From Leptospirillum ferrooxidans C2-3 (lineage in GTDB: Bacteria; Nitrospirota; Leptospirillia; Leptospirillales; Leptospirillaceae): 64,000 nucleotides of DNA. Positions 1 through 64,000 of the stretch are shown here, piece by piece. Location of the stretch: positions 1,271,486 through 1,335,485 of the forward strand of contig NC_017094.1 of the NCBI RefSeq assembly GCF_000284315.1, given 5' to 3'. The position numbers and the translations under genes were made by a program. How positions within the stretch are numbered: the stretch's first letter is position 1; the number at the start of each line of letters is the position of its first letter. Below the pieces are notes generated by a model, which had not been told where the DNA came from, made no database searches, and was given only the letters and a program-made list of their open reading frames with translations.

Positions 1-145
1 TGAACCATCCCGTCCCGCACCCGATATCCAGGAGAGAGTCTCCCGCCTGATGATCGAGCGATCGGGAAATCAGGCGATATTCGGTTTCTCCAACCCAAAC
101 CCCTCTCGGAGATTCATACCAGCCATCGTAGGAAGCGGCATCCAT
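1..145 (-). CDS. SAM-dependent methyltransferase, N-terminal part (runs off the window)
   Basis: The minus-strand frame starting at the ATG at 145 reads MDAASYDGWYESPRG and reaches LLDIGCGTGWF, the glycine-rich motif I (SAM-binding loop) of class I methyltransferases, before the window ends. The start codon shares its A with the stop of the upstream desulfurase gene (TGATG), so the two are probably translationally coupled. The substrate cannot be told; the type resembles UbiE/BioC-like small-molecule methyltransferases. Fewer than 50 residues are visible. Confidence 0.7.
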   Translation of the reverse strand, partial: MDAASYDGWYESPRGVWVGETEYRLISRSLDHQAGDSLLDIGCGTGWF

Positions 146-1282
146 CAGGAGGTTCGCTCCCGCCATGCGGTGATCAGGAGATTCGCTGAAAAATCGATTT
201 CCGACTCGGTCGTGAAACGGCCGAGAGTCAGCCGGACTGCACCCAAGGCCCGACTTTTTTCGAGATGCATCGCGAGAAGGACCGGACTCGCCGCATGGAT
301 TCCCCCATGGCAGGCGCTTCCCGTGGAGGCCGCAATCCCGGGGGTGGCGGAGAGAAGATCCCATCCCTTTACCTTGGGAAAAGAGAGGTTCAGCGTATTG
401 GGAAGCCGATCCTCAGGATGCCCATTAAGACGGAGTCCGGGGATGGCGGCGGAGAGTCTTCCGTGAAGTTTCTCCCGAAGCCTCTGTATTCTGGCCGGCT
501 CCTCCCGGAGATTCTCCCGCGCCAGTCGGGCGGCCGTGCCCAAGGCCGCGATATAAGGGACGTTTTCGGTCCCGGGACGAAGCCCTCTTTCATGGCCCGC
601 ACCTGACATGATCGGAGAGAGCGATATTCCCTCACGTACATACAGGGCCCCAATCCCTTTGGGAGCATAGAATTTGTGGCCGGCAACGGTCAGAAGATCG
701 GCTCCGATCGTATTCACATCGACGGAGATCTTGCCAATCGCCTGAGCCGCATCAACATGGAACAATGCACCACAGGTGTGGGCAAGGTTCGCAATTTCAC
801 GCACTGGCTGGATCGTTCCGGTCTCATTGTTGGCGAGCATGACCGATACCAGCGCTGTGTTCTTGCCGAACGCTCTTTCAGCCTCCCGAAGGTCGACACG
901 ACCGAAGGAATCGACCGGGAGAAGAAGCAGACCCCCAACCCTCCTCCTTCCGGCGTAAAGATGGTTGCAATACCGACGGATGTTCGACGGCTGAAATCAC
1001 AAGGGAGGGGTTGCTTCTTCCCAGTTCCTGAGTGGTGCCCAATATCGCCAGATTGTTGGCCTCGGAAGCGGAACCGGTCAAGACAATCTCGTCCGCTTTC
1101 GCCCCGATCAGAGTCGCCACCTCTGCCCGTGAGAATTCCAGCTGTTCCTTGGCTTCCCGCCCAAAGAAATGATCGGAGGACGGGTTGCCGAAGCGTTCCC
1201 GGAACCAGGGCATCATGGCGTCCACAACCTCCGGATCTACGGGAGTCGTGGCATTGTAATCGAGATAGACCGGCCGAATCAG
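145..1282 (-). pseudogene. Cysteine desulfurase (NifS/IscS-like), frameshifted
   Basis: PLP enzyme that takes sulfur from cysteine for Fe-S or thio-modification pathways. The N-terminal half (from about 1282 to 930) contains VYLDYNATTPVDPEVV, FGNPSSDHFFGREA and AVEHPSVL. The C-terminal half (840 to 145) contains MLANNETGTIQPV, the PLP lysine in VAGHKFYAPKG and the catalytic cysteine in STGSACHGG. The halves lie in different frames; the shift falls near 928-935 at a run of five C on the plus strand, so it may be a real one-base indel or a sequencing error. No ATG/GTG/TTG precedes YLDYNATTP in frame: after an in-frame stop only a CTG (1282) or ATT is available, overlapping the end of the SHOCT gene. 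Everything else needed for activity is present. Confidence 0.8.
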
Positions 1283-1515
1283 TCCAGATCCTTTCGCATT
1301 TCAAGATATTGCTCGCGGGTGATCTCGCCTTTTGCGTAACGTTGGTCCAGCACTTCTTTCGGAGTTTCCTCCTTGCGCGGAGGAGAGGAATTCCCGCAAG
1401 AATCCCCTCCCATTCTTCTCATGAAGACCATCAGGAAAACTCCGAGTCCCGCCAGAAAAAGAAACGGAAAAATCCACATCCAGCCCATCGCCCACATACC
1501 GTTCATCCATGGCAT
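1279..1515 (-). CDS. SHOCT-domain small membrane protein
   Basis: 78 residues. A hydrophobic segment (about residues 9-32, Met/Trp/Phe-rich) is followed by a C-terminal SHOCT motif (EVLDQRYAKGEITREQYLEMRKDL), the short domain often found at the end of small bacterial membrane or secreted proteins. It sits 22 bp downstream of the CcdA-like gene and overlaps the presumed start of the cysteine desulfurase. The molecular role is unknown; the context suggests a link to thiol or metal handling. Confidence 0.75.
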   Translation of the reverse strand: MPWMNGMWAMGWMWIFPFLFLAGLGVFLMVFMRRMGGDSCGNSSPPRKEETPKEVLDQRYAKGEITREQYLEMRKDLD

Positions 1516-1537
1516 TTTTTACCCTCCAATCATCTGG

Positions 1538-2272
1538 TCAAGTCTGAGCCGGAAACACTTTTGCCAGCCATAAATAATAGCCGGCCACGAGAAACATGAG
1601 CGTGGCGCTTGCATAGCGCACCCAGCTGATTCCGTTGATCCGGCATCCTGCCTCCAGGACCCGGTCGGATGCAACCCCAGCCAGAATAAAGGGGGCACTC
1701 CTGCCAAGACCAAAGGAAAATCCCAGCAAAGCGCCATATGCAGGCGTCATGTGAGGCATCCCCAGGCCGAAAAGAACCATGAGAGAAATCAGTGGAGCGC
1801 CGAGACTATAGACCAGCCCGACAAAAAAAGCCCATGGGATGGTTGCCGGAGTATTGGACTTGAATACGGGATGTCCAGGCGATTTTCTCCGGAGAATCCA
1901 GATTCCCACAAAAAGGGCCAGCCCCACCATGGCGAGGCTCCATATTCGCCGCATTTCCCCGCCAACCATCAACGATACACTTCCGGCGACTGCTCCCAGA
2001 AGAATCATTCCAAGCCACATTCCGCCAGCAAAAGCCGATCCCAGCCAGAGGCCCTTTCTTCTTCCGGAAGAGACGTCTTCGGCCCCGGAAGTACCGGCAA
2101 TCCCCAGCATGGTCGGAATCGTAAAAGGACAGCCTGCGGTTCCGATCGCCCCAGCAACAATCATCAGGACGACCAGTAAAAGGCTTGGACCATGATCCAG
2201 TATCACGAGCCAGAATTTCAGGAAGGAAAGAAGCCAGGACGAGCCTGCTCCTTCCGGAAGAGACTTTTCCAT
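1538..2272 (-). CDS. CcdA/DsbD-like transmembrane electron-transfer protein
   Basis: 244 residues with about six hydrophobic segments. The first membrane segment carries GTAGCPFTIPTMLG, matching the Cys-Pro motif of the CcdA/DsbD membrane domain that passes electrons from cytoplasmic thioredoxin to the periplasm. The second half has the symmetric SLGAPLISLMVLFGLG, where the expected second cysteine is alanine. If that is real, the usual two-cysteine relay is altered and the protein may be a divergent CcdA relative acting in transport rather than thiol exchange. It lies between OsmC and SHOCT genes. Confidence 0.65.
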   Translation of the reverse strand: MEKSLPEGAGSSWLLSFLKFWLVILDHGPSLLLVVLMIVAGAIGTAGCPFTIPTMLGIAGTSGAEDVSSGRRKGLWLGSAFAGGMWLGMILLGAVAGSVSLMVGGEMRRIWSLAMVGLALFVGIWILRRKSPGHPVFKSNTPATIPWAFFVGLVYSLGAPLISLMVLFGLGMPHMTPAYGALLGFSFGLGRSAPFILAGVASDRVLEAGCRINGISWVRYASATLMFLVAGYYLWLAKVFPAQT

Positions 2273-2313
2273 TTTTCAGACATCCTCTTCGAATGATTTT
2301 TTGCCGATGTTTT

Positions 2314-2880
2314 TCAGACTTTTTTCAGCTCAGAAAAAACCGGCACCGGGTTTCTGATAATATCCAGAACTGGAGAGATCTCCTGCGATGTGGTCCACAG
2401 ATCCTGGAGCTCTGCATCCGTCGCGCTGCTTTTGACCCGGCAGATCACTCGGATACCTTCGTATCCCGGACGGACGCTTTTTGAGAGTCCCAGAAATCCC
2501 TGCAAGTCAAGATCGCCTTCCAGTTCGAGCTCCATGGAATCGATTCCGATTCCGCGTGCCGTGGCATTGTAGACCAATCCGACAACCAGACAAGACGCCA
2601 GAGCGTGAAGAACTGCCTCCACGGCATTTGGCCCGGCATCGCCTCCAAGAAGGACCGGCGGTTCATCGCCTTCCAGAACAAAAGGATTCTTTCTGGAAGA
2701 ATCTTCTTTTCCCGTTCCGTAAAACCCCTGGATTGTCGTTTTGGAATGTGCCCCGGCAACCCATCTGTTATGGGCCCGGAACCTGAAGCGTGCAAGGGAG
2801 GGATCAGACTTGACCGCTGTAACGGTTCCGATCAATGCCTCCAGATTGACCCCGTTTGGTGCTTTTTCCGTATTCTCCAT
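2314..2880 (-). CDS. OsmC-family peroxiredoxin-like protein
   Basis: 188 residues with the OsmC fold signature: GGDAGPNAVEAVLHALASCLVVGLVYNATARG in pieces places the first reactive cysteine after LAS, and the second cysteine is in IRVICRVKSSA. OsmC/YhfA proteins reduce organic hydroperoxides or act on low-molecular-weight persulfides. The gene is first of the minus-strand group and divergent from the persulfide-dioxygenase-like MBL gene, supporting a shared thiol/sulfane-sulfur role (inference). Confidence 0.85.
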   Translation of the reverse strand: MENTEKAPNGVNLEALIGTVTAVKSDPSLARFRFRAHNRWVAGAHSKTTIQGFYGTGKEDSSRKNPFVLEGDEPPVLLGGDAGPNAVEAVLHALASCLVVGLVYNATARGIGIDSMELELEGDLDLQGFLGLSKSVRPGYEGIRVICRVKSSATDAELQDLWTTSQEISPVLDIIRNPVPVFSELKKV

Positions 2881-2995
2881 CGATGTCTCCTTATAAAGGG
2901 AACTCCATTTTCTTGATCTCTGGAGGACTCCAGAGTCTTTTCCTGGAGATGGAAAGAAAGTGGATCAGAAAGCTCCTGAATCCTGCGCTTTGCAG

Positions 2996-3025
2996 TTTGA
3001 CTGCATTGACTTTGACTGCATTGAG
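2996..3025. repeat. Two tandem copies of a 15-bp repeat in the osmC/MBL intergenic region
   Basis: TTTGACTGCATTGAC at 2996-3010 is followed directly by TTTGACTGCATTGAG at 3011-3025, and a third partial TTGAC follows at 3028. The array lies between divergent genes and just upstream of a good promoter-like element, so it may bind a regulator such as the ArsR protein encoded at 3850-4254. Confidence 0.6.
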
Positions 3026-3027
3026 AC

Positions 3028-3057
3028 TTGACAGGATGCTCCACCCCTGCCTATCCT
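3028..3057 (+). promoter_or_regulatory. Sigma70-like promoter for the MBL-ArsR-MFS operon
   Basis: TTGACA (3028-3033), an 18-bp spacer, then TATCCT (3052-3057), about 65 bp upstream of the MBL start. Only the two hexamers and the spacing are seen; activity is inferred. Confidence 0.5.
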
Positions 3058-3121
3058 AGTCAAAAGTTTTCATAGTTGCAATCTTTCTAAAATTAAATAA
3101 TTCTAACACAAAGAGGTACCC

Positions 3122-3853
3122 ATGTTTTTCAAACAATTTGCGACTCAGGAAGCGACACTGTCCTATTTTTATGGATGTGGAGGACTGGGCAAAGCCATAG
3201 CGGTTGATGTCGTCCTGGGCGATGAGGACTGGTTTGTTTTGGAAGCTGAAAAAGCCGGTGTCCGCATTGCCTATGTCGTCGATACCCATGTTCATGCCGA
3301 CCATGTCTCGGGAGGGCGCCGGCTCGCAGAAAGGACCGGAGCAGAGTTCTGCCTTCACGAAAATGCCGGGAAGATCGTACGATCTCCTTTCCATTTTCTG
3401 AAAGATGGCGAGATTCTCGAAACGGGGAATGTCCTGACGAAAATCCTCCATACGCCGGGACACACCCCGGACAGTATCTGTCTTCTGGTCTCTGATCTCC
3501 GCCGCGGAGAGGATCCATGGTTCGTCCTGACCGGAGACACCTTGTTCGTCGGGTCAGTCGGACGACCGGACCTGGGAGGGAAACCGGAAATTCTGGCTGG
3601 AGAGATCTTTTACAGTCTCCGCGACAAAATCCTTTCTCTTCCCGACGAAGTGGAAATCTATCCCGGCCATACCTCCGGAAGTGTTTGTGGTGCGGGCATC
3701 TCCGGAAAACCCTCCTCGACGGTCGGATTTGAAAAACGCTTCAATCCCTTTCTTGCGCTCAAGGATCCTGCCGTTTTCGTTTCCGCCCTGACCGCCGAGA
3801 TTCCGGAAAAGCCGGCGGAATTTGAGAGAATCGTCGCTGCCAACTGCGTATGA
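3122..3853 (+). CDS. MBL-fold persulfide dioxygenase-like protein (ETHE1/Blh type)
   Basis: 243 residues. Metal-binding motifs in order: DTHVHADHVSGG (HxHxDH), HTPGHTPDS, TGDTLFVGSVGRPDL and IYPGHTSGSVCG, with GKPSSTVGFEKRFNPFL at the C-terminal end. This pattern matches ETHE1-type sulfur dioxygenases, which oxidise glutathione persulfide to sulfite, rather than beta-lactamases or glyoxalase II. There is an AAAGAGG ribosome site 5 bp before the ATG. The ATGA overlap with the ArsR gene and the ArsR/MFS overlap make a tight three-gene operon, with a fourth coupled gene after it. Iron dependence is assumed from the family. Confidence 0.85.
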   Translation: MFFKQFATQEATLSYFYGCGGLGKAIAVDVVLGDEDWFVLEAEKAGVRIAYVVDTHVHADHVSGGRRLAERTGAEFCLHENAGKIVRSPFHFLKDGEILETGNVLTKILHTPGHTPDSICLLVSDLRRGEDPWFVLTGDTLFVGSVGRPDLGGKPEILAGEIFYSLRDKILSLPDEVEIYPGHTSGSVCGAGISGKPSSTVGFEKRFNPFLALKDPAVFVSALTAEIPEKPAEFERIVAANCV

Positions 3854-4254
3854 AAAGTCTTGAACGATTCATTATTGAGGAGAGCCTGAAAATCATGGAT
3901 ACCGTTCGTTTTGTTCTCGTATCGGAGATGTTTTCTGCCATGTCTCATCCAAAGCGTCTCGAAATCATCAGTCATATAGGACTATCGAACCGGGGCTCGG
4001 GTGAGCTTGCTGAACTGACACACCTCTCGAAAGCCAATGTCTCCCAACATCTGAATGTTCTAAAAGCACGAGGGCTTGTTGTCTGCGAGAAATCAGGAAC
4101 GGCCTGCCGCTACCGGCTGACCAGCTCCAAGGTTCTCGAAATCTGTGATCTCATTCGTCAGATGATTCTTGAGCAAATGGAAACCACTTCAGAGAAAAGA
4201 AAAAGTCTAGCGAACGTCACCCCATTCGTCCGGGAGAAGAAAGAGAAGGCATGA
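3850..4254 (+). CDS. ArsR/SmtB-family transcriptional regulator
   Basis: 134 residues with a winged helix-turn-helix: MFSAMSHPKRLEIISHI, LTHLSKANVSQHLNVLKARGLV (recognition helix) and the wing KSGTACRYRLTS. One Cys lies in LVVCEKSGTAC and another nearby, so thiol or metal sensing is possible, as in persulfide-responsive ArsR proteins (BigR/SqrR), though their exact cysteine pair cannot be confirmed here. The start overlaps the MBL stop (ATGA). It probably represses this operon; the 15-bp repeats upstream are candidate targets. Confidence 0.85.
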   Translation: MKSLERFIIEESLKIMDTVRFVLVSEMFSAMSHPKRLEIISHIGLSNRGSGELAELTHLSKANVSQHLNVLKARGLVVCEKSGTACRYRLTSSKVLEICDLIRQMILEQMETTSEKRKSLANVTPFVREKKEKA

Positions 4255-5567
4255 CCGCTGCGGATTCTTTCCAGCGAGGCATTCGCCCCAATCTGAACCA
4301 GTTTCTCCAGCAAATCCTCCAGGTCTTTTTCGTGGGACTCATGATCGGCATGGAACGCACGGCCCTGCCAGGTCTGGCCCAGAAAGATTTCGGCGTCGCA
4401 AAGGGGTCCTTCCTGTTCCTTCTCTCTTTCCTGTTCTCCTTCGGACTGGTCAAGGGGATCCTGAACTTCATCGCAGGATCCCTCTCCGACCGGATCGGAC
4501 GAAAACGGGTTCTGGTCATGGGGTGGATCGCCGGACTCCCCATTCCGTTTCTTATTCTCATGGCCCCCAACTGGTGGTGGATCGTTCTGGCCAATGTCTT
4601 TCTGGGAATCAACCAGGGATTTGCCTGGTCAATGACCGTCACGAGCAAGGTGGACATTACATTGCCCGAAGAGAGGGGGATGGCGACCGGCATAAACGAA
4701 AGTGCGGGGTATTTCGCAGTAGGGATCTCCGGCATCGTCACCGGATATCTTTCCGTACGCTACGGTTCCCGGGAGACACTCTTCTGGTTCGGCCTCTCGG
4801 TCGTCACCATCGCCCTCGTCCTGGCCATCGGCTTCATCCGGGAAACACTCCCATGGGCCAAGGCGGAGCATGCCGAACACCGGAATAATACCTTTTCGGG
4901 CCCCCCGCCACGATTTCCTGAAGGGGTCTCCGAACACCCCGGAGCCAGAGAAATCTTCCTTCTCGTGTCCTTTCGCCACCCCACATTCCGCGCCCTTTCC
5001 CAGGCCGGGATCGCCAACAAGATCGCCGACACGCTGGTCTGGGGCCTTCTTCCCGTTTTTCTTCTGGGACGGGGAGTCACTCTCACCGCGACCGGCTGGG
5101 TGACCGGACTCTATGCCATGGTGTGGGGCGTTTCGCAGATCGTCACGGGCAGGATCTCAGACCGGATCGGGCGAAAGATCCCCATTGTGTCAGGACTCTG
5201 GTGTCTTGCCGGAGGAATTTTAGCCATGGCGCTCTCCGAAAACCAGCCATTCCGGCTTTTCTCGGCGACGGTGATGGGGGTTGGAATGGCACTTCTCTAT
5301 CCGAATCTTGTGGCCGCTGTAGCGGATATTTCTCCTCCGGCTTGGCGAGGAAAAGCACTGGGCACCTACCGCTACTGGCGGGACACGGGGTATGCCATCG
5401 GAGCTCTTCTTCTTGGCGCCATCGCCCAGTGGAGACAGGAAGTGATATTGACATTTTGGGTCACCTCCGGACTTTTGATCCTCTCCGGACTCTGGGTCGC
5501 TCTGGGTGCCGAGGAAACCCATCCCTTAATAAACCCGTCCCAGAAAATCCGGACACTTTCCGAATGA
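4251..5567 (+). CDS. Major facilitator superfamily transporter
   Basis: 438 residues with about 12 hydrophobic segments and two MFS loop motifs, SLSDRIGRKRVLVMGW in the N half and GRISDRIGRKIPIVSG in the C half. It overlaps the ArsR stop (ATGA) and its own stop overlaps the next start (ATGA). The operon partners suggest export of a sulfur compound or metalloid complex, but substrate cannot be read from sequence. Confidence 0.85.
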   Translation: MTAADSFQRGIRPNLNQFLQQILQVFFVGLMIGMERTALPGLAQKDFGVAKGSFLFLLSFLFSFGLVKGILNFIAGSLSDRIGRKRVLVMGWIAGLPIPFLILMAPNWWWIVLANVFLGINQGFAWSMTVTSKVDITLPEERGMATGINESAGYFAVGISGIVTGYLSVRYGSRETLFWFGLSVVTIALVLAIGFIRETLPWAKAEHAEHRNNTFSGPPPRFPEGVSEHPGAREIFLLVSFRHPTFRALSQAGIANKIADTLVWGLLPVFLLGRGVTLTATGWVTGLYAMVWGVSQIVTGRISDRIGRKIPIVSGLWCLAGGILAMALSENQPFRLFSATVMGVGMALLYPNLVAAVADISPPAWRGKALGTYRYWRDTGYAIGALLLGAIAQWRQEVILTFWVTSGLLILSGLWVALGAEETHPLINPSQKIRTLSE

Positions 5568-6694
5568 AAGGAACTCTTGTGGGTAAAATTGCTTTTTTTC
5601 TCCCAAGCATCACCATTTTCTTCTTGTTCACAGACGCTTGGGCCGATCCGCCAGGACCCTCCCCTCAACCTGCGATTCCTGTCCCTAAAAACTCTTCCTC
5701 TCTCCCTCCCGTCTCTTCCCGAATATCGGATTCTACTGACACGACCCCGCTTTCATTCAATGGTCCCGACGCCCTCTCCGCTTACAAACACTCCTGGAAC
5801 CCACTCACGGCGGGACCGAACATGGTCTCCTATGCCGACACTCTTCCCGAGGGGGTTTTCAATGCCCGGTTCTTTTTTTACAGCCGGTTCACCCAGGCCC
5901 AATACACCAACAGCGGGGGAATCACGGGACTTCCACCGGGCTTCTATGAAACACAGATGCTCGCCCTGGAAGCCATGTATTTTGGCCTCGGATCCAATAC
6001 GGAACTTGCGATTCTTCCTTCTCTTATCGGAACGGATTCATCGATCGGAGGATCATCGATAAACGGATGGGGACTGAATGATTTCAGTATCGGAATCAAG
6101 CACCGGTGGATTATCCAGGACCCGAACTCGGCCCGTCCGTCCTTCGCGACGTTTCTTTTTTTGACGCTCCCGACCACTTCCTGGCTTGGGACACCCGTTC
6201 CAAAGGGAGGGCTTCCTCCCATTTCGGTTCTCCCCGCCACCCATTTTGGAAGCCCATCCATTACCACGACATTTCTTCTTCGAAAGAACATTCGTCCGCT
6301 CCGTTTCTACGGCGGACTTTATTACACCTACGGATTTCCCGGCATGGAATCGCTCACTGCGGCCGATTCACCAATCTTTGCCCAGTTTGGTGATCTAGTC
6401 CAGTACAAGATGGCAGTTGAAGATGTGGTCAACGAAAAGCACGGACTGGGATTCATCCTGGAAATGGTGGGTCTTTCGGAGCTTCCGTTTTCGGCCGATG
6501 GACTACCGGTCAATACCACCCCCAGAAGTTTCAATCTGATCGCGGTGCAGCCAACTTTCGAGGTAAACATCACACCCAAACTCGCCCTTTCGGTTGGTGT
6601 TCTTCTTCCCGCTTGGGGAAACAACGAATATCTGGCCACGACTCCGAACTTTTCTCTCTGGTACTACTTCGGAAGCGGCACCCTTCAGCGATAA
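5564..6694 (+). CDS. Exported beta-barrel-like outer membrane protein
   Basis: 376 residues. The start ATG overlaps the MFS stop. A hydrophobic signal segment (about residues 6-26) ends in DAWADPPG and is followed by a Pro/Ser-rich linker. The rest has alternating aromatic strands, such as FNARFFFYSRFTQAQY, FLFLTLPTTSW, LRFYGGLYYTYGF and FSLWYYFGSGTLQR at the end, typical of outer-membrane channel or transporter-like (MetA-pathway phenol-degradation, DUF) barrels. It may work with the upstream MFS pump. Upstream codons in the same frame read through the MFS gene out of phase and are not part of it. Confidence 0.65.
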   Translation: MKGTLVGKIAFFLPSITIFFLFTDAWADPPGPSPQPAIPVPKNSSSLPPVSSRISDSTDTTPLSFNGPDALSAYKHSWNPLTAGPNMVSYADTLPEGVFNARFFFYSRFTQAQYTNSGGITGLPPGFYETQMLALEAMYFGLGSNTELAILPSLIGTDSSIGGSSINGWGLNDFSIGIKHRWIIQDPNSARPSFATFLFLTLPTTSWLGTPVPKGGLPPISVLPATHFGSPSITTTFLLRKNIRPLRFYGGLYYTYGFPGMESLTAADSPIFAQFGDLVQYKMAVEDVVNEKHGLGFILEMVGLSELPFSADGLPVNTTPRSFNLIAVQPTFEVNITPKLALSVGVLLPAWGNNEYLATTPNFSLWYYFGSGTLQR

Positions 6695-6813
6695 GAGCAG
6701 GCTGTTCCAAAGTTTTTTCTCTTCAAAATACTGGATGAGTTTTGTCACGAGCCTATTTCCATGAGGATGGTGACCTCTCCCCGGCGTGAGCGGCAGAGCT
6801 TACCGGGGTCTGA

Positions 6814-7542
6814 CCGGAAGACTTCAGCCCATATAACAGAGATTTCACAGATTGGCGACGTCTTCTTCAATGGTGGATGTGCAAAAACACACTGGAGGAG
6901 CATCCGTCTCCCAAAGAAATCACGAAATGGTTTGACTATGTGTCAAAGAATTTTATCTATCAGAGCTCGTGGGGGCTAGGCAGTTTGATTGCCGTTGTCT
7001 TAAACGATAACGATTTTGCTCCCATAAGACCGATGAATATCGATGATTGGCCCAGAGCTGGCCTACCATGGATTGCTTTTTGGATGAAGGAACTATTCAC
7101 TTGGGGTACGCTGGAGCCCGTTGCCGCGTTCCTTCTGGCCCGAGGCGATACTAAGACAAGAGGTGAGGCAGAACAAAAAGCTCAAGAATACTATGATTCC
7201 AGGCCTGCTAAAACCTATGCGAATGATTTGCTAGATCCACGCGCCATTCGCGTTTGGGCTCAGGAAACTCGACCTAGTCAGCGTACCTTAAGGGAGCCTG
7301 TTGATTTTGAGCAACTGGTCCGATTGACAAGGGAACGGGATATTTACCGATACCATCAAGTGTACGTTACCCCGATTGTCGTAAATGGAGGTTGGACATG
7401 GATCGACAAGGCTGGGTATGACGTTGCCAAAGGACCAATCAATGAAGACGTTCGGCTCAACGTTGAACAATATGAGTTTACCCTGGATATATCACACACC
7501 AAGGTCACGGGACGACAGTACTTGGCATACCAACTGCCGTGA
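6814..7542 (+). pseudogene. C-terminal remnant of a large (possibly helicase-type) accessory protein
   Basis: Open from a stop at 6811; the first ATG is at 6877 (221 residues), but the codons before it read as convincing protein (DFTDWRRLLQWWMCKN), so the 5' end is probably lost. Segments such as WPRAGLPWIAFWMKELFTWGTLEPVAAFLLARG and YDSRPAKTYANDLLDPRA (in parts) recall C-terminal regions of defence-island DEAD/DEAH helicases. That assignment is from memory and weak. It lies next to a TA pair in the first accessory island. Confidence 0.4.
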
Positions 7543-7650
7543 CGTTCAGCGCTCTGTCGACAAAGGAAAGCTGTGGAGTGATGGGAATTGAATCCACATA
7601 GGCTTTTCTGAAATGTGTAGCAAGAATCATGGGAAGTTTCGATTTGCATT

Positions 7651-8019
7651 ATGGTAACATATGAGTTACTATCAAATATGTCCTTCCAAGTACAAGAATT
7701 GATGGAAGAAAATGGATCAAGCCCCTATGCCGATTGGTTCCAATCGCTTGATCCGACGGCTGCGGCGAAAATCGCCGTAGCTAAGATCAGAATGGAACAA
7801 GGCAATCTATCGAATGTCAAATGGTTCCAAGGGATTGGAGAATACAGAATAGATTGGGGGCCTGGCTATCGAATCCATCTGGCTAAAGAGGGGGAGAAAA
7901 TCATTACCCTGCTTGGCGGAGGAACAAAAAAGGGGCAGCAGAAAGATATCATACAAGCGGTCCAATTATGGGAAAACTATAAGAAACGAAAGGCAAAAGG
8001 AATAAAAAGGAGTCCGTGA
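7651..8019 (+). CDS. Type II toxin, Gp49/HigB-like (RelE/ParE superfamily)
   Basis: 122 residues. The pattern YADWFQSLDPTAAAKIAVAK, WFQGIGEYRIDWGPGYRIHL and LLGGGTKKGQQKDI ending in WENYKKRK is that of the phage-derived Gp49-like (DUF891) addiction-module killer family, which act as ribosome-dependent mRNA endonucleases. Several in-frame ATGs lie near the start, so the N-terminus is uncertain. The stop overlaps the antitoxin GTG start (GTGA), toxin-first order as in higBA. Confidence 0.85.
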   Translation: MVTYELLSNMSFQVQELMEENGSSPYADWFQSLDPTAAAKIAVAKIRMEQGNLSNVKWFQGIGEYRIDWGPGYRIHLAKEGEKIITLLGGGTKKGQQKDIIQAVQLWENYKKRKAKGIKRSP

Positions 8020-8342
8020 ACATGGCTTTAACCAGAGATTTTAAAGAAACCGTTGTCGCTCGCGTTAAGAGTGATCCTGCTTTTGCGCAAGCTCTGCTCG
8101 ATGAGGCCGTGAACCTTTTTCTGAACGGTGAACCAGACATCGCTAGGCTTGTCCTGCGAGACTTGGTGAATGCAACAATAGGATTTGAAGGTTTAGCGAC
8201 GGACATCCATAAATCCAGTAAAAGTATTCATCGGATGCTGTCCAGATCCGGAAATCCAACGATGGAAAATTTTTCAATCATTATCACAGCCATTAAAAAA
8301 GCTCTCCATGTTGACATAAAGGCGCAAGTCGTTCCTGGATGA
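8016..8342 (+). CDS. HigA-like antitoxin with helix-turn-helix
   Basis: 108 residues, starting at GTG 8016 with AAAAGGAG just upstream (an ATG two codons later is the alternative). DFKETVVARVKSDPAFAQALLDEA and LATDIHKSSKSIHRMLSRSGNPTMENFSII are the typical addiction-module antidote sequence with an Xre-type HTH that recognises the operon promoter. It overlaps the toxin gene by four bases and is expected to neutralise it and autoregulate. Confidence 0.85.
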   Translation: MNMALTRDFKETVVARVKSDPAFAQALLDEAVNLFLNGEPDIARLVLRDLVNATIGFEGLATDIHKSSKSIHRMLSRSGNPTMENFSIIITAIKKALHVDIKAQVVPG

Positions 8343-8424
8343 TCATTCTTGAAAGTTGGAGAATACATGACTTCAAATTTTTCGGAAAAAGCGGCCTTTC
8401 AACAATACCTTGGGAGACATAAAA

Positions 8425-8713
8425 ATGAAAAAACTTGAAACCCGGCCATAGGATCCAGCAGAACACCTCAAAACCGAAGAAGATATGGCCGCATATCTCG
8501 AAGCGGCCCTGGAGGATGGAGACCCCGCACTCGTGGCCGCTACCCTAAGAGATATTGCACGGGCGAAAGGAAGGACGCAAATCGCACGAGACACAGTCCT
8601 TGGACGGGAGAGCGTTTACAAGGCCTAATCGGCAGAGAGGAAATCCTGAGTTAACAACCGTTCTCAAAGTTCTTCGGCCTCTGGGATTTCGACTCTACGC
8701 CACCGTTGGGTAA
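8425..8713 (+). pseudogene. Decayed addiction-module antidote (HigA-like) with two stops and a frameshift
   Basis: Reading from ATG 8425 gives MKKLETRP-stop-DPAEHLKTEEDMAAYLEAAL, a near-perfect antidote (graTA/HigA-like DNA-binding) sequence broken by TAG at codon 9 (8449-8451, where relatives have Trp) and TAA at codon 68 (8626-8628, in the recognition helix). One extra base near 8637 moves the remainder (NPELTTVLKVLRPLGFRLYATVG) to the next frame, ending at 8713. No toxin partner is visible beside it. It follows the intact TA pair by about 80 bp. Confidence 0.8.
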
Positions 8714-8802
8714 TGGTCATCTGCATTTTTCACACATAAACTTGGATTCAAAGGTGTGATCGAAATGGTTTCACCCAAAGATAGAATATTGATCGGGAAA
8801 GG

Positions 8803-9447
8803 ATGATGGACAAGGCAACGCTTGATGCCATGACGGCCTTTGGTTCCATCGGTGTCATGATCGCCACATTCATCCTTGCCATGTTCACAGCTTGGCTAGC
8901 GTTCACGACCAGCAAAATGGCCCGTTCGACAACGAAGCTGACCAGGCAAGAAAACCAGCAACACATCGACAATTTAAGGCCGATATGCGTCTTGGAACCA
9001 AATGGCTATCGGTTGGATAACCAATTCTTTTTAGTTAAAGACCCGAATTCGTCTCCATCGAACTCAATGGTGATAATGAATGGTTCCATTTATAATAAAG
9101 GATTGGGTCCTGCAACTCATATAAAAACTGTTCTCAGAGTTTTGGATAAGAACAAAGATTTTGAGCAGGCAATCTATAGTGGAGTGATTCAGGTCGGAGA
9201 AGAGTGGCCCAAGTTCACCATTGGTAATATGAAAAATGTCGTTCCCATACAGATAAAATTTGAGGACAAATATAATTATACTGATTTTTCAACCATTGAT
9301 ACCGGAGCTTGGGAAATTTTCTTCGAATACAAGGACATTTTCGGAAATGACTATCACACCAAATACACTAAGGCCGGAAAAAACTTTTTTGCAGGAAGTT
9401 TCAAGGGTTCTCGGCCCCCTTTGGAAAGGGAACCAGCTGAACTTTGA
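8803..9447 (+). CDS. Hypothetical protein with one N-terminal membrane anchor
   Basis: 214 residues. The segment at about 13-36 (GSIGVMIATFILAMFTAWLA) is hydrophobic, followed by a basic, Thr-rich stretch with coiled-coil character and a soluble domain of about 150 residues that has no motif I recognise. This single-anchor plus beta-rich domain layout is common in accessory islands. Function unknown. Confidence 0.6.
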   Translation: MMDKATLDAMTAFGSIGVMIATFILAMFTAWLAFTTSKMARSTTKLTRQENQQHIDNLRPICVLEPNGYRLDNQFFLVKDPNSSPSNSMVIMNGSIYNKGLGPATHIKTVLRVLDKNKDFEQAIYSGVIQVGEEWPKFTIGNMKNVVPIQIKFEDKYNYTDFSTIDTGAWEIFFEYKDIFGNDYHTKYTKAGKNFFAGSFKGSRPPLEREPAEL

Positions 9448-9603
9448 AAACCGGTTAAATGACCATGACATCTGTGTGGAGATCCCAAAATTTAGGTGTC
9501 CTAGAGATTGATAATGAAAATATGGGCTTGAGAAACCCTCAAAAACCAAAGCGAAGCTTGTCTTCCTCTTCACGTTGTCGTTCACGCTCTGACATCGACT
9601 CCA

Positions 9604-10008
9604 GTGACCTTACACCGTTTTGATCCCAGGAACGAAGTTTCGGCAAAGATGTTCTCTTCGCAACCACGCACGAAGGTTCTCAGCCATGCCAGGTTCCGAC
9701 TCGCTGGTCCGGACGAGAGGATTCTTTCCGGGAATATCGGCCGGTTCTGGTCTTCCGCCAGAGAAGATCTGGCCCGTCGTCTCGAAAAAGACGCCCCCCA
9801 TGTGTTCGAACGGATCAAAAAGGCTCTCTCGGTGTCCGATTGGGAAACGGCGGTAAAAGACATGGGGGCTGCCCTGGGAGACATTCCCCCATCGCCGTGG
9901 CCTGTCAGCGGGGTTCTTTTCTGGCTTCGGTCGGCCGAATCGTATTTCTCCTCCGGTTTCGAGAAAACATCCACGAAAGCCGCCCGGATCCGGGCCATGC
10001 TTGGCTAG
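9604..10008 (+). CDS. Hypothetical protein
   Basis: 134 residues, mostly helical and basic; no motif recognised. The same frame stays open after the TAG stop: three bases on, ATG 10012 begins an HTH peptide in phase. This could be one older protein split by an amber codon or two coupled genes. GC is higher than in the neighbouring hypothetical genes. Confidence 0.4.
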   Translation: MTLHRFDPRNEVSAKMFSSQPRTKVLSHARFRLAGPDERILSGNIGRFWSSAREDLARRLEKDAPHVFERIKKALSVSDWETAVKDMGAALGDIPPSPWPVSGVLFWLRSAESYFSSGFEKTSTKAARIRAMLG

Positions 10009-10011
10009 GGC

Positions 10012-10095
10012 ATGAAACAAAGCACCATAGCGAAATCGGTCGGGACCTCTCGTCAGCTGGTCAACAGTATCGCCAACGGGAAACGCGGAAAATAG
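10012..10095 (+). CDS. 27-residue helix-turn-helix peptide or remnant
   Basis: MKQSTIAKSVGTSRQLVNSI followed by ANGKRGK reads as the two helices of an Xre/LacI-type HTH. It is in frame with the preceding 134-residue ORF across a TAG, and it also ends at TAG (10093-10095), with the frame continuing a little further. Probably a remnant; a real 27-aa product cannot be excluded. Confidence 0.3.
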   Translation: MKQSTIAKSVGTSRQLVNSIANGKRGK

Positions 10096-10184
10096 GGGAA
10101 AAATCTGTTGCAGATTTTGTTGCAACAAAGAGGGTAAATTGGGGTAAATCCAGGTAGGGAAGAATATCGGAAGGGCTTGAAAAC

Positions 10185-10259
10185 TGGAGCCGGCGGTCGG
10201 GATTGAACCGACGGCCTGTCGATTACGAATCGACTGCACTACCACTGTGCTACGCCGGC
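10185..10259 (-). tRNA. tRNA-Thr (anticodon CGT)
   Basis: A cloverleaf can be drawn. The acceptor GCCGGCG/CGCCGGC, D arm GCAC...GTGC, anticodon stem GTCGA/TCGAC around loop TTCGTAA (anticodon CGT, codon ACG) and T arm GTCGG TTCGAAT CCGAC all pair. An encoded CCA lies at 10187-10185. Confidence 0.93.
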
Positions 10260-10272
10260 TGGGAATACAAAT

Positions 10273-10293
10273 GGCTGGAGAGATTCTCCAGCC
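10273..10293 (-). terminator. Hairpin terminator after the PEGA lipoprotein gene
   Basis: A perfect 9-bp stem, GGCTGGAGA/TCTCCAGCC with a 3-nt loop, followed on the minus strand by ATTTGTATT. It lies between the lipoprotein stop and tRNA-Thr. The T tract is weak, so efficiency is uncertain. Confidence 0.55.
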
Positions 10294-10333
10294 AATATAA
10301 AGTTTTTTGCCCTTAATGGCAATACGATTGATC

Positions 10334-11410
10334 CTAGAACTTTTTCTGGAGGTCTTCCTGCCAGGGAGTCATCGTTCCACCCAAAATTCCGATCTTGTCC
10401 CTGCTGGTATGGTACTGGTTCATTTTGACCTTCAGGAGATGGACTCCCGGATCAAGGTCAAGCATCATGGGTGTCACACCATAAAAGACATTATCGATAT
10501 AGACCTTCGCGCCTGAAGGGGTTGTTGTGACCACGAGCCTTCCCTTGCCTGCCGGGATGGGATTCTTCTGGAGATTATACTGATCTGCCGACAGGGTTTT
10601 TCCGGATACGGTTGCGGGATTGGCCGACGCTTCGACCTGGATCGATCCCGGAAAGACCTTGGCAAGATGTCCCACAGAGCGGTCCGCATATCCAAGAATG
10701 ACCTTCTGGAGATCCCGGTCAAGCCGTTCAGCCGCAACTTCAAGAGGTTTGGAATGCTGGCTCTTGGTCATTGAACGCTCATGAATCCTGGTTCCCCAAA
10801 TGGGATGGCCTGTCTGGGCATTGATAAAATACACATCGAGCTCGACCTGGTCTTTGGAGATCGCGGATCCTGTTCCTTCAATATAGCCGGTATGCGAGGA
10901 CTGGAACTGGTAATTCATGATTCGGCCGACAATAAAAACATCGACATTCGGAAATCGGGAGCGAAGGGTCTGGACCCATCCGTTCGTCTGGAAAGAAAAG
11001 TCCGCAGGTGGATGATGGATCAGTGTGGATTTCAGGCCAAGGTAGTTGAACTGATCAACGAATGCCTTGGTCACATGAAGGTCGACATCCGAATCTGTCC
11101 TGTAAGTATTCGTTCCCCAACCGATATATTGGCGGTCTCCGGTCATCAGTGTGCTGGCCCGGTCATCTTTGAAGAGAACGACACCGAAGCGGAGGGATGA
11201 AGCATATTGATGAGGTTTTGTCATGCCGGCGCTGGGACGGTATTCAAGCTTGACCGGTGCCTGTGCGCAGCCGATGGGAGTCCCGATCGCGATAATCATC
11301 AAGGCTCCAAACAGGAGTCGCATCAATCTTGTTTTGGAAAGAACTGGACCGTGTGTGGACATTTTGCTCCATTTCCTCTTGAAAAAATTGTGTTTTTCCA
11401 TGATCCCCAT
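10334..11410 (-). CDS. PEGA-domain lipoprotein
   Basis: 358 residues in the longest form. A signal segment with lipobox-like TPIGCAQ (Cys at about residue 49) suggests a lipoprotein, so the true start may be one of the internal Mets nearer the signal. The C-terminus, GRLVVTTTPSGAKVYIDN and YGVTPMMLDLDPGVH, is a PEGA domain, a beta-sandwich typical of surface-layer and cell-envelope proteins. The middle resembles a lipoprotein adhesin-like domain with DVFIVGRIMNYQFQ. Last gene before the terminator and tRNA. Confidence 0.7.
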   Translation of the reverse strand: MGIMEKHNFFKRKWSKMSTHGPVLSKTRLMRLLFGALMIIAIGTPIGCAQAPVKLEYRPSAGMTKPHQYASSLRFGVVLFKDDRASTLMTGDRQYIGWGTNTYRTDSDVDLHVTKAFVDQFNYLGLKSTLIHHPPADFSFQTNGWVQTLRSRFPNVDVFIVGRIMNYQFQSSHTGYIEGTGSAISKDQVELDVYFINAQTGHPIWGTRIHERSMTKSQHSKPLEVAAERLDRDLQKVILGYADRSVGHLAKVFPGSIQVEASANPATVSGKTLSADQYNLQKNPIPAGKGRLVVTTTPSGAKVYIDNVFYGVTPMMLDLDPGVHLLKVKMNQYHTSRDKIGILGGTMTPWQEDLQKKF

Positions 11411-11459
11411 CCTCTACCGGGGACCCAAACCCATTCTGCGCTGGTCGGTTCAGTGCTGA

Positions 11460-12575
11460 CTAATTTTGAATGACCACTTTTTTATGCTGGATCGATTTAT
11501 TGTCCGGTCCTGGAGGACCCAATGCATGTCCGTCAAGAGAAAGGAGGATCGCTCCGGCATCCTTTGTGGAAATCCAGAAGACCGTCTTCGATCGAAACAC
11601 TTTCGATTTCCCTTTGCTCAGGGCGTACCGTCTCGGCCGTCCATCCCCTTCCTTGATCGCGACATGAGTATCCCGTAATGCCGTAACCTTCAGTTTATGG
11701 AAGGAATCCGGCTGAACTTTCCCGTCTGATGAAGGAGGCTGAGGTGATGGAGTGGCAGCTGCCAGCGGGGTCGAAGGCTTTGATCCTTCTGTTATAGGCG
11801 CCGCTTGTGTCGTCTCCTTGAATGATGTTGGCGAAGCAGGCGGTTGAACAGGTGTTGGACTATTCTGTGTGCCTTGCCCCGACGGCTGAACTGGCGCCTG
11901 GGGAGTCGGAGTAGCCGCTGACGGGGGAGTCGTTGGCCCGACGGCTGGCTGGGAGGGCGCAGTGGTGGTCGCTGGAGGAATGACAGACTGGAGGGGGGTT
12001 GGTTTTTGAGCTGCTGGAGTTTTGGCTTTTTCTTCGGCATGGCGTTTGGCAGTCTTGTCCATCCAGACTTTCAGTGATCCCAGAGCGGCAACAAGGACAA
12101 CAAGGGCTGCCAAAAGCCAGAGAAGAAGTCTTGAGGAACCGGAGGAACCTCCAGTTCGATCTGAGGAAGAGGAATCCTGAAGGATCTGATTGACCTGCAA
12201 CACCGGATGAGGATGAAAGGTCTCCTCCGGAAAGGCGGTGATCAGTTCTTTGCTATAGTAATGAAGAAGAATCTCGGAGGGTAGTCCGAGCGCTTCGCAA
12301 TATCCCCGGATATGCCCCTTCGCATAAAGCATGCTCGGATAAATGGACCAGGTACCCTCTTCAATCGCCTCCGTCCAGCGGGGACCGATATGGGTGATCA
12401 GATCAATCTGGTCAAGCGTCAGATCTTTCGCCTGGCGTTTGGACTTCAGGAACTCCCCAATTGTAGAAGCCCCGAGGTTTCGGATTTCTCCTTCAATGCG
12501 CTCCCTCTCTTCCAAAAGAGGGTCCATCTCATTTTTCATTGGAGGTTCCTGAGATTTGGAATCTTCAGGGTTCAT
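11460..12575 (-). CDS. rodZ: RodZ-like cytoskeletal/cell-shape protein
   Basis: 371 residues in RodZ order: a cytoplasmic Xre-like HTH (GEFLKSKRQAKDLTLDQIDL to GYCEALGLP, about 40-105), one membrane segment (LLLWLLAALVVLVAALGSL, about 148-166), a long Pro/Thr/Ala-rich periplasmic linker and a C-terminal DUF4115-like domain (residues ~295-371). RodZ links MreB to the elongation machinery. AAAGGAG sits 6 bp before the chosen ATG. Confidence 0.8.
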   Translation of the reverse strand: MNPEDSKSQEPPMKNEMDPLLEERERIEGEIRNLGASTIGEFLKSKRQAKDLTLDQIDLITHIGPRWTEAIEEGTWSIYPSMLYAKGHIRGYCEALGLPSEILLHYYSKELITAFPEETFHPHPVLQVNQILQDSSSSDRTGGSSGSSRLLLWLLAALVVLVAALGSLKVWMDKTAKRHAEEKAKTPAAQKPTPLQSVIPPATTTAPSQPAVGPTTPPSAATPTPQAPVQPSGQGTQNSPTPVQPPASPTSFKETTQAAPITEGSKPSTPLAAATPSPQPPSSDGKVQPDSFHKLKVTALRDTHVAIKEGDGRPRRYALSKGKSKVFRSKTVFWISTKDAGAILLSLDGHALGPPGPDNKSIQHKKVVIQN

Positions 12576-12620
12576 CGAGGCTCCTTTAGCATATTGCTGA
12601 CAATGGAGAATTCATGTGAT

Positions 12621-13379
12621 CTATTGAAGCTTCTTGACGTAATGCATTGCCTTGACACCATCGACAGAATCCGGCTCAAGTCTGACGACTTCCTGAAAAG
12701 CGGCAAGAGCCTTCTCCCGATTTTCAAGTTTCAGGTAAATCTTTCCAATTTCAAAATACGGCTTTGGAAAGTTTGGGGCAAGGCGAATGACAAAAGAATA
12801 CTCCTTGAGTGCCTGGTTCAATTTTCCCCGGGAATAAAACAGAGCTCCCAGATAATAATGAGCCGGGGCATATGAATTATTTCTCAAGATCGCCTTCGAA
12901 AAGTGATCCCTTGCCGCATCGAGGTCATGCATGGCCATATAGGTCCGGCCAAGATTGGTCAGCGGACGTTCCGGTGTCCGGTAGAGGCTGTCGGACAATG
13001 CGAGGTTGAAATAATGCATCGCCCTTTGGTAGCTGTGCTGACGAAATTCGATCAGTCCCAGGTAGTTGTTCGCCGCAGCACGTTCCCGGACAAATTTCCT
13101 GGCATTTAAAAGCTCATTGGTCGCATCCTGAAAATCATGCATTTTATAGTAAACATGACCAAGTCCATAATGCACCCGGCCAAGATTGGGATCGAGGTGG
13201 TTTGCAAACTCGAAATCCCAGAAAGCACCCTGAATCTGGTTTTGATTGAGCTTTCTCAGCCCTGATTCATAGTGCTCCAGCGCCAGATGCCTGTTCCTCG
13301 GTGAAACCGAAGGGGAACAGGCATCAAGCATAATGGGCAAAAAAACCAGAAGAACCTTTGCCCATTGTCGATGAGTCAT
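12621..13379 (-). CDS. TPR lipoprotein, PilF/PilW-like
   Basis: 252 residues. The signal peptide ends in a lipobox MLDACSPS (Cys 21), followed by about five tetratricopeptide repeats (for example GRVHYGLGHVYYKMHDFQDA and PKPYFEIGKIYLKLENREKA). PilF-type pilotins assist PilQ secretin assembly, but TPR lipoproteins vary, so the pilotin role is an inference. The start overlaps the PfkB stop by four bases (ATGA). Confidence 0.7.
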   Translation of the reverse strand: MTHRQWAKVLLVFLPIMLDACSPSVSPRNRHLALEHYESGLRKLNQNQIQGAFWDFEFANHLDPNLGRVHYGLGHVYYKMHDFQDATNELLNARKFVRERAAANNYLGLIEFRQHSYQRAMHYFNLALSDSLYRTPERPLTNLGRTYMAMHDLDAARDHFSKAILRNNSYAPAHYYLGALFYSRGKLNQALKEYSFVIRLAPNFPKPYFEIGKIYLKLENREKALAAFQEVVRLEPDSVDGVKAMHYVKKLQ

Positions 13380-14320
13380 CCCCCAAGCATCCCCATAATC
13401 GGTGAAACGGGACGATAGTCAGTCTGTTCCGAGAATTCGGAAAGACGTTCCGCCAATGTCTGGGGAGAAAGGTTTTCCATTCCGCCCGAACTGAACTCAG
13501 AGACGCAAAAGGATGCCATGACAGATCCGACGACAATGCCCCTTCTGAGCGTCGCGTCGTCCTTGCCGCCCTCCGAAGCCATATATCCGAGGAATCCCCC
13601 GGCAAAGGAATCCCCTGCCCCGGTTGGATCTTTGAGCGATTCTAGGGGAAATGCCGGTGAAAGGAAGATTTTTCCCCGATTGAAAACCATCGCCCCATAT
13701 TCTCCCCGCTTGATGATCAGCGTTTGGGGACCCATGGCCGAAATGATTCGCGCGGCCGAGATGAGGTTGCTTTCTCCGGAGAGCATCCGGGCTTCCCCTT
13801 CGTTGATCGTCAGGATGTCGACCAGCTTGAGGACGTCCAGCAGTTTCTCCCGCTTGTTCTCGATCCAGAAGTTCATGGTGTCCAGCGCAATGATCGAAGG
13901 GCGGACAGAAAGGTCCAGAATGACCTTTTTCTGAATCTCCGGATCGATGTTGGCCAGAAACAACGTATGCACAGCTGGGTATATCTTCGAAATATCCGGC
14001 TTGAAACTCAACAGGCAGTTCAGATCGGTCTGAAGCGTTTTGGCCGAGCTGAGATCGAAGCCATATTCTCCGCTCCAGTGGAAAGAGGGCTCTTTAGAAA
14101 TCTCGATTCCCGCGACATCCATTCCACGGGATTTCATGGTCTCGAATCCCTTGGACGGATAGTCCGAACCAACGATTGCCATTACCCCCACACTTGTCCA
14201 GTACGAAGCTGAAATACCGGCAAAAAAGGCCGATCCACCCAAGGCATTGTGAACCTCTCCAAAAGGTGTCTTCACATCATCAAGCGCAACGGTTCCTACA
14301 ATTACCAAAGAAGGAGTCAT
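13376..14320 (-). CDS. PfkB-family sugar/nucleoside kinase
   Basis: 314 residues. The ribokinase-family signature DPTGAGDSFAGGFLGYMAS holds the catalytic Asp, and the N-terminal NALGGSAFFAGISAS matches the family's glycine motif. The start overlaps the mtnP stop (TAATG) and the gene is coupled to the TPR lipoprotein. Position after mtnP suggests a nucleoside or methylthioribose-related substrate, though classical MTR kinase is not of this family. Confidence 0.8.
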   Translation of the reverse strand: MTPSLVIVGTVALDDVKTPFGEVHNALGGSAFFAGISASYWTSVGVMAIVGSDYPSKGFETMKSRGMDVAGIEISKEPSFHWSGEYGFDLSSAKTLQTDLNCLLSFKPDISKIYPAVHTLFLANIDPEIQKKVILDLSVRPSIIALDTMNFWIENKREKLLDVLKLVDILTINEGEARMLSGESNLISAARIISAMGPQTLIIKRGEYGAMVFNRGKIFLSPAFPLESLKDPTGAGDSFAGGFLGYMASEGGKDDATLRRGIVVGSVMASFCVSEFSSGGMENLSPQTLAERLSEFSEQTDYRPVSPIMGMLGG

Positions 14321-15183
14321 TAAAGGATCCCCAGGAATTTGAGATTTTTACGTGTTTTTTCCGGTATGACGGAATGATCCGTTACGAGGGACGTTTTCAG
14401 TGCCGATGCACAGTTGCATGTTCTTTCCGGAAGTTTGCCGATCGCCTCAAGGAGGATGGCGTTTGCCTTTTCCACATTGTCATGCATGACGGCCAGAACA
14501 TCGGCGACGGTGACCATGTCATGATCCGGATGCCAGCAATCGTAGTCTGTCGCCAGTGCGAGAGTCGCATAACAGAGTCCTGCCTCCCTTGCCAGTCTGG
14601 CTTCCGTTGCGTTGGTCATCCCGATGACATCCGCATTCCAGCTGCGATAGAGCCGGGATTCGGCCTTGGTGGAAAAAGAGGGCCCCTCGATGCAAACATA
14701 GGTCCCGCCCTTATGGGAGGAATACCCAAGCTTTTGGGTCGCATCGAGAAAAGAACCCGCGACCTGGGGGCAGACCGGGTCACCAAAGCCGGTATGGCCG
14801 ACAGCGCCAGCGCCATAAAAAGTCATCTCGCGCTTTTTGGTCAAATCGATGAAGTCGTCCACCACCACCATCATGCCCGGCGGGATCTCCTCCTTTAGGG
14901 AACCGACCGCAGAAACAGAAAGCACCCGCTCAACACCGAGAGATTTCAGACCTGCGATATTGGCCCGGTAGTTGATCTCCGAGGGGAGATAGCGATGGCC
15001 CTTGCCATGTCTGGAGAGAAAGACCACAGGCGTCCCATTGACGCTCCCTGTCATATAGGGATCCGAGGGGAGCCCCCATGGCGTTTCGACGACGCGCAAC
15101 TCGTCCACGATGAGACCAGCCATCTGGTAAAGGCCGGACCCACCAATAATCCCGACCGGGGGAAGCTTTTTCGTCCGCACCAA
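14320..15183 (-). CDS. mtnP: S-methyl-5'-thioadenosine phosphorylase
   Basis: 287 residues, the usual family length. It splits methylthioadenosine (from polyamine synthesis) into adenine and methylthioribose-1-phosphate. Visible motifs: GIIGGSGLYQM at the start, SRHGKGHRYLPSEINYRANI (phosphate/nucleoside site), CIEGPSFSTKAESRLYR, DVIGMTNATEARLAREAGL and ATDYDCWH. The latter two, with TNATEA and DYDCW, favour MTAP over purine nucleoside phosphorylase. It is first of three overlapping genes. Confidence 0.9.
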   Translation of the reverse strand: MVRTKKLPPVGIIGGSGLYQMAGLIVDELRVVETPWGLPSDPYMTGSVNGTPVVFLSRHGKGHRYLPSEINYRANIAGLKSLGVERVLSVSAVGSLKEEIPPGMMVVVDDFIDLTKKREMTFYGAGAVGHTGFGDPVCPQVAGSFLDATQKLGYSSHKGGTYVCIEGPSFSTKAESRLYRSWNADVIGMTNATEARLAREAGLCYATLALATDYDCWHPDHDMVTVADVLAVMHDNVEKANAILLEAIGKLPERTCNCASALKTSLVTDHSVIPEKTRKNLKFLGIL

Positions 15184-15258
15184 ACATCCTCCTTCTGATT
15201 TCCGTCCGTGTTACAATCCTTGTCAAGTACAATAGCAAAAATCGACACAGAATCAAAA

Positions 15259-15272
15259 ATGATCTAGATCAA
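15259..15272 (-). promoter_or_regulatory. FNR/CRP-like palindrome upstream of mtnP
   Basis: On the minus strand TTGAT-CTAG-ATCAT, nine of ten half-site bases of the FNR-type consensus TTGAT-N4-ATCAA, about 75 bp upstream of the mtnP ATG and just after the miaA stop. Binding is inferred from the pattern only. Confidence 0.4.
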
Positions 15273-15285
15273 AAGAATTAAATTA

Positions 15286-16170
15286 TTATTTTTGGCCCGG
15301 GTTGAACATCGAATCAGCGGAAGGTGTCAGCCATTGGACATTCAAAAGATGGCGAAACCACGTTCTTTGCCGTTTCGCATATTGTCGGGTTTTGATCTCG
15401 ATGGTGGCAATCGCATCCTCAAGATCGACCCCATCCCTGACAACGCTCAGAATCTCCGGATACCCAAGGCTCTGGAATGCGGGCTCATGACCACCATATC
15501 CTTGAGAGAGAAGTTTCTCGACCTCAGAGACCCATCCTCTCCCGATCATTTGCCGGATTCTGTGAGAGATCCTCCCGGAAAGCTCTTCCGGAGTCCACAA
15601 AAGACCGACAACGGGACCGAATGGAACCGGATCCAGACTGTTTTCACGGAAAATGACCGATGGAGGTTTTCCCGTCAGTCTGTGAATCCAGAGGGCCCGC
15701 GTGATGCGCACCCTGTCATTTTGCATGATTTCTGATGCGCGGACCCGGTCGATACGTTTCAGTTCGTCAAACAGATCACCGGAAGGGATTGGGTCACACT
15801 GAGCATAAAACTCCCTTTTTTCATCCGGATCTTCAACAGGCAACTCGAGGAATCGTTCCATGACGGTCCTCAGGTAAAGACCAGTACCGCCTGCAAGGAC
15901 CGCTTTTTTGCCCCGTTTTTTAATCTCGTTCAGCGCCTGGAGGCAATCTCTCCGAAACATCCCCGCACTATAACATTCTTCGGGAGAAAGCACATCGATC
16001 AGATGATGCGTCACCCCTTCCTGTTCTTCCGGGGATGGCTTTCCGGTTCCGATATCCAGATGCTTATAGATCTGGCGGGAATCGGCAGAGATGATCTCGG
16101 CATTATTGTCCCTGGCCCAGGAAATGGCCCACCTTGTCTTTCCCGAGGCTGTTGGTCCAACAACAACCAT
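15286..16170 (-). CDS. miaA: tRNA dimethylallyltransferase
   Basis: 294 residues from ATG 16170 (a TTG at 16185 would overlap the mutL stop and is a possible alternative). It adds an isopentenyl group to A37 of tRNAs reading UNN codons. Motifs: P-loop VVVGPTASGKT, substrate region ISADSRQIYKHLDIGTGKP, AGGTGLYLRTVMERF and the C-terminal TRQYAKRQRTWFR. The mutL-miaA order is the classical one. Long in-frame codons upstream belong to the shadow of mutL. Confidence 0.92.
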   Translation of the reverse strand: MVVVGPTASGKTRWAISWARDNNAEIISADSRQIYKHLDIGTGKPSPEEQEGVTHHLIDVLSPEECYSAGMFRRDCLQALNEIKKRGKKAVLAGGTGLYLRTVMERFLELPVEDPDEKREFYAQCDPIPSGDLFDELKRIDRVRASEIMQNDRVRITRALWIHRLTGKPPSVIFRENSLDPVPFGPVVGLLWTPEELSGRISHRIRQMIGRGWVSEVEKLLSQGYGGHEPAFQSLGYPEILSVVRDGVDLEDAIATIEIKTRQYAKRQRTWFRHLLNVQWLTPSADSMFNPGQK

Positions 16171-16181
16171 ATCAAAACCGA

Positions 16182-18101
16182 TCAAGTCCGGTCGAACCAA
16201 CTTTCGATCGTTCCTTTTTCGAGTGAGAGGATGGTGGGGCGGCCATGGGGGCAACTGAAGGGATGATCCGTCTCCAGGAGCGTTTGCACCAGACGTTCGG
16301 CATCGGGCTTTTCCAAAAGCTGCTGGGCCCTGATACTGGTATGGCAGGAGAGGGTCATCAGCGTCTCGTCGAGCCGGTCCGAGCGGAGAAGCGAACATTC
16401 GAAACCGTTCGAGGCTTCGGAAAGTTCCTCCAGAAGATGCTGGGGATCCTCCCCTTCGAGTATGGCAGGGATTGAGTCCACCCTAAGAGATTCTGGACCG
16501 ATCGGCTCGACCGAAAACCCGATGGCCTTTAGTTCATCGAGTCGGGAGTCGAGTCGGCTGATCGCCATGGAGGAGAGACGGACGATCATGGGAAAGAGGT
16601 ACGGCTGGGTCCGGATTTCCCCCTCCGAAAACATTTTTTTCAGGGCGTCATACCTCACACGCTCATGAGCCGTATGCTGGTCGACCAATGCGAGGGTGTC
16701 ATTGATGGTGACCACCAGGAACGTTTTGTACGCCTGGGCCAGAAAGGAGACCTTCGCGGGTGAGTCTGAGCGAAAGTCCAGAGAGACCGGTTTGATCATT
16801 CCGGGTGACGGGAGGGATTTCAGTTTCTCCGAAAGACCTGAAAAATTCCCCGAAGAGCCGCGATAGGAAAAACTTCCCCTGTCAGGTGACCACCCGGCGT
16901 TTTTGACGGGACTTGGATGGGAGACGGACCTGCCATCGTTTTTTTCAGATGGTGTTCCTGAAAATGTCCCCAGAAATGCGGGTGAGCCCTCATCTGTTTT
17001 TGGACGGGAAGGATTTACCTCATACTCTTTCGGGAGTAGCTGTTCTTTTGCCAATGAGGTTCCGGAATCCTCCAAAGGATCAGGTGGTGTGCCTCTCCCG
17101 GGAGAGGCTCCGGAAAATGCCTCTATTCCCTCCGTAACGGCGCGGCGGACAAGCGCAAAAATCCGGTCCGGCTCCTGGAAGCGGACCTCTTTTTTGGTCG
17201 GGTGGACGTTGACATCCACTTTTTTGGGATCAAGTGCCAGAAAGATCCAGACTCCCAGATGAACATCCCTTTGGATCAGTCCATGGCCGGCCGATGTGAC
17301 CGCCTGATAAAAAGCCGGATGGCGCACCCATCGCCTGTTCAGGAAAAGATGTTGGTTCTGTCGGTCCTTGCGAATTCTTGATGGAGTGAGGACAAAGGCG
17401 TTGACAGAGAGCTCCCCTCCTTCGATCAAAATCTCAGAAAGCTCGTTCCGGTCAAACTCCGGATACACATCCACAAGTCGGCCTGCCAGGGAATTTCTGG
17501 CGGGAAGCGAAAGCACTTGACGCTCTGGTGTCGCAAGGGAAAAAGTCACTTCCGGATGGGCGAGTGCGATCTGGAGTACGGTTGACTGGATATGGGAAAA
17601 CTCGGTCGATGGGGACTTCAGGAATTTCTGCCGCACAGGAACATTTTTGAACAGGTTCGAGATACGGATCGTTGTTCCCCTTGGTCCGTCCCAGTCTCGC
17701 ATGACGGGATCCGAGCCGGGAACGGATTCGTAGTGCGACCCGGCGGAATCCCCTTCCGGCTTTGTCGTCAGATCCAGACTGGAGACAGAGGCGATGGCCG
17801 CGAGAGCCTCCCCCCTGAATCCCATGGAAACCGTCTGGAAGAGATCTTCGTAAGAACGAATCTTGCTTGTCGCATGCCTGATGAAGGCTTTTGGCAAATC
17901 CTCAGGGAGAATGCCCGACCCATTGTCGGAGATCGATATCTCCCTGATTCCCCCTTCGGAAACGATAATGGAGACCTTTGTTGCTCCGGCATCCAGACTG
18001 TTTTCAAGAAGTTCCTTCACGATCGATGCCGGTCGCTCCACAACCTCTCCGGCGGCGATCTTGTTCACAACACTGATGGGAAGTTCCCTGATGATTCCCA
18101 A
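16182..18101 (-). CDS. mutL: DNA mismatch repair protein MutL
   Basis: 639 residues. The N-terminal GHKL ATPase shows VNKIAAGEVVERPASIVKEL, DNGSGI, RHATSKI and GFRGEALAAIASV. A low-complexity linker (~335-440) precedes the C-terminal domain. DQHTAHERVRYD resembles the DQHA(x)2E(x)4E endonuclease motif, though with final D for E, and SCHTSIRA plus SCPHGRPT match the other conserved blocks of nicking MutL proteins, so it is probably an endonucleolytic MutL. Starts 5 bp after cpoB ends. Confidence 0.93.
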   Translation of the reverse strand: MGIIRELPISVVNKIAAGEVVERPASIVKELLENSLDAGATKVSIIVSEGGIREISISDNGSGILPEDLPKAFIRHATSKIRSYEDLFQTVSMGFRGEALAAIASVSSLDLTTKPEGDSAGSHYESVPGSDPVMRDWDGPRGTTIRISNLFKNVPVRQKFLKSPSTEFSHIQSTVLQIALAHPEVTFSLATPERQVLSLPARNSLAGRLVDVYPEFDRNELSEILIEGGELSVNAFVLTPSRIRKDRQNQHLFLNRRWVRHPAFYQAVTSAGHGLIQRDVHLGVWIFLALDPKKVDVNVHPTKKEVRFQEPDRIFALVRRAVTEGIEAFSGASPGRGTPPDPLEDSGTSLAKEQLLPKEYEVNPSRPKTDEGSPAFLGTFSGTPSEKNDGRSVSHPSPVKNAGWSPDRGSFSYRGSSGNFSGLSEKLKSLPSPGMIKPVSLDFRSDSPAKVSFLAQAYKTFLVVTINDTLALVDQHTAHERVRYDALKKMFSEGEIRTQPYLFPMIVRLSSMAISRLDSRLDELKAIGFSVEPIGPESLRVDSIPAILEGEDPQHLLEELSEASNGFECSLLRSDRLDETLMTLSCHTSIRAQQLLEKPDAERLVQTLLETDHPFSCPHGRPTILSLEKGTIESWFDRT

Positions 18102-18106
18102 AGGAT

Positions 18107-18871
18107 CTACTCGAGCCTCTTGATGCGTCTTTTTGCCTTTTCATCGAGGTCTGTCTCGCCGGGAAAGACATCCAGGATCCTTCTGTAATAATGGATCGCC
18201 TGGGATTTGTTTCCCAACAGCTCGTAGGCCATGGCCCTCTTATAGAAAGCATCGGCCTTTTTTCCGCTTTCCGGGTATTTTTGAATGAGCTGGTTGTAGG
18301 CATCGATCGCATCCTTGTAATTCTTGGAGTAAAAAAGGGATTGACCGACCCAGAACTGGGCTGACCCCGCCAGATAGGATGAAGGATATCGGGAAATGAC
18401 CTCGGAAAACTCTTTTTGAGACAAAGAAAAATGGCCGGATTGATAATCCCTCATGGCTTGCGAGTAGATGGATTTTGCGTTTTCTGTCGGAGATCCGGCT
18501 TGGGGAACTGTCGCTGAAGGAGCCATCGGGACAGGTGTAGCCCCAGAGAGCGGCGCTGCCGGTTGAGGTGGTGCCGAGGCGATCTGGCCCCTTAACTGAT
18601 CGATCCTGTGATCGATTGTATCCAGGCGGCCGCGAAGGGACTCAAGTCTTGCTTTCTGGCGATCAAGACGTGCTTCCATATCGGCAATCTGGCTATTGAG
18701 CTGGTCTCCTCCTGAGGACCCCAGCTGACTCTGTAGTTTGTGGATTCGGGCCTCATCATTGTCCACCCTTGCTCTTAAATCGGACATGTCAACGGAAGTC
18801 GCACAACCAGTCAGGACGAATCCAGCCAAAAGAAGTGAGGAGCGGGACAGAAGAGCTCGGATGTGCATCAA
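18107..18871 (-). CDS. cpoB: Tol-Pal system protein CpoB (YbgF)
   Basis: 254 residues. Signal with lipobox-like VLTGCATS (so apparently a lipoprotein here, unlike E. coli CpoB), then a coiled coil (about 30-95), a Pro/Ala linker and three C-terminal TPR units beginning AKSIYSQAMRDYQSGHFS. CpoB coordinates PBP1B with the Tol machine. Directly follows tolB; no pal gene lies between them. Confidence 0.85.
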   Translation of the reverse strand: MMHIRALLSRSSLLLAGFVLTGCATSVDMSDLRARVDNDEARIHKLQSQLGSSGGDQLNSQIADMEARLDRQKARLESLRGRLDTIDHRIDQLRGQIASAPPQPAAPLSGATPVPMAPSATVPQAGSPTENAKSIYSQAMRDYQSGHFSLSQKEFSEVISRYPSSYLAGSAQFWVGQSLFYSKNYKDAIDAYNQLIQKYPESGKKADAFYKRAMAYELLGNKSQAIHYYRRILDVFPGETDLDEKAKRRIKRLE

Positions 18872-18902
18872 GGACTCCTTCTAAGGAACATTGTGCGAAA
18901 GT

Positions 18903-20261
18903 TCAGGGAATAGCCCACATGGGAGTGATGACATCCCTTGGAAAAGTTCCAATGCGATGGGTATGGGAACCGTCCAGAAACATTTTCATGATGACGCTTT
19001 TTCCTCTTACCTGATGGGAATAAATGATGCTTCGCCCATCGGGTGACCAGTCCGGACTGTCATCTTGTCCCCGACCGTGGGTAATCTGGATAGACCTTGA
19101 TCCATCAGGCGTGGTCAGGCATATCTTAGGACGATGTCGATCATTCATGCAAACAAATGCAACAAGATCTCCGGATGGTCCCCATGCTGGTGAAACATTA
19201 TAAAAACCATTGTAAGTAATGCGATGGACATTTGTTCCGTCCGAATCCATGACAAAGATTTGCGGATGTCCGTCCCGATCGGAAACGAAGGCGATCTGGT
19301 TTCCGGATGGAGACCATGATGGGGAGAGATTGTTGCTCCTGGAAAAGGTCAATCGATTGAAGGTCTTGTCCTTGAGGGTCGTTACATAAATTTCTGTCCG
19401 TTGTGAACGGTTGCCTTTTGAAAGCGCCACAGCCAGATGAATGCCATCTCGTGAAAAATCGGGAGTGATATTGAGCCCCGGGAATCTTGCCAGAGCGGTT
19501 CTTCTTCCCGTCCGGAGATCGTAAACGAGAATCTGCGGGTCCATGTGAAGATAGGAGACATAGGCGATCTGGTGGGTTTTTAATGACCATGCCGGAGAGT
19601 AGGCGAGAACATGGTCAAAGGTCAGACGATGCAACCCTTCCCCATCAAAATCCATCGCGTAGAGATCATATCCACGCCTGGGATTTTTTCCGATGAAAGC
19701 GATTTTTGCCATCGCGATTCCCTTAAGCCCGGTAAACTGAAAGATGACATCATCGACAAATCGATGGATCGCGTGCCTTGCCGCACCGGAAGTCGTGTAT
19801 TCTCTTGAGAGGAGAACTTTTCCGGAAACCGGATCCCTCACAACCCCGAGAACATGAGTACCCGTTCCGTCTTCGGTCACTCTTGCCGCCGCGACACCTT
19901 CATACCCTCCTGAAGCCAGCATGGAGGTTCCCTCTCCTGTCAGGCTGATCGCCTGAAGCTTGGATACCGCTTCGTTTGAGGGGATTGAGACATCGAAGTA
20001 CCCTGACTCCACCAGATCCCGAAAAATAAGATCCTGCGCCTCCTTGGTCGCCTTCGATGATGCCACCGCCCCCTGTGTCAGTGGTATATAGGCAAGTTTG
20101 AACATCAGGCCGGTCTGGTTGGATATCACGCTCAGATCGATCGCATTGGCCTTTTCTCCATGGCTCATGAAGAAGAGAGTGGTGAAAAGGATCAATACCA
20201 GAGATAGGGGAGAAACAACGCGTATTGGCTGATGAAAAAAGGAAGTATTGTTATTTTCCAT
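18903..20261 (-). CDS. tolB: TolB periplasmic beta-propeller
   Basis: About 452 residues from the ATG at 20261, chosen because GGAG lies 8-9 nt upstream; an upstream ATG at 20291 would overlap tolA further. A signal segment is followed by the TolB N-terminal domain and repeated propeller blades such as PSWSPSGNQIAFVSDRDG and PDWSPDGRSIIYSHQVRG. TolB links the Tol complex to Pal and the outer membrane. Confidence 0.9.
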   Translation of the reverse strand: MENNNTSFFHQPIRVVSPLSLVLILFTTLFFMSHGEKANAIDLSVISNQTGLMFKLAYIPLTQGAVASSKATKEAQDLIFRDLVESGYFDVSIPSNEAVSKLQAISLTGEGTSMLASGGYEGVAAARVTEDGTGTHVLGVVRDPVSGKVLLSREYTTSGAARHAIHRFVDDVIFQFTGLKGIAMAKIAFIGKNPRRGYDLYAMDFDGEGLHRLTFDHVLAYSPAWSLKTHQIAYVSYLHMDPQILVYDLRTGRRTALARFPGLNITPDFSRDGIHLAVALSKGNRSQRTEIYVTTLKDKTFNRLTFSRSNNLSPSWSPSGNQIAFVSDRDGHPQIFVMDSDGTNVHRITYNGFYNVSPAWGPSGDLVAFVCMNDRHRPKICLTTPDGSRSIQITHGRGQDDSPDWSPDGRSIIYSHQVRGKSVIMKMFLDGSHTHRIGTFPRDVITPMWAIP

Positions 20262-21069
20262 CAAAAACATCTCCATGGGATGTGGCTTCAAGTGTGACAG
20301 TGACCACTTCTTCCTCTTTTCGAAAAGAGGACGGCATCCGGGGAAAAGGCACAGACCTCAGGACGCTCATTGTTGCGGCTTCATCAAAGAGAGGTGATCC
20401 GGAGCCGGTGATCACCTTGGGATCGCCCTTGATCGAACCATCCTTCAATAAAACAAAACGGACAGTTGCTCTTAACCCTTGGGAATTGGGTGGAGGAAAC
20501 CAGTTCGACTTGATCCGGGAAATCAGCAGATGTTCCAGGAAGGTTGGGAATGCCTCCCCCTGTATGTCCATCTTAACAGGATTGGGCTTGGTATTTTCAA
20601 CCCTGCTTTTGGTTGGAAGCGGTTTGACAAGAGATTTTTTGGGCGCACTCTTGTGAAAAACCTTTGACTGCTTTTTCACAACCGGTTTGCTGGGTTTAAC
20701 GGGTTTGCGGATTTTTTTGTGAATGACCGGCCGTTTTTTTTGGGGCACTGGCTTGTGTACGACAGGATGAGGCTTTGTCTGTGCATGGACAACCGCATTT
20801 TTATGGACCGGAATGGTTTTGACCACGGCTTTTTGGGGCTCTGAGTGTTTCGGGACCGGTGGAGACTTTTTCGGAACGGGTGGAGAGGGAATTTTTTTGA
20901 CATCGGTCTCGGTCACCAGAGTGACGGTCGTCGCGGAAGGAAATCCCTTCGGACGATGATCCTTAAAAAGGAGTATGGCGAGCAGAAGACAAAGATGAAC
21001 CAGCAGGGATAAAAGGTAGAACCAGGCTGGAGAGAGTCCGCCAACCGAACGGGTTTGTGAACGGATCAC
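20251..21069 (-). CDS. TolA/TonB-like energy-transducing protein
   Basis: 272 residues. One N-terminal membrane anchor (about 15-35, FYLLSLLVHLCLLLAILLF), a long Lys/Pro/Val-rich rod with His (residues ~60-165), and a C-terminal TonB/TolA domain (GLRATVRFVLLKDGSIKGDP, SVPFPRMP). Position between tolR and tolB makes it the TolA equivalent, although the C-terminal domain is TonB-type. Confidence 0.85.
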   Translation of the reverse strand: MIRSQTRSVGGLSPAWFYLLSLLVHLCLLLAILLFKDHRPKGFPSATTVTLVTETDVKKIPSPPVPKKSPPVPKHSEPQKAVVKTIPVHKNAVVHAQTKPHPVVHKPVPQKKRPVIHKKIRKPVKPSKPVVKKQSKVFHKSAPKKSLVKPLPTKSRVENTKPNPVKMDIQGEAFPTFLEHLLISRIKSNWFPPPNSQGLRATVRFVLLKDGSIKGDPKVITGSGSPLFDEAATMSVLRSVPFPRMPSSFRKEEEVVTVTLEATSHGDVFDGK

Positions 21070-21075
21070 GAAATA

Positions 21076-21498
21076 TCAACCTGCTTTTTGGGGAACCGGT
21101 ACCGTAATCATTCCAAGTCGATCAATTCCAGATTGTTTTACCAGATCCATCAAATGAACAACCGTTCCATAGTCGACTTTTTTATCGGCCTTCAGATAGA
21201 CCGTGACTCTGGCATCTTTTTTATGGGCGGCAGAAAGAAACGGTTTGACCTGGTCCCATGTGATCTGTTTGGCATCGGCATACACTTTTCCGTCATGGGT
21301 AATGGTCAATATGACTTTGGGGGCAGGTTTCTTGAGGCTGTTGGTAGCCGTTTTGGGAAGGTTGATCTTGAGTCCCCTGTAAAGCAGCGGTGTCGCAAGC
21401 ATAAAGATGATCAGGAGAACGAGTACAACATCAATAAAAGGCACCATGTTGATTTCTGCAAGATAATCGTTCCTGCGGGAACGCATGTCCAGCTTCAT
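21076..21498 (-). CDS. tolR: TolR/ExbD biopolymer transport protein
   Basis: 140 residues from the ATG that overlaps the tolQ stop (TAATG) and has GGAAGGA upstream; a longer start at 21510 is possible. The single membrane helix contains VPFIDVVLVLLIIFMLATPL with the essential membrane Asp, and the periplasmic domain ends in SGIDRLGMITVP. It forms the proton-driven motor with TolQ. Confidence 0.9.
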   Translation of the reverse strand: MKLDMRSRRNDYLAEINMVPFIDVVLVLLIIFMLATPLLYRGLKINLPKTATNSLKKPAPKVILTITHDGKVYADAKQITWDQVKPFLSAAHKKDARVTVYLKADKKVDYGTVVHLMDLVKQSGIDRLGMITVPVPQKAG

Positions 21499-22163
21499 TA
21501 GTCCTTCCACCGGCTTTCAGCGAGAATGTTCAGAAGTTCGAGGGTAAACGTATCACCAAGGGCTGTCAGCCTGCGGATTTTCTGAAGAAATGTGTTGTAG
21601 AAAATAACAGCTGGAATGGCGGTAAAAAGTCCTGCAGCTGTTGTCACAAGCGCATCTGCAATTCCGGGAGCCACTGAGGCGATGCTGGCAGACGCCTGAT
21701 GGGTAATATCCCTGAAGGCATGGATAATCCCCCAAACCGTACCAAAGAGGCCGACGAATGGGGCAATATTGGCGGTTGTCGCCAGGAACTGAAGATGTGT
21801 CTCAAGACGGCCGGTCTCTTCCTGAAGAGCCTGAATCAATGTGCGTTCAAGAACGTCAATATCCCTTTCGCTGTATTCAGAAGATCCAGTCTTGTCCCTG
21901 AGTGCCCTGACTTTTTCGTAAGCCGAACGAAAAAGAAACGCGAGAGTGGAGCTTTTGAATTCAGCCGATTCTTCGTAAAGCCTTGAGAACCGTTCACTTC
22001 TTTTGAAGGATTTAATAAAGGCAACACTTTCCTTGGCTTCTTTTCCCAGGATGTAATATTTGAAAAAAACAATCCCCCAACTGACAGCCGATAGAAAAAG
22101 AAGTAACCCAAGAACGAGTTCTGCCATAAGACTGACATTTGACAAAAAGGAGAAAAGGCTCAT
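21498..22163 (-). CDS. tolQ: TolQ/ExbB proton channel protein
   Basis: 221 residues from the ATG of MSLFSFLSNVSLMAEL, which matches the usual TolQ N-terminus and has AAAGAG upstream; an ATG 13 codons earlier is less likely. Three membrane segments, with the conserved VGLFGTVWGIIHAFRDI and ALVTTAAGLFTAIPAVIFYN channel regions. First gene of the tol operon, 190 bp downstream of tRNA-Asp. Confidence 0.9.
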   Translation of the reverse strand: MSLFSFLSNVSLMAELVLGLLLFLSAVSWGIVFFKYYILGKEAKESVAFIKSFKRSERFSRLYEESAEFKSSTLAFLFRSAYEKVRALRDKTGSSEYSERDIDVLERTLIQALQEETGRLETHLQFLATTANIAPFVGLFGTVWGIIHAFRDITHQASASIASVAPGIADALVTTAAGLFTAIPAVIFYNTFLQKIRRLTALGDTFTLELLNILAESRWKD

Positions 22164-22355
22164 ATCACTCTTTCTGGAAGGATTCTCATCACGGGAATCC
22201 ATGTGGTCTTAGATTGGGGCAGTCGCCTGAACCAATGAGTTAATTTGTCAAAAAATTTGGCCGAGCAATCTCGAACCGGGGAGGGTAAACAGGAAGATAG
22301 AATTTGGGAAGAGTTCACAGAACAAACCTTAAGATTGAAAGCGATCGATTGGTAA

Positions 22356-22432
22356 TGGCGGGGCCGACGGGGCTCGAACCCGCGACCTCTGGCGTGACAG
22401 GCCAGCGTTCTAACCAGCTGAACTACGGCCCC
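22356..22432 (-). tRNA. tRNA-Asp (anticodon GTC)
   Basis: Acceptor GGGGCCG/CGGCCCC, D arm GTTC...GAAC, anticodon stem CTGGC/GCCAG around loop CTGTCAC (anticodon GTC), T arm GCGGG TTCGAGC CCCGT with one wobble, discriminator G and encoded CCA at 22358-22356. Confidence 0.94.
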
Positions 22433-22656
22433 ATGATATAAACTAAGGACACTCATCCCGCATTACCGAATTGTTTCATCGAAAAGCTCGAGAATCATAG
22501 TCCAGATTGGAAAAAGAATCAAGTGGCATGATCGCATTTGCCAGTGCAGCATTCATCCCTCTCCAGACAAAAACAAGTCCTGTAGAGGGAATCCTGCACC
22601 AAACTGGTTGTTGTCCTGACGTACCCCCCCTGATGATTGGCGGGGGCTTAGCGCTC

Positions 22657-22929
22657 TCAAGCCTGTTTTTGATTTGCAATATCTTCTGACAACCAAATTT
22701 TTATGAGTGATTGATATGGCACGTCCCTCTTGTTTTCTTCCAGTTTGAATCAGTCCAGAAGTGCAATGGGTAGACGAACGGAAATGGATTGTGTCGATGG
22801 CTTTAATCTGGAAAGTTGGAGCTTCTTGGCTTTGGACCAACCCAGATATTCCGATGAATCGTGTTTTTCCCAGAATGCTTGCTCTTCAGCTTCTGATGAA
22901 AACTCTGGAATATCTTTAAGATTTTCCAT
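22657..22929 (-). pseudogene. BrnA-like (CopG/RHH) antitoxin with an internal TGA
   Basis: A 90-codon frame from ATG 22929: IPEFSSEAEEQAFWEKHDSS, LKPSTQSISVRLPIALLD, stop, FKLEENKRDVPYQSLIKIWL. This is the standard CopG/BrnA antitoxin layout with a C-terminal ribbon-helix-helix, interrupted at codon 60 by TGA (22752-22750). Relatives often have Arg there (CGA to TGA would explain it). The start overlaps the end of the toxin frame by 14 bp, the usual brnTA arrangement. Confidence 0.8.
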
Positions 22930-23212
22930 AATAATCCCTTTCTTTCCGGCTCATCTCCCTGGCTGATATCAACCGAATTAAAGTATGTCCCATGCGTAAA
23001 GTAACTGTGATGTGAAGCTTGCGGCCCGAGCTTGTTTTTCCCAGTGCATGTCAGCGGTTTTCTTTTTCGCTATGGCGAACATCCTCCTTCATGACAATTG
23101 GTTCGTTAAAAAAAATCTCTTCGGCCTCGGATTGAGACACCCCATGCTGCTCATTCTTTCGGGCATTCCCATTGTCCCAGTCAAACCCGCTGATGTTGTC
23201 AAAACTGCCCAT
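22916..23212 (-). pseudogene. BrnT-like toxin with an internal TGA
   Basis: 98 codons from ATG 23212: ISGFDWDNGNARKNEQHGVS, QSEAEEIFFNEPIVMKEDVR and, after TGA at codon 54 (23053-23051), HALGKTSSGRKLHITVTLR and LIRLISAREMSRKERDYYGK. All BrnT landmarks are present (KN..HGVS, GR..H...LR, ISAR.M...ER.YY). BrnT is a RelE-fold ribonuclease toxin. The stop removes the RNase core, so the toxin is dead unless the codon is read through. Confidence 0.82.
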
Positions 23213-23454
23213 AAAAGTTTACTACCAATATATACAGAAATATTCCAGAGTGAGATGCCACATGAAAATGATTCCTTTAAAATACAACCAATAGGTTGCA
23301 TTCTAAACGTATGAAGAGCCAGGATCCGATTGTACTGTTGAAGTCGCTACATGGGTGTTGGAGAAGATTGAAAAACATCGGCGATTGACCTTGTAATCAG
23401 GTTATTTTAAGCCCGGCTTTCTTGCCCCTTATTAAGAGCTGGAGAATGTAAGAA

Positions 23455-24350
23455 TTACGAAATGGAGTTCTCTTCCCTTCCGGAATCATCAGCTCGTACT
23501 TTCTTGAGCGCTGACCAGTCCAATTCGCCATATCCCCTGTGGATTCCCGAGATAAACCCGGAATGGATCAGGTCTGCCAATGGCAAGGAGACTTCCAGTG
23601 CATCGGATTCTTTCAGCACCAGACGGATATCTTTCAGCCCCAGTTTCATCCTGAAACCCGCAGGATCCCATTTTTCTGTTGCCATCAGATTGCCGTAACC
23701 GCGAAATACAGGAGAGTGGTAGAGAGCGGTATCGAGAATTTCCACCAGTGTTTCCGGATTGATTCCTGCCCGCTCTCCCAAGGACAAAGACTCGGAAAGG
23801 GTCTCAAGCAACCCTCCCAGGGTAAAGTTCCCCAGAATTTTGACCCAATTGGCCTTTGACGGTCTGTCTCCGACATGAAAAAGATCGGATCCCAGTGCTT
23901 GGAAGAGGTCCTCCATTAAGGCCAAGACCTCCCGATCTCCTGCCGTGACGATCGTCAGGGTTGCAGCATCGGCCCTGTCCGGTCGTCCGAAGACCGGACA
24001 GGAGATCAGGATTTGTCCCCGACGTTCATGTTCCTGGGTCATCTCTTCGACAAAAGTGGGAGAAAGGGTCGAGAAAGACAAATGGATCCCATTGGGGGGA
24101 AGAAGTTCGAAGAGACCTGAATCGCCGAACGGACAGACGGATCATCGGAGAGCATGGTCGCGACAATGGATTGCCCGGACATGGCTTCCCTGATGGATGA
24201 AAAGACCTTGACGCCCAGGGAGGAAAGATCCCGGGCCTTCTCCGGCGTCCGGTTGTATCCTGTGACATGATGGCCTTTCCGATGGAGGTTTCTGGCCATC
24301 GGAAGCCCCATGTTCCCAAGTCCTATCCATGCAAGTGTCTTTTTATCCAA
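23455..24350 (-). pseudogene. Beta-hydroxyacid dehydrogenase family oxidoreductase, frameshifted
   Basis: NAD(P)-dependent 3-hydroxyisobutyrate-dehydrogenase/GLYR type. The N part from TTG 24350 (GGGAGG 5-6 nt upstream) has the dinucleotide motif LAWIGLGNMGLPMARNL and YNRTPEKA. The C part has LPPNGIHLSFSTLSP, GRPDRADAATLTIVTAG and the catalytic-lysine region GDRPSKANWVKILGNF. A one-base loss near 24125 separates the two frames. It could be a sequencing error, as both halves look well conserved. Confidence 0.78.
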
Positions 24351-24479
24351 AACGACCTCCCTCTTCACTGTTTCCGTCCGGCATGATACAAGTACCATAC
24401 AAGCATGCCTCATTACCCTGACAAAGATTCCCGGGGGAATCAAGTTCCGGACCAAACATATTGAATCAGGAGTTTTTCC

Positions 24480-25157
24480 GTGAAGCCTTCAGGCTCTCAA
24501 GACAAAACAACGACCTTTGCCCGGATTTATCGCTGGTTTCGGTACACGCTCTCGGAGGAATGGCGACTCATACGAGAACTGCTCGCCCTTTTCCAGGAGT
24601 TGGCCCATCCGATCATTCTCCGGTTCAAGCTTCGACTCACAAGACGCTCGATCAAGAATCGGAGAACAGAATGGATCAAGATGCTTGGCAAGGAAACGTT
24701 TGAGACCCCTCCCCTTTTTTCCAGGTTTTCCGAATCTCTGAGAGAAAACCGCTCATCCGGAAAAATCATTGAACGCATTGAATCCCTGGATCGGCTGGAA
24801 GGAAAGATCGAAGAACAGATCATGATTTTTGAAGACGCCCGCTCCCAGCAGATTCTTGCCGGCCTTTCGGCAAAAATAGCGGAACACCAGCTGGAATCAA
24901 GGGTCATTCCCATCAGGGATCGTTCGGTCTATCTTGCCCTCACGGTCGATGAAGCCAGGATCAGGGCTCAGGAACAGGGTATCATCATGATAACCGCGCT
25001 CAGAAGGGGTGTGGTGCTTTCAGGGAGAACCATTCTGAGGATCGACGATCTCATTGTCGGCATTGTTCCGGCTTTTGCCGTCAGGGGAGAAGAAGAAGCA
25101 TGGGGTATCGACCATCGCCAGGTTCATCCTTCTATGGATACAGATGGCGTGATTTAG
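24480..25157 (+). CDS. Hypothetical protein with a TrkA_C-like C-terminal domain
   Basis: 225 residues. Basic, helical N-terminal half; then a stretch (about 150-215: VYLALTVDEARIRAQEQGII, LRRGVVLSGRTILRIDDLIV) resembling the RCK/TrkA C-terminal ligand-binding fold. It lacks a membrane or Rossmann domain, so it is not a complete K+ channel regulator. Single gene on the plus strand. Confidence 0.5.
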   Translation: MKPSGSQDKTTTFARIYRWFRYTLSEEWRLIRELLALFQELAHPIILRFKLRLTRRSIKNRRTEWIKMLGKETFETPPLFSRFSESLRENRSSGKIIERIESLDRLEGKIEEQIMIFEDARSQQILAGLSAKIAEHQLESRVIPIRDRSVYLALTVDEARIRAQEQGIIMITALRRGVVLSGRTILRIDDLIVGIVPAFAVRGEEEAWGIDHRQVHPSMDTDGVI

Positions 25158-25240
25158 TCTGGTGAAAAAAGAGATCAGGGCTCTTGTGAGACGTTCTCCT
25201 GAACCCCGTTCAGGTCCCCAAACTTCTGAAAAGTAACCCC

Positions 25241-25516
25241 TTATCCTTTGAGGTTACGATAAAAATTCTCATGAGTCCCAATCAGCAGCAAGACACGATT
25301 GGCCAGATCGTATTCGTAGGCTAAAAGAAATCGTTGGTTCACACAGTCGAACTTGTAAACGTAAATACCTGATAGGTCAGATTTCTTCTCTTCTCCGATG
25401 GCCGGATCAGAAACGATATTCTCCACAGCCTGATCAACTGCCTCCTTCTGATTTCTCCTTGATTTTTTATAAGTACGCAGGAATACATTGGTCTGGCGAA
25501 CAACTCTTTCAGCCAC
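25241..25516 (-). CDS. RelE/ParE-family toxin
   Basis: 91 residues from a GTG that overlaps the last codons of the antitoxin (reading begins AERVVRQTNVFLRTYKK). The segments DQAVENIVSDPAIGEEKKSDL, VYKFDCVNQRFLLAYEYD and LLIGTHENFYRNLK match small RelE/ParE toxins, including the C-terminal GxHxNFY end. Antitoxin-first order; likely target is mRNA on ribosomes or gyrase, not decided by sequence. Confidence 0.8.
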   Translation of the reverse strand: MAERVVRQTNVFLRTYKKSRRNQKEAVDQAVENIVSDPAIGEEKKSDLSGIYVYKFDCVNQRFLLAYEYDLANRVLLLIGTHENFYRNLKG

Positions 25517-25736
25517 GTAAATGGCCTTGACTGAACGGGGTGAGCTGATCTTTCTCTTCTGATCTCGCAATGAGAAGCTCACGGATAAAATCAACCGGAA
25601 GATCCGGGTTCTCCAATGCGACCCTGCCCACCCTGGCCCAATACTCAAGTTGCCCGGCAATAGTGCGACACTCGCCTTTTGCGGCCGTCTTTGCTTGATG
25701 ATATAAATCATCATTCATTCGGATTGACATGCTCAT
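25509..25736 (-). CDS. ParD-like antitoxin
   Basis: 75 residues if started at the ATG at 25736, which has GGAG 6 nt upstream (an ATG four codons earlier at 25748 is possible). MSIRMNDDLYHQAKTAAKGE and RTIAGQLEYWARVGRVALEN are the ribbon-helix-helix pattern of ParD-like antitoxins. The end overlaps the toxin start. Confidence 0.8.
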   Translation of the reverse strand: MSMSIRMNDDLYHQAKTAAKGECRTIAGQLEYWARVGRVALENPDLPVDFIRELLIARSEEKDQLTPFSQGHLRG

Positions 25737-25748
25737 CAGATTCTCCAT

Positions 25749-25774
25749 TACTATATTAGTAGCAATTTATAGTA
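25749..25774. promoter_or_regulatory. Inverted repeat abutting the ParD-like gene
   Basis: TACTATA (25749-25755) and TATAGTA (25768-25774), a perfect 7-bp inverted repeat with a 12-bp spacer directly before the antitoxin gene. Probably the autoregulation operator, overlapping the likely -10 region. Confidence 0.5.
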
Positions 25775-25866
25775 GGTTGTAAAGGAAATGAGGAAAGGTG
25801 GTTAAGAAAGAGTCTCACGGATGGTTCAGGCAAAAATCGTGAATACAAAGCATTGTATGGGCATTT

Positions 25867-26073
25867 TCACGAAGAAGTTCCCTCCAGACTAGGGTTTTTC
25901 CTAATGACTTCTTCTTTAATCACTTTCCCCTGCATACGCAGCTTGTGATCTGAAACAAAAGATCCGTCCCTTGCAGGATCAAAAAACTCGGGACGAACCG
26001 TTTTCTCCTGAGCGGACGACCGTTCCCGAGCGCAAGACAAACAAGAATCCTTAGCGTCAGAGGATAACGAACC
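25867..26073 (-). other. Open frame in phase with and downstream of the HiPIP stop
   Basis: After the HiPIP TGA the same frame stays open for 68 codons to TGA 25869-25867 and contains CLSCARERSSAQ and VSDHKLRMQGKVIKEEV. There is no ATG or GTG near its beginning. It may be a gene fragment or chance; no family recognised. Confidence 0.25.
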
Positions 26074-26472
26074 TCACGACCGGCGAATCGGGGAATAAAA
26101 GTGGCAATATCCCATCGGGCTCACGGGACCTTCGACGACTTCACAGAGTCCCATTTTACCCATCATTTTGCCATTCATTCCTCCCATTCGCATTCCCTGC
26201 ATCATTTGGCCCATTCCGGCCATGTTTTCCATCATCTGTTTCATTTCCGGACTGCCAGGAAGGAAATGTGTGCAGTTCATGCACATTTTCCCTTGATCTG
26301 GATGCGACTGATAATGGGCGATTTTTTGACTGATTTTGAGGGTTCCTGCAAAAGCCGGATTCCTCTCAAGAAAGATCCAACCGGCGCTCAATAATGCAAA
26401 AACCGGGATTTGCCGCAAAAAGTCTCTTCTCGAAAGACTGCCATTCAAACGTCTCAAAGATTTTTTATCCAT
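26074..26472 (-). CDS. High-potential iron-sulfur-like protein with Met-rich insert
   Basis: 132 residues from ATG 26472 (GGAGG upstream). A twin-arginine signal SRRDFLRQ (RR 15-16) and hydrophobic core precede a mature domain with CMNC-type (Cys64, Cys67), then Cys110 and Cys123 in CEVVEGPVSPMGYCHFY. The spacing of the last two cysteines and the MCMNC start match HiPIP, which holds a 4Fe-4S cluster and carries electrons in the periplasm. Between Cys67 and Cys110 sits a stretch with 13 Met in about 34 residues (about 77-107), not usual for HiPIP and suggestive of copper binding. Last gene of the copper operon. Confidence 0.7.
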   Translation of the reverse strand: MDKKSLRRLNGSLSRRDFLRQIPVFALLSAGWIFLERNPAFAGTLKISQKIAHYQSHPDQGKMCMNCTHFLPGSPEMKQMMENMAGMGQMMQGMRMGGMNGKMMGKMGLCEVVEGPVSPMGYCHFYSPIRRS

Positions 26473-26657
26473 GTTTTCCTCCAGAAATTCCGGGATTCCA
26501 TCTGCCGCGGATCCGGATGGGACCCTGTTTTTCATGAAAGCCCTTCTCCCGGAACGGGAAGTTCCGGGAGAGTTCCCGACGCAGGAGAGCATGGAATCCC
26601 CATGGCCAGAGAGGGCCTCATTGAAAATGCAGTGGAGATCGAACAACTCCGGTCGAC

Positions 26658-27046
26658 TTACTTTTTCTGAATGATCTCGAGTAGAAGGGATTCATCCCTG
26701 ATCATCTGGTCCATCATTTTGTTCATGACAAGATTGTACTGCTCCATCCTGCGATCAGAACGGACGAGATCCGCGATCGTTGTCATCTTTCCCATTTTCA
26801 TGCTTTCCTGCATCAGCTTGTTCATTTCTTTTCGCATGATTTTATTGTTGTTCTTGATCATTTTTATTTGTGCCGAAAGGGCATTCTGGCGTTCTATCCC
26901 ACTCGTCTTTTCGGCCTGTCTCAATTTCGCCTCAGATTTATCCATCTTCTGGTTCAGGAAGACATCAGCAGGATTGACTGCCCACGCACCTACTGGGAAA
27001 CCCAGAGAGAAGATTGCCGATGAAATGAGTATCGTTTTTTACACAT
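26658..27046 (-). pseudogene. Exported helical protein of the copper operon, signal peptide out of frame
   Basis: The mature frame (MDKSEAKLRQAEKTSGIERQ ... LLLEIIQKK) is highly helical, Met/Lys-rich, like small periplasmic metal-stress proteins. Upstream codons in that frame give a good signal peptide (TILISSAIFSLGFPVGAWAV) but meet a stop before any start. ATG 27046 (MCKK) is one base out of phase across a run of six A (27040-27035); seven A would join them perfectly. Either a real frameshift, a sequencing error or a phase-variable tract. From ATG 26945 the protein would lack a signal. Confidence 0.55.
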
Positions 27047-27216
27047 GATGAACCTCCGATTATTATCTTTTTTGTTATTTGGATCCCCGACCGGGAAAAT
27101 CCGGTCGATGGACCTAACTCCACTTCCCCATGAGCCATGGGGGGAGTATCTCTGGCTTTTTTGCTCTGAGATCACGCCCGTTCCATCGGAACATGGATCC
27201 AAGAAAAACCGAAAGC

Positions 27217-27609
27217 TTAAGGAAGTTCTTCGATCTTTGTGATGACGGGACCCTCAGTGCCCTGAATCACATCGAAACGGACATGCTCCCCTTTTTTCAA
27301 ATCGGATAGCTCTGACCGGTGCTTTACACCGAAGGCCATGGTCATCCCCTTCCATCCGAATGCCTTGATAGGACCATGGGCAATCGTGACCGTTCCGGCC
27401 TTCGGATCCACTGCCTTCACGACCCCCTTCCCATGCCCTACAGATGCCGGTGCGCTTCCTGTCCCGGAGGACATGCCGGACATCCCGTTCATATCCCCCA
27501 TTCCTCCTCCCATGTCATCTGCCAGGGCAACGGTCGTGGCAAGAAGCATTCCCGTCAGGACCAACGTGCTTCCTGCCATTGTTCCCAAGTGATTTTTTAA
27601 AGATTTCAT
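27217..27609 (-). CDS. cusF: CusF-like periplasmic copper chaperone
   Basis: 130 residues from ATG 27609. Signal peptide, a Met/Gly-rich mature N-terminus, and a CusF domain with His78, Trp86, Met89 and Met91, the same 8-3-2 spacing as the Cu(I) site of E. coli CusF (H36, W44, M47, M49). It hands copper or silver to CusB/CusA. 49 bp after cusA. Confidence 0.88.
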   Translation of the reverse strand: MKSLKNHLGTMAGSTLVLTGMLLATTVALADDMGGGMGDMNGMSGMSSGTGSAPASVGHGKGVVKAVDPKAGTVTIAHGPIKAFGWKGMTMAFGVKHRSELSDLKKGEHVRFDVIQGTEGPVITKIEELP

Positions 27610-27658
27610 CAGGTGTTTCCTTTCCTTTAAGGTTGGGAGAGCCTGTAGAAGAGATCTT

Positions 27659-30600
27659 CTACAGGGGTGGACGGAGTGGATGAGAGTCTCTTTTTTCGGC
27701 TTCCCGACGGAGATCACTCTCTTTCCACATCCGAAACAGTACAGGGAGTACGAGAAGGCTCAGGATCATGGCGGTCACCATACCGCCAACCATCGGCGCG
27801 GCGATCCGTTTCATGACATCCGATCCGGTCTTATGGCTCCACATGATCGGGAGAAGTCCCGCGAGGATGACCGTTCCTGTCATGGCGATCGGGCGCAGAC
27901 GATACAGCGTTCCTTCGAGGATCGCTTTATCGAGATCCTCCGGTGTGGAAAGAGTTCCATTCATCCGGCGAAGATCAACTGAGCGATCGAGATAAAGGAT
28001 CATCACGATTCCGAACTCGGCGGCGACCCCGGCCAAAGCGATCATTCCCGTGACGACGGCCACAGAGAGGCGGTAATGAAGTCCGTACAAAAACCACAGG
28101 CTTCCGAGTACCGCAAAGGGAAGGGGGAGGAGGATCATTCCTGTTTTGGCAGCACTCCTGAAATGGATATACAGAAGTCCGACAATGAGCAAAAAGGCAA
28201 GTGGCAAAACCAGGGCCAGTCGTTTTTTTGCCCGTTTAATCGAGGTGTATTGTCCGGACCAGGAGAGAGTCGTTCCCGGAGGAAGCGAGACGGAGCTGGC
28301 AATAGCCTTCCGGGCCAGCGCGACATAGCCACCCAGATCTCCTCCCTTTGGTTCGATATAGATCCATCCGGTCAGGCGGGCATTTTCGGTTTTGATCATC
28401 GTGGGACCGTCCTCAATCGAAAGGGATGCCAGACGGGAAAGAGGAACCTCCTCTCCGTCTGGAGTGGAAAGAAGGGATGCACCAATGGCGTCGAGCGATC
28501 CCCGATCTTCTCTGGGGAAACGAAGATTCACCGGAAATCGTTCCCGACCCTGGATCACGGTGGTCAGGGATTCTCCTCCGATGGCGGTTTCCACCAGCCG
28601 GTTCACATCTGCGATGTTGAGACCATAACGGGCGGCTCTTCGGCGATGGATGTCCACGACGATGTACCGTCCTCCCGTGAGGCGATCAGCATAGACAGAG
28701 GAGGTTTCCGGGAGTTTTTTGAGAACCTCCCGGATCTGCCGGTCGATACGGTTGATGGTGTCGAGCGATGCAGCTGTCACCTTGAGCCCTAGAGGCGACT
28801 TGATTCCGGTTGAGAGCATGTTGACCCGGTTGATGATCGGCATGGTCCAGATATTGGAAATACCCGGAAGCAGGACGGTTTCATTCAACTTTTCCTTCAG
28901 ACTGGAGAGGGTCATTTCCGGGGGCCATTCGCTCCGGGGCTTGAGCATCACCACCGTATCGAACATGGTGAGATGGGCCGAATCCGTCGCTGTCTCGGCG
29001 CGGCCTGCCTGCCCAAAGACCCGCTCCACTTCGGGAACGGTTTTAATGAGCCGGTCGGTGATCTGGAGCAGATGGGCCGATTCTCCCACCGAGACACCGG
29101 GAGTCAGTGTGGGCATGTACAAAAGGTCGCCCTCATAGAGAGGGGGCATGAACTCCGTTCCAAGATGAGAAAGGGGTATCACCGCTGTGGCAAGGCATAG
29201 TCCTGAAAAGATGAGTGTGCGTTTTCTGTGGCGAAGGACCCACCCGATAACGGGTCGATAAAGAAGAACAAGGATCCGGTTGATGATGTTGGACTCCTCC
29301 GGTTTCATCCTGCCCCGAAGGAGAAATCCCATCAGGACCGGAACAAGTGTGATCGAAAGACCGGCGGAGATGGCGATCGAATAGGTTTTTGTGAACGCCA
29401 ATGGTTTAAAGAGACGGCCTTCCTGTTCCTGCAATGCGAAGATGGGAAGAAAGGAGACCGTAATCACCAGGAGCGAAAAGAAAAGAGAAGGCCCCACCTC
29501 CCGGGCTGCTCTCAGGGCCGTTTCCCAGGAGGTTTCCGACCCGTCGGCCCGCTCCTGGTGTTTGTGCATGTTCTCGATCATCACGATCGCCGCGTCGACC
29601 ATGACCCCGACCGAGACGGCGATTCCGCCGAGGGACATGATATTGGCGGTGAGTCCTTGTTCGGCCATCAGGACAAAGGCTCCAAAAATTCCCACCGGAA
29701 GGGAGAGGATTGCCACAAGCGAAGAGCGGATGCTGGAAAGGAAGAGGATGCAAACCAGAGAAACTGCAACGGATTCTTCCAGGAGTTTTTCCAGGAGGGT
29801 CCTGATGCTTTTCAGAATGAGTCTCGAACGGTCGTAGGTCGTTTCGATCTCCACCCCTGGAGGCAACATCGGGGTGAGACTCTTGAGCTTCGACTTGACC
29901 TCTTCAATGATTTTCAAGGCGTTGGTTCCGGCTCTGGAGATGACAATCCCCCCCGCGACCTCGCCTTTTCCGTCGAGTTCTGCCACTCCTTGCCTGAGCT
30001 GGGGTCCGAGATGAACGGACGCGATATCGCCCAAGCGAACCGGATTGCCGCCGGCACCCGAGACAATGGGGATTTTCCGGATATCAGAAATCGAATGGAG
30101 ATAACCCCTCGTCCGGACCATGTACTGGGCTTCGTTCATATCCACGACCGACCCGCCCACCTCTCCATTCGATTCCCTGATGGCATCCTCGACCCGTGAA
30201 AGGGGAATATGGTCGGCCAGAAGCTTTCGCTGGTCGATGACCACCTGAAACTCCTTGACCATCCCTCCGACCGACGCCACCTGCGCCACCCCATGAATGC
30301 TTTGCAGTTCAAATTTCAGAAACCAGTCCTGAAGGGTCCTTAGCTGTGAGAGATCGAGGGTGTGTGTGGTGTCGACGAGGGCGTATTCATAGACCCATCC
30401 CAACCCGGTGGCATCCGGACCGAGAGAGGCGGTGACCCCGGATGGAAGGCGGCCTTCGACCTGATTGAGATATTCGAGTACCCGGGATCTGGCCCAGTAT
30501 TGATAGGTCCCTTCCTTGAACAGAATGTAGATGAGGGAATTCCCGAAGTCGGAATACCCTCGCACATGGCGGACTCCGGGAATGGTCAGGAAGGCGGTCG

Positions 30601-30808
30601 TCAGTGGATAGGTCACCTGGTTTTCAACGACGGAAGGCGGTTGGCCGGCAAAAGAGGCCTTGACGATGACCTGCGTATCGGAGAGATCCGGGATGGCATC
30701 CAGCGGACTTCGATAGAGGGAAACCGCTCCCCATGCGACAATGGCGAGGGCCAGTCCCAATACCCAGTACCTCCGCTGAATCGACCAGGTGATGATTCTT
30801 GTAATCAT
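27659..30808 (-). CDS. cusA: Copper/silver efflux RND transporter CusA
   Basis: 1049 residues, the normal length of HME-RND pumps. It starts LWSIQRRYWVLG-like at the inner membrane and carries RND landmarks GVRHVRGYSDFGNSLIYILF, SLGGIAVSVGVMVDAAIVMI (TM4 motif) and LVITVSFLPIFALQEQEGRL. The substrate class is inferred from similarity and the neighbouring CusF. Its ATG overlaps the cusB stop (ATGA). Confidence 0.93.
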   Translation of the reverse strand: MITRIITWSIQRRYWVLGLALAIVAWGAVSLYRSPLDAIPDLSDTQVIVKASFAGQPPSVVENQVTYPLTTAFLTIPGVRHVRGYSDFGNSLIYILFKEGTYQYWARSRVLEYLNQVEGRLPSGVTASLGPDATGLGWVYEYALVDTTHTLDLSQLRTLQDWFLKFELQSIHGVAQVASVGGMVKEFQVVIDQRKLLADHIPLSRVEDAIRESNGEVGGSVVDMNEAQYMVRTRGYLHSISDIRKIPIVSGAGGNPVRLGDIASVHLGPQLRQGVAELDGKGEVAGGIVISRAGTNALKIIEEVKSKLKSLTPMLPPGVEIETTYDRSRLILKSIRTLLEKLLEESVAVSLVCILFLSSIRSSLVAILSLPVGIFGAFVLMAEQGLTANIMSLGGIAVSVGVMVDAAIVMIENMHKHQERADGSETSWETALRAAREVGPSLFFSLLVITVSFLPIFALQEQEGRLFKPLAFTKTYSIAISAGLSITLVPVLMGFLLRGRMKPEESNIINRILVLLYRPVIGWVLRHRKRTLIFSGLCLATAVIPLSHLGTEFMPPLYEGDLLYMPTLTPGVSVGESAHLLQITDRLIKTVPEVERVFGQAGRAETATDSAHLTMFDTVVMLKPRSEWPPEMTLSSLKEKLNETVLLPGISNIWTMPIINRVNMLSTGIKSPLGLKVTAASLDTINRIDRQIREVLKKLPETSSVYADRLTGGRYIVVDIHRRRAARYGLNIADVNRLVETAIGGESLTTVIQGRERFPVNLRFPREDRGSLDAIGASLLSTPDGEEVPLSRLASLSIEDGPTMIKTENARLTGWIYIEPKGGDLGGYVALARKAIASSVSLPPGTTLSWSGQYTSIKRAKKRLALVLPLAFLLIVGLLYIHFRSAAKTGMILLPLPFAVLGSLWFLYGLHYRLSVAVVTGMIALAGVAAEFGIVMILYLDRSVDLRRMNGTLSTPEDLDKAILEGTLYRLRPIAMTGTVILAGLLPIMWSHKTGSDVMKRIAAPMVGGMVTAMILSLLVLPVLFRMWKESDLRREAEKRDSHPLRPPL

Positions 30809-32064
30809 GGCCGGCCTCCTTCGGACATCCTGGCAGAAACATTTTCAAACCGGGACTCAGAATCGAGAAGGAACTGTCCGCTGACAACGACCCGTTCTCC
30901 TTCTCCCAGACCTTCGAGGACTTCGACCCAGTGGCGTGACCGAGCTCCGGTTTTGACCCTGGCTGGCCGGAAGAGTCCCTCTCCGGTTTCTGTCATCACG
31001 ACCGTTTTGGATCCGGTCCGGATCAATGCTTCCCGCGGAATGACCAATACATCGGGATGCGGGTCAGGATGCAGCGTGGCTTCAAGGTACATCCCCGCCT
31101 TCAAGAATCCGTCAGGATTGGGGACAGTCACCCGGGCCCGGATCGTCCGGCTGGTTTTTCCCACCTCTGGATTTAAAAATTGAAGTCTTCCCCGGTATGT
31201 TCTTCTGGACGGTGATGAAAATCGAAGGACAACGGCATCTCCATTTTTGACCCAGGCCAGTTCCGGGTTATAAAAGAACACATTGACCCAGAGTTTTTGG
31301 GTGTCAGCCAGGGTCATCAAGGGATTTTTCGGCGAGACCTCCCCACCGACCCGGGCCGGAATCGATGTCACGATGCCCGAGTAGGCAGAGATGACTGGTA
31401 TGACGGATCGGGGTTTTCCCGTTTTCACAAGTCGCCTGATTTCAAATTCGGGGACACCCAGAAGTGTTAGTCGTTCCTGTGCCGCGTTCCAGATTTTCTG
31501 ATTGTCCGCTGATCCGGGATCGGACCGGAGTGCCAGAAGGGCGATCCGGGCTTCATATTCTGAATTGGCAAGTTCGGGGGAGTAAATCTCTGCGATGGTT
31601 TCCCCCTTCCGGACGATCTCCCCTTCGGATCGAATGTTTAACGTTCGTATCCAACCGGAAAATCGTGGCGTAATGACCCGGATGCGGTGCTCATCGAAGG
31701 CCACTGTTGCTGCCGCCCTGATGGTACGGGTGAAGGTCCGTCTCTTGACTGTCGCAAGGCGGATCCCGAGCGTCTGGCGAATTTCCGGACTCACCCGGAC
31801 AGAGGTTCCGGGAGAGCTCGCGGGACTGGAAAAGACAGGAAGGTAATCCATTCCCATGTTGTCCTTCATCGGATGATCTGCATGAATGGACGGATTCATG
31901 GGATTTCTCCAATAAAGAATCGTTTGTTTCGGAGGAGATTTTGGCGTTTCAGCCATGAGCGGAGAAGGGGCTTTTGAAGACCCCCTCCAGTGTTCGGCTC
32001 CGGCACCGATTCCTATCCCCAGAAAAAGGACCATAAAGGACAAAACAAGAGATCTAGTTTTCAC
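30805..32064 (-). CDS. cusB: CusB periplasmic adaptor (membrane fusion protein)
   Basis: 419 residues from GTG 32064, chosen because GGGAGG lies 6 nt upstream and it overlaps the cusC stop in the usual way. A signal/anchor, then YWRNPMNPSIHADHPMKDNMGMDYLPVF (in pieces, the HME adaptor heavy-metal-binding start), a beta-barrel and lipoyl domain RFSGWIRTLNIRSEGEIVRKG and hairpin ELANSEYEARIALLALRSDP. It bridges CusA and CusC. Confidence 0.9.
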   Translation of the reverse strand: MKTRSLVLSFMVLFLGIGIGAGAEHWRGSSKAPSPLMAETPKSPPKQTILYWRNPMNPSIHADHPMKDNMGMDYLPVFSSPASSPGTSVRVSPEIRQTLGIRLATVKRRTFTRTIRAAATVAFDEHRIRVITPRFSGWIRTLNIRSEGEIVRKGETIAEIYSPELANSEYEARIALLALRSDPGSADNQKIWNAAQERLTLLGVPEFEIRRLVKTGKPRSVIPVISAYSGIVTSIPARVGGEVSPKNPLMTLADTQKLWVNVFFYNPELAWVKNGDAVVLRFSSPSRRTYRGRLQFLNPEVGKTSRTIRARVTVPNPDGFLKAGMYLEATLHPDPHPDVLVIPREALIRTGSKTVVMTETGEGLFRPARVKTGARSRHWVEVLEGLGEGERVVVSGQFLLDSESRFENVSARMSEGGRP

Positions 32065-33481
32065 GGGAGCCTCCCTGAAGGCGACCTTTAAGATAGTCAA
32101 GGTTCGCCATTTCCTTGATTTTCTCCACCCGGATATCAAGCGCCTGAAGTTCGATATCCTCGACCTTTTTCATGGATTCAAGAACACGTCCCATATGAAC
32201 TGTTCCTGTGGAGTAGTCGTTCAGAGCGGCCTCCGTATTTCTGTGGGCTTCCGGAAGAAGGCGGTGATCGAAAAAAAGTGCTCGATGAGAGAGATGACGG
32301 TAGCCCGCTTCGTCATCTCTGATCTCCTGGGCAAGCTTTTGGCGCAATTCATCACGCTGGGCCTCAAAGGATTCGAGATTTGCCTCTTCTTCCCGGACCT
32401 TCTGATCTTGTCGCTCGCCTGGTCGGAGCGGAAGGTTCATCGTGAGAACCACCGAAAAAAGGTTTGGTGTGCTGGTAATGAGACTCGGCCCCATGAAGTA
32501 GCTGTAATCTCCTTCGACGGAAAACGCGGGGATTTTGTCCTTTTTGGCGGCTTGGACCCGAAGGGCCTGGGCGGTATTTTCTTCGGCGCTGGATTTAAGC
32601 GCAGGGTGGAGATTGATCTGGGAGAGCATTAAGGACTCGGGAAGGGGAAGCGGACATTTTGGCTCTTCGTCAGAGATCCTGAACGGTTGGGATCGGTGCA
32701 TGAGTCGCATCAGATGATGGAGGCTCTCTTCTCTCTGAATCTCGAGAACTTCCTCTTTGTCTTTGAGATTGTCTTTCTGAAACTGGGCAAGAAGAAGATC
32801 GGACTCAGATCCTGTGCCCTGTCGATATCTCGTCAGGGCTGCATCGAAGGCCTCCTGCCAGAGAAGCCCGATCGACCGGAGCAGGAGCTCCGTCCTGGTG
32901 TTTCGATAGAGATCAAGCCAGTTGAGTCGAACATCCCGGACAAGCCGGAGTTTTCGTTCTTCCAGGTTCCATCTGGAGGCGCTCTCTTTCCTGAGAAAAC
33001 TCTTCTGGAGAAGATCTCGCTTCCCCATGGGTGAAAAGCTTTGCCTGAGTCCTACGGTTGTCATGGCCAGGAGGCTTTGTCCCATGTTGAAACTGATCGG
33101 GAAATACTGCTCCCCCAGAACCAGCTTGGGGTCAGGCAGTTCTCCTGCCTGGATGGAAAGAGTCTTTTCCCTCTCTATCCGGGCCTGATCCTTTGCCAGT
33201 GAGGGATTTTTTTGAAGTGCCTCCCAAACTGCCTGATCGATTGTGAGGACAGGAATGTCCGATTTTTGAAGAAAGGACTCTCCCGGTAGACTAGATTCCC
33301 CCGCCCAGGCAATTGCCCCCTCACGATATGATCCATCGAACAGGATTGCACCGGATAGAAGGATTGGAGGCAACATCCAAAAACCGGTTTTTTTAAATGA
33401 CCTGAGCGCTCCTGCGGGAGGCAGGGATTTTAAGGAGAATTTCTGAAAAATAGAACTAGAGACAATATGAAGAAATGACAT
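32054..33481 (-). CDS. cusC: CusC/TolC-like outer membrane efflux channel
   Basis: 475 residues. TolC-family pattern: two repeated coiled-coil halves, VLTIDQAVWEALQKNPSLAK near the N-terminus and GYRHLSHRALFFDHRLLPEA, LNDYSTGTVHMGRVLESM near the C-terminus. It is the outer membrane channel for CusBA. The N-terminus is longer than usual and the start is uncertain. Confidence 0.85.
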   Translation of the reverse strand: MSFLHIVSSSIFQKFSLKSLPPAGALRSFKKTGFWMLPPILLSGAILFDGSYREGAIAWAGESSLPGESFLQKSDIPVLTIDQAVWEALQKNPSLAKDQARIEREKTLSIQAGELPDPKLVLGEQYFPISFNMGQSLLAMTTVGLRQSFSPMGKRDLLQKSFLRKESASRWNLEERKLRLVRDVRLNWLDLYRNTRTELLLRSIGLLWQEAFDAALTRYRQGTGSESDLLLAQFQKDNLKDKEEVLEIQREESLHHLMRLMHRSQPFRISDEEPKCPLPLPESLMLSQINLHPALKSSAEENTAQALRVQAAKKDKIPAFSVEGDYSYFMGPSLITSTPNLFSVVLTMNLPLRPGERQDQKVREEEANLESFEAQRDELRQKLAQEIRDDEAGYRHLSHRALFFDHRLLPEAHRNTEAALNDYSTGTVHMGRVLESMKKVEDIELQALDIRVEKIKEMANLDYLKGRLQGGSREN

Positions 33482-33541
33482 AAGACCTCCCCGAGTTCAA
33501 AAACGGCGTGAAAATCCGAAGTTTTCAGAACTGGGTAAGTC

Positions 33542-33976
33542 TCAGATCAAAAGGGGACGGCTAACCGGGGGGAAGAAGGAAAGTCTCTCTGGAAATAAAA
33601 GATGCGAGGGTTTTGTCTTCATTCTGATAATCGGTTGTTTTGGAGAAGAGTCTGCGACGATCGGGAGCACCGGAGGCCATATGCGCGAGAAGGAGGGTGT
33701 GTTTTCCTCTCCAGAGACCGATAGAACACATAAGTCACACAGAGAGGCCTGACAAAGGGCGACCCTGTTCTTTCCATGGCAACAGGGAAGCTCTCCCTTC
33801 ATGGGACAGGAGGAGGGCATCGCATTTTTGGATTTGAGACTATGGCCACCCGTCATGGCCATGGATGGCGTCATGGCCTGAGCGATGGGAGCCTCCCCTG
33901 CCCTGCACAAAAAACAGACAAGTGCGAGAAGAAGAGCAAAAAAAAGATTTTTTTGAAGCAGCGCCAGAATCTTCAT
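33542..33976 (-). CDS. Small Cys-rich exported protein at the head of the cus operon
   Basis: 144 residues from ATG 33976 (MKILALLQKNLFFALLLALV signal). The mature part has several cysteines (SCPMKGELPCCHG, LCQASLCDLCVLS) and Met/His residues, like DUF2946-type proteins of copper operons. Function unknown; probably metal binding. First gene, 60 bp before cusC. A TTGACA-like -35 is at 34011-34006 on the minus strand. Confidence 0.55.
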   Translation of the reverse strand: MKILALLQKNLFFALLLALVCFLCRAGEAPIAQAMTPSMAMTGGHSLKSKNAMPSSCPMKGELPCCHGKNRVALCQASLCDLCVLSVSGEENTPSFSRIWPPVLPIVADSSPKQPIIRMKTKPSHLLFPERLSFFPPVSRPLLI

Positions 33977-34066
33977 GGATTGATTGTGAGTCGCGTCAAA
34001 ACTCATGTCAAGTGAAATGGGCAACAGTTGAAGGAGTACTAATTGCCAGAAGGCTAAGAATCCTGT

Positions 34067-34077
34067 ACTCTTTGAGT
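34067..34077. promoter_or_regulatory. Operator-like inverted repeat before tacA
   Basis: ACTC-TTT-GAGT, a perfect inverted repeat overlapping a -10-like TACTCT (34065-34070) with TTGCCA 16 bp upstream. Likely autoregulation site for the DUF1778 antitoxin. Confidence 0.45.
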
Positions 34078-34101
34078 GTGCACAGATGAAAGGAAACGAC
34101 C

Positions 34102-34380
34102 ATGCCCAGAGTAGCCGTTAACGAGAACAAGCGGATGCAGCTTCGCATCCAGCCGGAGCAAAAAGCGACGCTTATGCGGGCGGCCGCGCTTCGGAACACA
34201 ACCCTAACGGATTTCATCTTTCAGATCGCCATGCGCGAGGCTCATGTCGTGATCGAGGAAGCAGAGCGGATTCGACTGTCGGAAAGAGACAGCCTGCTGG
34301 TGCTGGATCTGCTGGAAAATCCGCCTGCGCCGAATGCCAAGTTGCGCGGGGCCATTGCCGCGATGCCAAAACCTAGTTGA
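34102..34380 (+). CDS. tacA: DUF1778 (TacA-type) antitoxin
   Basis: 92 residues, ribbon-helix-helix at the N-terminus (NKRMQLRIQPEQKATLMRAA) followed by the disordered neutralisation segment. The stop overlaps the TTG start of the GNAT toxin (TTGA). The GC-rich codon usage with G/C third positions differs from neighbours and suggests recent arrival. Confidence 0.88.
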   Translation: MPRVAVNENKRMQLRIQPEQKATLMRAAALRNTTLTDFIFQIAMREAHVVIEEAERIRLSERDSLLVLDLLENPPAPNAKLRGAIAAMPKPS

Positions 34381-34913
34381 CGTTTCCGGCCTGGCACGAA
34401 GAGCCGGTTTCCAAGAAGCATGATCGCAAATCGTTCGATTGCGGCGATGCGGAGCTAAACGATTTTCTGCATCGTCATGCACGTCAAAGCCATGACCTTG
34501 GCGGCGCAAAAACCTTCCTGGCTATCGACAACGACGATAACAAAACGATCCTCGGCTTCTACAGCTTGGCGCCGGGCGCGGTCTTGTATGCAGATACGCC
34601 GCAGACTTTTCGTCGCGGCCTTGCACCGCACGATGTTCCGGGGTTCCGTCTTGCGCGCATTGCGACGCATGTTTGCGTGCATGGGCAAGGCCTAGGCGGG
34701 CAGCTTCTCGCGTCGGCCGCACGGCGTTGCCTGCTCGCCGCAGCCGAAGCGGGCGGCGTGCTTCTTATCATCGATACAAAGAATGACCGCGCGGCAAAAT
34801 GGTATGCGTCGTATGGCGCAGTTCCACTGAACAATAGGTCACTTACGCTTGTGATGTCGCTTGCAACCTTTGCCGCTGAACTGAAAGCGGCCGATCAATC
34901 GCGTCCGGGCTGA
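34377..34913 (+). CDS. tacT: GNAT-family toxin (TacT-type acetyltransferase)
   Basis: 178 residues from TTG 34377. HDRKSFDCGDAELNDFLHRHA is the TacT start, GQGLGGQLLASAARRCL the acetyl-CoA-binding motif A, and TKNDRAAKWYASYGAVPL the C-terminal part. TacT acetylates aminoacyl-tRNA and stops translation. Its 3' end overlaps the opposing DUF5615 gene by about 70 bp. Confidence 0.88.
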   Translation: MTFPAWHEEPVSKKHDRKSFDCGDAELNDFLHRHARQSHDLGGAKTFLAIDNDDNKTILGFYSLAPGAVLYADTPQTFRRGLAPHDVPGFRLARIATHVCVHGQGLGGQLLASAARRCLLAAAEAGGVLLIIDTKNDRAAKWYASYGAVPLNNRSLTLVMSLATFAAELKAADQSRPG

Positions 34914-35151
34914 CATCTTGCGCCCGGATTTGTACGACACTGGGCTTCTCGCCGTGCGTCACAGCAAGGATTGCGCCAAAGTCCAGATCGTGGGTAATCA
35001 CAACGTAATCGTTCGCTCCGGCGTAGGCCATGATTTCGAAATCCGTCGCATTCTTCGCCCCAAGCGTCGACCAGTGAACGGCCTGCACACCCGCACCCGA
35101 CAACACTTCAACCCAACGCGGCGAGAGGTTCATATCGACGAGCAACTTCAT
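34843..35151 (-). CDS. DUF5615 PIN-like toxin
   Basis: 102 residues from ATG 35151. MKLLVDMNLSPRWVEVLSGA with its acidic residue and AGANDYVVITHDLDFGAIL are the Mut7-C/PIN-like RNase pattern. It overlaps the antitoxin stop (ATGA) and runs convergently into tacT. Confidence 0.85.
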   Translation of the reverse strand: MKLLVDMNLSPRWVEVLSGAGVQAVHWSTLGAKNATDFEIMAYAGANDYVVITHDLDFGAILAVTHGEKPSVVQIRAQDVSPDAIDRPLSVQRQRLQATSQA

Positions 35152-35378
35152 ACAGTGGCCAGCGTGACCTCGCGTTCTTCGGCTCGCCATGCGGCGTAGC
35201 GAAGCGCCTGCATAATGTCTTCTCGTTCAAGGTAAGGATAATCGGCCAGAACTTCATCAAAGCTGTGACCAGCCCCGATTTGTCCTACAACCATGCCGAC
35301 CGTGACGCGCATTCCACGGATGCACGCTCTGCCGCCCATCACATCGGGCTTTTGGGTGATGCGATTCAGTTGTTCCAT
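35148..35378 (-). CDS. DUF433 antitoxin
   Basis: 76 residues from ATG 35378. RITQKPDVMGGRACIRGMRV and the HTH-like FDEVLADYPYLEREDIMQALRYAAW are the DUF433 signature; DUF433-DUF5615 pairs are a common TA type. The high GC resembles that of the neighbouring tacAT pair, so the two may have moved together. Confidence 0.85.
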   Translation of the reverse strand: MEQLNRITQKPDVMGGRACIRGMRVTVGMVVGQIGAGHSFDEVLADYPYLEREDIMQALRYAAWRAEEREVTLATV

Positions 35379-35439
35379 GCTCTGCTCCTTCTCATAACAC
35401 ATTGCCACAGTTGCACTTTAAAAATATCATTCCATGAAC

Positions 35440-36424
35440 TCTGAATAAACTCTCCCGCCACTAAGCTAACGCTTAAGTGGGAGCTTCAGCTCTCACGAGA
35501 GGATATTCCTCTTTCCCCGAGGATGCGCATAGGATTGTGGGCCCTTGCGTATTATCGCCCTCTCCAGAGGCTTTGACACAGGCCTCCTGCCCTGATGTTT
35601 TGAGTTTCCCGATCCCGCACCGCCGAACCTCTTTCTTCTGGATCTTCCCTTCCAGAAGAAGACGGACCCCCTTTTGGGTGATGACGCGTCTGCCGTTGTG
35701 CTCGGCATTGTCTGTAAGCCCGCAGCGCTGAGAGCTGTCTTGCGGTGAGACCTTGATCACAAGCCCCGGATTGAAGGGACTTGTACGAAAGGGAGGAGAC
35801 CCCGGCAGGACGACAGGCTCGCCCGGGTGAGTCCGGCCTTGGCCCCTGCTCCGTTTCGGACATGGCGTCCCGAATCGTCCTGTCCAGTTCGGAAACGAAG
35901 AGATGGGCCGCCTTGTGGATCACGTCCTTTCGGACCTCTTTTGCGTATCCGAAAGTCCGGACAAGACGCTTCCGGGTCTTTCTCCGACTGTTCGAGCCTT
36001 TGACCTGTCGGGCCAGTTTTTGTTGCCAGCGTTTTCTGCCCAGTTTCTTCTCTCCATCCGGGTCTTCTGGACGGAGGAGAAATCGATCTTTCGCTCGGAG
36101 CTTGCCATGACCGGAATCATCACGTCGCGGTCGAAGTCCAAAGTTTTACTCCGGAGTTCCTCTTCCGTAAACAAGCCAGGCGACGGTGTCCTCATCCTTT
36201 GATTCCGGAAGACCGTCGTCCGAGGAGAAGGAGAGGAACCACTTCCCGGCCTCGACCGAAACATGGAGAGATGGGGGGACGGGAGTGGTATAGGCGAGGA
36301 ATCGGTGGCCGGTCTGCATGGAAATAGAATACCTCAATGCGATGATGGAAAACAAAAACGCCCGTTTGTCCCCTCTTGCCCTGTGGGCCAAGAAGGGGAA
36401 TATATGGTCCGGGCAGAAAGTCAA
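35440..36424 (-). pseudogene. Degraded TnpB (IS200/IS605, IS1341-like) relic
   Basis: On the minus strand fragments in several frames read as TnpB: LHVSVEAGKWFLSFSSDDGL, the RuvC-I region LDFDRDVMIPVMASSERKIDF SSVQKTR, VIHKAAHLFVSELDRTI and VIKVSPQDSSQRCG at the start of the zinc ribbon. Multiple frameshifts and a degenerate zinc-ribbon end make it inactive. A right-end hairpin (CCACTTAAG/CTTAGTGG type) lies near 35455-35485. Confidence 0.65.
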
Positions 36425-36650
36425 GAGTTTTTCTCCTCAAGAACTCTCGCTGGACGTTCCTCCTGGGCGGGATTCCGGCTCCCTGTTTTTGGGAGCAGGG
36501 CCAATCTTTCCCCTCTGATACCATTTTGATGAGACTCGGTTTTTCTCTCTTTTCTTCCCGGAACGCGTCGAAAGGGCCTCACCGGTGATCTCTTTACAGA
36601 CTCGATTCTCCCTGAGGAGGAGTCGGTCGCCCCAATATATCCGGCTTATC
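36400..36650 (-). repeat. Dispersed repeat shared with 57800-58130
   Basis: Both places contain GGGCAGAAAGTCAAGAG, GGGGATTCCGGCTCCCTGTT-like and TCGGTCGC.CC-TATATCCGG segments in the same order and orientation. On the minus strand they share a frame with QGAGIPPR. Probably the 5' end of a TnpB-type or other element, since 36424 continues into TnpB code. Confidence 0.5.
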
Positions 36651-36690
36651 GGAACTCTTTCCGTAGCGATGGATTTCGATGTTGTTTTTC

Positions 36691-37323
36691 CTATTCCGGA
36701 TTTTCCTCAATTTTGTCCGTCCGGACCTCGTGTTGCTCGGTCGATTCGTGAAACATTTCCTGTTGGGCTCTGATCTGCGTTTTCAGACTGGAGGACTTCT
36801 GCGTTTCCGTCACCCGGTGTCCCAGCCACTGAAGTGAAACGAGAGAAATGACAACGATCGCCAATGCCCCACCGAACTCAAGCGTTCCGGACGGATCTTT
36901 CCATCGAACAAAATGCTGAAGGAATGTTGACCCCATGATGACAATGATCACGCTCAGAACCTTGCTTTCGAGATCGGTCAGGGATTCTATTCCAAGGGCG
37001 ACCGCGACATTCAGGGGCGAGATAAACAGACTGTAAAGACCAACCCCCACCAAGTAAAAAACAACCGCTTCAAGCATTGTACTGACGATATTCAGATCCC
37101 GGCTCATCGAAATCCCGTGAGCGGAAAAGATTCCATTCGCCACATCGGACCAGGATCGATAGAGTGCCCTAATGGCCTGGACGGCGCCGATCAGAAACAG
37201 GGAAAATGCGGTGAGCATCACCGAAAGGACCGCAACAAAAACAAGGTATCGGGATCTTCCGAGCAGAAAATCCAATAACTTGAAGGATGGATTGGGCTCA
37301 GATGGCATCTTCAATTGGATCAC
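36691..37323 (-). CDS. YqhA-like (UPF0114) membrane protein
   Basis: 210 residues with four hydrophobic segments (for example YLVFVAVLSVMLTAFSLFLI and VLSVIIVIMGSTFLQHFV) and the conserved ESLTDLESKVLSVIIVIMG. Function unknown in the family. Confidence 0.7.
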   Translation of the reverse strand: MIQLKMPSEPNPSFKLLDFLLGRSRYLVFVAVLSVMLTAFSLFLIGAVQAIRALYRSWSDVANGIFSAHGISMSRDLNIVSTMLEAVVFYLVGVGLYSLFISPLNVAVALGIESLTDLESKVLSVIIVIMGSTFLQHFVRWKDPSGTLEFGGALAIVVISLVSLQWLGHRVTETQKSSSLKTQIRAQQEMFHESTEQHEVRTDKIEENPE

Positions 37324-38056
37324 CTTTCCTTTCCGGGTTATTTGGAGGGAGGAAGTATTCCTGTTGGATCCGAAGGGATTCTGATAATCTTTGGCCGGTC
37401 TCTCCGATGGTAACCATTTTGGCTATCTAGTCAAGTGTGAAAGCTCATCCCATCTGGGGCGCTCCTCCTTAACGGCAGGAAGGAACAATCAGTGTGGCAA
37501 CTCGGATGAGTTCCAGAAAAGGGAAAGGATGGTCGCTACTCATGGCGACACCAATGGGGGGTTCAAAGATAAAAAAAGTCACTCCCCCTCTTTGGCCCGC
37601 CGAGTCTCGTTCTATGGAGTGATCGATCAGCCGGAAATGTGCTGCAGTCCTGAAAATGGAGCGCTTGCCGGAAAAGCTGGGGAAAGAGTGGTTTGGCTCC
37701 GATCACAAGGTCTTGAATGGGCAAAATCGACCCCGACTCCCAATATTCACTCATAGAATGTCTTTCAGGCTTTAAAATCCGTTCACCTGGCCACCCCATC
37801 GCACCTGGCGCCTTTCGCTCGCGACACCGAGACACTTGTGGTCTCTGTCCCCTTCGCTGGTCTTCGACCCGGCGCTTCGGTCCGGAGGGGGTTCCGGCGG
37901 TTCCCTCTTGGACACGATTCTCGAGCGAAAAATGCAATATTGATCATTGGACAACCATTCAGCGATAAGGAGCGTCATCGTTTTAATGTTGCTTTTCAAT
38001 GTTGATCAATTGTTTCTTCCCAAGTTCACCCAAGATTTTCAATACTGGACGGAACC
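37324..38056. other. 733-bp stretch without a supported gene
   Basis: Short ORFs on both strands are low in recognisable motifs; the region probably holds decayed mobile-element sequence. Nothing is assigned. Confidence 0.4.
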
Positions 38057-38665
38057 TTACGATCGATCCCCCTCTCCTTTCAATGGCCAAGGTCTGGAAA
38101 CAAAAGGAGCTGGCTGATAATCGTAATAGTGATAGTGTTTCAGTACTGCGCGGGCTATGTAATAGACTAGAATTCCCGCAGCAATCCCGACGCCGACACC
38201 GATCAGGAAGGTTGGAATGGCATAGAGTAGCGGAGAAAGGCCGGAGCTAAGATTGCCGATCAAGCTGTATGCTTCACCGGCACCTCCCAGAAACAGGACA
38301 ATGGCCCGATCCCGGCCATTGAGGGCAGCAGCAATGCCACTGGTCACTCCAAATGCAAATGGAAGGGTCAGGGAATACGTTAAAATGGCCGGATGAGTTC
38401 CCAAGATGGGATTGATTTCATAAATGTGTGGGACGGCTTGCAAAGCAATTCCATAACTTGTGATCAAATCGGTCATTCCGAATCCGAGATAGAGAACCTG
38501 GAGGGCATTTCCAGCCGATAACTTGGGAAGTGTGAGCGTTGGCGCACCATAACGGTGACTTGAACCCAGTTGAAATTCATTCGTTCCATCAACCATGGCG
38601 GAAGCCATGGCAAGTCCCGGCAACAGATAAAAAAGAACACACATGGAAACAATGAAAATCTTCAT
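38057..38665 (-). CDS. Exported multi-span membrane protein, unknown function
   Basis: 202 residues from ATG 38665 (GGTGG five bases upstream). Signal peptide ending in ...GLAMASAM, then three to four hydrophobic segments including GVGVGIAAGILVYYIARAVL and a short His/Tyr-rich tail. No family recognised. Confidence 0.55.
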   Translation of the reverse strand: MKIFIVSMCVLFYLLPGLAMASAMVDGTNEFQLGSSHRYGAPTLTLPKLSAGNALQVLYLGFGMTDLITSYGIALQAVPHIYEINPILGTHPAILTYSLTLPFAFGVTSGIAAALNGRDRAIVLFLGGAGEAYSLIGNLSSGLSPLLYAIPTFLIGVGVGIAAGILVYYIARAVLKHYHYYDYQPAPFVSRPWPLKGEGDRS

Positions 38666-38701
38666 GACAACCACCCTGTTTGATTATTGACTTCATTTTT
38701 C

Positions 38702-38754
38702 GCGCAGGAAACCCTTCCCTGGACGGTTTATGTCAGGGAACGGGAGGAATGCGC
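38702..38754 (+). repeat. Left-end hairpin of intact TnpB element (copy 1)
   Basis: GCGCA (38702-38706) pairs with TGCGC (38750-38754); inside, CCC pairs with GGG and CCCTG with CAGGG around a 10-nt loop. The same structure in copy 2 has TCCTG/CAGGA. This is the kind of imperfect stem recognised by TnpA at IS200/IS605 ends. Confidence 0.75.
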
Positions 38755-38809
38755 TGCTCCTTAATCTGTTTGGATTTGACATAGGAAATAAATTGCCTAT
38801 GGTAAGCTT

Positions 38810-39880
38810 ATGAAAAAAACATTGAAGGTCAAACTGGCCCCGACCAAAGAACAGGCCAAGTCTCTTCTGGAGACGATCGAGACGTTCAACGACGCCTGCA
38901 ACTGGATTTCCAGAAAGTCCTTCGAGGCAGGAACACCGCACCAGATGAAACTCCACCATCTGGTCTATTTTGAAGCGAGGGAGAGGTTTCCCGCCCTCAC
39001 CTCCCAGATGATCGTCCGGGCGATTGCCAAGGTCTCCGACAGCTACAGGACGGAGAAGAAAACGCTCCACTTTTTCAAGAAACAATCGGCCATGGAGTAT
39101 GACAAGCGTCTTCTGTCTTTCAAGTCCCTGTCCCATGCTTCTCTTGCGACCATCCACGGACGGATCACCGTTCCGTTGATCTTCGGCCACTACGCTCCGC
39201 TCGACCGGAACAAGATGCTCGGACAGGCGGATCTCACCACCTCCGGCGGGAAATTCTTCCTGAATCTCGTGATCGATGTTCCGGACGGAACACCCTATGA
39301 CCCCGAAGAGTGTCTCGGAGTCGATATGGGCATTGTGAATCTCTCCACCGACTCCGATGGAGAATCGTTCTCCGGAGAAGGAGTGGATCATGTCCGGGAA
39401 AAGATCCACACCCTGAAAAAAGCGCTTCAGGAGAAAGGAACGAAGAATGCCAAACGCCACCTGAAAAAAGTGTCTGGCAAAGAAGCGCGATTCAAGAAAG
39501 ACACGAATCACTGTCTTTCGAAAAAGATCGTTTCCAAGGCAAAAGGCACCGGACGAGGTATCGCCCTTGAGGATCTCAAGGGATTCAACAGCCGGACAAT
39601 GGTTGGAAAGAGCCAAAAGGAACGATTCGGAAAATGGGCGTTTGACCAGTTGAGACGCTTTATCACCTACAAGGCTGTTCTGGAAGGCGTTCCCGTGGTG
39701 GTCGTCGATCCACGAAACACCTCCCGCACATGCTCTGTTTGTGGACATTGCGAAAAAGACAACCGAAAGTCTCAAGAACATTTCTCCTGTTTGATCTGTA
39801 AACACACCGAACATGCGGACATCAATGCCGCACGGAACATTCGCTTCAAGGCCGCAATCAATCGGCCTATCGCAGTCTGA
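38810..39880 (+). CDS. tnpB: TnpB, intact RNA-guided nuclease of an IS1341-like element
   Basis: 356 residues. RuvC catalytic residues are all visible: Asp172 (CLGVDMGIVNLSTD), Glu254 (IALEDLKGF) and Asp337 (HADINAARNI). The zinc ribbon has Cys308, Cys311, Cys327 and Cys330. The start MKKTLKVKLAPTKEQ is the usual TnpB N-terminus. No tnpA is nearby, so the element depends on another TnpA. TnpB cuts DNA guided by an RNA from the element's right end. Long antisense ORFs are shadows. Confidence 0.92.
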   Translation: MKKTLKVKLAPTKEQAKSLLETIETFNDACNWISRKSFEAGTPHQMKLHHLVYFEARERFPALTSQMIVRAIAKVSDSYRTEKKTLHFFKKQSAMEYDKRLLSFKSLSHASLATIHGRITVPLIFGHYAPLDRNKMLGQADLTTSGGKFFLNLVIDVPDGTPYDPEECLGVDMGIVNLSTDSDGESFSGEGVDHVREKIHTLKKALQEKGTKNAKRHLKKVSGKEARFKKDTNHCLSKKIVSKAKGTGRGIALEDLKGFNSRTMVGKSQKERFGKWAFDQLRRFITYKAVLEGVPVVVVDPRNTSRTCSVCGHCEKDNRKSQEHFSCLICKHTEHADINAARNIRFKAAINRPIAV

Positions 39881-39939
39881 ATCGAACGCTTGAACTGCAA
39901 ACCCCCACTACAGCCTCGGCTTAGTGGCGGGTAGTTGAT
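39881..39939 (+). ncRNA. Right end / putative omega-RNA 3' part of TnpB copy 1
   Basis: Downstream of tnpB, CCACTA (39905-39910) pairs with TAGTGG (39922-39927) around CAGCCTCGGCT, then GGCGGGTAGTTGAT. The three copies in this window agree up to TTGAT (39935-39939) and diverge after it, which marks the element end; omega-RNA guides begin at that boundary in the family. The RNA itself is inferred. Confidence 0.55.
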
Positions 39940-40152
39940 GGATGTTCCCTTCCCTAAGCGCTGGGCATTTTTTCCCACAACGCTTCATGGGTCTTTTTCC
40001 CCGGAGTCCTCCCCGTATTGCCCCTCAAAATGATCCCCCGCAGGGATCTCGGGGACCGTCTCCCGACACTGAGACACCTCTCTATTCGGGGGAATGATCT
40101 GATCCGGACGAAAATCATGCCGGCTGGGGGTGTTTAGAAATCCTCTTGCATA

Positions 40153-40452
40153 GTGTATTGGTTTGGGCCGGACCGGGTGTTCACCAAGAAGGATCGGGAC
40201 AACATCGAAGAGGATCTCCTCTCGGCCGTTCGCAATTTGTCGAAGAGTTATGTGAGTCTCACGGACGATCAGATTGCCTGCTGCTGCAAAACCGACTGTT
40301 TGAGGAGATATGCAATGATAAAACGCGAGTTTAAGAGTAATCCCTTTGAGGCCATCCAACCCTTGCCCAATGCCCTTCTGGAAGTCGGGGTGTCAATAAG
40401 ACAATGCGCAAGTATGATGATATGTGTCTGCTCGTACCCCCCATCAATCTGA
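40153..40452 (+). CDS. Hypothetical protein, possibly a fragment
   Basis: Up to 99 residues; VFTKKDRDNIEEDLLSAVRN and LTDDQIACCCKTDCLRRYAM look protein-like. No motif recognised, no good ribosome site; may be a remnant. Confidence 0.25.
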   Translation: MYWFGPDRVFTKKDRDNIEEDLLSAVRNLSKSYVSLTDDQIACCCKTDCLRRYAMIKREFKSNPFEAIQPLPNALLEVGVSIRQCASMMICVCSYPPSI

Positions 40453-40471
40453 GGCCAATCAAAATCAAGCA

Positions 40472-41278
40472 TCACCCGGAGAAAGGATTGTCGGAGGTGA
40501 TCGCGAGAGCCGAGAGTGCAGCGAGCAAATCCTTGTATGCCGTCGTTTTGCCCGTCAATGTCTGGTAATTGGCTGAAAACGTTGCTTCGCCCGCCTGAAC
40601 GATCTTGGGGATCGCAAAACCAAGAGAACGCATCCAGTCAATATAGACAATCCCGCAACCTGTACTGACCGGGTCCTGATCGGTATGCTCCGTCTTGTCG
40701 ATCCAGTCCGGTCGACCTGCCTGATCCCACGCGGGTCCGGTAGCGAATGCGGCGAGTGTTCCAGCCGGGGTTTCCTGTTCGGCGCAAAATCTCGAGAGAG
40801 CTTCTCCATTCGAGTAGCCGCAGTTCCATCCCAGATTTTGCGGTCCCATGAAGGATTCGGAGAGTTCGGCAACATAGAGGCCAATTTCAAGGTTCAATGG
40901 GTTGACCGTGCGATTTGCAAAAGTCGCGTCCAGGTACAACACGCCACCTGTCGTGAAATTGCAGCCATAGTGGTATGCCCCTCCCGATCCGTCGTTCTTT
41001 CCGCTCAAGGGGGAGATGACGACATTGACCGATCCGCCTGCTATGCCGAAAAAAGCCTCCATCTGCGTGTACGGCCCGCTGACCGACTTAAGCATCCCTT
41101 TGGCAAGAGCCAATCCCGCTCCGCCAAGCAACGGATCGTAAGAAACCGTGACATTCCCCACCACGCCAACCTGGGTGACCGGATAGTCAAAACCGGTTCC
41201 TGCGGCCAACCTGATCTCCTGACTGCTTCGTTTCTTTCGCTTTCCCCCTGGGGGAAGCAGTTTCCGGAGTGGGCCCAT
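40472..41278 (-). CDS. Hypothetical protein with aromatic beta-rich domain
   Basis: 268 residues from ATG 41278 (AAGGAG about 8 nt upstream). Segments such as YHYGCNFTTGGVLYLDATFA, GLYVAELSESFMGPQNLGWN and STGCGIVYIDWMRSLGFAIP look conserved, with AELSES recalling the ELxE stretch of some metalloproteases but no full zinc site. Function unknown. Confidence 0.5.
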   Translation of the reverse strand: MGPLRKLLPPGGKRKKRSSQEIRLAAGTGFDYPVTQVGVVGNVTVSYDPLLGGAGLALAKGMLKSVSGPYTQMEAFFGIAGGSVNVVISPLSGKNDGSGGAYHYGCNFTTGGVLYLDATFANRTVNPLNLEIGLYVAELSESFMGPQNLGWNCGYSNGEALSRFCAEQETPAGTLAAFATGPAWDQAGRPDWIDKTEHTDQDPVSTGCGIVYIDWMRSLGFAIPKIVQAGEATFSANYQTLTGKTTAYKDLLAALSALAITSDNPFSG

Positions 41279-41616
41279 TTCTTCTCTCCTTATGTTGAAC
41301 GGTAAACGATCTTGTTCCGGCATACTGGACAGGAGTTGAGGTTGCAAGAATTTCCCCGGAAGTTCCGGAGACAAAATATAGAAGAAACGCTCCCCATTCT
41401 ACCGGACTCAATCACCTAGCAGCTTTAAAATCCTCCCCAAAAACACCTCGTGGATCCATCCTGGGTCTTTATAGATAGGGTACCAGCCTTTTCTAAAACT
41501 TGACGAACCTGTGTCAGGGAGTATCGTTAGGGGGAATGGAGGTTCTCTTCTGATCTCCAGGAATCCGTTTCTTCTATGCGGTGTTTCTTCACGAAGAGAG
41601 AGAAAGGGAGGTTACA

Positions 41617-43308
41617 TTGTCCAGGACTGTGAGCGACCGCATCGTCGAGTTTCTGGCGGAAATGGGCGTTCGCCAGATTTTCGGCATTCCGGGTGACACC
41701 ATCGACTCCTTGATGGAATCTCTCCGTATACAGAGTTCGGTTCATTTTGTGGTCATGCGCCATGAGGAGGCGGGGGCCTTTGCGGCGAGTGCCCAGGCGA
41801 AGCTTTCCGGGAAGCTTGCTGTCTGCGTCGGCTGTCAGGGGCCGGGAGCGATCCATCTGTTAAATGGTCTTTACGATGCCGCTCTGGATCATGTTCCTGT
41901 TCTTGCCATCACCGGCCAGATTCCACGTGATGAGATCGGAACCGGGCGCCCTCAGGAGATCGACCAGCTTCGCCTGTTTGGAGATGTGGCGGTCTACAAT
42001 CAGGAGGTCCGCTCTCCTGAAAACCTTGAGGCTGTTTTGTCCCAGGCGGTAAGGAAGGCTCTTGTGTTGCGGGGGGTGGCGCATCTCTCGATTCCGTCGG
42101 ACGTCATGCGACTCCCCGCTCCGCCGCGTCCCCCCGAAATCACAAAAGACCATTTTGCCCACCGCTCGATCCTCCACCCTCCCCTTTCTGAGATTCTGAG
42201 GGCGGGAGAGATTCTGGATCGGGCATCACGCGTTACGATCCTTTATGGAGAGGGGGTCCGAAGGGCCGAGGCGCCTCTTCTCGATCTGTCGTGGCGGCTG
42301 GGAGCCCCGCTCGTTCACACCACCCGGTCGAAAGATATTCTTCCTTCCCTCCACCCTTCTGTCATGGGGGGAATCGGACTGATGGGCTCAAGATCGGCGA
42401 ACCACGCTGTCCAGAACTCCGATGCCCTTCTGGTGGTCGGATCGGATTTCGCTTTCCGGGAGTATTACCCGGAGAGGGTTCCGATTGTTCAGGTCGAGAT
42501 CGACCCATCCCGGATCGGTCGTCGGGTTCCGGTTGAGGTGGGGCTTCTGGGAGAGGCCCGTGAGGTTCTTCCGGCCCTGACGGAACAGGTCCATAAGCGA
42601 ACGGACGCTTCTTTTCTCGACCGGATGAGAACAGAACGGGAAAAGGAAAGAGAGGGATACCAGCGAAGCAAACAGGACGGTCTTCTTCATCCGGGGGAGC
42701 TCACCCGGATGATCGGGGATCGGGCTCCGGATGACACGATTTTTCTGTTCGATGCGGGAACGGTAACGGTCTGGGGGAATAACTGCCTCAATATCCGGGG
42801 ATCGCAGAGATTTCTCTGGTCATCGAATCTCGGGTCATTGGGATTTGCCCTTCCGGCGGCCATCGGGGCCAAGTTTGCCTACCGGGAGCGGCCGGTTGTG
42901 GCCATGACGGGAGACGGGGGATTCGGGATGCTTCTTGGGGATCTTGCAACCGCTGTCCGATATTCTCTTCCAATGGTGATCGTGGTCTATAACAACGGTT
43001 CCTATCAGTTCATTGAATATGAAGAGGAGGCCGAAGGGAATCCCGTGTTCGGAACCAAGCTCACGAATCCGGACTTTGTTGCCCTTTCCCGTGCCTTCGG
43101 AGGGGACGGGGCCAGCGTGCGAAGTATGGAAGATGTTCCGGCCGCCCTTGAGGCCGCTTTCGCTTCAAAGGTTCCTTTCGTGATTGATGCCTTCGTCAAT
43201 CCGAATGAGCTCTACATTCCTCCCCTTCTGACCTCCCATATGGTGCTGGAGTTTGCCCGTTCCCAGATACGGAGCTTTTTTGGCAAGCCCTCTGAGGCCG
43301 AAGGGTAA
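41617..43308 (+). CDS. ThDP-dependent pyruvate oxidase / acetolactate-synthase-like enzyme
   Basis: 563 residues from TTG 41617 with GGGAGG 5 bases upstream (GTG 41581 is in frame but has no site). The Pyr domain has GIPGDTIDSLMESL and catalytic Glu in MRHEEAGAFAASAQAKLSGK; the PP domain has MTGDGGFGMLLGDLATAVRY and YNNGSYQF for ThDP-Mg binding. The sequence is closer to pyruvate oxidase (PoxB-like) than to biosynthetic AHAS, and no small subunit is adjacent. Confidence 0.85.
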   Translation: MSRTVSDRIVEFLAEMGVRQIFGIPGDTIDSLMESLRIQSSVHFVVMRHEEAGAFAASAQAKLSGKLAVCVGCQGPGAIHLLNGLYDAALDHVPVLAITGQIPRDEIGTGRPQEIDQLRLFGDVAVYNQEVRSPENLEAVLSQAVRKALVLRGVAHLSIPSDVMRLPAPPRPPEITKDHFAHRSILHPPLSEILRAGEILDRASRVTILYGEGVRRAEAPLLDLSWRLGAPLVHTTRSKDILPSLHPSVMGGIGLMGSRSANHAVQNSDALLVVGSDFAFREYYPERVPIVQVEIDPSRIGRRVPVEVGLLGEAREVLPALTEQVHKRTDASFLDRMRTEREKEREGYQRSKQDGLLHPGELTRMIGDRAPDDTIFLFDAGTVTVWGNNCLNIRGSQRFLWSSNLGSLGFALPAAIGAKFAYRERPVVAMTGDGGFGMLLGDLATAVRYSLPMVIVVYNNGSYQFIEYEEEAEGNPVFGTKLTNPDFVALSRAFGGDGASVRSMEDVPAALEAAFASKVPFVIDAFVNPNELYIPPLLTSHMVLEFARSQIRSFFGKPSEAEG

Positions 43309-43394
43309 GACCTGCATGCAGACAGTTCCCGAGCGAGACGGGATCTGAAACGGGGTTGGCGTGATCAGGACTCTTCCCACTGATCAAATGACTC

Positions 43395-43500
43395 ATGGTC
43401 GCGAAGTGATCAAGATTGCGGTCAACAAATATCGACTGCTACCCCGAATCAACGCCCCTTATCGGGTGGGCTATGTGCAACTCATGTGGAGCATGCTCAA
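43395..43500 (+). pseudogene. HigB-like toxin fragment
   Basis: VIKIAVNKYRLLPRINAPYR and VGYVQL match the centre of the intact HigB at 50344-50646 (VVFNIAGNKYRLVLWINYPYRVGYVRF). Only about 35 codons survive between the TPP-enzyme gene and an IS110 remnant. Confidence 0.65.
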
Positions 43501-43874
43501 GATCTGTTTTCCAGTTGTTTCATCCGAAGCCTCTTTCGCCTGTTTCAGTGACGACCCTTGTGGCAGTTCATGTTGATTTGCCATGTCGGCCCGCCTGGCC
43601 CGGGGTCCAAGTAATGCTCGCAGGGCTCGGTCATTCCTCTCGGAGTATGCCCGGACCAAGCTTTGCTTCCCCCTGTTTTTGGGTCCAGTTCTATGGGTCC
43701 ATTATACCCTTCTTGAACATTTGCCTGCGCATAATGGAATGGTCCGTGCAGCCTGGAGTGGGAACCGGATCCCGATCGAGTATCCTTTTCGGGACAAAAA
43801 AAAAGGGAGAGGCGCCTGTAACCAGCTCTCCCTCAAAACAAAAAGAAACTGTCTCCATTACGGAAGGAGTCTTC

Positions 43875-43985
43875 ATGAAAATCCAGACCCTGAAAAAAAC
43901 GAAAGCATCCCAGGAATCCGCTCTCGCCCGCATTGGCGTAGACCTGTCCAGGAATGTCTTCCATATTCCTCTGGGTCTTCATCTT
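43875..43985 (+). pseudogene. IS110-family transposase N-terminal fragment
   Basis: ATG 43875 with GGAAGGAG upstream; ALARIGVDLSRNVFHIPLG is the RuvC-like DEDD start of IS110 transposases. It is cut off by the TnpB copy 2 left end at 43991. Upstream 43600-43874 may hold the element's non-coding left end. Confidence 0.65.
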
Positions 43986-43990
43986 CTTTC

Positions 43991-44045
43991 GCGCAGTATA
44001 CCCTCTCCTGGATGGTCGTTTCATCAGGAGACGGGAGGAATGCGC
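43991..44045 (+). repeat. Left-end hairpin of TnpB copy 2
   Basis: GCGCA ... TGCGC with inner CCC/GGG and TCCTG/CAGGA, matching the copy 1 fold with a compensating base change. Confidence 0.75.
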
Positions 44046-44100
44046 TTCTCCTTTTTGTTGAAGGGCTGACACAGGAAATATTATTGCCTGTAATGAGGTT

Positions 44101-45169
44101 ATGAAAAAAACATTGAAGGTCAAACTGGCCCCGACCAAAGAACAGGCCAAGTCTCTTCTGGAGACGATCGAGACGTTCAACGACGCCTGCAACTGGATTT
44201 CCAGAAAATCCTTCGAGGCCGGGACTCCTCACCAGATGAAGCTCCACCATCTGGTCTATTTTGAACCGAGGGAGAGGTTTCCCGCCCTCACCTCCCAGAT
44301 GATCGTCCGGGCCATTGCCAAGGTCTCCGGCAGCTACAGGACGGAGAAGAAATCTCTCCATTCTTTCAAGAAACAATCGGCCATGGAGTATGACAAGCGT
44401 CTTCTGTCTTTCAAGTCCCTGTCCCATGCTTCTCTTGCGACCATCCACGGACGGATCACCGTTCCGTTGATCTTCGGCCATTACGCTCCGCTCGACCGGA
44501 ACAAGATGCTCGGACAGTCGGATCTCACCACCTCCGTCGGAGTTCTTCCTGAATCTCGTGATCGATGTTCCGGACGGAACACCCTATGACCCCGAAGAGT
44601 GTCTCGGAGTCGATGCGGGGATCGTCCATCTTTCCACCGACTCCGATGGAGAATCATTCTCCGGAGAAGGGGTGGATCAGGTTCGGGAAAAGATCCACAC
44701 CCTGAAAAAAGCGCTTCAGGAGAAAGGAACGAAGAATGCCAAACGCCACCTGAAAAAAGTGTCTGGCAAAGAAGCGCGATTCAAGAAAGACACGAATCAC
44801 TGTCTTTCGAAAAAGATCGTTTCCAAGGCAAAAGGCACCGGACGAGGTATTGCCCTTGAGGATCTCAAGGGATTCAACGGCCGGACAATGGTTGGAAAGA
44901 GCCAAAAGGAACGATTCGGAAAATGGGCGTTTGACCAGTTGAGACGCTTTATCACCTACAAGGCTGTTCTGGAAGGCGTTCCCGTGGTTTTGGTCGATCC
45001 ACGAAACACCTCCCGCACATGCTCTGTGTGTGGACATTGCGAAAAAGACAACCGAACGTCTCAAGAGCAATTCTCCTGTTTGACCTGTAAATACACCGAA
45101 CATGCGGACATCAATGCCGCACGGAACATTCGCTTCAAGGCCGCAATCAATCGGCCTATCGCAGTCTGA
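44101..45169 (+). pseudogene. tnpB: TnpB copy 2, broken by a 2-nt deletion
   Basis: Nearly identical to the intact copy at 38810-39880 up to TTSV, where two bases are missing near 44538 and the frame moves; the rest from VIDVPDGTPYDPEECLGVDA to NRPIAV is in another frame. The RuvC Asp in GVDAGIVHLS, Glu in ALEDLKGF, and the zinc ribbon remain readable. Inactive unless corrected. Confidence 0.88.
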
Positions 45170-45229
45170 ATCGAACGCTTGAACTTTAACCCCCCCGCTA
45201 CAGCCTCGGCTTGGTGGCGGGTCGTTGAT
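45170..45229 (+). ncRNA. Right end / omega-RNA 3' part of TnpB copy 2
   Basis: The same hairpin as copy 1 with CCGCTA/TGGTGG (wobble pairs kept) and ending at TTGAT 45225-45229. Confidence 0.5.
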
Positions 45230-45363
45230 TACTATCTCATTCCCCAATGGAATTTGGCGTTACGATAAACCCCCAAATATGTCTCTTATGAAAGACATAT
45301 TGCGTTGCGTCTATTGTTGACATCTGGATGGCTATTTTTTAAATTGTTGGTACAATAACCAAC

Positions 45364-45651
45364 ATGAATGAAGCGCATCTTCTTTACCGGAACCGAAAAG
45401 TCTTTTCGAATGGAGCGATTATCGAGATAGTCATTTGAAAACTTGATCGTCCGGATCCGGACCGGAGCCATGGGTTCAAATATCGACTTTTCTATGGAAG
45501 GAAGGGCCAGAGAATCGTCGGTTACGACAACGAGAAGGGAAAAGGGGATCATCGGCATTACCGGGATCGGGAAGAACCGTATGTGTTCAGAACGGTGGAT
45601 CGCCTCATCGAGGACTTCAATACCGATGTGAAGCGGGAGGAACAACAATGA
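45364..45651 (+). pseudogene. TumE-like toxin (DUF6516) with an internal TGA
   Basis: 95 codons from ATG 45364 to the TGA that overlaps the antitoxin ATG. IIEIVI, stop, KLDRPDPDRSHGFKYRLFYG, RIVGYDNEKGKGDHRHYRDR is a good TumE sequence broken by TGA at codon 25 (45436-45438), where relatives have Trp (VIWKL). Toxin probably inactive. Confidence 0.82.
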
Positions 45652-45992
45652 GAAAAGTCGTCATTCAGGTAGAAAATCTTGAAAAAGGATTGAATCGGTT
45701 CAAAACCGCTTGGGAAACCGGAGAGCCCCAGGGGGAGTTCGTGACCTTCGATTCGGTGGAGGTTCTCTTGAAAACGATCACCACCAAACGATGGGAACTC
45801 TTGCGCGTTCTGCAAAAGAACGGCCCGATGGGCATTCGGCCCTTGGCCCGTCTTCTGGGTCGGGACGTTAAGAATGTTCATTCCGATATCCAGCCACTTA
45901 AGGAAATCGGTCTGATCGAAGATCACGAAAACGGGGTCTGGGTTCCCTTCGACCAGATTGAATCCCATATCGTCCTGGCTTCTGTGGCCTGA
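45648..45992 (+). CDS. TumA-like HTH antitoxin
   Basis: 114 residues. A winged HTH with TITTKRWELLRVLQKNGPMG and PLARLLGRDVKNVHSDIQPL, as in the MarR/ArsR-like antitoxins paired with TumE. It overlaps the dead toxin by four bases. Confidence 0.82.
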   Translation: MRKVVIQVENLEKGLNRFKTAWETGEPQGEFVTFDSVEVLLKTITTKRWELLRVLQKNGPMGIRPLARLLGRDVKNVHSDIQPLKEIGLIEDHENGVWVPFDQIESHIVLASVA

Positions 45993-46049
45993 TTTCTGGC
46001 GGCCACGGAGTTGTGAATGCCAGTCAAAAAGGTGACCACCCCAAGGTGG

Positions 46050-46315
46050 TCAAATCTGGAAGGGGGTTCCCGTGGTTCTGATTGATCCACGAAACACCTC
46101 CTGCACATGCTCTGTGTGTGGACATTGCGAAAAAAACAACCGAAAGTCTCAAGAGTATTTCTCCTGTTTGATCTGTAAACACACCGAACATGCGGACATC
46201 AATGCCGCACGGAACATTCGCTTCAAGGCCGCAATCAATCGGCCTATCGCAGTCTGAAGGAACGCTTGAACTTTACCCCCCCACTACAGCCTCGGCTTGG
46301 TGGCCGGTAGTTGAT
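46050..46315 (+). pseudogene. tnpB: TnpB 3' fragment (copy 3) with right end
   Basis: Homology to the other copies begins at CTGGAAGG (46050). It encodes VPVVLIDPRNTSCTCSVCGH, the zinc ribbon and NRPIAV, then the right-end hairpin and TTGAT at 46311-46315. With copy 2 it brackets the TumE-TumA pair. Confidence 0.85.
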
Positions 46316-46411
46316 GAAAGAAATCGTGAGAGGTGATCCTTTCGACCAGAAAATAATCGTTATTGGTGGATAAGCTATCGATCCACAAGAAAAATGAGGA
46401 GTTGTTGAGCC

Positions 46412-46650
46412 GTCATCCCAATGGGACCATTCCTTTTACACCGACTGCTGTATCCTGGCTCAATCAAGTCGAGATCCAGTTTGGCATCCTGAACCGAAAA
46501 GCCTTGACGGGTGCCAGCTTTACGAATGGGAAAACCTGATCAAGGCGCTGGAGGCCTTCATGGCTGCACCAATCAGCATGCGGCTTTGTTCGTCTGGAGG
46601 AAACGAGAGGTCAAGGGTGCCAACTGAAAAATCCAATGACGAAAGATGAA
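46412..46650 (+). pseudogene. IS630-family transposase C-terminal fragment
   Basis: IPFTPTAVSWLNQVEIQFGI and LNRKALTGASFTN, then frame-shifted IKALEAFMAAP and FVWRKREVKGAN, correspond to the last DDE glutamate region of IS630-type transposases. About 80 codons remain. Confidence 0.75.
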
Positions 46651-46658
46651 ATCAATCG

Positions 46659-47981
46659 CTAATATTCATAATGGCCAGTGTTGGTGTTTTTTGCTCTTTT
46701 TTTCGGGGAATGGATATCCTGAAAATCTTTGGAAATGGTTTCGGACAGGGCCTTGGGAATTCCACTCAGCTTTGCCAATTCTCCCCACTGTTGAACAGCT
46801 GATCCAACCTCTTGAATCACATTTGTCATTTCCGACATGGAAAGACCAAATTCCTCTCCGAGGCTAACGATATTTTGCCATTCAGGTTTTTTGCACTCAC
46901 CCATGACAGAAGTCGAGTGTTCTCCTGCTGGCCCCGCCGAATACAACAGGTCGTAGGCGGGAGAAACGTGCCACGTTCCATGGATGTCCATCATAAAAGA
47001 GAAATTTCTCGCATGGTCGTCACGATTATGGGTAGCAATATTAAAAACCATTTGTCTAAACAAGGAGAGGATGTTTCTTTTGTCTCCGGTCAACCTGAGA
47101 GCTACAGACAGCAAGTGTTTGTAATCGCAAACGGAATGGCCTGGCTCCATGCCAAGCAAACCACCAAGAGTGTGTTGGTGGAGTCTGTCACCAAATGTTT
47201 TCCGATCAGAGGAAACACCCTGTACACGGTCAAATCTTTGTATGCAGAAAGCCTTTTGTTTACCCACCTGTAGCAATCTTGTTTCCGGGATAGTGATCCG
47301 AGCCAATCTGGCCATGCAGGAATACGCATATTCTGTTTCGCATTCATAACGACCAAGAATCTCGGACTTTACAGGAAATTTCAGAATACAGGGAACATAT
47401 CCTGCTGGCATATCTTCTGTCCCTGAGATAACGCGGTCATTCTCATCGATCCCTGCCAGAATTTTTGGCCGAGCCCCGCCAGGAGATCCCCCCAGTTTGG
47501 CCAATTTTGGCAGTACTTCCACTGCCTTGCCCTCATTGATTTGCTCCACCCCGGCCAGAAGAGAACCGAGATCGAGTGTGTCTGTGTCACGGTCCGTTTC
47601 AGTCAGATCTGGAGAATATACGAGCGCTCCCATACCTCTGCTGCCGATAAGCGCCAGACGGTCAAGCGGGCCCACTTCTGAAGGACTAATCCCTCTTTCA
47701 CCAAGAAAACGATCAACGACCAGCCGGCCCCAGCCATCAGAAAGGGATTCTGCCAAGACGAAAGGCAACCCTTGCGAATATCTTCCGATTGGAGCAAATG
47801 TCGGTTGCTCCATGAGAGGGAGAGTCAAGGGGGAGATTTGCAAGCCGCTTTTAACAAAATCTTTGGAGAACTGAAAGGCTACACGGCCATTGAGCATTGC
47901 CAACAGCCCGACAGCCATGTCGCATCCAGGAGAGAATCTCAGAGAAACGGAAACTTTTTGGAGCTTTTTGAATGAAGGCAT
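46659..47981 (-). CDS. hipA: HipA serine/threonine kinase toxin
   Basis: 440 residues. Phosphoregulatory loop GGSPGGARPK (about 164-173), catalytic H318-N-R-D-D-H (HNRDDHARN) and metal-binding Asp in SPAYDLL (about 340-346). HipA phosphorylates glutamyl-tRNA synthetase (HipA-Ec) or related synthetases. The ATG directly follows the hipB stop. Length and motifs are complete. Confidence 0.9.
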   Translation of the reverse strand: MPSFKKLQKVSVSLRFSPGCDMAVGLLAMLNGRVAFQFSKDFVKSGLQISPLTLPLMEQPTFAPIGRYSQGLPFVLAESLSDGWGRLVVDRFLGERGISPSEVGPLDRLALIGSRGMGALVYSPDLTETDRDTDTLDLGSLLAGVEQINEGKAVEVLPKLAKLGGSPGGARPKILAGIDENDRVISGTEDMPAGYVPCILKFPVKSEILGRYECETEYAYSCMARLARITIPETRLLQVGKQKAFCIQRFDRVQGVSSDRKTFGDRLHQHTLGGLLGMEPGHSVCDYKHLLSVALRLTGDKRNILSLFRQMVFNIATHNRDDHARNFSFMMDIHGTWHVSPAYDLLYSAGPAGEHSTSVMGECKKPEWQNIVSLGEEFGLSMSEMTNVIQEVGSAVQQWGELAKLSGIPKALSETISKDFQDIHSPKKRAKNTNTGHYEY

Positions 47982-48293
47982 TCAGTGTCCTTTATGACGA
48001 ACGCGCTTTCGGACAGGAGTCGTTCGGAGAGTGAACAGATCCGGAATCTCTTTCGTCTCGAATGCGGTGGCCAGTTCGTCGATCTTTTTCAATGCAAAAG
48101 CCAATTTGACAAGATTTTTAATGGATATGTGTCCTGACTGCTCAAATCTCTTGAGTGTCCCTTCCGGGACTCCTGAGCGGTCTGCCAGATCCACTTGAGT
48201 GAATCCCATCTGGATTCTGCGGGTTTGCATGTCTTTTGCTATTTTCAGGAGAACGTCTTTTTCCGTGAGTAAAACCGGAAACTCCGTGTTCAT
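47982..48293 (-). CDS. hipB: HipB-like Xre antitoxin
   Basis: 103 residues. HTH IAKDMQTRRIQMGFTQVDLA, DRSGVPEGTLKRFEQSGHIS. A basic C-terminal tail RTTPVRKRVRHKGH replaces the usual hydrophobic end. It is followed without a gap by hipA. Confidence 0.88.
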   Translation of the reverse strand: MNTEFPVLLTEKDVLLKIAKDMQTRRIQMGFTQVDLADRSGVPEGTLKRFEQSGHISIKNLVKLAFALKKIDELATAFETKEIPDLFTLRTTPVRKRVRHKGH

Positions 48294-48440
48294 GCTTTCC
48301 TCTAATATTTACAGATCAAATTTGAGTCATTAAATGAATTTCAATCAGTTTACTACCCATATTTTAGTCGTATATGTAAACCAAATCAATGCTGGTGTCT
48401 GTGGCTGAGGGATCTTTGTTGAGACGGTCAAGTCCTAAAA

Positions 48441-49798
48441 GTGCTGTAAATTGTCTTCCCGAGAAATGGAATAAATTGATCATTCGACCACCGAAAGAAG
48501 AGAGGGCGTTTTGAAAGGTTCCTGTTTCTTCCACTCCCAATATTCGGCCATGTCGAAATACTTCTTTCCCGTGCTCCATTGTTCGTGGAATTCCGAAAGA
48601 AGGGCTCCAATGAGTCGGATGGCCGAGTCTTCGTTGGGGAAGATCCGGATCACCCGTTCCCGTCTCCGGACCTCTTCATTCAGTCTCTCCTGGGAGTTCG
48701 TGCTTCTGAGCCTGACACGATATTTCCGGGGAAAGGACAAAATCGTGAGCGATTCCTCAAATCCTTCTTCGAGACAATCCATCGACTTGGGGGCCTTCTT
48801 CTCAAAAGTCTCCAAAATTTCGTTCTTGATCGCTCGGGCTTCTTCTTTGGTATCGGCCCGAAACAGCCGTCCCAGGGCCAGCGCCAGAGGCCCTCGTTGG
48901 GAGGCCGGGGCATGACCCAGAAGGTTGCGGAGAAAATGGACCTGGCATCGTTGCCATCGAACCCCTTGAAAATGTCTCTGAACGGCTTTTTTCAGCCCTT
49001 TGTGGTCATCGGAGACCACCAGATCCACCCCAGACAGTCCCCGGCTCTTGAGATCCCGCAGCATGTCGTCCCAGGAAGCTTCGTTCTCGCTGTCTCCCAA
49101 CGTCAGTCCCAGGATCTCCCGCTGTCCATCTTCCGAGATGCCGGTCGCAATCAATGCGGCGACCGGCACCACGCTCTCATCCTTTCGGACATGGATCACC
49201 AGGGCATCCAGCAGAAGAAAGGGATACAGACCATTCAGACGACGGTTTCGCCAATGGTTAACCCGGGCCGAAAGCCCCGTGGCCAAAGAACTCACCGTGG
49301 ACTTCGAAAATGTCGCGCCGCACAACTCTTCCGTGATATGCGTGACTTTGCGGGTCGAGACCCCCTGGACCACCATCTCCATCAGAGCCAGAACCAGAGC
49401 TTGTTCGGAACGCTGGTAGCGACGGAACAGATCGGTCGAGAAATTTCCGTCCCGGGTTTGGGGAACCCGAAGGATCAGCGTTCCCACCCGGGTCGTCAGT
49501 TGCCGTTCCCGATACCCGTTTCGATATCCCGTCCGATCGCTCGATCGTTCATGCCGATCTGCTCCCAGGTGGTCAACCATCTGGGCTTCCAGAACCTGAT
49601 TCAAGACCGATTCGACCAGTTTTTTCATTCCTTCGCCACTATCGGACAAAAGATTTGTCAAAAGATCCGGATTCAGGGTAACGTCAATATTGGCCATTGT
49701 TCTTCCTCCTTGTTGAGAATAGGTTGTTTGGACAACACCCATTCTCGGGGAAGACAGTGGCCTTTTTCAATTTCAAGCCAACTTCGAATTTACAGCAT
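48441..49798 (-). mobile_element. IS256-family insertion sequence
   Basis: Ends carry GTGCTGTAAATT (48441-48452) and its inverted copy AATTTACAGCAT (49787-49798); a related GTCTTCCC(C)GAGAA block lies 15-35 bp inside both ends. The transposase fills the element. No obvious flanking duplication was seen. Confidence 0.7.
48480..49697 (-). CDS. IS256-family transposase
   Basis: 405 residues from the ATG reading MANIDVTLNPDLLTN (an upstream in-frame ATG at 49742 is unlikely). Mutator-type DDE: LLLDALVIHVRKDE, DLVVSDDHKGLKKAV and the C-terminal E in LRSTNSQERLNEEVRRR. Appears intact. Confidence 0.92.
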   Translation of the reverse strand: MANIDVTLNPDLLTNLLSDSGEGMKKLVESVLNQVLEAQMVDHLGADRHERSSDRTGYRNGYRERQLTTRVGTLILRVPQTRDGNFSTDLFRRYQRSEQALVLALMEMVVQGVSTRKVTHITEELCGATFSKSTVSSLATGLSARVNHWRNRRLNGLYPFLLLDALVIHVRKDESVVPVAALIATGISEDGQREILGLTLGDSENEASWDDMLRDLKSRGLSGVDLVVSDDHKGLKKAVQRHFQGVRWQRCQVHFLRNLLGHAPASQRGPLALALGRLFRADTKEEARAIKNEILETFEKKAPKSMDCLEEGFEESLTILSFPRKYRVRLRSTNSQERLNEEVRRRERVIRIFPNEDSAIRLIGALLSEFHEQWSTGKKYFDMAEYWEWKKQEPFKTPSLLSVVE

Positions 49799-50343
49799 TA
49801 TATGGACTCAATCGTTGAGACAGACATGGTTCTGAAAACACCATAGTGGTCAGTATTCGTTTAATCCCTGGAATCCATTTTTTCTTTCCTCCTGATTTCC
49901 GGATGGTCTTTTATCGCGAGAAGACATGAAGAAACTTTGCATAAGGAGGAGATAGTGACAACGAAATCAGTTGACGACCCTTTGGACTCCTCTGCGCGCA
50001 AGCCACGGAACAATCAGGTGAAGATGCCCAGACGGTTAAAAGACTTCCGTTCCCCATCGCGAAGGCGTGTGGAAGGAAGATAAAAACCTTCAGCGCTTGC
50101 TGAGCCACTCGACCGCTGCGAAGGAACTGGCAGTGGCTCGAATGTGGGAGAATCCAGAAGGAAAAACCCCGGAGGACAGAAGAAAAGATGATAGGTCGCC
50201 AACAAGGGAAGGTGGAGCAGTCATGCTCTGTCCTTACCCGACTTTTTTTATTCCAATGCCGTTCCGAGTGACGACTTTGACATGGTCGTGCACGACAAGC
50301 CGACATACTTGATCTTGTCCCAAAACGGGACTATTATTTTGGA
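49799..50343. other. Gene-free stretch with mobile-element debris
   Basis: No supported CDS. 50168-50245 is repeated at 52563-52645 (CCCCGGAGGACAGAAGAAAAG, then GGAGCAGTCATGCTCTG with the perfect hairpin GAGCA-GTCA-TGCTC and CCTTACCCGACT). Probably an IS200/IS605-type right end. Confidence 0.45.
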
Positions 50344-50646
50344 ATGCGCATCATTGCCATTTCAACGCTAAGATCCTTCTGGGAGAACAATCCGGCTTAT
50401 CAGGATGCAAAAGAACCTGCGTTGGCATGGTATCGGGTTGCTCTCAAGTCCGACTGGGCGACTCCAGCGGAAGTAAAGAGGGATTTTGGCAATGCCAGCG
50501 TCCTCCACGACGGTCGCGTGGTGTTCAACATCGCTGGAAACAAATATCGACTAGTGCTCTGGATCAACTACCCTTATCGGGTGGGCTATGTGCGATTCAT
50601 TGGAACGCATGCTCAATACGACGAGATAGATGTCCAGAGCATTTGA
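50344..50646 (+). CDS. higB: HigB-family toxin
   Basis: 100 residues. MRIIAISTLRSFWENNPAYQ, RVVFNIAGNKYRLVLWINYP and VGYVRFIGTHAQYDEIDV are the HigB/RelE-fold mRNA interferase pattern with GTHxxYD near the end. Toxin-first order. Confidence 0.88.
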   Translation: MRIIAISTLRSFWENNPAYQDAKEPALAWYRVALKSDWATPAEVKRDFGNASVLHDGRVVFNIAGNKYRLVLWINYPYRVGYVRFIGTHAQYDEIDVQSI

Positions 50647-50657
50647 AGGAGAGAAGG

Positions 50658-51032
50658 ATGGATATTAAACCCATCAAGACGGATCAGGATTACCGAGGGG
50701 CACTCGCCGAAGTTGAGTCCCTGATGACGGCCGATGCCGACACCGCGGAAGGTGAGAGGCTCGACATTCTGACGACACTGATCGAGTCCTACGAGCAAAA
50801 ACATTTACCGCTGGATATGCCCGATCCAGTCGAGGCGATCAAGTTCAGCATGGATCAGAAGGGGTTGACTCCGAAGGATCTTGAGCCAATGATCGGTCGG
50901 CTCAACCGAGTCTACGAAGTTCTCAACCACACCCGGCCTCTGACTTTGCGAATGATCAGAAATTTGCACAGAAACCTGGGTATCCCTGCCGAAAGTCTGA
51001 TCAGAGCGCCATCGGACATCCATGTCGCCTGA
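50658..51032 (+). CDS. higA: HigA-family antitoxin
   Basis: 124 residues from ATG 50658 with AGGAGAGAAGG upstream. It has the HigA layout: an N-terminal LMTADADTAEGERLDILTTL helix pair, then PVEAIKFSMDQKGLTPKDLE and an HTH LNRVYEVLNHTRPLTLRMIR. Confidence 0.87.
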   Translation: MDIKPIKTDQDYRGALAEVESLMTADADTAEGERLDILTTLIESYEQKHLPLDMPDPVEAIKFSMDQKGLTPKDLEPMIGRLNRVYEVLNHTRPLTLRMIRNLHRNLGIPAESLIRAPSDIHVA

Positions 51033-51053
51033 CATCCGGGACTCCCCGGGATC

Positions 51054-52134
51054 ATGTCCACGACCTTGATCCCATGCATCGTCCGCATCCCTATCGCGGA
51101 GGAAACGGCGGAACCGAACTCTTATGGCTTCAGACCTGACCGGTCCACGGCCGATGCCATCGGGCAGTGTTTCGTTCTGCTGTCTCAAAGAGCATCACCT
51201 CAATGGATTCTGGAAGGCGACATCAAGAGCTGTTTCGACACGATCAGTCACCCATGGTTGCTCGACCATATCCCTGTGGAGAAGGTCGTCCTCCAAAAGT
51301 GGCTGGGGGCGGGGTACATCGACAAACGAACTTTCTTTCCCTCCATGGAAGGAACCCCGCAAGGGGATATTGCTTCTCCAACCATGACCAACATGGTCCT
51401 AGACGGACTGGAAGAGATCCTTAAGGATCCTCCTTTTTCTCCCAGTTGTCTTGTCCATATTGTGAAATATGCCGACGACTCCATCATCACCGGGAGCTCG
51501 AAAGATCTCCCTCAATACGAAGTCAATCCTGTTGTGGAAACATTCCTGCAGGAACGAGGTCTGCTCCTCTCGCAAGAGAAGACGCGTGTCGTGCATATCC
51601 GGGTAGGGTTCGACTTCTTTTCTTGGGCCAAAATGTCCGGGAATATGGAGACAAACTCCTGATCAACCTGCCGGGAACAACGTCAGCTCCTTTTTGGACA
51701 AGGTCCGAAATATTCTGAAGTTTGCCCAATCAAAAAACCAGACATGGCTGATCCAAACACTGAATCCGGTCATCCGGGGATGGGCCAATTATTATCGGCA
51801 CATCGTGGCAAAAACGACCTTCGGAAAAATCGATGATATCCTCTGGAGCCTGCTGTGGACCTGGCTCAAGAGAAGACATCCCGAAAAAGGACGGCGCTGG
51901 ATCGATCATCAATACTTTCAGCGTCGGGGACTCAGAAACTTGGGCTTTACGCTTCCGAAAGGCAGACTGGAGCTTGTTGAAGGCTTCAAGACGCCCATCC
52001 GGAGACATGTTAAGATCAAAGGTCAGGCTCATCCGTCCAATCCCAAATGGACGGACTATCTCAATGAACGGAAAACACGTTCGAAACTTCAGAGAGAGTG
52101 GGACCGAATTTATGGTCCATGCACAGCGTGGTAG
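51054..52134 (+). pseudogene. Group II intron reverse transcriptase/maturase, truncated and frameshifted
   Basis: RT motifs NSYGFRPDRSTADAIGQCF, GDIKSCFDTISH, GTPQGDIASP and the catalytic YADDSIITG are clear. After GFDFF the frame changes (LGQNVREYGDKLLINLPG) and again before FLDKVRNILKFAQSK, which leads to the X/maturase domain NPVIRGWANYYRHIVAK. The N-terminus is lost. At least two frameshifts. Confidence 0.82.
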
Positions 52135-52178
52135 CGAGAATACCGGGCTCCGGTGAGATCCGGGGCTTTCAATGACTT

Positions 52179-52212
52179 GAGCTTGCTGCGGGGAAACTCG
52201 CACGGCGAGTTC
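52179..52212 (+). ncRNA. Group II intron domain V
   Basis: GAGCTTGCTGCGGGGAAACT, CGCACGGCGAGTTC: the catalytic AGC, a distal GAAA tetraloop and paired ends (GAGCTTGC with GCGAGTTC, with a wobble) fit domain V. Confidence 0.75.
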
Positions 52213-52394
52213 TCAGAGGGCGGGGAGCCGGTGACGGCTTCTTGCTACCCGACATGAAGCGCGACCTCATCAGAGTCTTAACGACAAAACACCGTTAGAG
52301 ATTTATAAGATTTCTTTGAAGGTCAAAGACACTGAAGGAGCAAGTGAAGCTCATTCTCATTTGAAGCAATTGTGCTTAACAATTACCGCCAGAG

Positions 52395-52645
52395 GTGGAT
52401 GACAGGATCGCCAGGTTGAGTCCGGCCTTGGCCCGTACTCCGTTACGGACATGCCGTCCCGAATTGTCCCGTTTGGGTTCCGGCTTCTTCGTAGTGTCTC
52501 TCCGTCAAACGAATTTCGGAAAACAGAGGCAAGAACACCCCCGGAGTGTACTGGATCGTCTGGAAAACCCCGGAGGACAGAAGAAAAGCCGTTGAGTCGT
52601 TAACAAGGGGAAGTGGAGCAGTCATGCTCTGCCCTTACCCGACTG
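52395..52645. repeat. Relic related to other IS605-type sequences
   Basis: 52410-52490 matches 35820-35900 (GAGTCCGGCCTTGGCCC.) and 52563-52645 matches 50168-50245, including hairpin GAGCA-GTCA-TGCTC. Decayed copies of TnpB-type elements. Confidence 0.5.
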
Positions 52646-52698
52646 AGAAAGTAGAGAGAGTTTCAGATACCCTATAAAATGTCATATCATAGTAGGGT

Positions 52699-53124
52699 AT
52701 GAAAAAGGTCGTTTTGGATACTTCGGTGATCGTTGCCGCCATGCGAAGTGCGTCTGACGCTGGAAGTGCTCACCTGAGACTGGTTTCTTTACAGAGAATT
52801 CGCCCACTCGCTACCATTGCCCTGTTCTTGGAATACGAAGATGTACTTAAACGGCCAGAGAACCGATCGGTCATTGGCATGAGCTTGGATGATATCGACA
52901 AATTTCTCTTCGCCCTGGCCAGCGCATGTGAACCGGTAGATGTTCACTTTCGATGGCGTCCACAATTGAAGGATACTGACGATGAAATGGTTTTAGAAGC
53001 AGCCACAAATGAGCATGCCGATGCCCTGATGACTTACAATCTGGCCGATTTTCAAAAAGCAACAGAATGCTTTTCTCTGAGAGTCGTTCTTCCAGGTCAG
53101 TTTCTCAAGGAGATTTCCCAATGA
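52699..53124 (+). CDS. PIN-domain toxin (COG1569-type)
   Basis: 141 residues. MKKVVLDTSVIVAAMRS carries the first PIN Asp; ALFLEYEDVLKR has Glu, and KDTDDEMVLEAATNEHADAL plus MTYNLADF complete the four acidic residues. A ribonuclease of the VapC-like superfamily. It overlaps the next gene start (ATGA). Confidence 0.85.
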   Translation: MKKVVLDTSVIVAAMRSASDAGSAHLRLVSLQRIRPLATIALFLEYEDVLKRPENRSVIGMSLDDIDKFLFALASACEPVDVHFRWRPQLKDTDDEMVLEAATNEHADALMTYNLADFQKATECFSLRVVLPGQFLKEISQ

Positions 53125-53389
53125 GCAAGACTCTTATCCTCTAAAAATATCTGTTTCCCTGAAAACGGCAGCGCAACGGCTGGCACATGAAGATGGTGTC
53201 TCTCTCAATCAATGGATAGCAGTAGCGCTGGCAGAGAAAGTCGGCTTGGTCGAAACAGCTGCAGAGTTTTTAAAAAAAAGGACGGGGCAATCCAAACCAG
53301 AAGATCTTCTGATCTTTTTAGATCGAGCTGCTGACGAACCTCCTTTACAAGGAGATGAGTTGATGACAGGTGCATACAACAGGACCTGA
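53121..53389 (+). pseudogene. PIN-partner antitoxin with a 2-nt insertion at codon 4
   Basis: ATG 53121 reads MSKT then runs to a stop; removing CT near 53133 gives YPLKISVSLKTAAQRLAHED, GVSLNQWIAVALAEKVGLVE and ...LQGDELMTGAYNRT to TGA 53389, a typical HicB/Arc-like RHH antitoxin. The toxin is intact while its antitoxin looks frame-broken, which needs explaining. Confidence 0.78.
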
Positions 53390-53603
53390 TCCGACAGGAT
53401 CTCTCTTCCAACTTCTGCCATATGGATTTCCCCTTTCCAATTCTTGAGGGGCATCTCCCATAACGGTTGATCAGATGCGCCCCAAACCTCGCTCTTCAGG
53501 GCGGGAAAGAATAAGCGCGGACGGCAGAGCCGCCCTTTGTATCGGGTTTTGAGAGGCTTGACATCGCCATGTTAGTGCGGGGTCTTCTTTGTCCCGGTAA
53601 TTG

Positions 53604-54070
53604 TCAAGCAATCTGTCGCATTTTTTTGGACTTTTCCTCTTTCAAATTTTGGTCGTTACGAACTGCCTCTTTTTGAGGATTCAAAGTCACTTTTTCGATA
53701 GGCGTCCAGTCTCGAGTTTTCCCCGACCATCGTTCGGGGTTTTGCTTTTGGGCTTCCTGGTAAGTTCGGTCCCTTCGAGTCAGAATTTCTCGATCTTTCC
53801 CACTATGTCTTTGTGAAGGCGTCACAAACTTGATGGCACTGTGGCGGTGCTCTGCGTTGTACTACCCTGTGAAGGAAGAGACCCATTTCCGGGCTTCTTC
53901 CAACGAGTCAAAGGGCTTTTCCACCGGGTCGTCCGGACGGTATTTCAGGGTTTTGAAGAGTGACTCAGAATAGGCGTTGTCAGACTTCCTGAAGGGCGCC
54001 CGAATGAGGGGCGAATTCCCAGCATCTGGAGCGTTCCAAGCATTGTTGCTCCCTTCATCGGCGCCCCGTT
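53604..54070 (-). pseudogene. IS3-family transposase (OrfB) C-terminal fragment
   Basis: SDNGAPMKGATMLGTLQMLG (DDE Asp), then shifted by one base to SDNAYSESLFKTLKYRPDDP and VEKPFDSLEEARKWVSSFTG, TAG at 53864-53862, YNAEHRHSAIKFVTPSQRH and NPERWSGKTRDWTPIEKVTL NP. The TAG stands where IS3 enzymes have Trp. Truncated at its 5' side near the next TnpB relic. Confidence 0.8.
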
Positions 54071-54099
54071 GTCCGAGTACGGGTTCCTTTCAGCCGGTC

Positions 54100-54977
54100 C
54101 TGTCCACACCCAGCAGTGGGCTCCCAAGTTCCTGGAGAGGGCGTTTTGGGACGGACTGACGAAGAAGAAAGGGAGGAAGGAGACGCTCTCCGGTTCCCGG
54201 ACGCCCTCCAGATCAAGATCGACATGTCGGAAAAAGATCCTGACGAACGGAACGCCTTCCCCCGGATTTTTCTTCCCAAGGCCGGTCGATGGTCCGTCTC
54301 CGTCCAGGCAGAACGAGAGATTCCGGAGCCAACACAAGAACCGCTCCGGAGATCGCACTGGACCTTGGGGTGGCCGACGTTTGCCACGACATCGGACGGT
54401 TTCCGAATCCATCCGGATGCAGAGACTTTTCTGGTCATGAAACGGGCTCCGTTGGGAGCAGAGGAAACTCTCCCGGGAATACCGTGAAGGGTCCATGATG
54501 AAGAACTTCCGGAAAGAGAAGCTCCACGTGGCAAAGACCCACGAGAAGATCTCGACTTCGATCGGCGAAACCCAAGACGTCGTCTTTGTCGAGGATCTGA
54601 AGATCCGGAACATCTCCCGATCCGACCGGAGGACGGCCGATGCTCCTTGGCAGAACGTCCGGCAGAAGTCCGGACTGAACCGCTCCATCCTCTCTCGCAG
54701 GGATGGGGGATCTTCCTGACCCTCCTGAACGAAAAGCTGTCCCGAAACGGAGGACGTCTGGTCCGGGTTCCCCCCCCGGTACACGAGCCAGACCTGCTCT
54801 GCCTGCGGACATGTCTGTCCGGAAAACCGGAAGACGCAGGAGGCGTTCGCCTGCGTGGCCTGCGGTCATCCGGAGAACGCCGACGCCAATGCCGCAAGGA
54901 ATATTCTCAGGGCTGGGCAAGCCCGCAGCGCCTGTTCGGAAAGGAGGATGTCAAATCATGGAGAAACATCCGGTTAA
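54100..54977 (+). pseudogene. Second-family TnpB relic
   Basis: Fragments in several frames: FPDALQIKIDMSEKDPDERN, AGRWSVSVQAEREIPEPTQ, LDLGVADV, VFVEDLKIRNISRSDRR, VRQKSGLNRSIL, GWGIFLTLLNEKLSRNGGRL and the zinc-ribbon/RuvC end ENADANAARNILRAGQARSA. Different subfamily from the 38810 copy. Multiple frameshifts. Confidence 0.75.
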
Positions 54978-55025
54978 AATCAGTCCAATCCCGAACCACC
55001 AAGATATTAAAAAGAGGAATCCGCC

Positions 55026-57293
55026 ATGCCATTTTCTTTAAACAAGTTTGCCAAGCTGTTAAGTACAATCGATCGCAATGGCGATTTCAAGACCAGTGGA
55101 ATCATCGAAACATTCATGCCCCGGCTGATACTCGAAGGAGTCGGGTCTGTTTCTCTTCCGCTGACACTCGAACAGTCCGGACAAATTTTTTCTGTTTCCG
55201 AGCAGGCTCCCTACGGCAAAGGGGGGAAAACGCTGCTCGACACAGCGGTTCGCAACACCCGACAAATCCCCCCGGACCGGATTCGCATCGAGGGCCGGCA
55301 CTGGGCAGAAACACTACAAAACATTGTCATTCTGGCGGTCGAAGGTCTGGGGGTGAGAGAACCTGTCGCGGCCGAGTTTTACAAGCTGTTGATTTACGAT
55401 ACGGGAGGCTTTTTTCTGGATCATCGCGATACAGAAAAGATCCCTGGCATGTTTGCAACCCTTGTGATCGCCCTTCCTTCCGCTTACACAGGCGGAGAGC
55501 TTATCGTGCACCATAAGGGCAAGGCATCCCGAATCGATCTCCAGACCTCGGATCCTTCCGAACTGTCTTTTGCCGCTTTTTATGCCGATTGCGTACACGA
55601 AGTCGAACCCGTCACATCGGGATGCCGCCTGACGCTTGTCTACAATCTAAAACGGGTGGGAACGGATCAGCTCCCGACACCTCCCGACTACCAGTCGGAA
55701 ACAGACAATGTCATAAAATTCCTCAAGGATTGGGTTCACGAAAAGGGAATGCCCGATTCGAGCATTCCGGAAAAGATCATCTATCCACTGGAACATGCCT
55801 ATACTCCAGCAGAACTTTCCTTCGGATCCCTCAAGGGAACGGATGCGGCAGTGGCTTCTGTCCTGACCCTGGCTGCAGAAAAATCGGGATGCGACCTTCA
55901 TCTGGCTCTTCTATCCATGGAGGAAAGCGGTTCAGCAAGCTATAACGGCTCCTATCGCTCCAGATGGAAAGAAGATGAGGACGATGAGTCCAACTTTGAA
56001 GTGGACGAGGTCTTCGATAGAACCCTCTCCCTTTCCCATTGGCAGCACCCCGAAGGGGTACCCTTCGAAACAGAGAGCCTTCCTTTCGAAGAAAACGAAC
56101 TATGCCCGGAAAATGCGCTGGACAACCTTGAAGAGTTGGAAGAGTCCTTTCATGAGGCAACGGGAAATGAGGGCGCCTCTTTCGAAAGGAGCTACCAAAG
56201 CGCTGCCCTGGTCCTCTGGCCCAGAGATCGAAAGATGTCTGTCATCCATCGGGCAGGTCTGGCAATCTCTATCCCTTTTCTGGATAAACTGATCTGGGAA
56301 TGGGAAAACGCTCATTCGGGACAGAAATCCCTCCTCGAAAAGCAGGCAGAGGAGCTTTCCGCCCTCATCATCAATTCATGGACTGTCCCGGAACGCCTCA
56401 ACCCATGGAGTTCTGAGCTAAAACTCACGCCTCGTATGCTGAACCTTCTTTTGCGCTTGGGAAATGAAAACCATATCGTAGCCTTCATTGAACGTCACAT
56501 GGTCCCTCCCGTTTACGGCCATAAGGACAACGAAGCATTGATCGGAACAATCCGCCTTCTGCCTTCTTCCCGTTTTTCAAGCCTCATGACGAATTTGATC
56601 GAGAAAAATGCGGAATCTGCGCTGGAGGCATGTGCCGATCTCTTCAAACGATGGGCCAGATCGGACAACGATCAAGAGCAGAAGATGCCTCTCGAAAAAA
56701 GCGCCGAAACCCTGGTCGAGGTTCTGACCGGAAAGAACCCCAAATTCGTGAAAGAAGAAAAGCCTGTTTTCATCGTCAACCTCCTCGAAGCCCTCGAACG
56801 GATCGCTCCCCATCTCTCGATCCGTTCATCCCGCTACATCCTGGAAAACCCTGAAACTTACGGTCTGGACGAATCGCTGATTCCCGCTGTTCTTGTTTTT
56901 TTGAACTCTAAAGGGAATGAACCGAGTCCTTCCTTTAAAATACTCAGGACCCATTGTCTCGACCGTTTGCGTGAACGGGCAGCCAGTCTCCTTGAGCCCC
57001 CAAAGGATTGGGTAAGATTCTCGAAGATTTCCTGCAAATGTCCCGATTGTAAAATCCTCAGGGAATTTCTTGCCGATCCCGATCGCGGCGCCTGGAGTTT
57101 TAAAGCCGCTGAAAGTCGCAGGGAGCACATAATAATCTCCATACAAAAAGACCGCCTGGACCTGGATTCGACCACCGAAAAAAAATCTCGCCCCTACACT
57201 CTGGTCTGCACGAAAAACTCGGCCTCTTATGAAAAGCTTCTGAAGCAACGAAAGAAAGACCTTGAGAACATTGCTCGGATGGAGGGAGATTAA
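55026..57293 (+). CDS. Large 2OG-Fe(II) oxygenase (prolyl-hydroxylase-like)
   Basis: 755 residues. The iron/2-oxoglutarate domain lies near residues 115-210: H133-x-D135 in FFLDHRDTEK, distal H191 in DCVHEVEP and R201 in SGCRLTLVYNL. The remaining ~550 residues are an uncharacterised helical region ending in KISCKCPDCKILREFLADP and RREHIIIS. Similar long proteins, with the same CxC..C..L and F-A-x-RR-H tail, are known to me from other bacteria and fungi; the substrate is unknown. AAAAGGA precedes the ATG. It lies 48 bp after a TnpB relic. Confidence 0.7.
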   Translation: MPFSLNKFAKLLSTIDRNGDFKTSGIIETFMPRLILEGVGSVSLPLTLEQSGQIFSVSEQAPYGKGGKTLLDTAVRNTRQIPPDRIRIEGRHWAETLQNIVILAVEGLGVREPVAAEFYKLLIYDTGGFFLDHRDTEKIPGMFATLVIALPSAYTGGELIVHHKGKASRIDLQTSDPSELSFAAFYADCVHEVEPVTSGCRLTLVYNLKRVGTDQLPTPPDYQSETDNVIKFLKDWVHEKGMPDSSIPEKIIYPLEHAYTPAELSFGSLKGTDAAVASVLTLAAEKSGCDLHLALLSMEESGSASYNGSYRSRWKEDEDDESNFEVDEVFDRTLSLSHWQHPEGVPFETESLPFEENELCPENALDNLEELEESFHEATGNEGASFERSYQSAALVLWPRDRKMSVIHRAGLAISIPFLDKLIWEWENAHSGQKSLLEKQAEELSALIINSWTVPERLNPWSSELKLTPRMLNLLLRLGNENHIVAFIERHMVPPVYGHKDNEALIGTIRLLPSSRFSSLMTNLIEKNAESALEACADLFKRWARSDNDQEQKMPLEKSAETLVEVLTGKNPKFVKEEKPVFIVNLLEALERIAPHLSIRSSRYILENPETYGLDESLIPAVLVFLNSKGNEPSPSFKILRTHCLDRLRERAASLLEPPKDWVRFSKISCKCPDCKILREFLADPDRGAWSFKAAESRREHIIISIQKDRLDLDSTTEKKSRPYTLVCTKNSASYEKLLKQRKKDLENIARMEGD

Positions 57294-58180
57294 AGTCGCG
57301 GAACCATTAGTCCAATTTCAGATTTTTAAAAAATAATCAAGGCGAGACAATGTCTTGCGAACTATGATTGTTCATTTTGTGTACTGAAACCTGAGGATGG
57401 TTCCTGCGCCTTCTCTCTTCGGGACGGCAGCGAGAAACGACCCGGTGGAAATGGCTCTTGCTGCCGAGCTTGTCGAGGATCCCCCTCTATTCCGGCTCGG
57501 GTTTCGAGGTCATCCGGACGCGGTGGTCAAAGCCGATATGGGGATCCCGCCCAGTGACGGTGGTCCGGGAAAGGATTCCGGGAAGGGCGCACAGCATTTT
57601 CCAGGAGCGGATCTCACCCTTCCCCCGAAGCCGGTGCTCGATGATCGAGAAGAGGAAGCAGGCATTGGATTTATGCAGAAAGAGGACGGATCTTTTTCAA
57701 GATTTCTCCTGGATGGATATTGTTCAGTTTTTCCATTGTTTCCTCCACCTGGTAATCCAAGAGTTGGACTTTTTCCGCATTCCCGTCTTTCCATCAGAAA
57801 TATATGGTCTGGGCAGAAAGTCAAGAGGTTGTTTAGCCTCTTTTAAGTCCTTTTGGTTCAACAACTCCGGCGGCTTCGAAGGCTATTTCGATAAGAGAAC
57901 TCACGCGGACTTTTTCCCTGGGGGGGATTCCGGCTCCCTGTTCTTTGAGACCGGGGCAAATCTCCCCTCCGGAGACCCATTCTGTGGCTTCCTTCATTCT
58001 TGTCCTTTCTCCCCCGAAAGAACGCATTGAAACGTTTGTACGCTGGCCCGTGCAAAAACTCGATTCTCCTTTGGGAGGAATCGGTCGCGCCACTATATCC
58101 GGTCTCCGGGAACGCATTCCGTGACCACGATGGATGGGAGTGAGGCGGGCGGGCCTGACAGCCAACGCTTTTGAGGTGAT
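57294..58180. other. 887-bp debris region
   Basis: No complete gene. On the minus strand MEKLNNIHPGEILKKI follows VQLLDYQVEE, reminiscent of a HigB end and HigA start, and the 57800-58130 block repeats 36400-36650. Long plus-strand ORFs lack motifs. Confidence 0.4.
57800..58130 (-). repeat. Dispersed repeat shared with 36400-36650
   Basis: Shared order of GGGCAGAAAGTCAAGAG, GATTCCGGCTCCCTGTTCTT and GGAATCGGTCGCGCCACTAT with the 36-kb copy; the two are clearly related but diverged. Confidence 0.5.
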
Positions 58181-58214
58181 CGAGCCCGGTGAAGGGAAAC
58201 TTTCACGCCGGGTT
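58181..58214 (+). ncRNA. Orphan group II intron domain V
   Basis: GAGCCCGGTGAAGGGAAACT, TTCACGCCGGGTTC: AGC triad, GAAA loop and full pairing GAGCCCGG/CCGGGTTC (one wobble). Followed by a domain VI-like stem ending near CTACCCTAC (58250). No reverse transcriptase is nearby. Confidence 0.65.
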
Positions 58215-58688
58215 CCTCGGGGGCTTGGGAGCTGAAAGGGTCTCCGGCTACCCTACTTGTAGACTCAGCCCCCTTTCAGAAATCAGTCATGAGTTGGGAA
58301 GCATAAAATGCCCGAATCGGAGATTTTATGGTTTTTTATAGGAATATATTATCGTTCGGACACATTATCGTTCCAATTTTCGAGCAAAATTCGACTTGGG
58401 AGTCTCTTCCAGATCTTCCATTGTTATCGATCAAAGGATGTTTCCTGAAGGAAATTCCTTCTTTGGCATTGGAAATCTCTTGGAGATTTCCAAAAACTCG
58501 GGAATGCCAGATGAGAAAAGCAAACATAAAATGGCCAAGGCTCAAAAATACAAACATAAAGTATCCGAGGAATCTTCCGCTTATCGAATATGATTTTTTG
58601 TTTTTATGGAGCATAAGGATATACTTGGCCCGTGCAACAAAACAGAGCACTTTCCAAGGCTGAAAAAACACACAGGAAAAAAGGGGGC

Positions 58689-58971
58689 TTGAATCGAACC
58701 GACATCGCCCGGTCCACACGGAGCCAGGGAGGAGGGACCGATCTTCCACGGAAGACTGTTCGCGAGGCTCTGGGTTTCGTAATTGGGGAGATCACTCAGA
58801 CCGTTCTGGATGGCAAGGTGGTCAATCTGACGGGGTTTGGGACATTCGAGATATGGAAGAGAGCGGATCGTACGGGCCAAACCCAAGACCTGCGAGCCTC
58901 TTCTCATCAAGAGCCATCGGGTGGTGGTCTTTCGTCCGGCCCGGCCTTTCTGGGGGCAAGGGGACAGATAA
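58689..58971 (+). pseudogene. HU/IHF-family DNA-binding protein, frameshifted
   Basis: TTG 58689 (GGGGG-rich ribosome site) starts NRTDIARSTRSQGGGTDLPR, KTVREALGFVIGEITQTVLD, GKVVNLTGFGTFEIWKRA; a one-base loss near 58875 shifts the DNA-binding arm (AKPKTCEPLLIKSHRVVVFR PA) to the next frame, ending at 58971. The upstream 58320-58620 region is AT-rich with no gene. Confidence 0.72.
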
Positions 58972-59267
58972 GGAAGATCCGGTCTAAAAGTGTCAGTTGG
59001 AGTCTAAGACCCTTGAGGGAGAGGGTCAAATAATGCGAAAAAGGACCTTATTCTGACGCGTTTTGCACCCTGTGCCTTACGTCAGGATGGGGTATACCCA
59101 AAAAAGACACGAATCGAATCATGCGTCTGTTCCAGGAGTAGCGGCCTTCCATATCCTTGGCTTTCCCCCTTCCTAGCCTCTTCTCATCACGTTTTTTGAG
59201 GTTGGAACGGACCCAAAAACGGGGTATAATGGCAACATGCCTGCGTTGCGGTAAGAAGGAGGTTCCG

Positions 59268-59831
59268 ATGAAAACGACCAGTCTCAAAGAATGGACCTAT
59301 GAAGAATTCATGTCGCTTCCCGAAGGAGGCCCGGTTCGCTACGAGATCCTCGATGGAGGTCTCTGCATGACCCCGTCCCCCAATACTCGCCATCAGGAAA
59401 TTTCTTGGAACCTTTCCGGGTTCTTCTGGTCTTTTTTGAAAACAAGACCGGTAGGGAGGAGCTTTTCCGCCCCCTACGACGTTGTTTTTTCCAAAGACCC
59501 GCCTCAGGTGGTCGAGCCAGATCTGGTCTTCGTCTCGAAAGATCGTTTGTCCATCATTACTGAACAGAATATCCAGGGGATTCCGGACCTTCTTGTCGAG
59601 ATCCTGTCCGAAGGGACCGAAATCATGGACCGACGGAAGAAACATTCCCTCTACGAGCGGTTCGGCGTTCCCGAGTACTGGATCGTGGATCCCAAGCTGA
59701 ATATGATCCAGGTCTTCCGTCTTATTGATGGACACTATGCGGCCGCCCTGGAATTCGGGATTGAGGACCGGCTCGAGACGCCCCTTTTGCCCGGGTTATC
59801 GATTCTTCTTTCCGAGATTTTTCCCGCCTGA
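59268..59831 (+). CDS. Uma2-family (DUF820) restriction-endonuclease-fold protein
   Basis: 187 residues from ATG 59268 with AAGGAGG upstream. PD-(D/E)xK elements: EEFMSLPEGGPVRYEILDGG, VVEPDLVFVSKDRLSI, GIPDLLVEILSEGTEIMDRR, KKHSLYERFGVPEYWIVDP. Uma2 proteins are often accessory or IS-associated; role unknown. Confidence 0.85.
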   Translation: MKTTSLKEWTYEEFMSLPEGGPVRYEILDGGLCMTPSPNTRHQEISWNLSGFFWSFLKTRPVGRSFSAPYDVVFSKDPPQVVEPDLVFVSKDRLSIITEQNIQGIPDLLVEILSEGTEIMDRRKKHSLYERFGVPEYWIVDPKLNMIQVFRLIDGHYAAALEFGIEDRLETPLLPGLSILLSEIFPA

Positions 59832-59865
59832 AGGCTCCCCTTCGAGATCTCCACGGGGACAGAAT

Positions 59866-60075
59866 CTCGACTTCCTGAGTCCCCGGAACCTTCCCAAGGC
59901 ACTGCTCCAGACGCTTCTCTCCGGCCAGTGGATCGCCAACCGCCAGAACCTCCTCATCACCGGCCCGACCGGAGTGGGCAAAAGCTATCTGGGAGAAGCC
60001 TTGGGACACAAAGCCTGCCGGATGGGCTATCGCGTTCTTCTGGTCCGCTTTCCCCGACTCTTCCAAAAATTTGGC
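59866..60075 (+). pseudogene. IstB (IS21 helper ATPase) internal fragment
   Basis: LPKALLQTLLSGQWIANRQN, LLITGPTGVGKSYLGEALGH, KACRMGYRVLLVRFPRLF: the Walker A region of IstB. Both ends are missing. Confidence 0.8.
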
Positions 60076-60165
60076 CATTTTGGCCATAAGGAGCGTTATT
60101 GGGTAAACGATCGCGACCTTCTGCAAAGGAGCTTCCTTTCCCATAATGCTGGAACAGCCTGCCCT

Positions 60166-61143
60166 TCACGGGGTTTTATCATTCGATGAAGGCAGATGCG
60201 CCCATTTGTCCGTTCCGGGATTGTAGATCTCTCCGACTGAGGGAAATCCTCCGGGATTCAATCCTCCTTCCACAAGAACAGTGCCGTCGGATAGCAAAAC
60301 GGCGATGGCTTTCTCGCGGGGAACGGGATCGGGTGCCACGGGGGTCCAGGTATTTTTTAAAGGGGAATAAATCTCGGCAGTGGCCAGATAACTCCCATGG
60401 TAGCCATCGATCACGAGAACATTTCCGGAGGGGAGGAGAACCGTCGATGCTCCCCATCGGGGGACAGGGTCAGGAGCCACTGTTTTCCAGGTATCCGATC
60501 TTGGGTCGTATTGGGAAGCCGAGCCCAATGTCTGACCGTTATACCCTCCGACCACCAGGACGTTTCCGTTATTCAGGGTGACGGCGACAAAAGCCCATCG
60601 GAGAACAGGGTCTGGGCGGACAGGATGCCATAGTCCGGAACGGGGCCGGTAGATCTCGGAGGAGTCCAGGTATCCGGTATCGTTGAACCCTCCCGTGACA
60701 AAAACATCTCCATTCGGCAGGAGGGCGGCTGCGCCCCCTCCCCGGGGAACAGGATCGGAAGCGATCTTTTTCCACCGGTTCCGGACGGGGTCAAAAATCT
60801 CATTCGTCTGGAGATAGTGACCGTTATATCCGCCGGTCACCATGACCGTACCGTCGGGAAGGGGCACGGCCGAAGCGCTTGTCCGGCTTTGGGGATCGGA
60901 TGCGGCACGGGTCCAGGTTCGAGACCCGGGATGCCAGATTTCTGTGGTGCCCAGATCCTCCCCGGAGAAACCTCCTGTAATAACGACTGTTCCGTTTGAA
61001 AGGCGAACGGCTGATGCTCCCCAGCGGGGAGTGAAGCCGGAGATCTCAACGGTCGGAACGGGAGATCCTTCCGATTTTTGAGGAAGCGTCACGGCAAGGA
61101 ACGTTATCAGAAAAACAGCCAACCACCAGAATCCGGGCCACAT
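60166..61143 (-). CDS. Exported Kelch-repeat protein
   Basis: 325 residues. Signal peptide (about 1-25), then six to seven Kelch blades of the form ...GNVLVVGGYNGQTLGSA.. and ..DTWKTVAPDPVPRWGAS; the blade ends repeat GGYNG/GGFND. Such propellers bind surface polysaccharides or act as sugar oxidases; no catalytic residues are recognised. Confidence 0.75.
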   Translation of the reverse strand: MWPGFWWLAVFLITFLAVTLPQKSEGSPVPTVEISGFTPRWGASAVRLSNGTVVITGGFSGEDLGTTEIWHPGSRTWTRAASDPQSRTSASAVPLPDGTVMVTGGYNGHYLQTNEIFDPVRNRWKKIASDPVPRGGGAAALLPNGDVFVTGGFNDTGYLDSSEIYRPRSGLWHPVRPDPVLRWAFVAVTLNNGNVLVVGGYNGQTLGSASQYDPRSDTWKTVAPDPVPRWGASTVLLPSGNVLVIDGYHGSYLATAEIYSPLKNTWTPVAPDPVPREKAIAVLLSDGTVLVEGGLNPGGFPSVGEIYNPGTDKWAHLPSSNDKTP

Positions 61144-61229
61144 CTCACCCTCCCCGTATTGCCAATCAATCGGAGTGAAGGGATTCCTCCGAGATATGGA
61201 AGATTGTTCCGATTGATCTTTCCCGATAT

Positions 61230-61475
61230 TTGAATATAGACCAGAACGGCCAATTCCAAGGGATTACCGGTTGGGAGGGAACAAATGAAATAATGAAATG
61301 CGGAAGACTCATTTTTGCAAATGATTTCCAGAGTGGTCTTAAAAGAATTCTTTCCAGAATAATAGAAGACACTGTAACCTTCAGGTCGCGATCCATTGGT
61401 CGGGAAGGATGGTTGCGAGAAACACTGTTCCGGACTGTTGTTGAAGAGATCTACGGCTGTATCCAGGACACATGA
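61230..61475 (+). CDS. Small hypothetical protein
   Basis: 81 residues ([20 protein letters not shown] start). No motif; divergent from the Kelch gene. Support is weak. Confidence 0.25.
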
Positions 61476-61651
61476 TCAGGACAACGTCGGATCAACTCAT
61501 CAGAACGAAGGCTTTCAGCCTTCGGAACACACTCCGCACCTTGAAAGAAACTCGACAGGAAGGAGAAACGATCCTCATTTCCCCCCTGAAAATAAGAAAC
61601 ATGGAGGATGGAGCTACTGGGGTCATACTGAGGATGATTGGCTTCAGGATA

Positions 61652-62177
61652 GATACGGACAAATGGAGGTCCACCAGAACAGTGCCGAGCCATGGCGCGT
61701 CACTTTGCTCGATACGGGCGAGAGCACGATGACTGGCGGACGAATCAAACGGGTCAGGAGCTATCTTGGAGAGGACGATTTTTGCTGCACCTACGGAGAC
61801 GGCGTGGGTGACGTGGATATCGCTCGCCTGATCGAGTTCCATAAAACAAATGGAACATTGGCCACATTGACCGCCACCAAGCCTCCCGACCGATTCGGAT
61901 CGATCAATATGAGTGAAAACAAGATTATCAACTTTCAGGAAAAGCCTGAAGGGGACGGCGCATGGATCAATGGGGGATTTTTTATCCTCTCCCCGAAGGT
62001 TCTCGACTATATTGAAGGCGACGAGACGATCTGGGAAAGAGCCCCGATGGAGAGACTGGCAAAAGAAGGTCAGATTTCGGCCTACCTGCATGAGGGATTC
62101 TGGGAGCCGATGGATACCTTAAGACCCATCTTGAGGAGTTATGGTCTTCCGGCAAGGCTCCCTGGAAGATGTGGTAA
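61652..62177 (+). pseudogene. rfbF: Glucose-1-phosphate cytidylyltransferase (RfbF) remnant
   Basis: [73 protein letters not shown] and FWEPMDTLR are RfbF. The N-terminal nucleotide-binding part is absent. After DTLRP one base change of frame is needed for [16 protein letters not shown], the normal end, stopping at 62177. It made CDP-glucose for dideoxysugar O-antigens. Confidence 0.85.
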
Positions 62178-62567
62178 AGGGACGACATATGGATCCTTCT
62201 TTCTGGAATAAAAAAAAGGTGTTGATCACCGGTCACACAGGCTTCAATGGAAGCTGGCTTTCTCTCTGGCTTTAAAGTGCGGGGGCGAACGTTGTGGGGT
62301 ATGCCCTTCCTCCTCCGACCAATCCCAGCCTCTTTGAGCTTGCAGACGTCGCTTTCGGAATGGTTTCTCTCACCGGAAATGTGAGGGATCTGGATCAGCC
62401 ATCCTCTATCCAATCCCACAGGCCCGAAGTTATTTTCCATATGGCCGCTCAGGCTCTGGTCAGACCCTCCTATCAGAATCCGGTCGAAACCTATGCGACC
62501 AATGTCATGGGAATGGTGAACCTTCTGGACGCGGTTCGCCGGATCCCCGGAACCCGGGTTGTCGTCA

Positions 62568-62586
62568 ATGTTACAAGCGACAAGTG
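62568..62586. repeat. Left copy of 19-bp target-site duplication
   Basis: ATGTTACAAGCGACAAGTG, identical to 63967-63985; bases on both outer sides differ. Confidence 0.9.
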
Positions 62587-63966
62587 TAGGGAACACATAA
62601 TCTGTCCGGTTTTGTAGCGCAAGACTTGTCCGGTTCCATAATGGGTCCAAGGAGGACCCAGAATGGACCGAACAAATGTGCTACAGGAGATCCGGAAGAT
62701 GCGTTTTGAAGACACCTGGAATGAATGGAAGAAAGGATGCCTCACTCAGGAAGAGGCCGGCCGGATTCTCGGGATGAGTGAAAGGACCTTCCGGAGATAT
62801 GTCCGGCGAGTCGAGGAGGAAGGGATCCAGGGGATTCTGGACAAACGACTCACCCAGGCCTCATCGAGACGGGCCCCGGTCGATGAAGCCCTGGGACTGG
62901 TCGAAAAGTACCGGAGCCGGCATGATGGCTGGAACGTGAAACACTTTCACTTCTGGTACCGGAAAGAAGGCGGGAAACGGAGCTATACCTGGGTCAAGAA
63001 GACGCTTCAGGAGAACGGAGCGGTCCGGAAAGCTCCTGGCAAGGGGAAGCACCGGAAGAGACGGGAACGTGCGGCCTGGGAAGGGATGATGATCCATCAG
63101 GATGCCAGCAGTCATCCCTGGGTGTCCGGACAGATCTGGGATCTGGTGGTGACGATGGATGATGCGACCAATGAGCATTACAGCATGTTCTTTGTGGAGG
63201 AGGAGGGAACCGCGTCCAGCCTTCAGGGGATACGGGAGGTGATCGGGAAAAAAGGGCTTCCTTCCTCCCTGTACACAGACCGGGGCAGCCACTACTGGGT
63301 CACGCCGGAAGCGGGAGGGAAGGTGGACAAGAAGAACCTCACCCAGTTTGGACGGGCGATGAAACAGCTGGGCATCGAAATGATTGCCGCCTACTCCCCC
63401 GAAGCGCGGGGACGCAGTGAACGGGCTTTCCGGACCCATCAGGAGCGTCTTCCCAAAGAGCTCGCCCTGGCGGGAATCACGACGATGGAAGCGGCCAACC
63501 GCTATCTGTCCGACGTCTATCTTCCAGCCTTCAATACCGAATTTTCCCATCGGGCCCCGGAGGAAGGATCGGCCTTCGTTCCCTGGACCGGAGACTCTAT
63601 AGACGAGATTCTCTGCGAGCACCACGAACGGATTGTTGGCAACGACAACTGCGTGTCTTTCGAAGGACGGACCCTTCAGATCCCTTCCGACCGGTACCGG
63701 CTCCATTACGTCCGGGCCACAGCAAGATCCACCGGCATCCCGACGGATCGCTCTCCCTGTTTCATGGACCCCGGAAGCTTTCCGACTATCCTGTCGAAAA
63801 ACCGGAGATTCCAAAAACGAAAAAGGAACCACGAACCAAAGCTCTTTCGACCGGAATCCGCCCGGTCGAAGCTCATGTCTGAGAACGGGGAAACCCGGAG
63901 TTTTTAAATGAAAAAAAGTGGACAACTCATTTGCTATAAAACCGGACAACTCTACTTGCTACTAAC
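62587..63966 (+). mobile_element. IS1202-like (ISNCY) insertion sequence in rfbG
   Basis: 1380 bp. Near each end lies TGTCCGGTTTTRTAGC in inverted orientation (left 62603-, right rev-comp from 63945), and a second TTGTCC further in. Flanked by the 19-bp duplication. One intact transposase gene. Confidence 0.82.
62663..63907 (+). CDS. IS1202-like (ISNCY family) transposase
   Basis: 414 residues. N-terminal HTH (LTQEEAGRILGMSERTFRRY) and a DDE core: MIHQDASSHPW, VTMDDATNEHYSMFF, LYTDRGSHYWVTPEAG and AYSPEARGRSERAFRT. Start MDRTNVLQEIRKMRFED is the family-typical beginning. Appears active. Confidence 0.85.
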   Translation: MDRTNVLQEIRKMRFEDTWNEWKKGCLTQEEAGRILGMSERTFRRYVRRVEEEGIQGILDKRLTQASSRRAPVDEALGLVEKYRSRHDGWNVKHFHFWYRKEGGKRSYTWVKKTLQENGAVRKAPGKGKHRKRRERAAWEGMMIHQDASSHPWVSGQIWDLVVTMDDATNEHYSMFFVEEEGTASSLQGIREVIGKKGLPSSLYTDRGSHYWVTPEAGGKVDKKNLTQFGRAMKQLGIEMIAAYSPEARGRSERAFRTHQERLPKELALAGITTMEAANRYLSDVYLPAFNTEFSHRAPEEGSAFVPWTGDSIDEILCEHHERIVGNDNCVSFEGRTLQIPSDRYRLHYVRATARSTGIPTDRSPCFMDPGSFPTILSKNRRFQKRKRNHEPKLFRPESARSKLMSENGETRSF

Positions 63967-63985
63967 ATGTTACAAGCGACAAGTG
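63967..63985. repeat. Right copy of 19-bp target-site duplication
   Basis: Identical to 62568-62586; after it rfbG continues as CTATGAAAATCGG. Confidence 0.9.
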
Positions 63986-64000
63986 CTATGAAAATCGGGA

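Follow-up and report, generated by a model that had tools for sequence, protein, structure and literature searches.

What would a HiPIP with a methionine-rich loop be doing at the end of a cus copper operon? In the textbook view, HiPIPs carry electrons in phototrophs and in acidophilic iron or sulfur oxidisers. The question is raised by a 64,000-nucleotide stretch of Leptospirillum ferrooxidans C2-3 (the window), an organism with a 2.56 Mb genome in a single contig whose closest relatives form one family of 21 genomes. A preliminary description of the window had drawn attention to the gene, which we call the Met-loop HiPIP gene. The features of the locus are collected in Table 1.

Table 1. Features of the cus-HiPIP locus in the window, ordered by position.
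Feature	Position	Strand	Basis
Met-loop HiPIP gene, 132 aa	26074..26472	(-)	sequence; HiPIP profile and PDB comparisons
Met-rich C2-C3 loop of HiPIP, residues 68-110 including Cys3, 13 Met	26143..26271	(-)	composition; kept in 12 homologues
Tat signal peptide region of Met-loop HiPIP, SRRDFLRQIPVFALLSAGWIFLERNPAFA	26344..26472	(-)	sequence; RR invariant in alignment
Perfect intergenic inverted repeat, TCCCGGAAC-N5-GTTCCGGGA	26547..26569	(-)	upstream of HiPIP gene
p95, small Met/Lys-rich protein, apparently exported	26658..27038	(-)	ORF between cusF and HiPIP gene
cusF-like gene	27217..27717	(-)	PF11604 88 bits; PDB CusF alignment
cusA RND pump	27659..30808	(-)	TIGR00914 1123 bits; PDB CusA best match
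cusB membrane-fusion protein	30805..32139	(-)	PF16576, PRK09783
cusC-type outer-membrane factor	32054..33481	(-)	PF02321 102 bits
p160, small Cys/Met-containing protein, operon head	33542..34024	(-)	conserved in sister operons (tblastn)

The open reading frame starts with an ATG at 26472, ends in a stop, and translates as MDKKSLRRLNGSLSRRDFLRQIPVFALLSAGWIFLERNPAFA-GTLKISQKIAHYQSHPDQGKMCMNCTHFLPGSPEMKQMMENMAGMGQMMQGMRMGGMNGKMMGKMGLCEVVEGPVSPMGYCHFYSPIRRS, with a dash at the presumed cleavage site of the signal. A Tat signal occupies residues ~1-43 and the HiPIP domain residues ~47-127. The Tat signal, already recognized in the preliminary description, was borne out: the motif is S14-R15-R16-D-F-L, and both arginines are invariant in 12 homologues. 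By this motif the protein is predicted to be exported through Tat, whose leaders are found mainly on proteins that are already folded around a cofactor when they are exported.

The ligand cysteines are residues 64, 67, 110 and 123 (C64-x2-C67 and C110-x12-C123), and both the HiPIP cysteine order and the C-terminal motif (C-x2-C ... C ... [YW]-C; PMGYC) are present. The four cysteines had been described as standing in family spacing, which is right for C1-C2 and C3-C4 and wrong for C2-C3, because there the loop replaces the 8-14 residues of ordinary HiPIPs: the interval is 42 residues here versus 8 or 14, without methionine, in seven ordinary HiPIPs. The 13 methionines counted earlier between Cys2 and Cys3 are indeed there, making up 13/42 residues of the loop and all lying within residues 77-107, with a repeated MxxM spacing. 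At the methionine frequency of the window's long ORFs (2.3%), the chance of 13 in a 42-residue loop is ~8.5e-12, and the densest other 42-residue stretch among those ORFs has six. The composition of the loop suggests that it probably binds copper.

Pfam (cut-off 22 bits) gave no PF01355 match to the intact window protein, and the best score for any intact homologue was 12.8 bits, in the only one matched (L036). When the loop was removed, PF01355 scored 14.7 bits for the window protein and 21.0 and 22.7 bits for two relatives, one of these being above the cut-off, so the intact protein is missed by the Pfam model because of the insert. The NCBIfam Iro model NF041615 matches the intact window protein in two stretches (8e-6, 26.1 bits) and loop-free versions at 1.3e-6 to 1.1e-7 (28.6 bits); these scores lie below its threshold of 100 bits, which makes the Met-loop HiPIP a relative of the Iro iron oxidase and no member of that family. 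With phmmer against the PDB, PioC, the R. tenuis HiPIP and a third HiPIP were matched, each in two stretches flanking the loop, and a profile of the 12 homologues strengthened the E-values for the HiPIPs 6xyv, 3h31 and 1isu to 2e-6, 1.2e-4 and 2.7e-4. Aligned by hhalign with six HiPIPs from Rhizobium and haloarchaea, the family reached 99.2% probability (E 2.8e-19), and the Met loop was essentially the sole gap inside the cysteine domain. AlphaFold2 models of the full-length and mature protein, built from 12-row alignments, were uninformative (pLDDT 46 and 40).

The nearest solved structure is PioC of Rhodopseudomonas palustris TIE-1 (PDB 6xyv). PioC and the Iro-type HiPIPs of NF041615 share with the window protein the small HiPIP domain and the C1-C2 and C3-C4 motifs, whereas PioC has no Met loop, so that its matched stretches are adjacent (chain residues 2-32 and 33-53), and its gene lies in an iron-oxidation (pio) operon instead of a copper operon. 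The Rhizobium Iro-type HiPIP has a twin-arginine leader, as does ours. An unannotated small Tat-type HiPIP lies on a Rhizobium megaplasmid (L108, 5860-6177, (+); NF041615 57 bits, PF01355 17 bits). HiPIP membership, for which the preliminary description had proposed an HMM search, is upheld by the loop-free PF01355, intact NF041615 and hhalign results. These comparisons show the window protein, as far as homology can, to be a HiPIP by descent. We regard its architecture and genomic role as new, and infer that it carries a [4Fe-4S] cluster.

As had been reported, cusF, cusA, cusB and cusC lie on the same strand as the HiPIP gene; p95, which went unmentioned, intervenes before cusF. Orthologues of all four are found in E. 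coli CusCFBA, with Cu(I)/Ag(I) ligands kept, although the gene order here, CBA-F, differs, and to our knowledge E. coli Cus has no p160, p95 or HiPIP genes. In a PDB search the window CusA scored 1151 bits against E. coli CusA versus 482 bits against ZneA, and its Met565, Met615 and Met664 align with the E. coli CusA methionine triad, which is present in 11/11 operons compared. The His, Trp and two Met (H/W/M/M) of E. coli CusF are all present in the CusF of the window. We take the CusA triad and these CusF residues to be Cu(I) ligands, and by them the operon is a Cus system of the Cu(I) type. Across these operons, CusF begins with a Met-rich tail at its N terminus (in the window, DDMGGGMGDMNGMSGMSSG), so Met-rich tracts recur in the last operon genes.

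Two small proteins complete the operon. p160 had no family match above cut-off in Pfam or NCBIfam and has the motif CPMKG..PCCH..LC..LCDLC. In the same-genus loci L031 and L032, p95 starts with MLK(K/R)..., while the window has a frame shift right behind the ATG and so no in-frame ATG at the expected start, which may reflect a sequencing error, an unusual start or a genuine frameshift. In some of the other genera, weak relatives of p95 follow the HiPIP gene.

Does the HiPIP gene belong to this operon? We found the Met-loop HiPIP in 9/396 genomes of the phylum, all nine in the Leptospirillum family, and the 396 genomes held none outside these cus operons or outside this family. All 13 intact copies that we read are directly downstream of cusF, or of cusF and one small gene. 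Two decayed copies hold the same place after cusF, one with a stop and frame breaks (L044, ~3200-3520) and one with the leader region alone left (L103, ~11215-11450). Where a contig extends far enough on the upstream side, the genes run p160-cusC-cusB-cusA-cusF-HiPIP. The HiPIP-bearing operons have a clade of CusA at least 77% identical to the window CusA, and this clade occurs in 10/21 family genomes, nine of them with an intact HiPIP and one with a remnant. The other 11 have neither the HiPIP nor the CusA clade; their RND pumps are 31-35% identical, or there is no match. A distribution of 9/10 versus 0/11 genomes gives a one-sided exact P of ~3e-5, uncorrected for kinship and with several of the genomes incomplete. 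Across operons, HiPIP distances are correlated with those of CusA (Mantel r = 0.86, p = 0.0002; r = 0.73, p = 0.0006 without the window's genus), which argues that the cus-HiPIP operon evolves as a unit. The neighbourhood survey called for in the preliminary description thus came out in its favour, since no homologue turned up that lacked the Met loop or stood outside a cus operon. From these gene neighbourhoods, the HiPIP gene is shown to be a stable and, among the genomes searched, exclusive member of this cus operon clade.

In several sister-genus loci (L034, L035) the gap between cusF and the HiPIP gene is ~30 bases, which supports co-transcription there; it is longer in the window because p95 lies in between. 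The inverted repeat of Table 1 has 9 bp arms, and its hairpin, which has no T run, is kept in both same-genus loci and is a possible mRNA processing or attenuation element. Adjoining the operon in the window is a gene for a ParE-like toxin, preceded by a small partner ORF (25241-25748, (-)), and the same pair is seen downstream of the HiPIP gene in L035 and L107. In genome G100 (L036, 10946-13495, (+)), the HiPIP gene is followed by a probable P-type ATPase with an N-terminal YHS-like motif, recognized by eye from the translation.

Across 12 aligned homologues, both Tat arginines, the four cysteines, GKMCM-x-C and SPMGYC-x-FY are invariant. In the 13 intact copies, which are not fully independent because those of G051 and G056 are identical and both counted, the C2-C3 loop has 36-42 residues and 8-13 methionines in 13/13; its length and exact residues drift and its Met richness is kept. 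The invariance of the four cysteines and core motifs argues that selection maintains the cluster site and that it is no vestige, and the alignment shows HiPIP domain and Met-rich loop both to be under selection. Among plasmids there was no close relative, the matches that we read being plain HiPIPs of Rhizobium and haloarchaea. Viral contigs held no cus-linked relative, and a HiPIP-like motif was found there only inside large phage proteins; in phage contigs L112, L113 and L114 (~8000-8100) it takes the form CANCMLYAGGDVC[KR]IIEQPVEPMGYCRF within a very large protein.

Our preferred reading, which we hold at about even confidence, is that in this HiPIP variant electron transfer by a [4Fe-4S] cluster is coupled with the handling of Cu(I)/Cu(II) on behalf of CusF and CusA. 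Tat would export the protein folded and with its [4Fe-4S] cluster, and the expanded C2-C3 loop would provide a Met-rich Cu(I) site near the cluster in sequence. The protein would then act as redox partner of CusF and CusCBA in periplasmic copper handling, loop-held copper exchanging an electron with the cluster so that the right copper valence is presented to CusF and CusA. Sites made of thioethers only strongly raise the Cu(II)/Cu(I) potential and, unlike His sites, bind at low pH, and at ~550-633 mV copper bound by thioethers could take part in electron exchange. Potentials of acidophile HiPIPs are Em ~550-633 mV (PMC10879576).

Electrons could move in either direction. Reduction of Cu(II) by the HiPIP is plausible with CusF as the sink, and oxidation of Cu(I) is plausible with the oxidised respiratory chain as the sink, as for the CueO Met-rich helix. 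We favour Cu(II) to Cu(I) somewhat, because Cu(I) is what the Cus pumps accept, and the copper on offer in an aerobic, acid habitat rich in Fe(III) is mainly Cu(II); this direction is a thermodynamic guess. That a cluster is assembled, that the loop binds copper and that electrons pass between the two, in the direction favoured, are predictions of the coupling reading. Multicopper-oxidase domains (PF07732) occur in several Met-HiPIP genomes and are absent from the genome of the window, so in some family members a cuprous-oxidase role would not be unique to the HiPIP. The idea that the Met-loop HiPIP stands in for a missing CueO was not supported by the same distribution.

How well do other readings account for the locus? 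The Met loop might simply buffer Cu(I) for delivery to CusF and CusB, like SilE/PcoE, on a HiPIP scaffold whose cluster, if any, is structural. The repeated MxxM spacing, the similar tail on CusF and the position of the gene directly after cusF in sister operons all agree with this, yet a buffer needs no HiPIP fold, and the four cysteines and the C1-C2 and C3-C4 core motifs are invariant; the Tat leader is also typical of cofactor-folded proteins. A pure buffer is the chief rival of the coupling reading, and we judge it to be rather doubtful. More radically, the cluster might have been lost and the four cysteines might bind another metal, such as copper or zinc. The lack of a Pfam HiPIP match for the intact protein and a loop longer than in any HiPIP compared point that way, and against them stand the clear homology of the segments flanking the loop and the kept C1-C2 and C3-C4 motifs, including GYC-x-FY, which leave a non-HiPIP very improbable.

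It is improbable, too, that the protein is an ordinary respiratory HiPIP placed in the cus operon for copper stress, with a Met loop that scavenges oxidants or stray Cu(I) and so shields the cluster. HiPIPs do serve in the respiration of other acidophiles (PMC10879576) and Leptospirillum grows by Fe(II) oxidation (PMC5772234), but this HiPIP is missing from family genomes without this cus operon, including three that are 95-99% complete (G010, G028, G019), which argues that it is not a general respiratory component. PF01355 searches of 198 genomes of the phylum also gave no match above cut-off and only sub-threshold noise, as did the search of the window's own genome. A redox or copper sensor of the operon, as suggested in the preliminary description, found no specific support: sensing of copper is conceivable for an Fe-S protein that is exported and has a loop probably binding copper, yet this one has no signalling domain or membrane anchor, and no conserved regulator adjoins the HiPIP gene in the loci inspected. 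We give the sensor hardly any credence.

The coupling of redox and copper chemistry that we prefer has partial parallels elsewhere. The E. coli multicopper oxidase CueO has copper centres instead of an Fe-S cluster and reduces O2, and SilE/PcoE are operon-linked periplasmic proteins with probable methionine-based metal buffering. SilE/PcoE differ from the Met-loop HiPIP in having no Fe-S domain. The fold of CueO is unrelated to HiPIP, and the likeness is one of design, its Met-rich helix or insert binding Cu(I) within a redox protein that serves copper tolerance in the periplasm (PMC9302797). A HiPIP is joined to the copper chaperone domain NosL in a protein from a plasmid of Haloarcula sp. 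GH36 (L109, 5827-6645, (+); PF01355 28.7 bits, PF05573 55.1 bits), and a second haloarchaeal fusion of this kind was recognized by translation on plasmid L130 (~2800-3600). HiPIP and copper are paired in these fusions as in the Met-loop HiPIP, which hints at a second, independent HiPIP-copper pairing; in the L109 protein the copper domain is separate, and the HiPIP part has a 14-residue C2-C3 loop and no Met loop. The L109 protein is annotated as NosL only, and a literature text search found no paper on HiPIP with NosL. On a Haloferax gibbonsii plasmid (L126, 1-3168), a HiPIP directly follows a P-type ATPase of the heavy-metal kind that contains two HMA domains.

In titles and abstracts of the accessible, mostly non-subscription literature, we found no description of a HiPIP with a Met-rich region together with copper, copper efflux or copper resistance, and none of a Cus-linked HiPIP, in keeping with the preliminary description, which knew of none; the literature searched also gave no HiPIP role in copper handling. 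A multi-omics study of L. ferriphilum lists cusABCF and reports Cus proteins strongly raised on chalcopyrite, and the terms 'HiPIP' and 'iron-sulfur protein' are absent from its main text (PMC5772234). The Met-loop insert explains how such HiPIPs escape Pfam. Our results suggest that copper export in Leptospirillum is tied to electron transfer. More tentatively, and at somewhat less than even confidence, the HiPIP may be a copper-redox module that sets the copper valence for the RND pump and so links the export of copper with respiratory electron flow in acidophilic iron oxidisers. The Met-loop HiPIP family offers a direct handle on the source of Cu(I) for Cus pumps in an oxidising, Cu(II)-rich habitat, in the organisms that are used in copper bioleaching.
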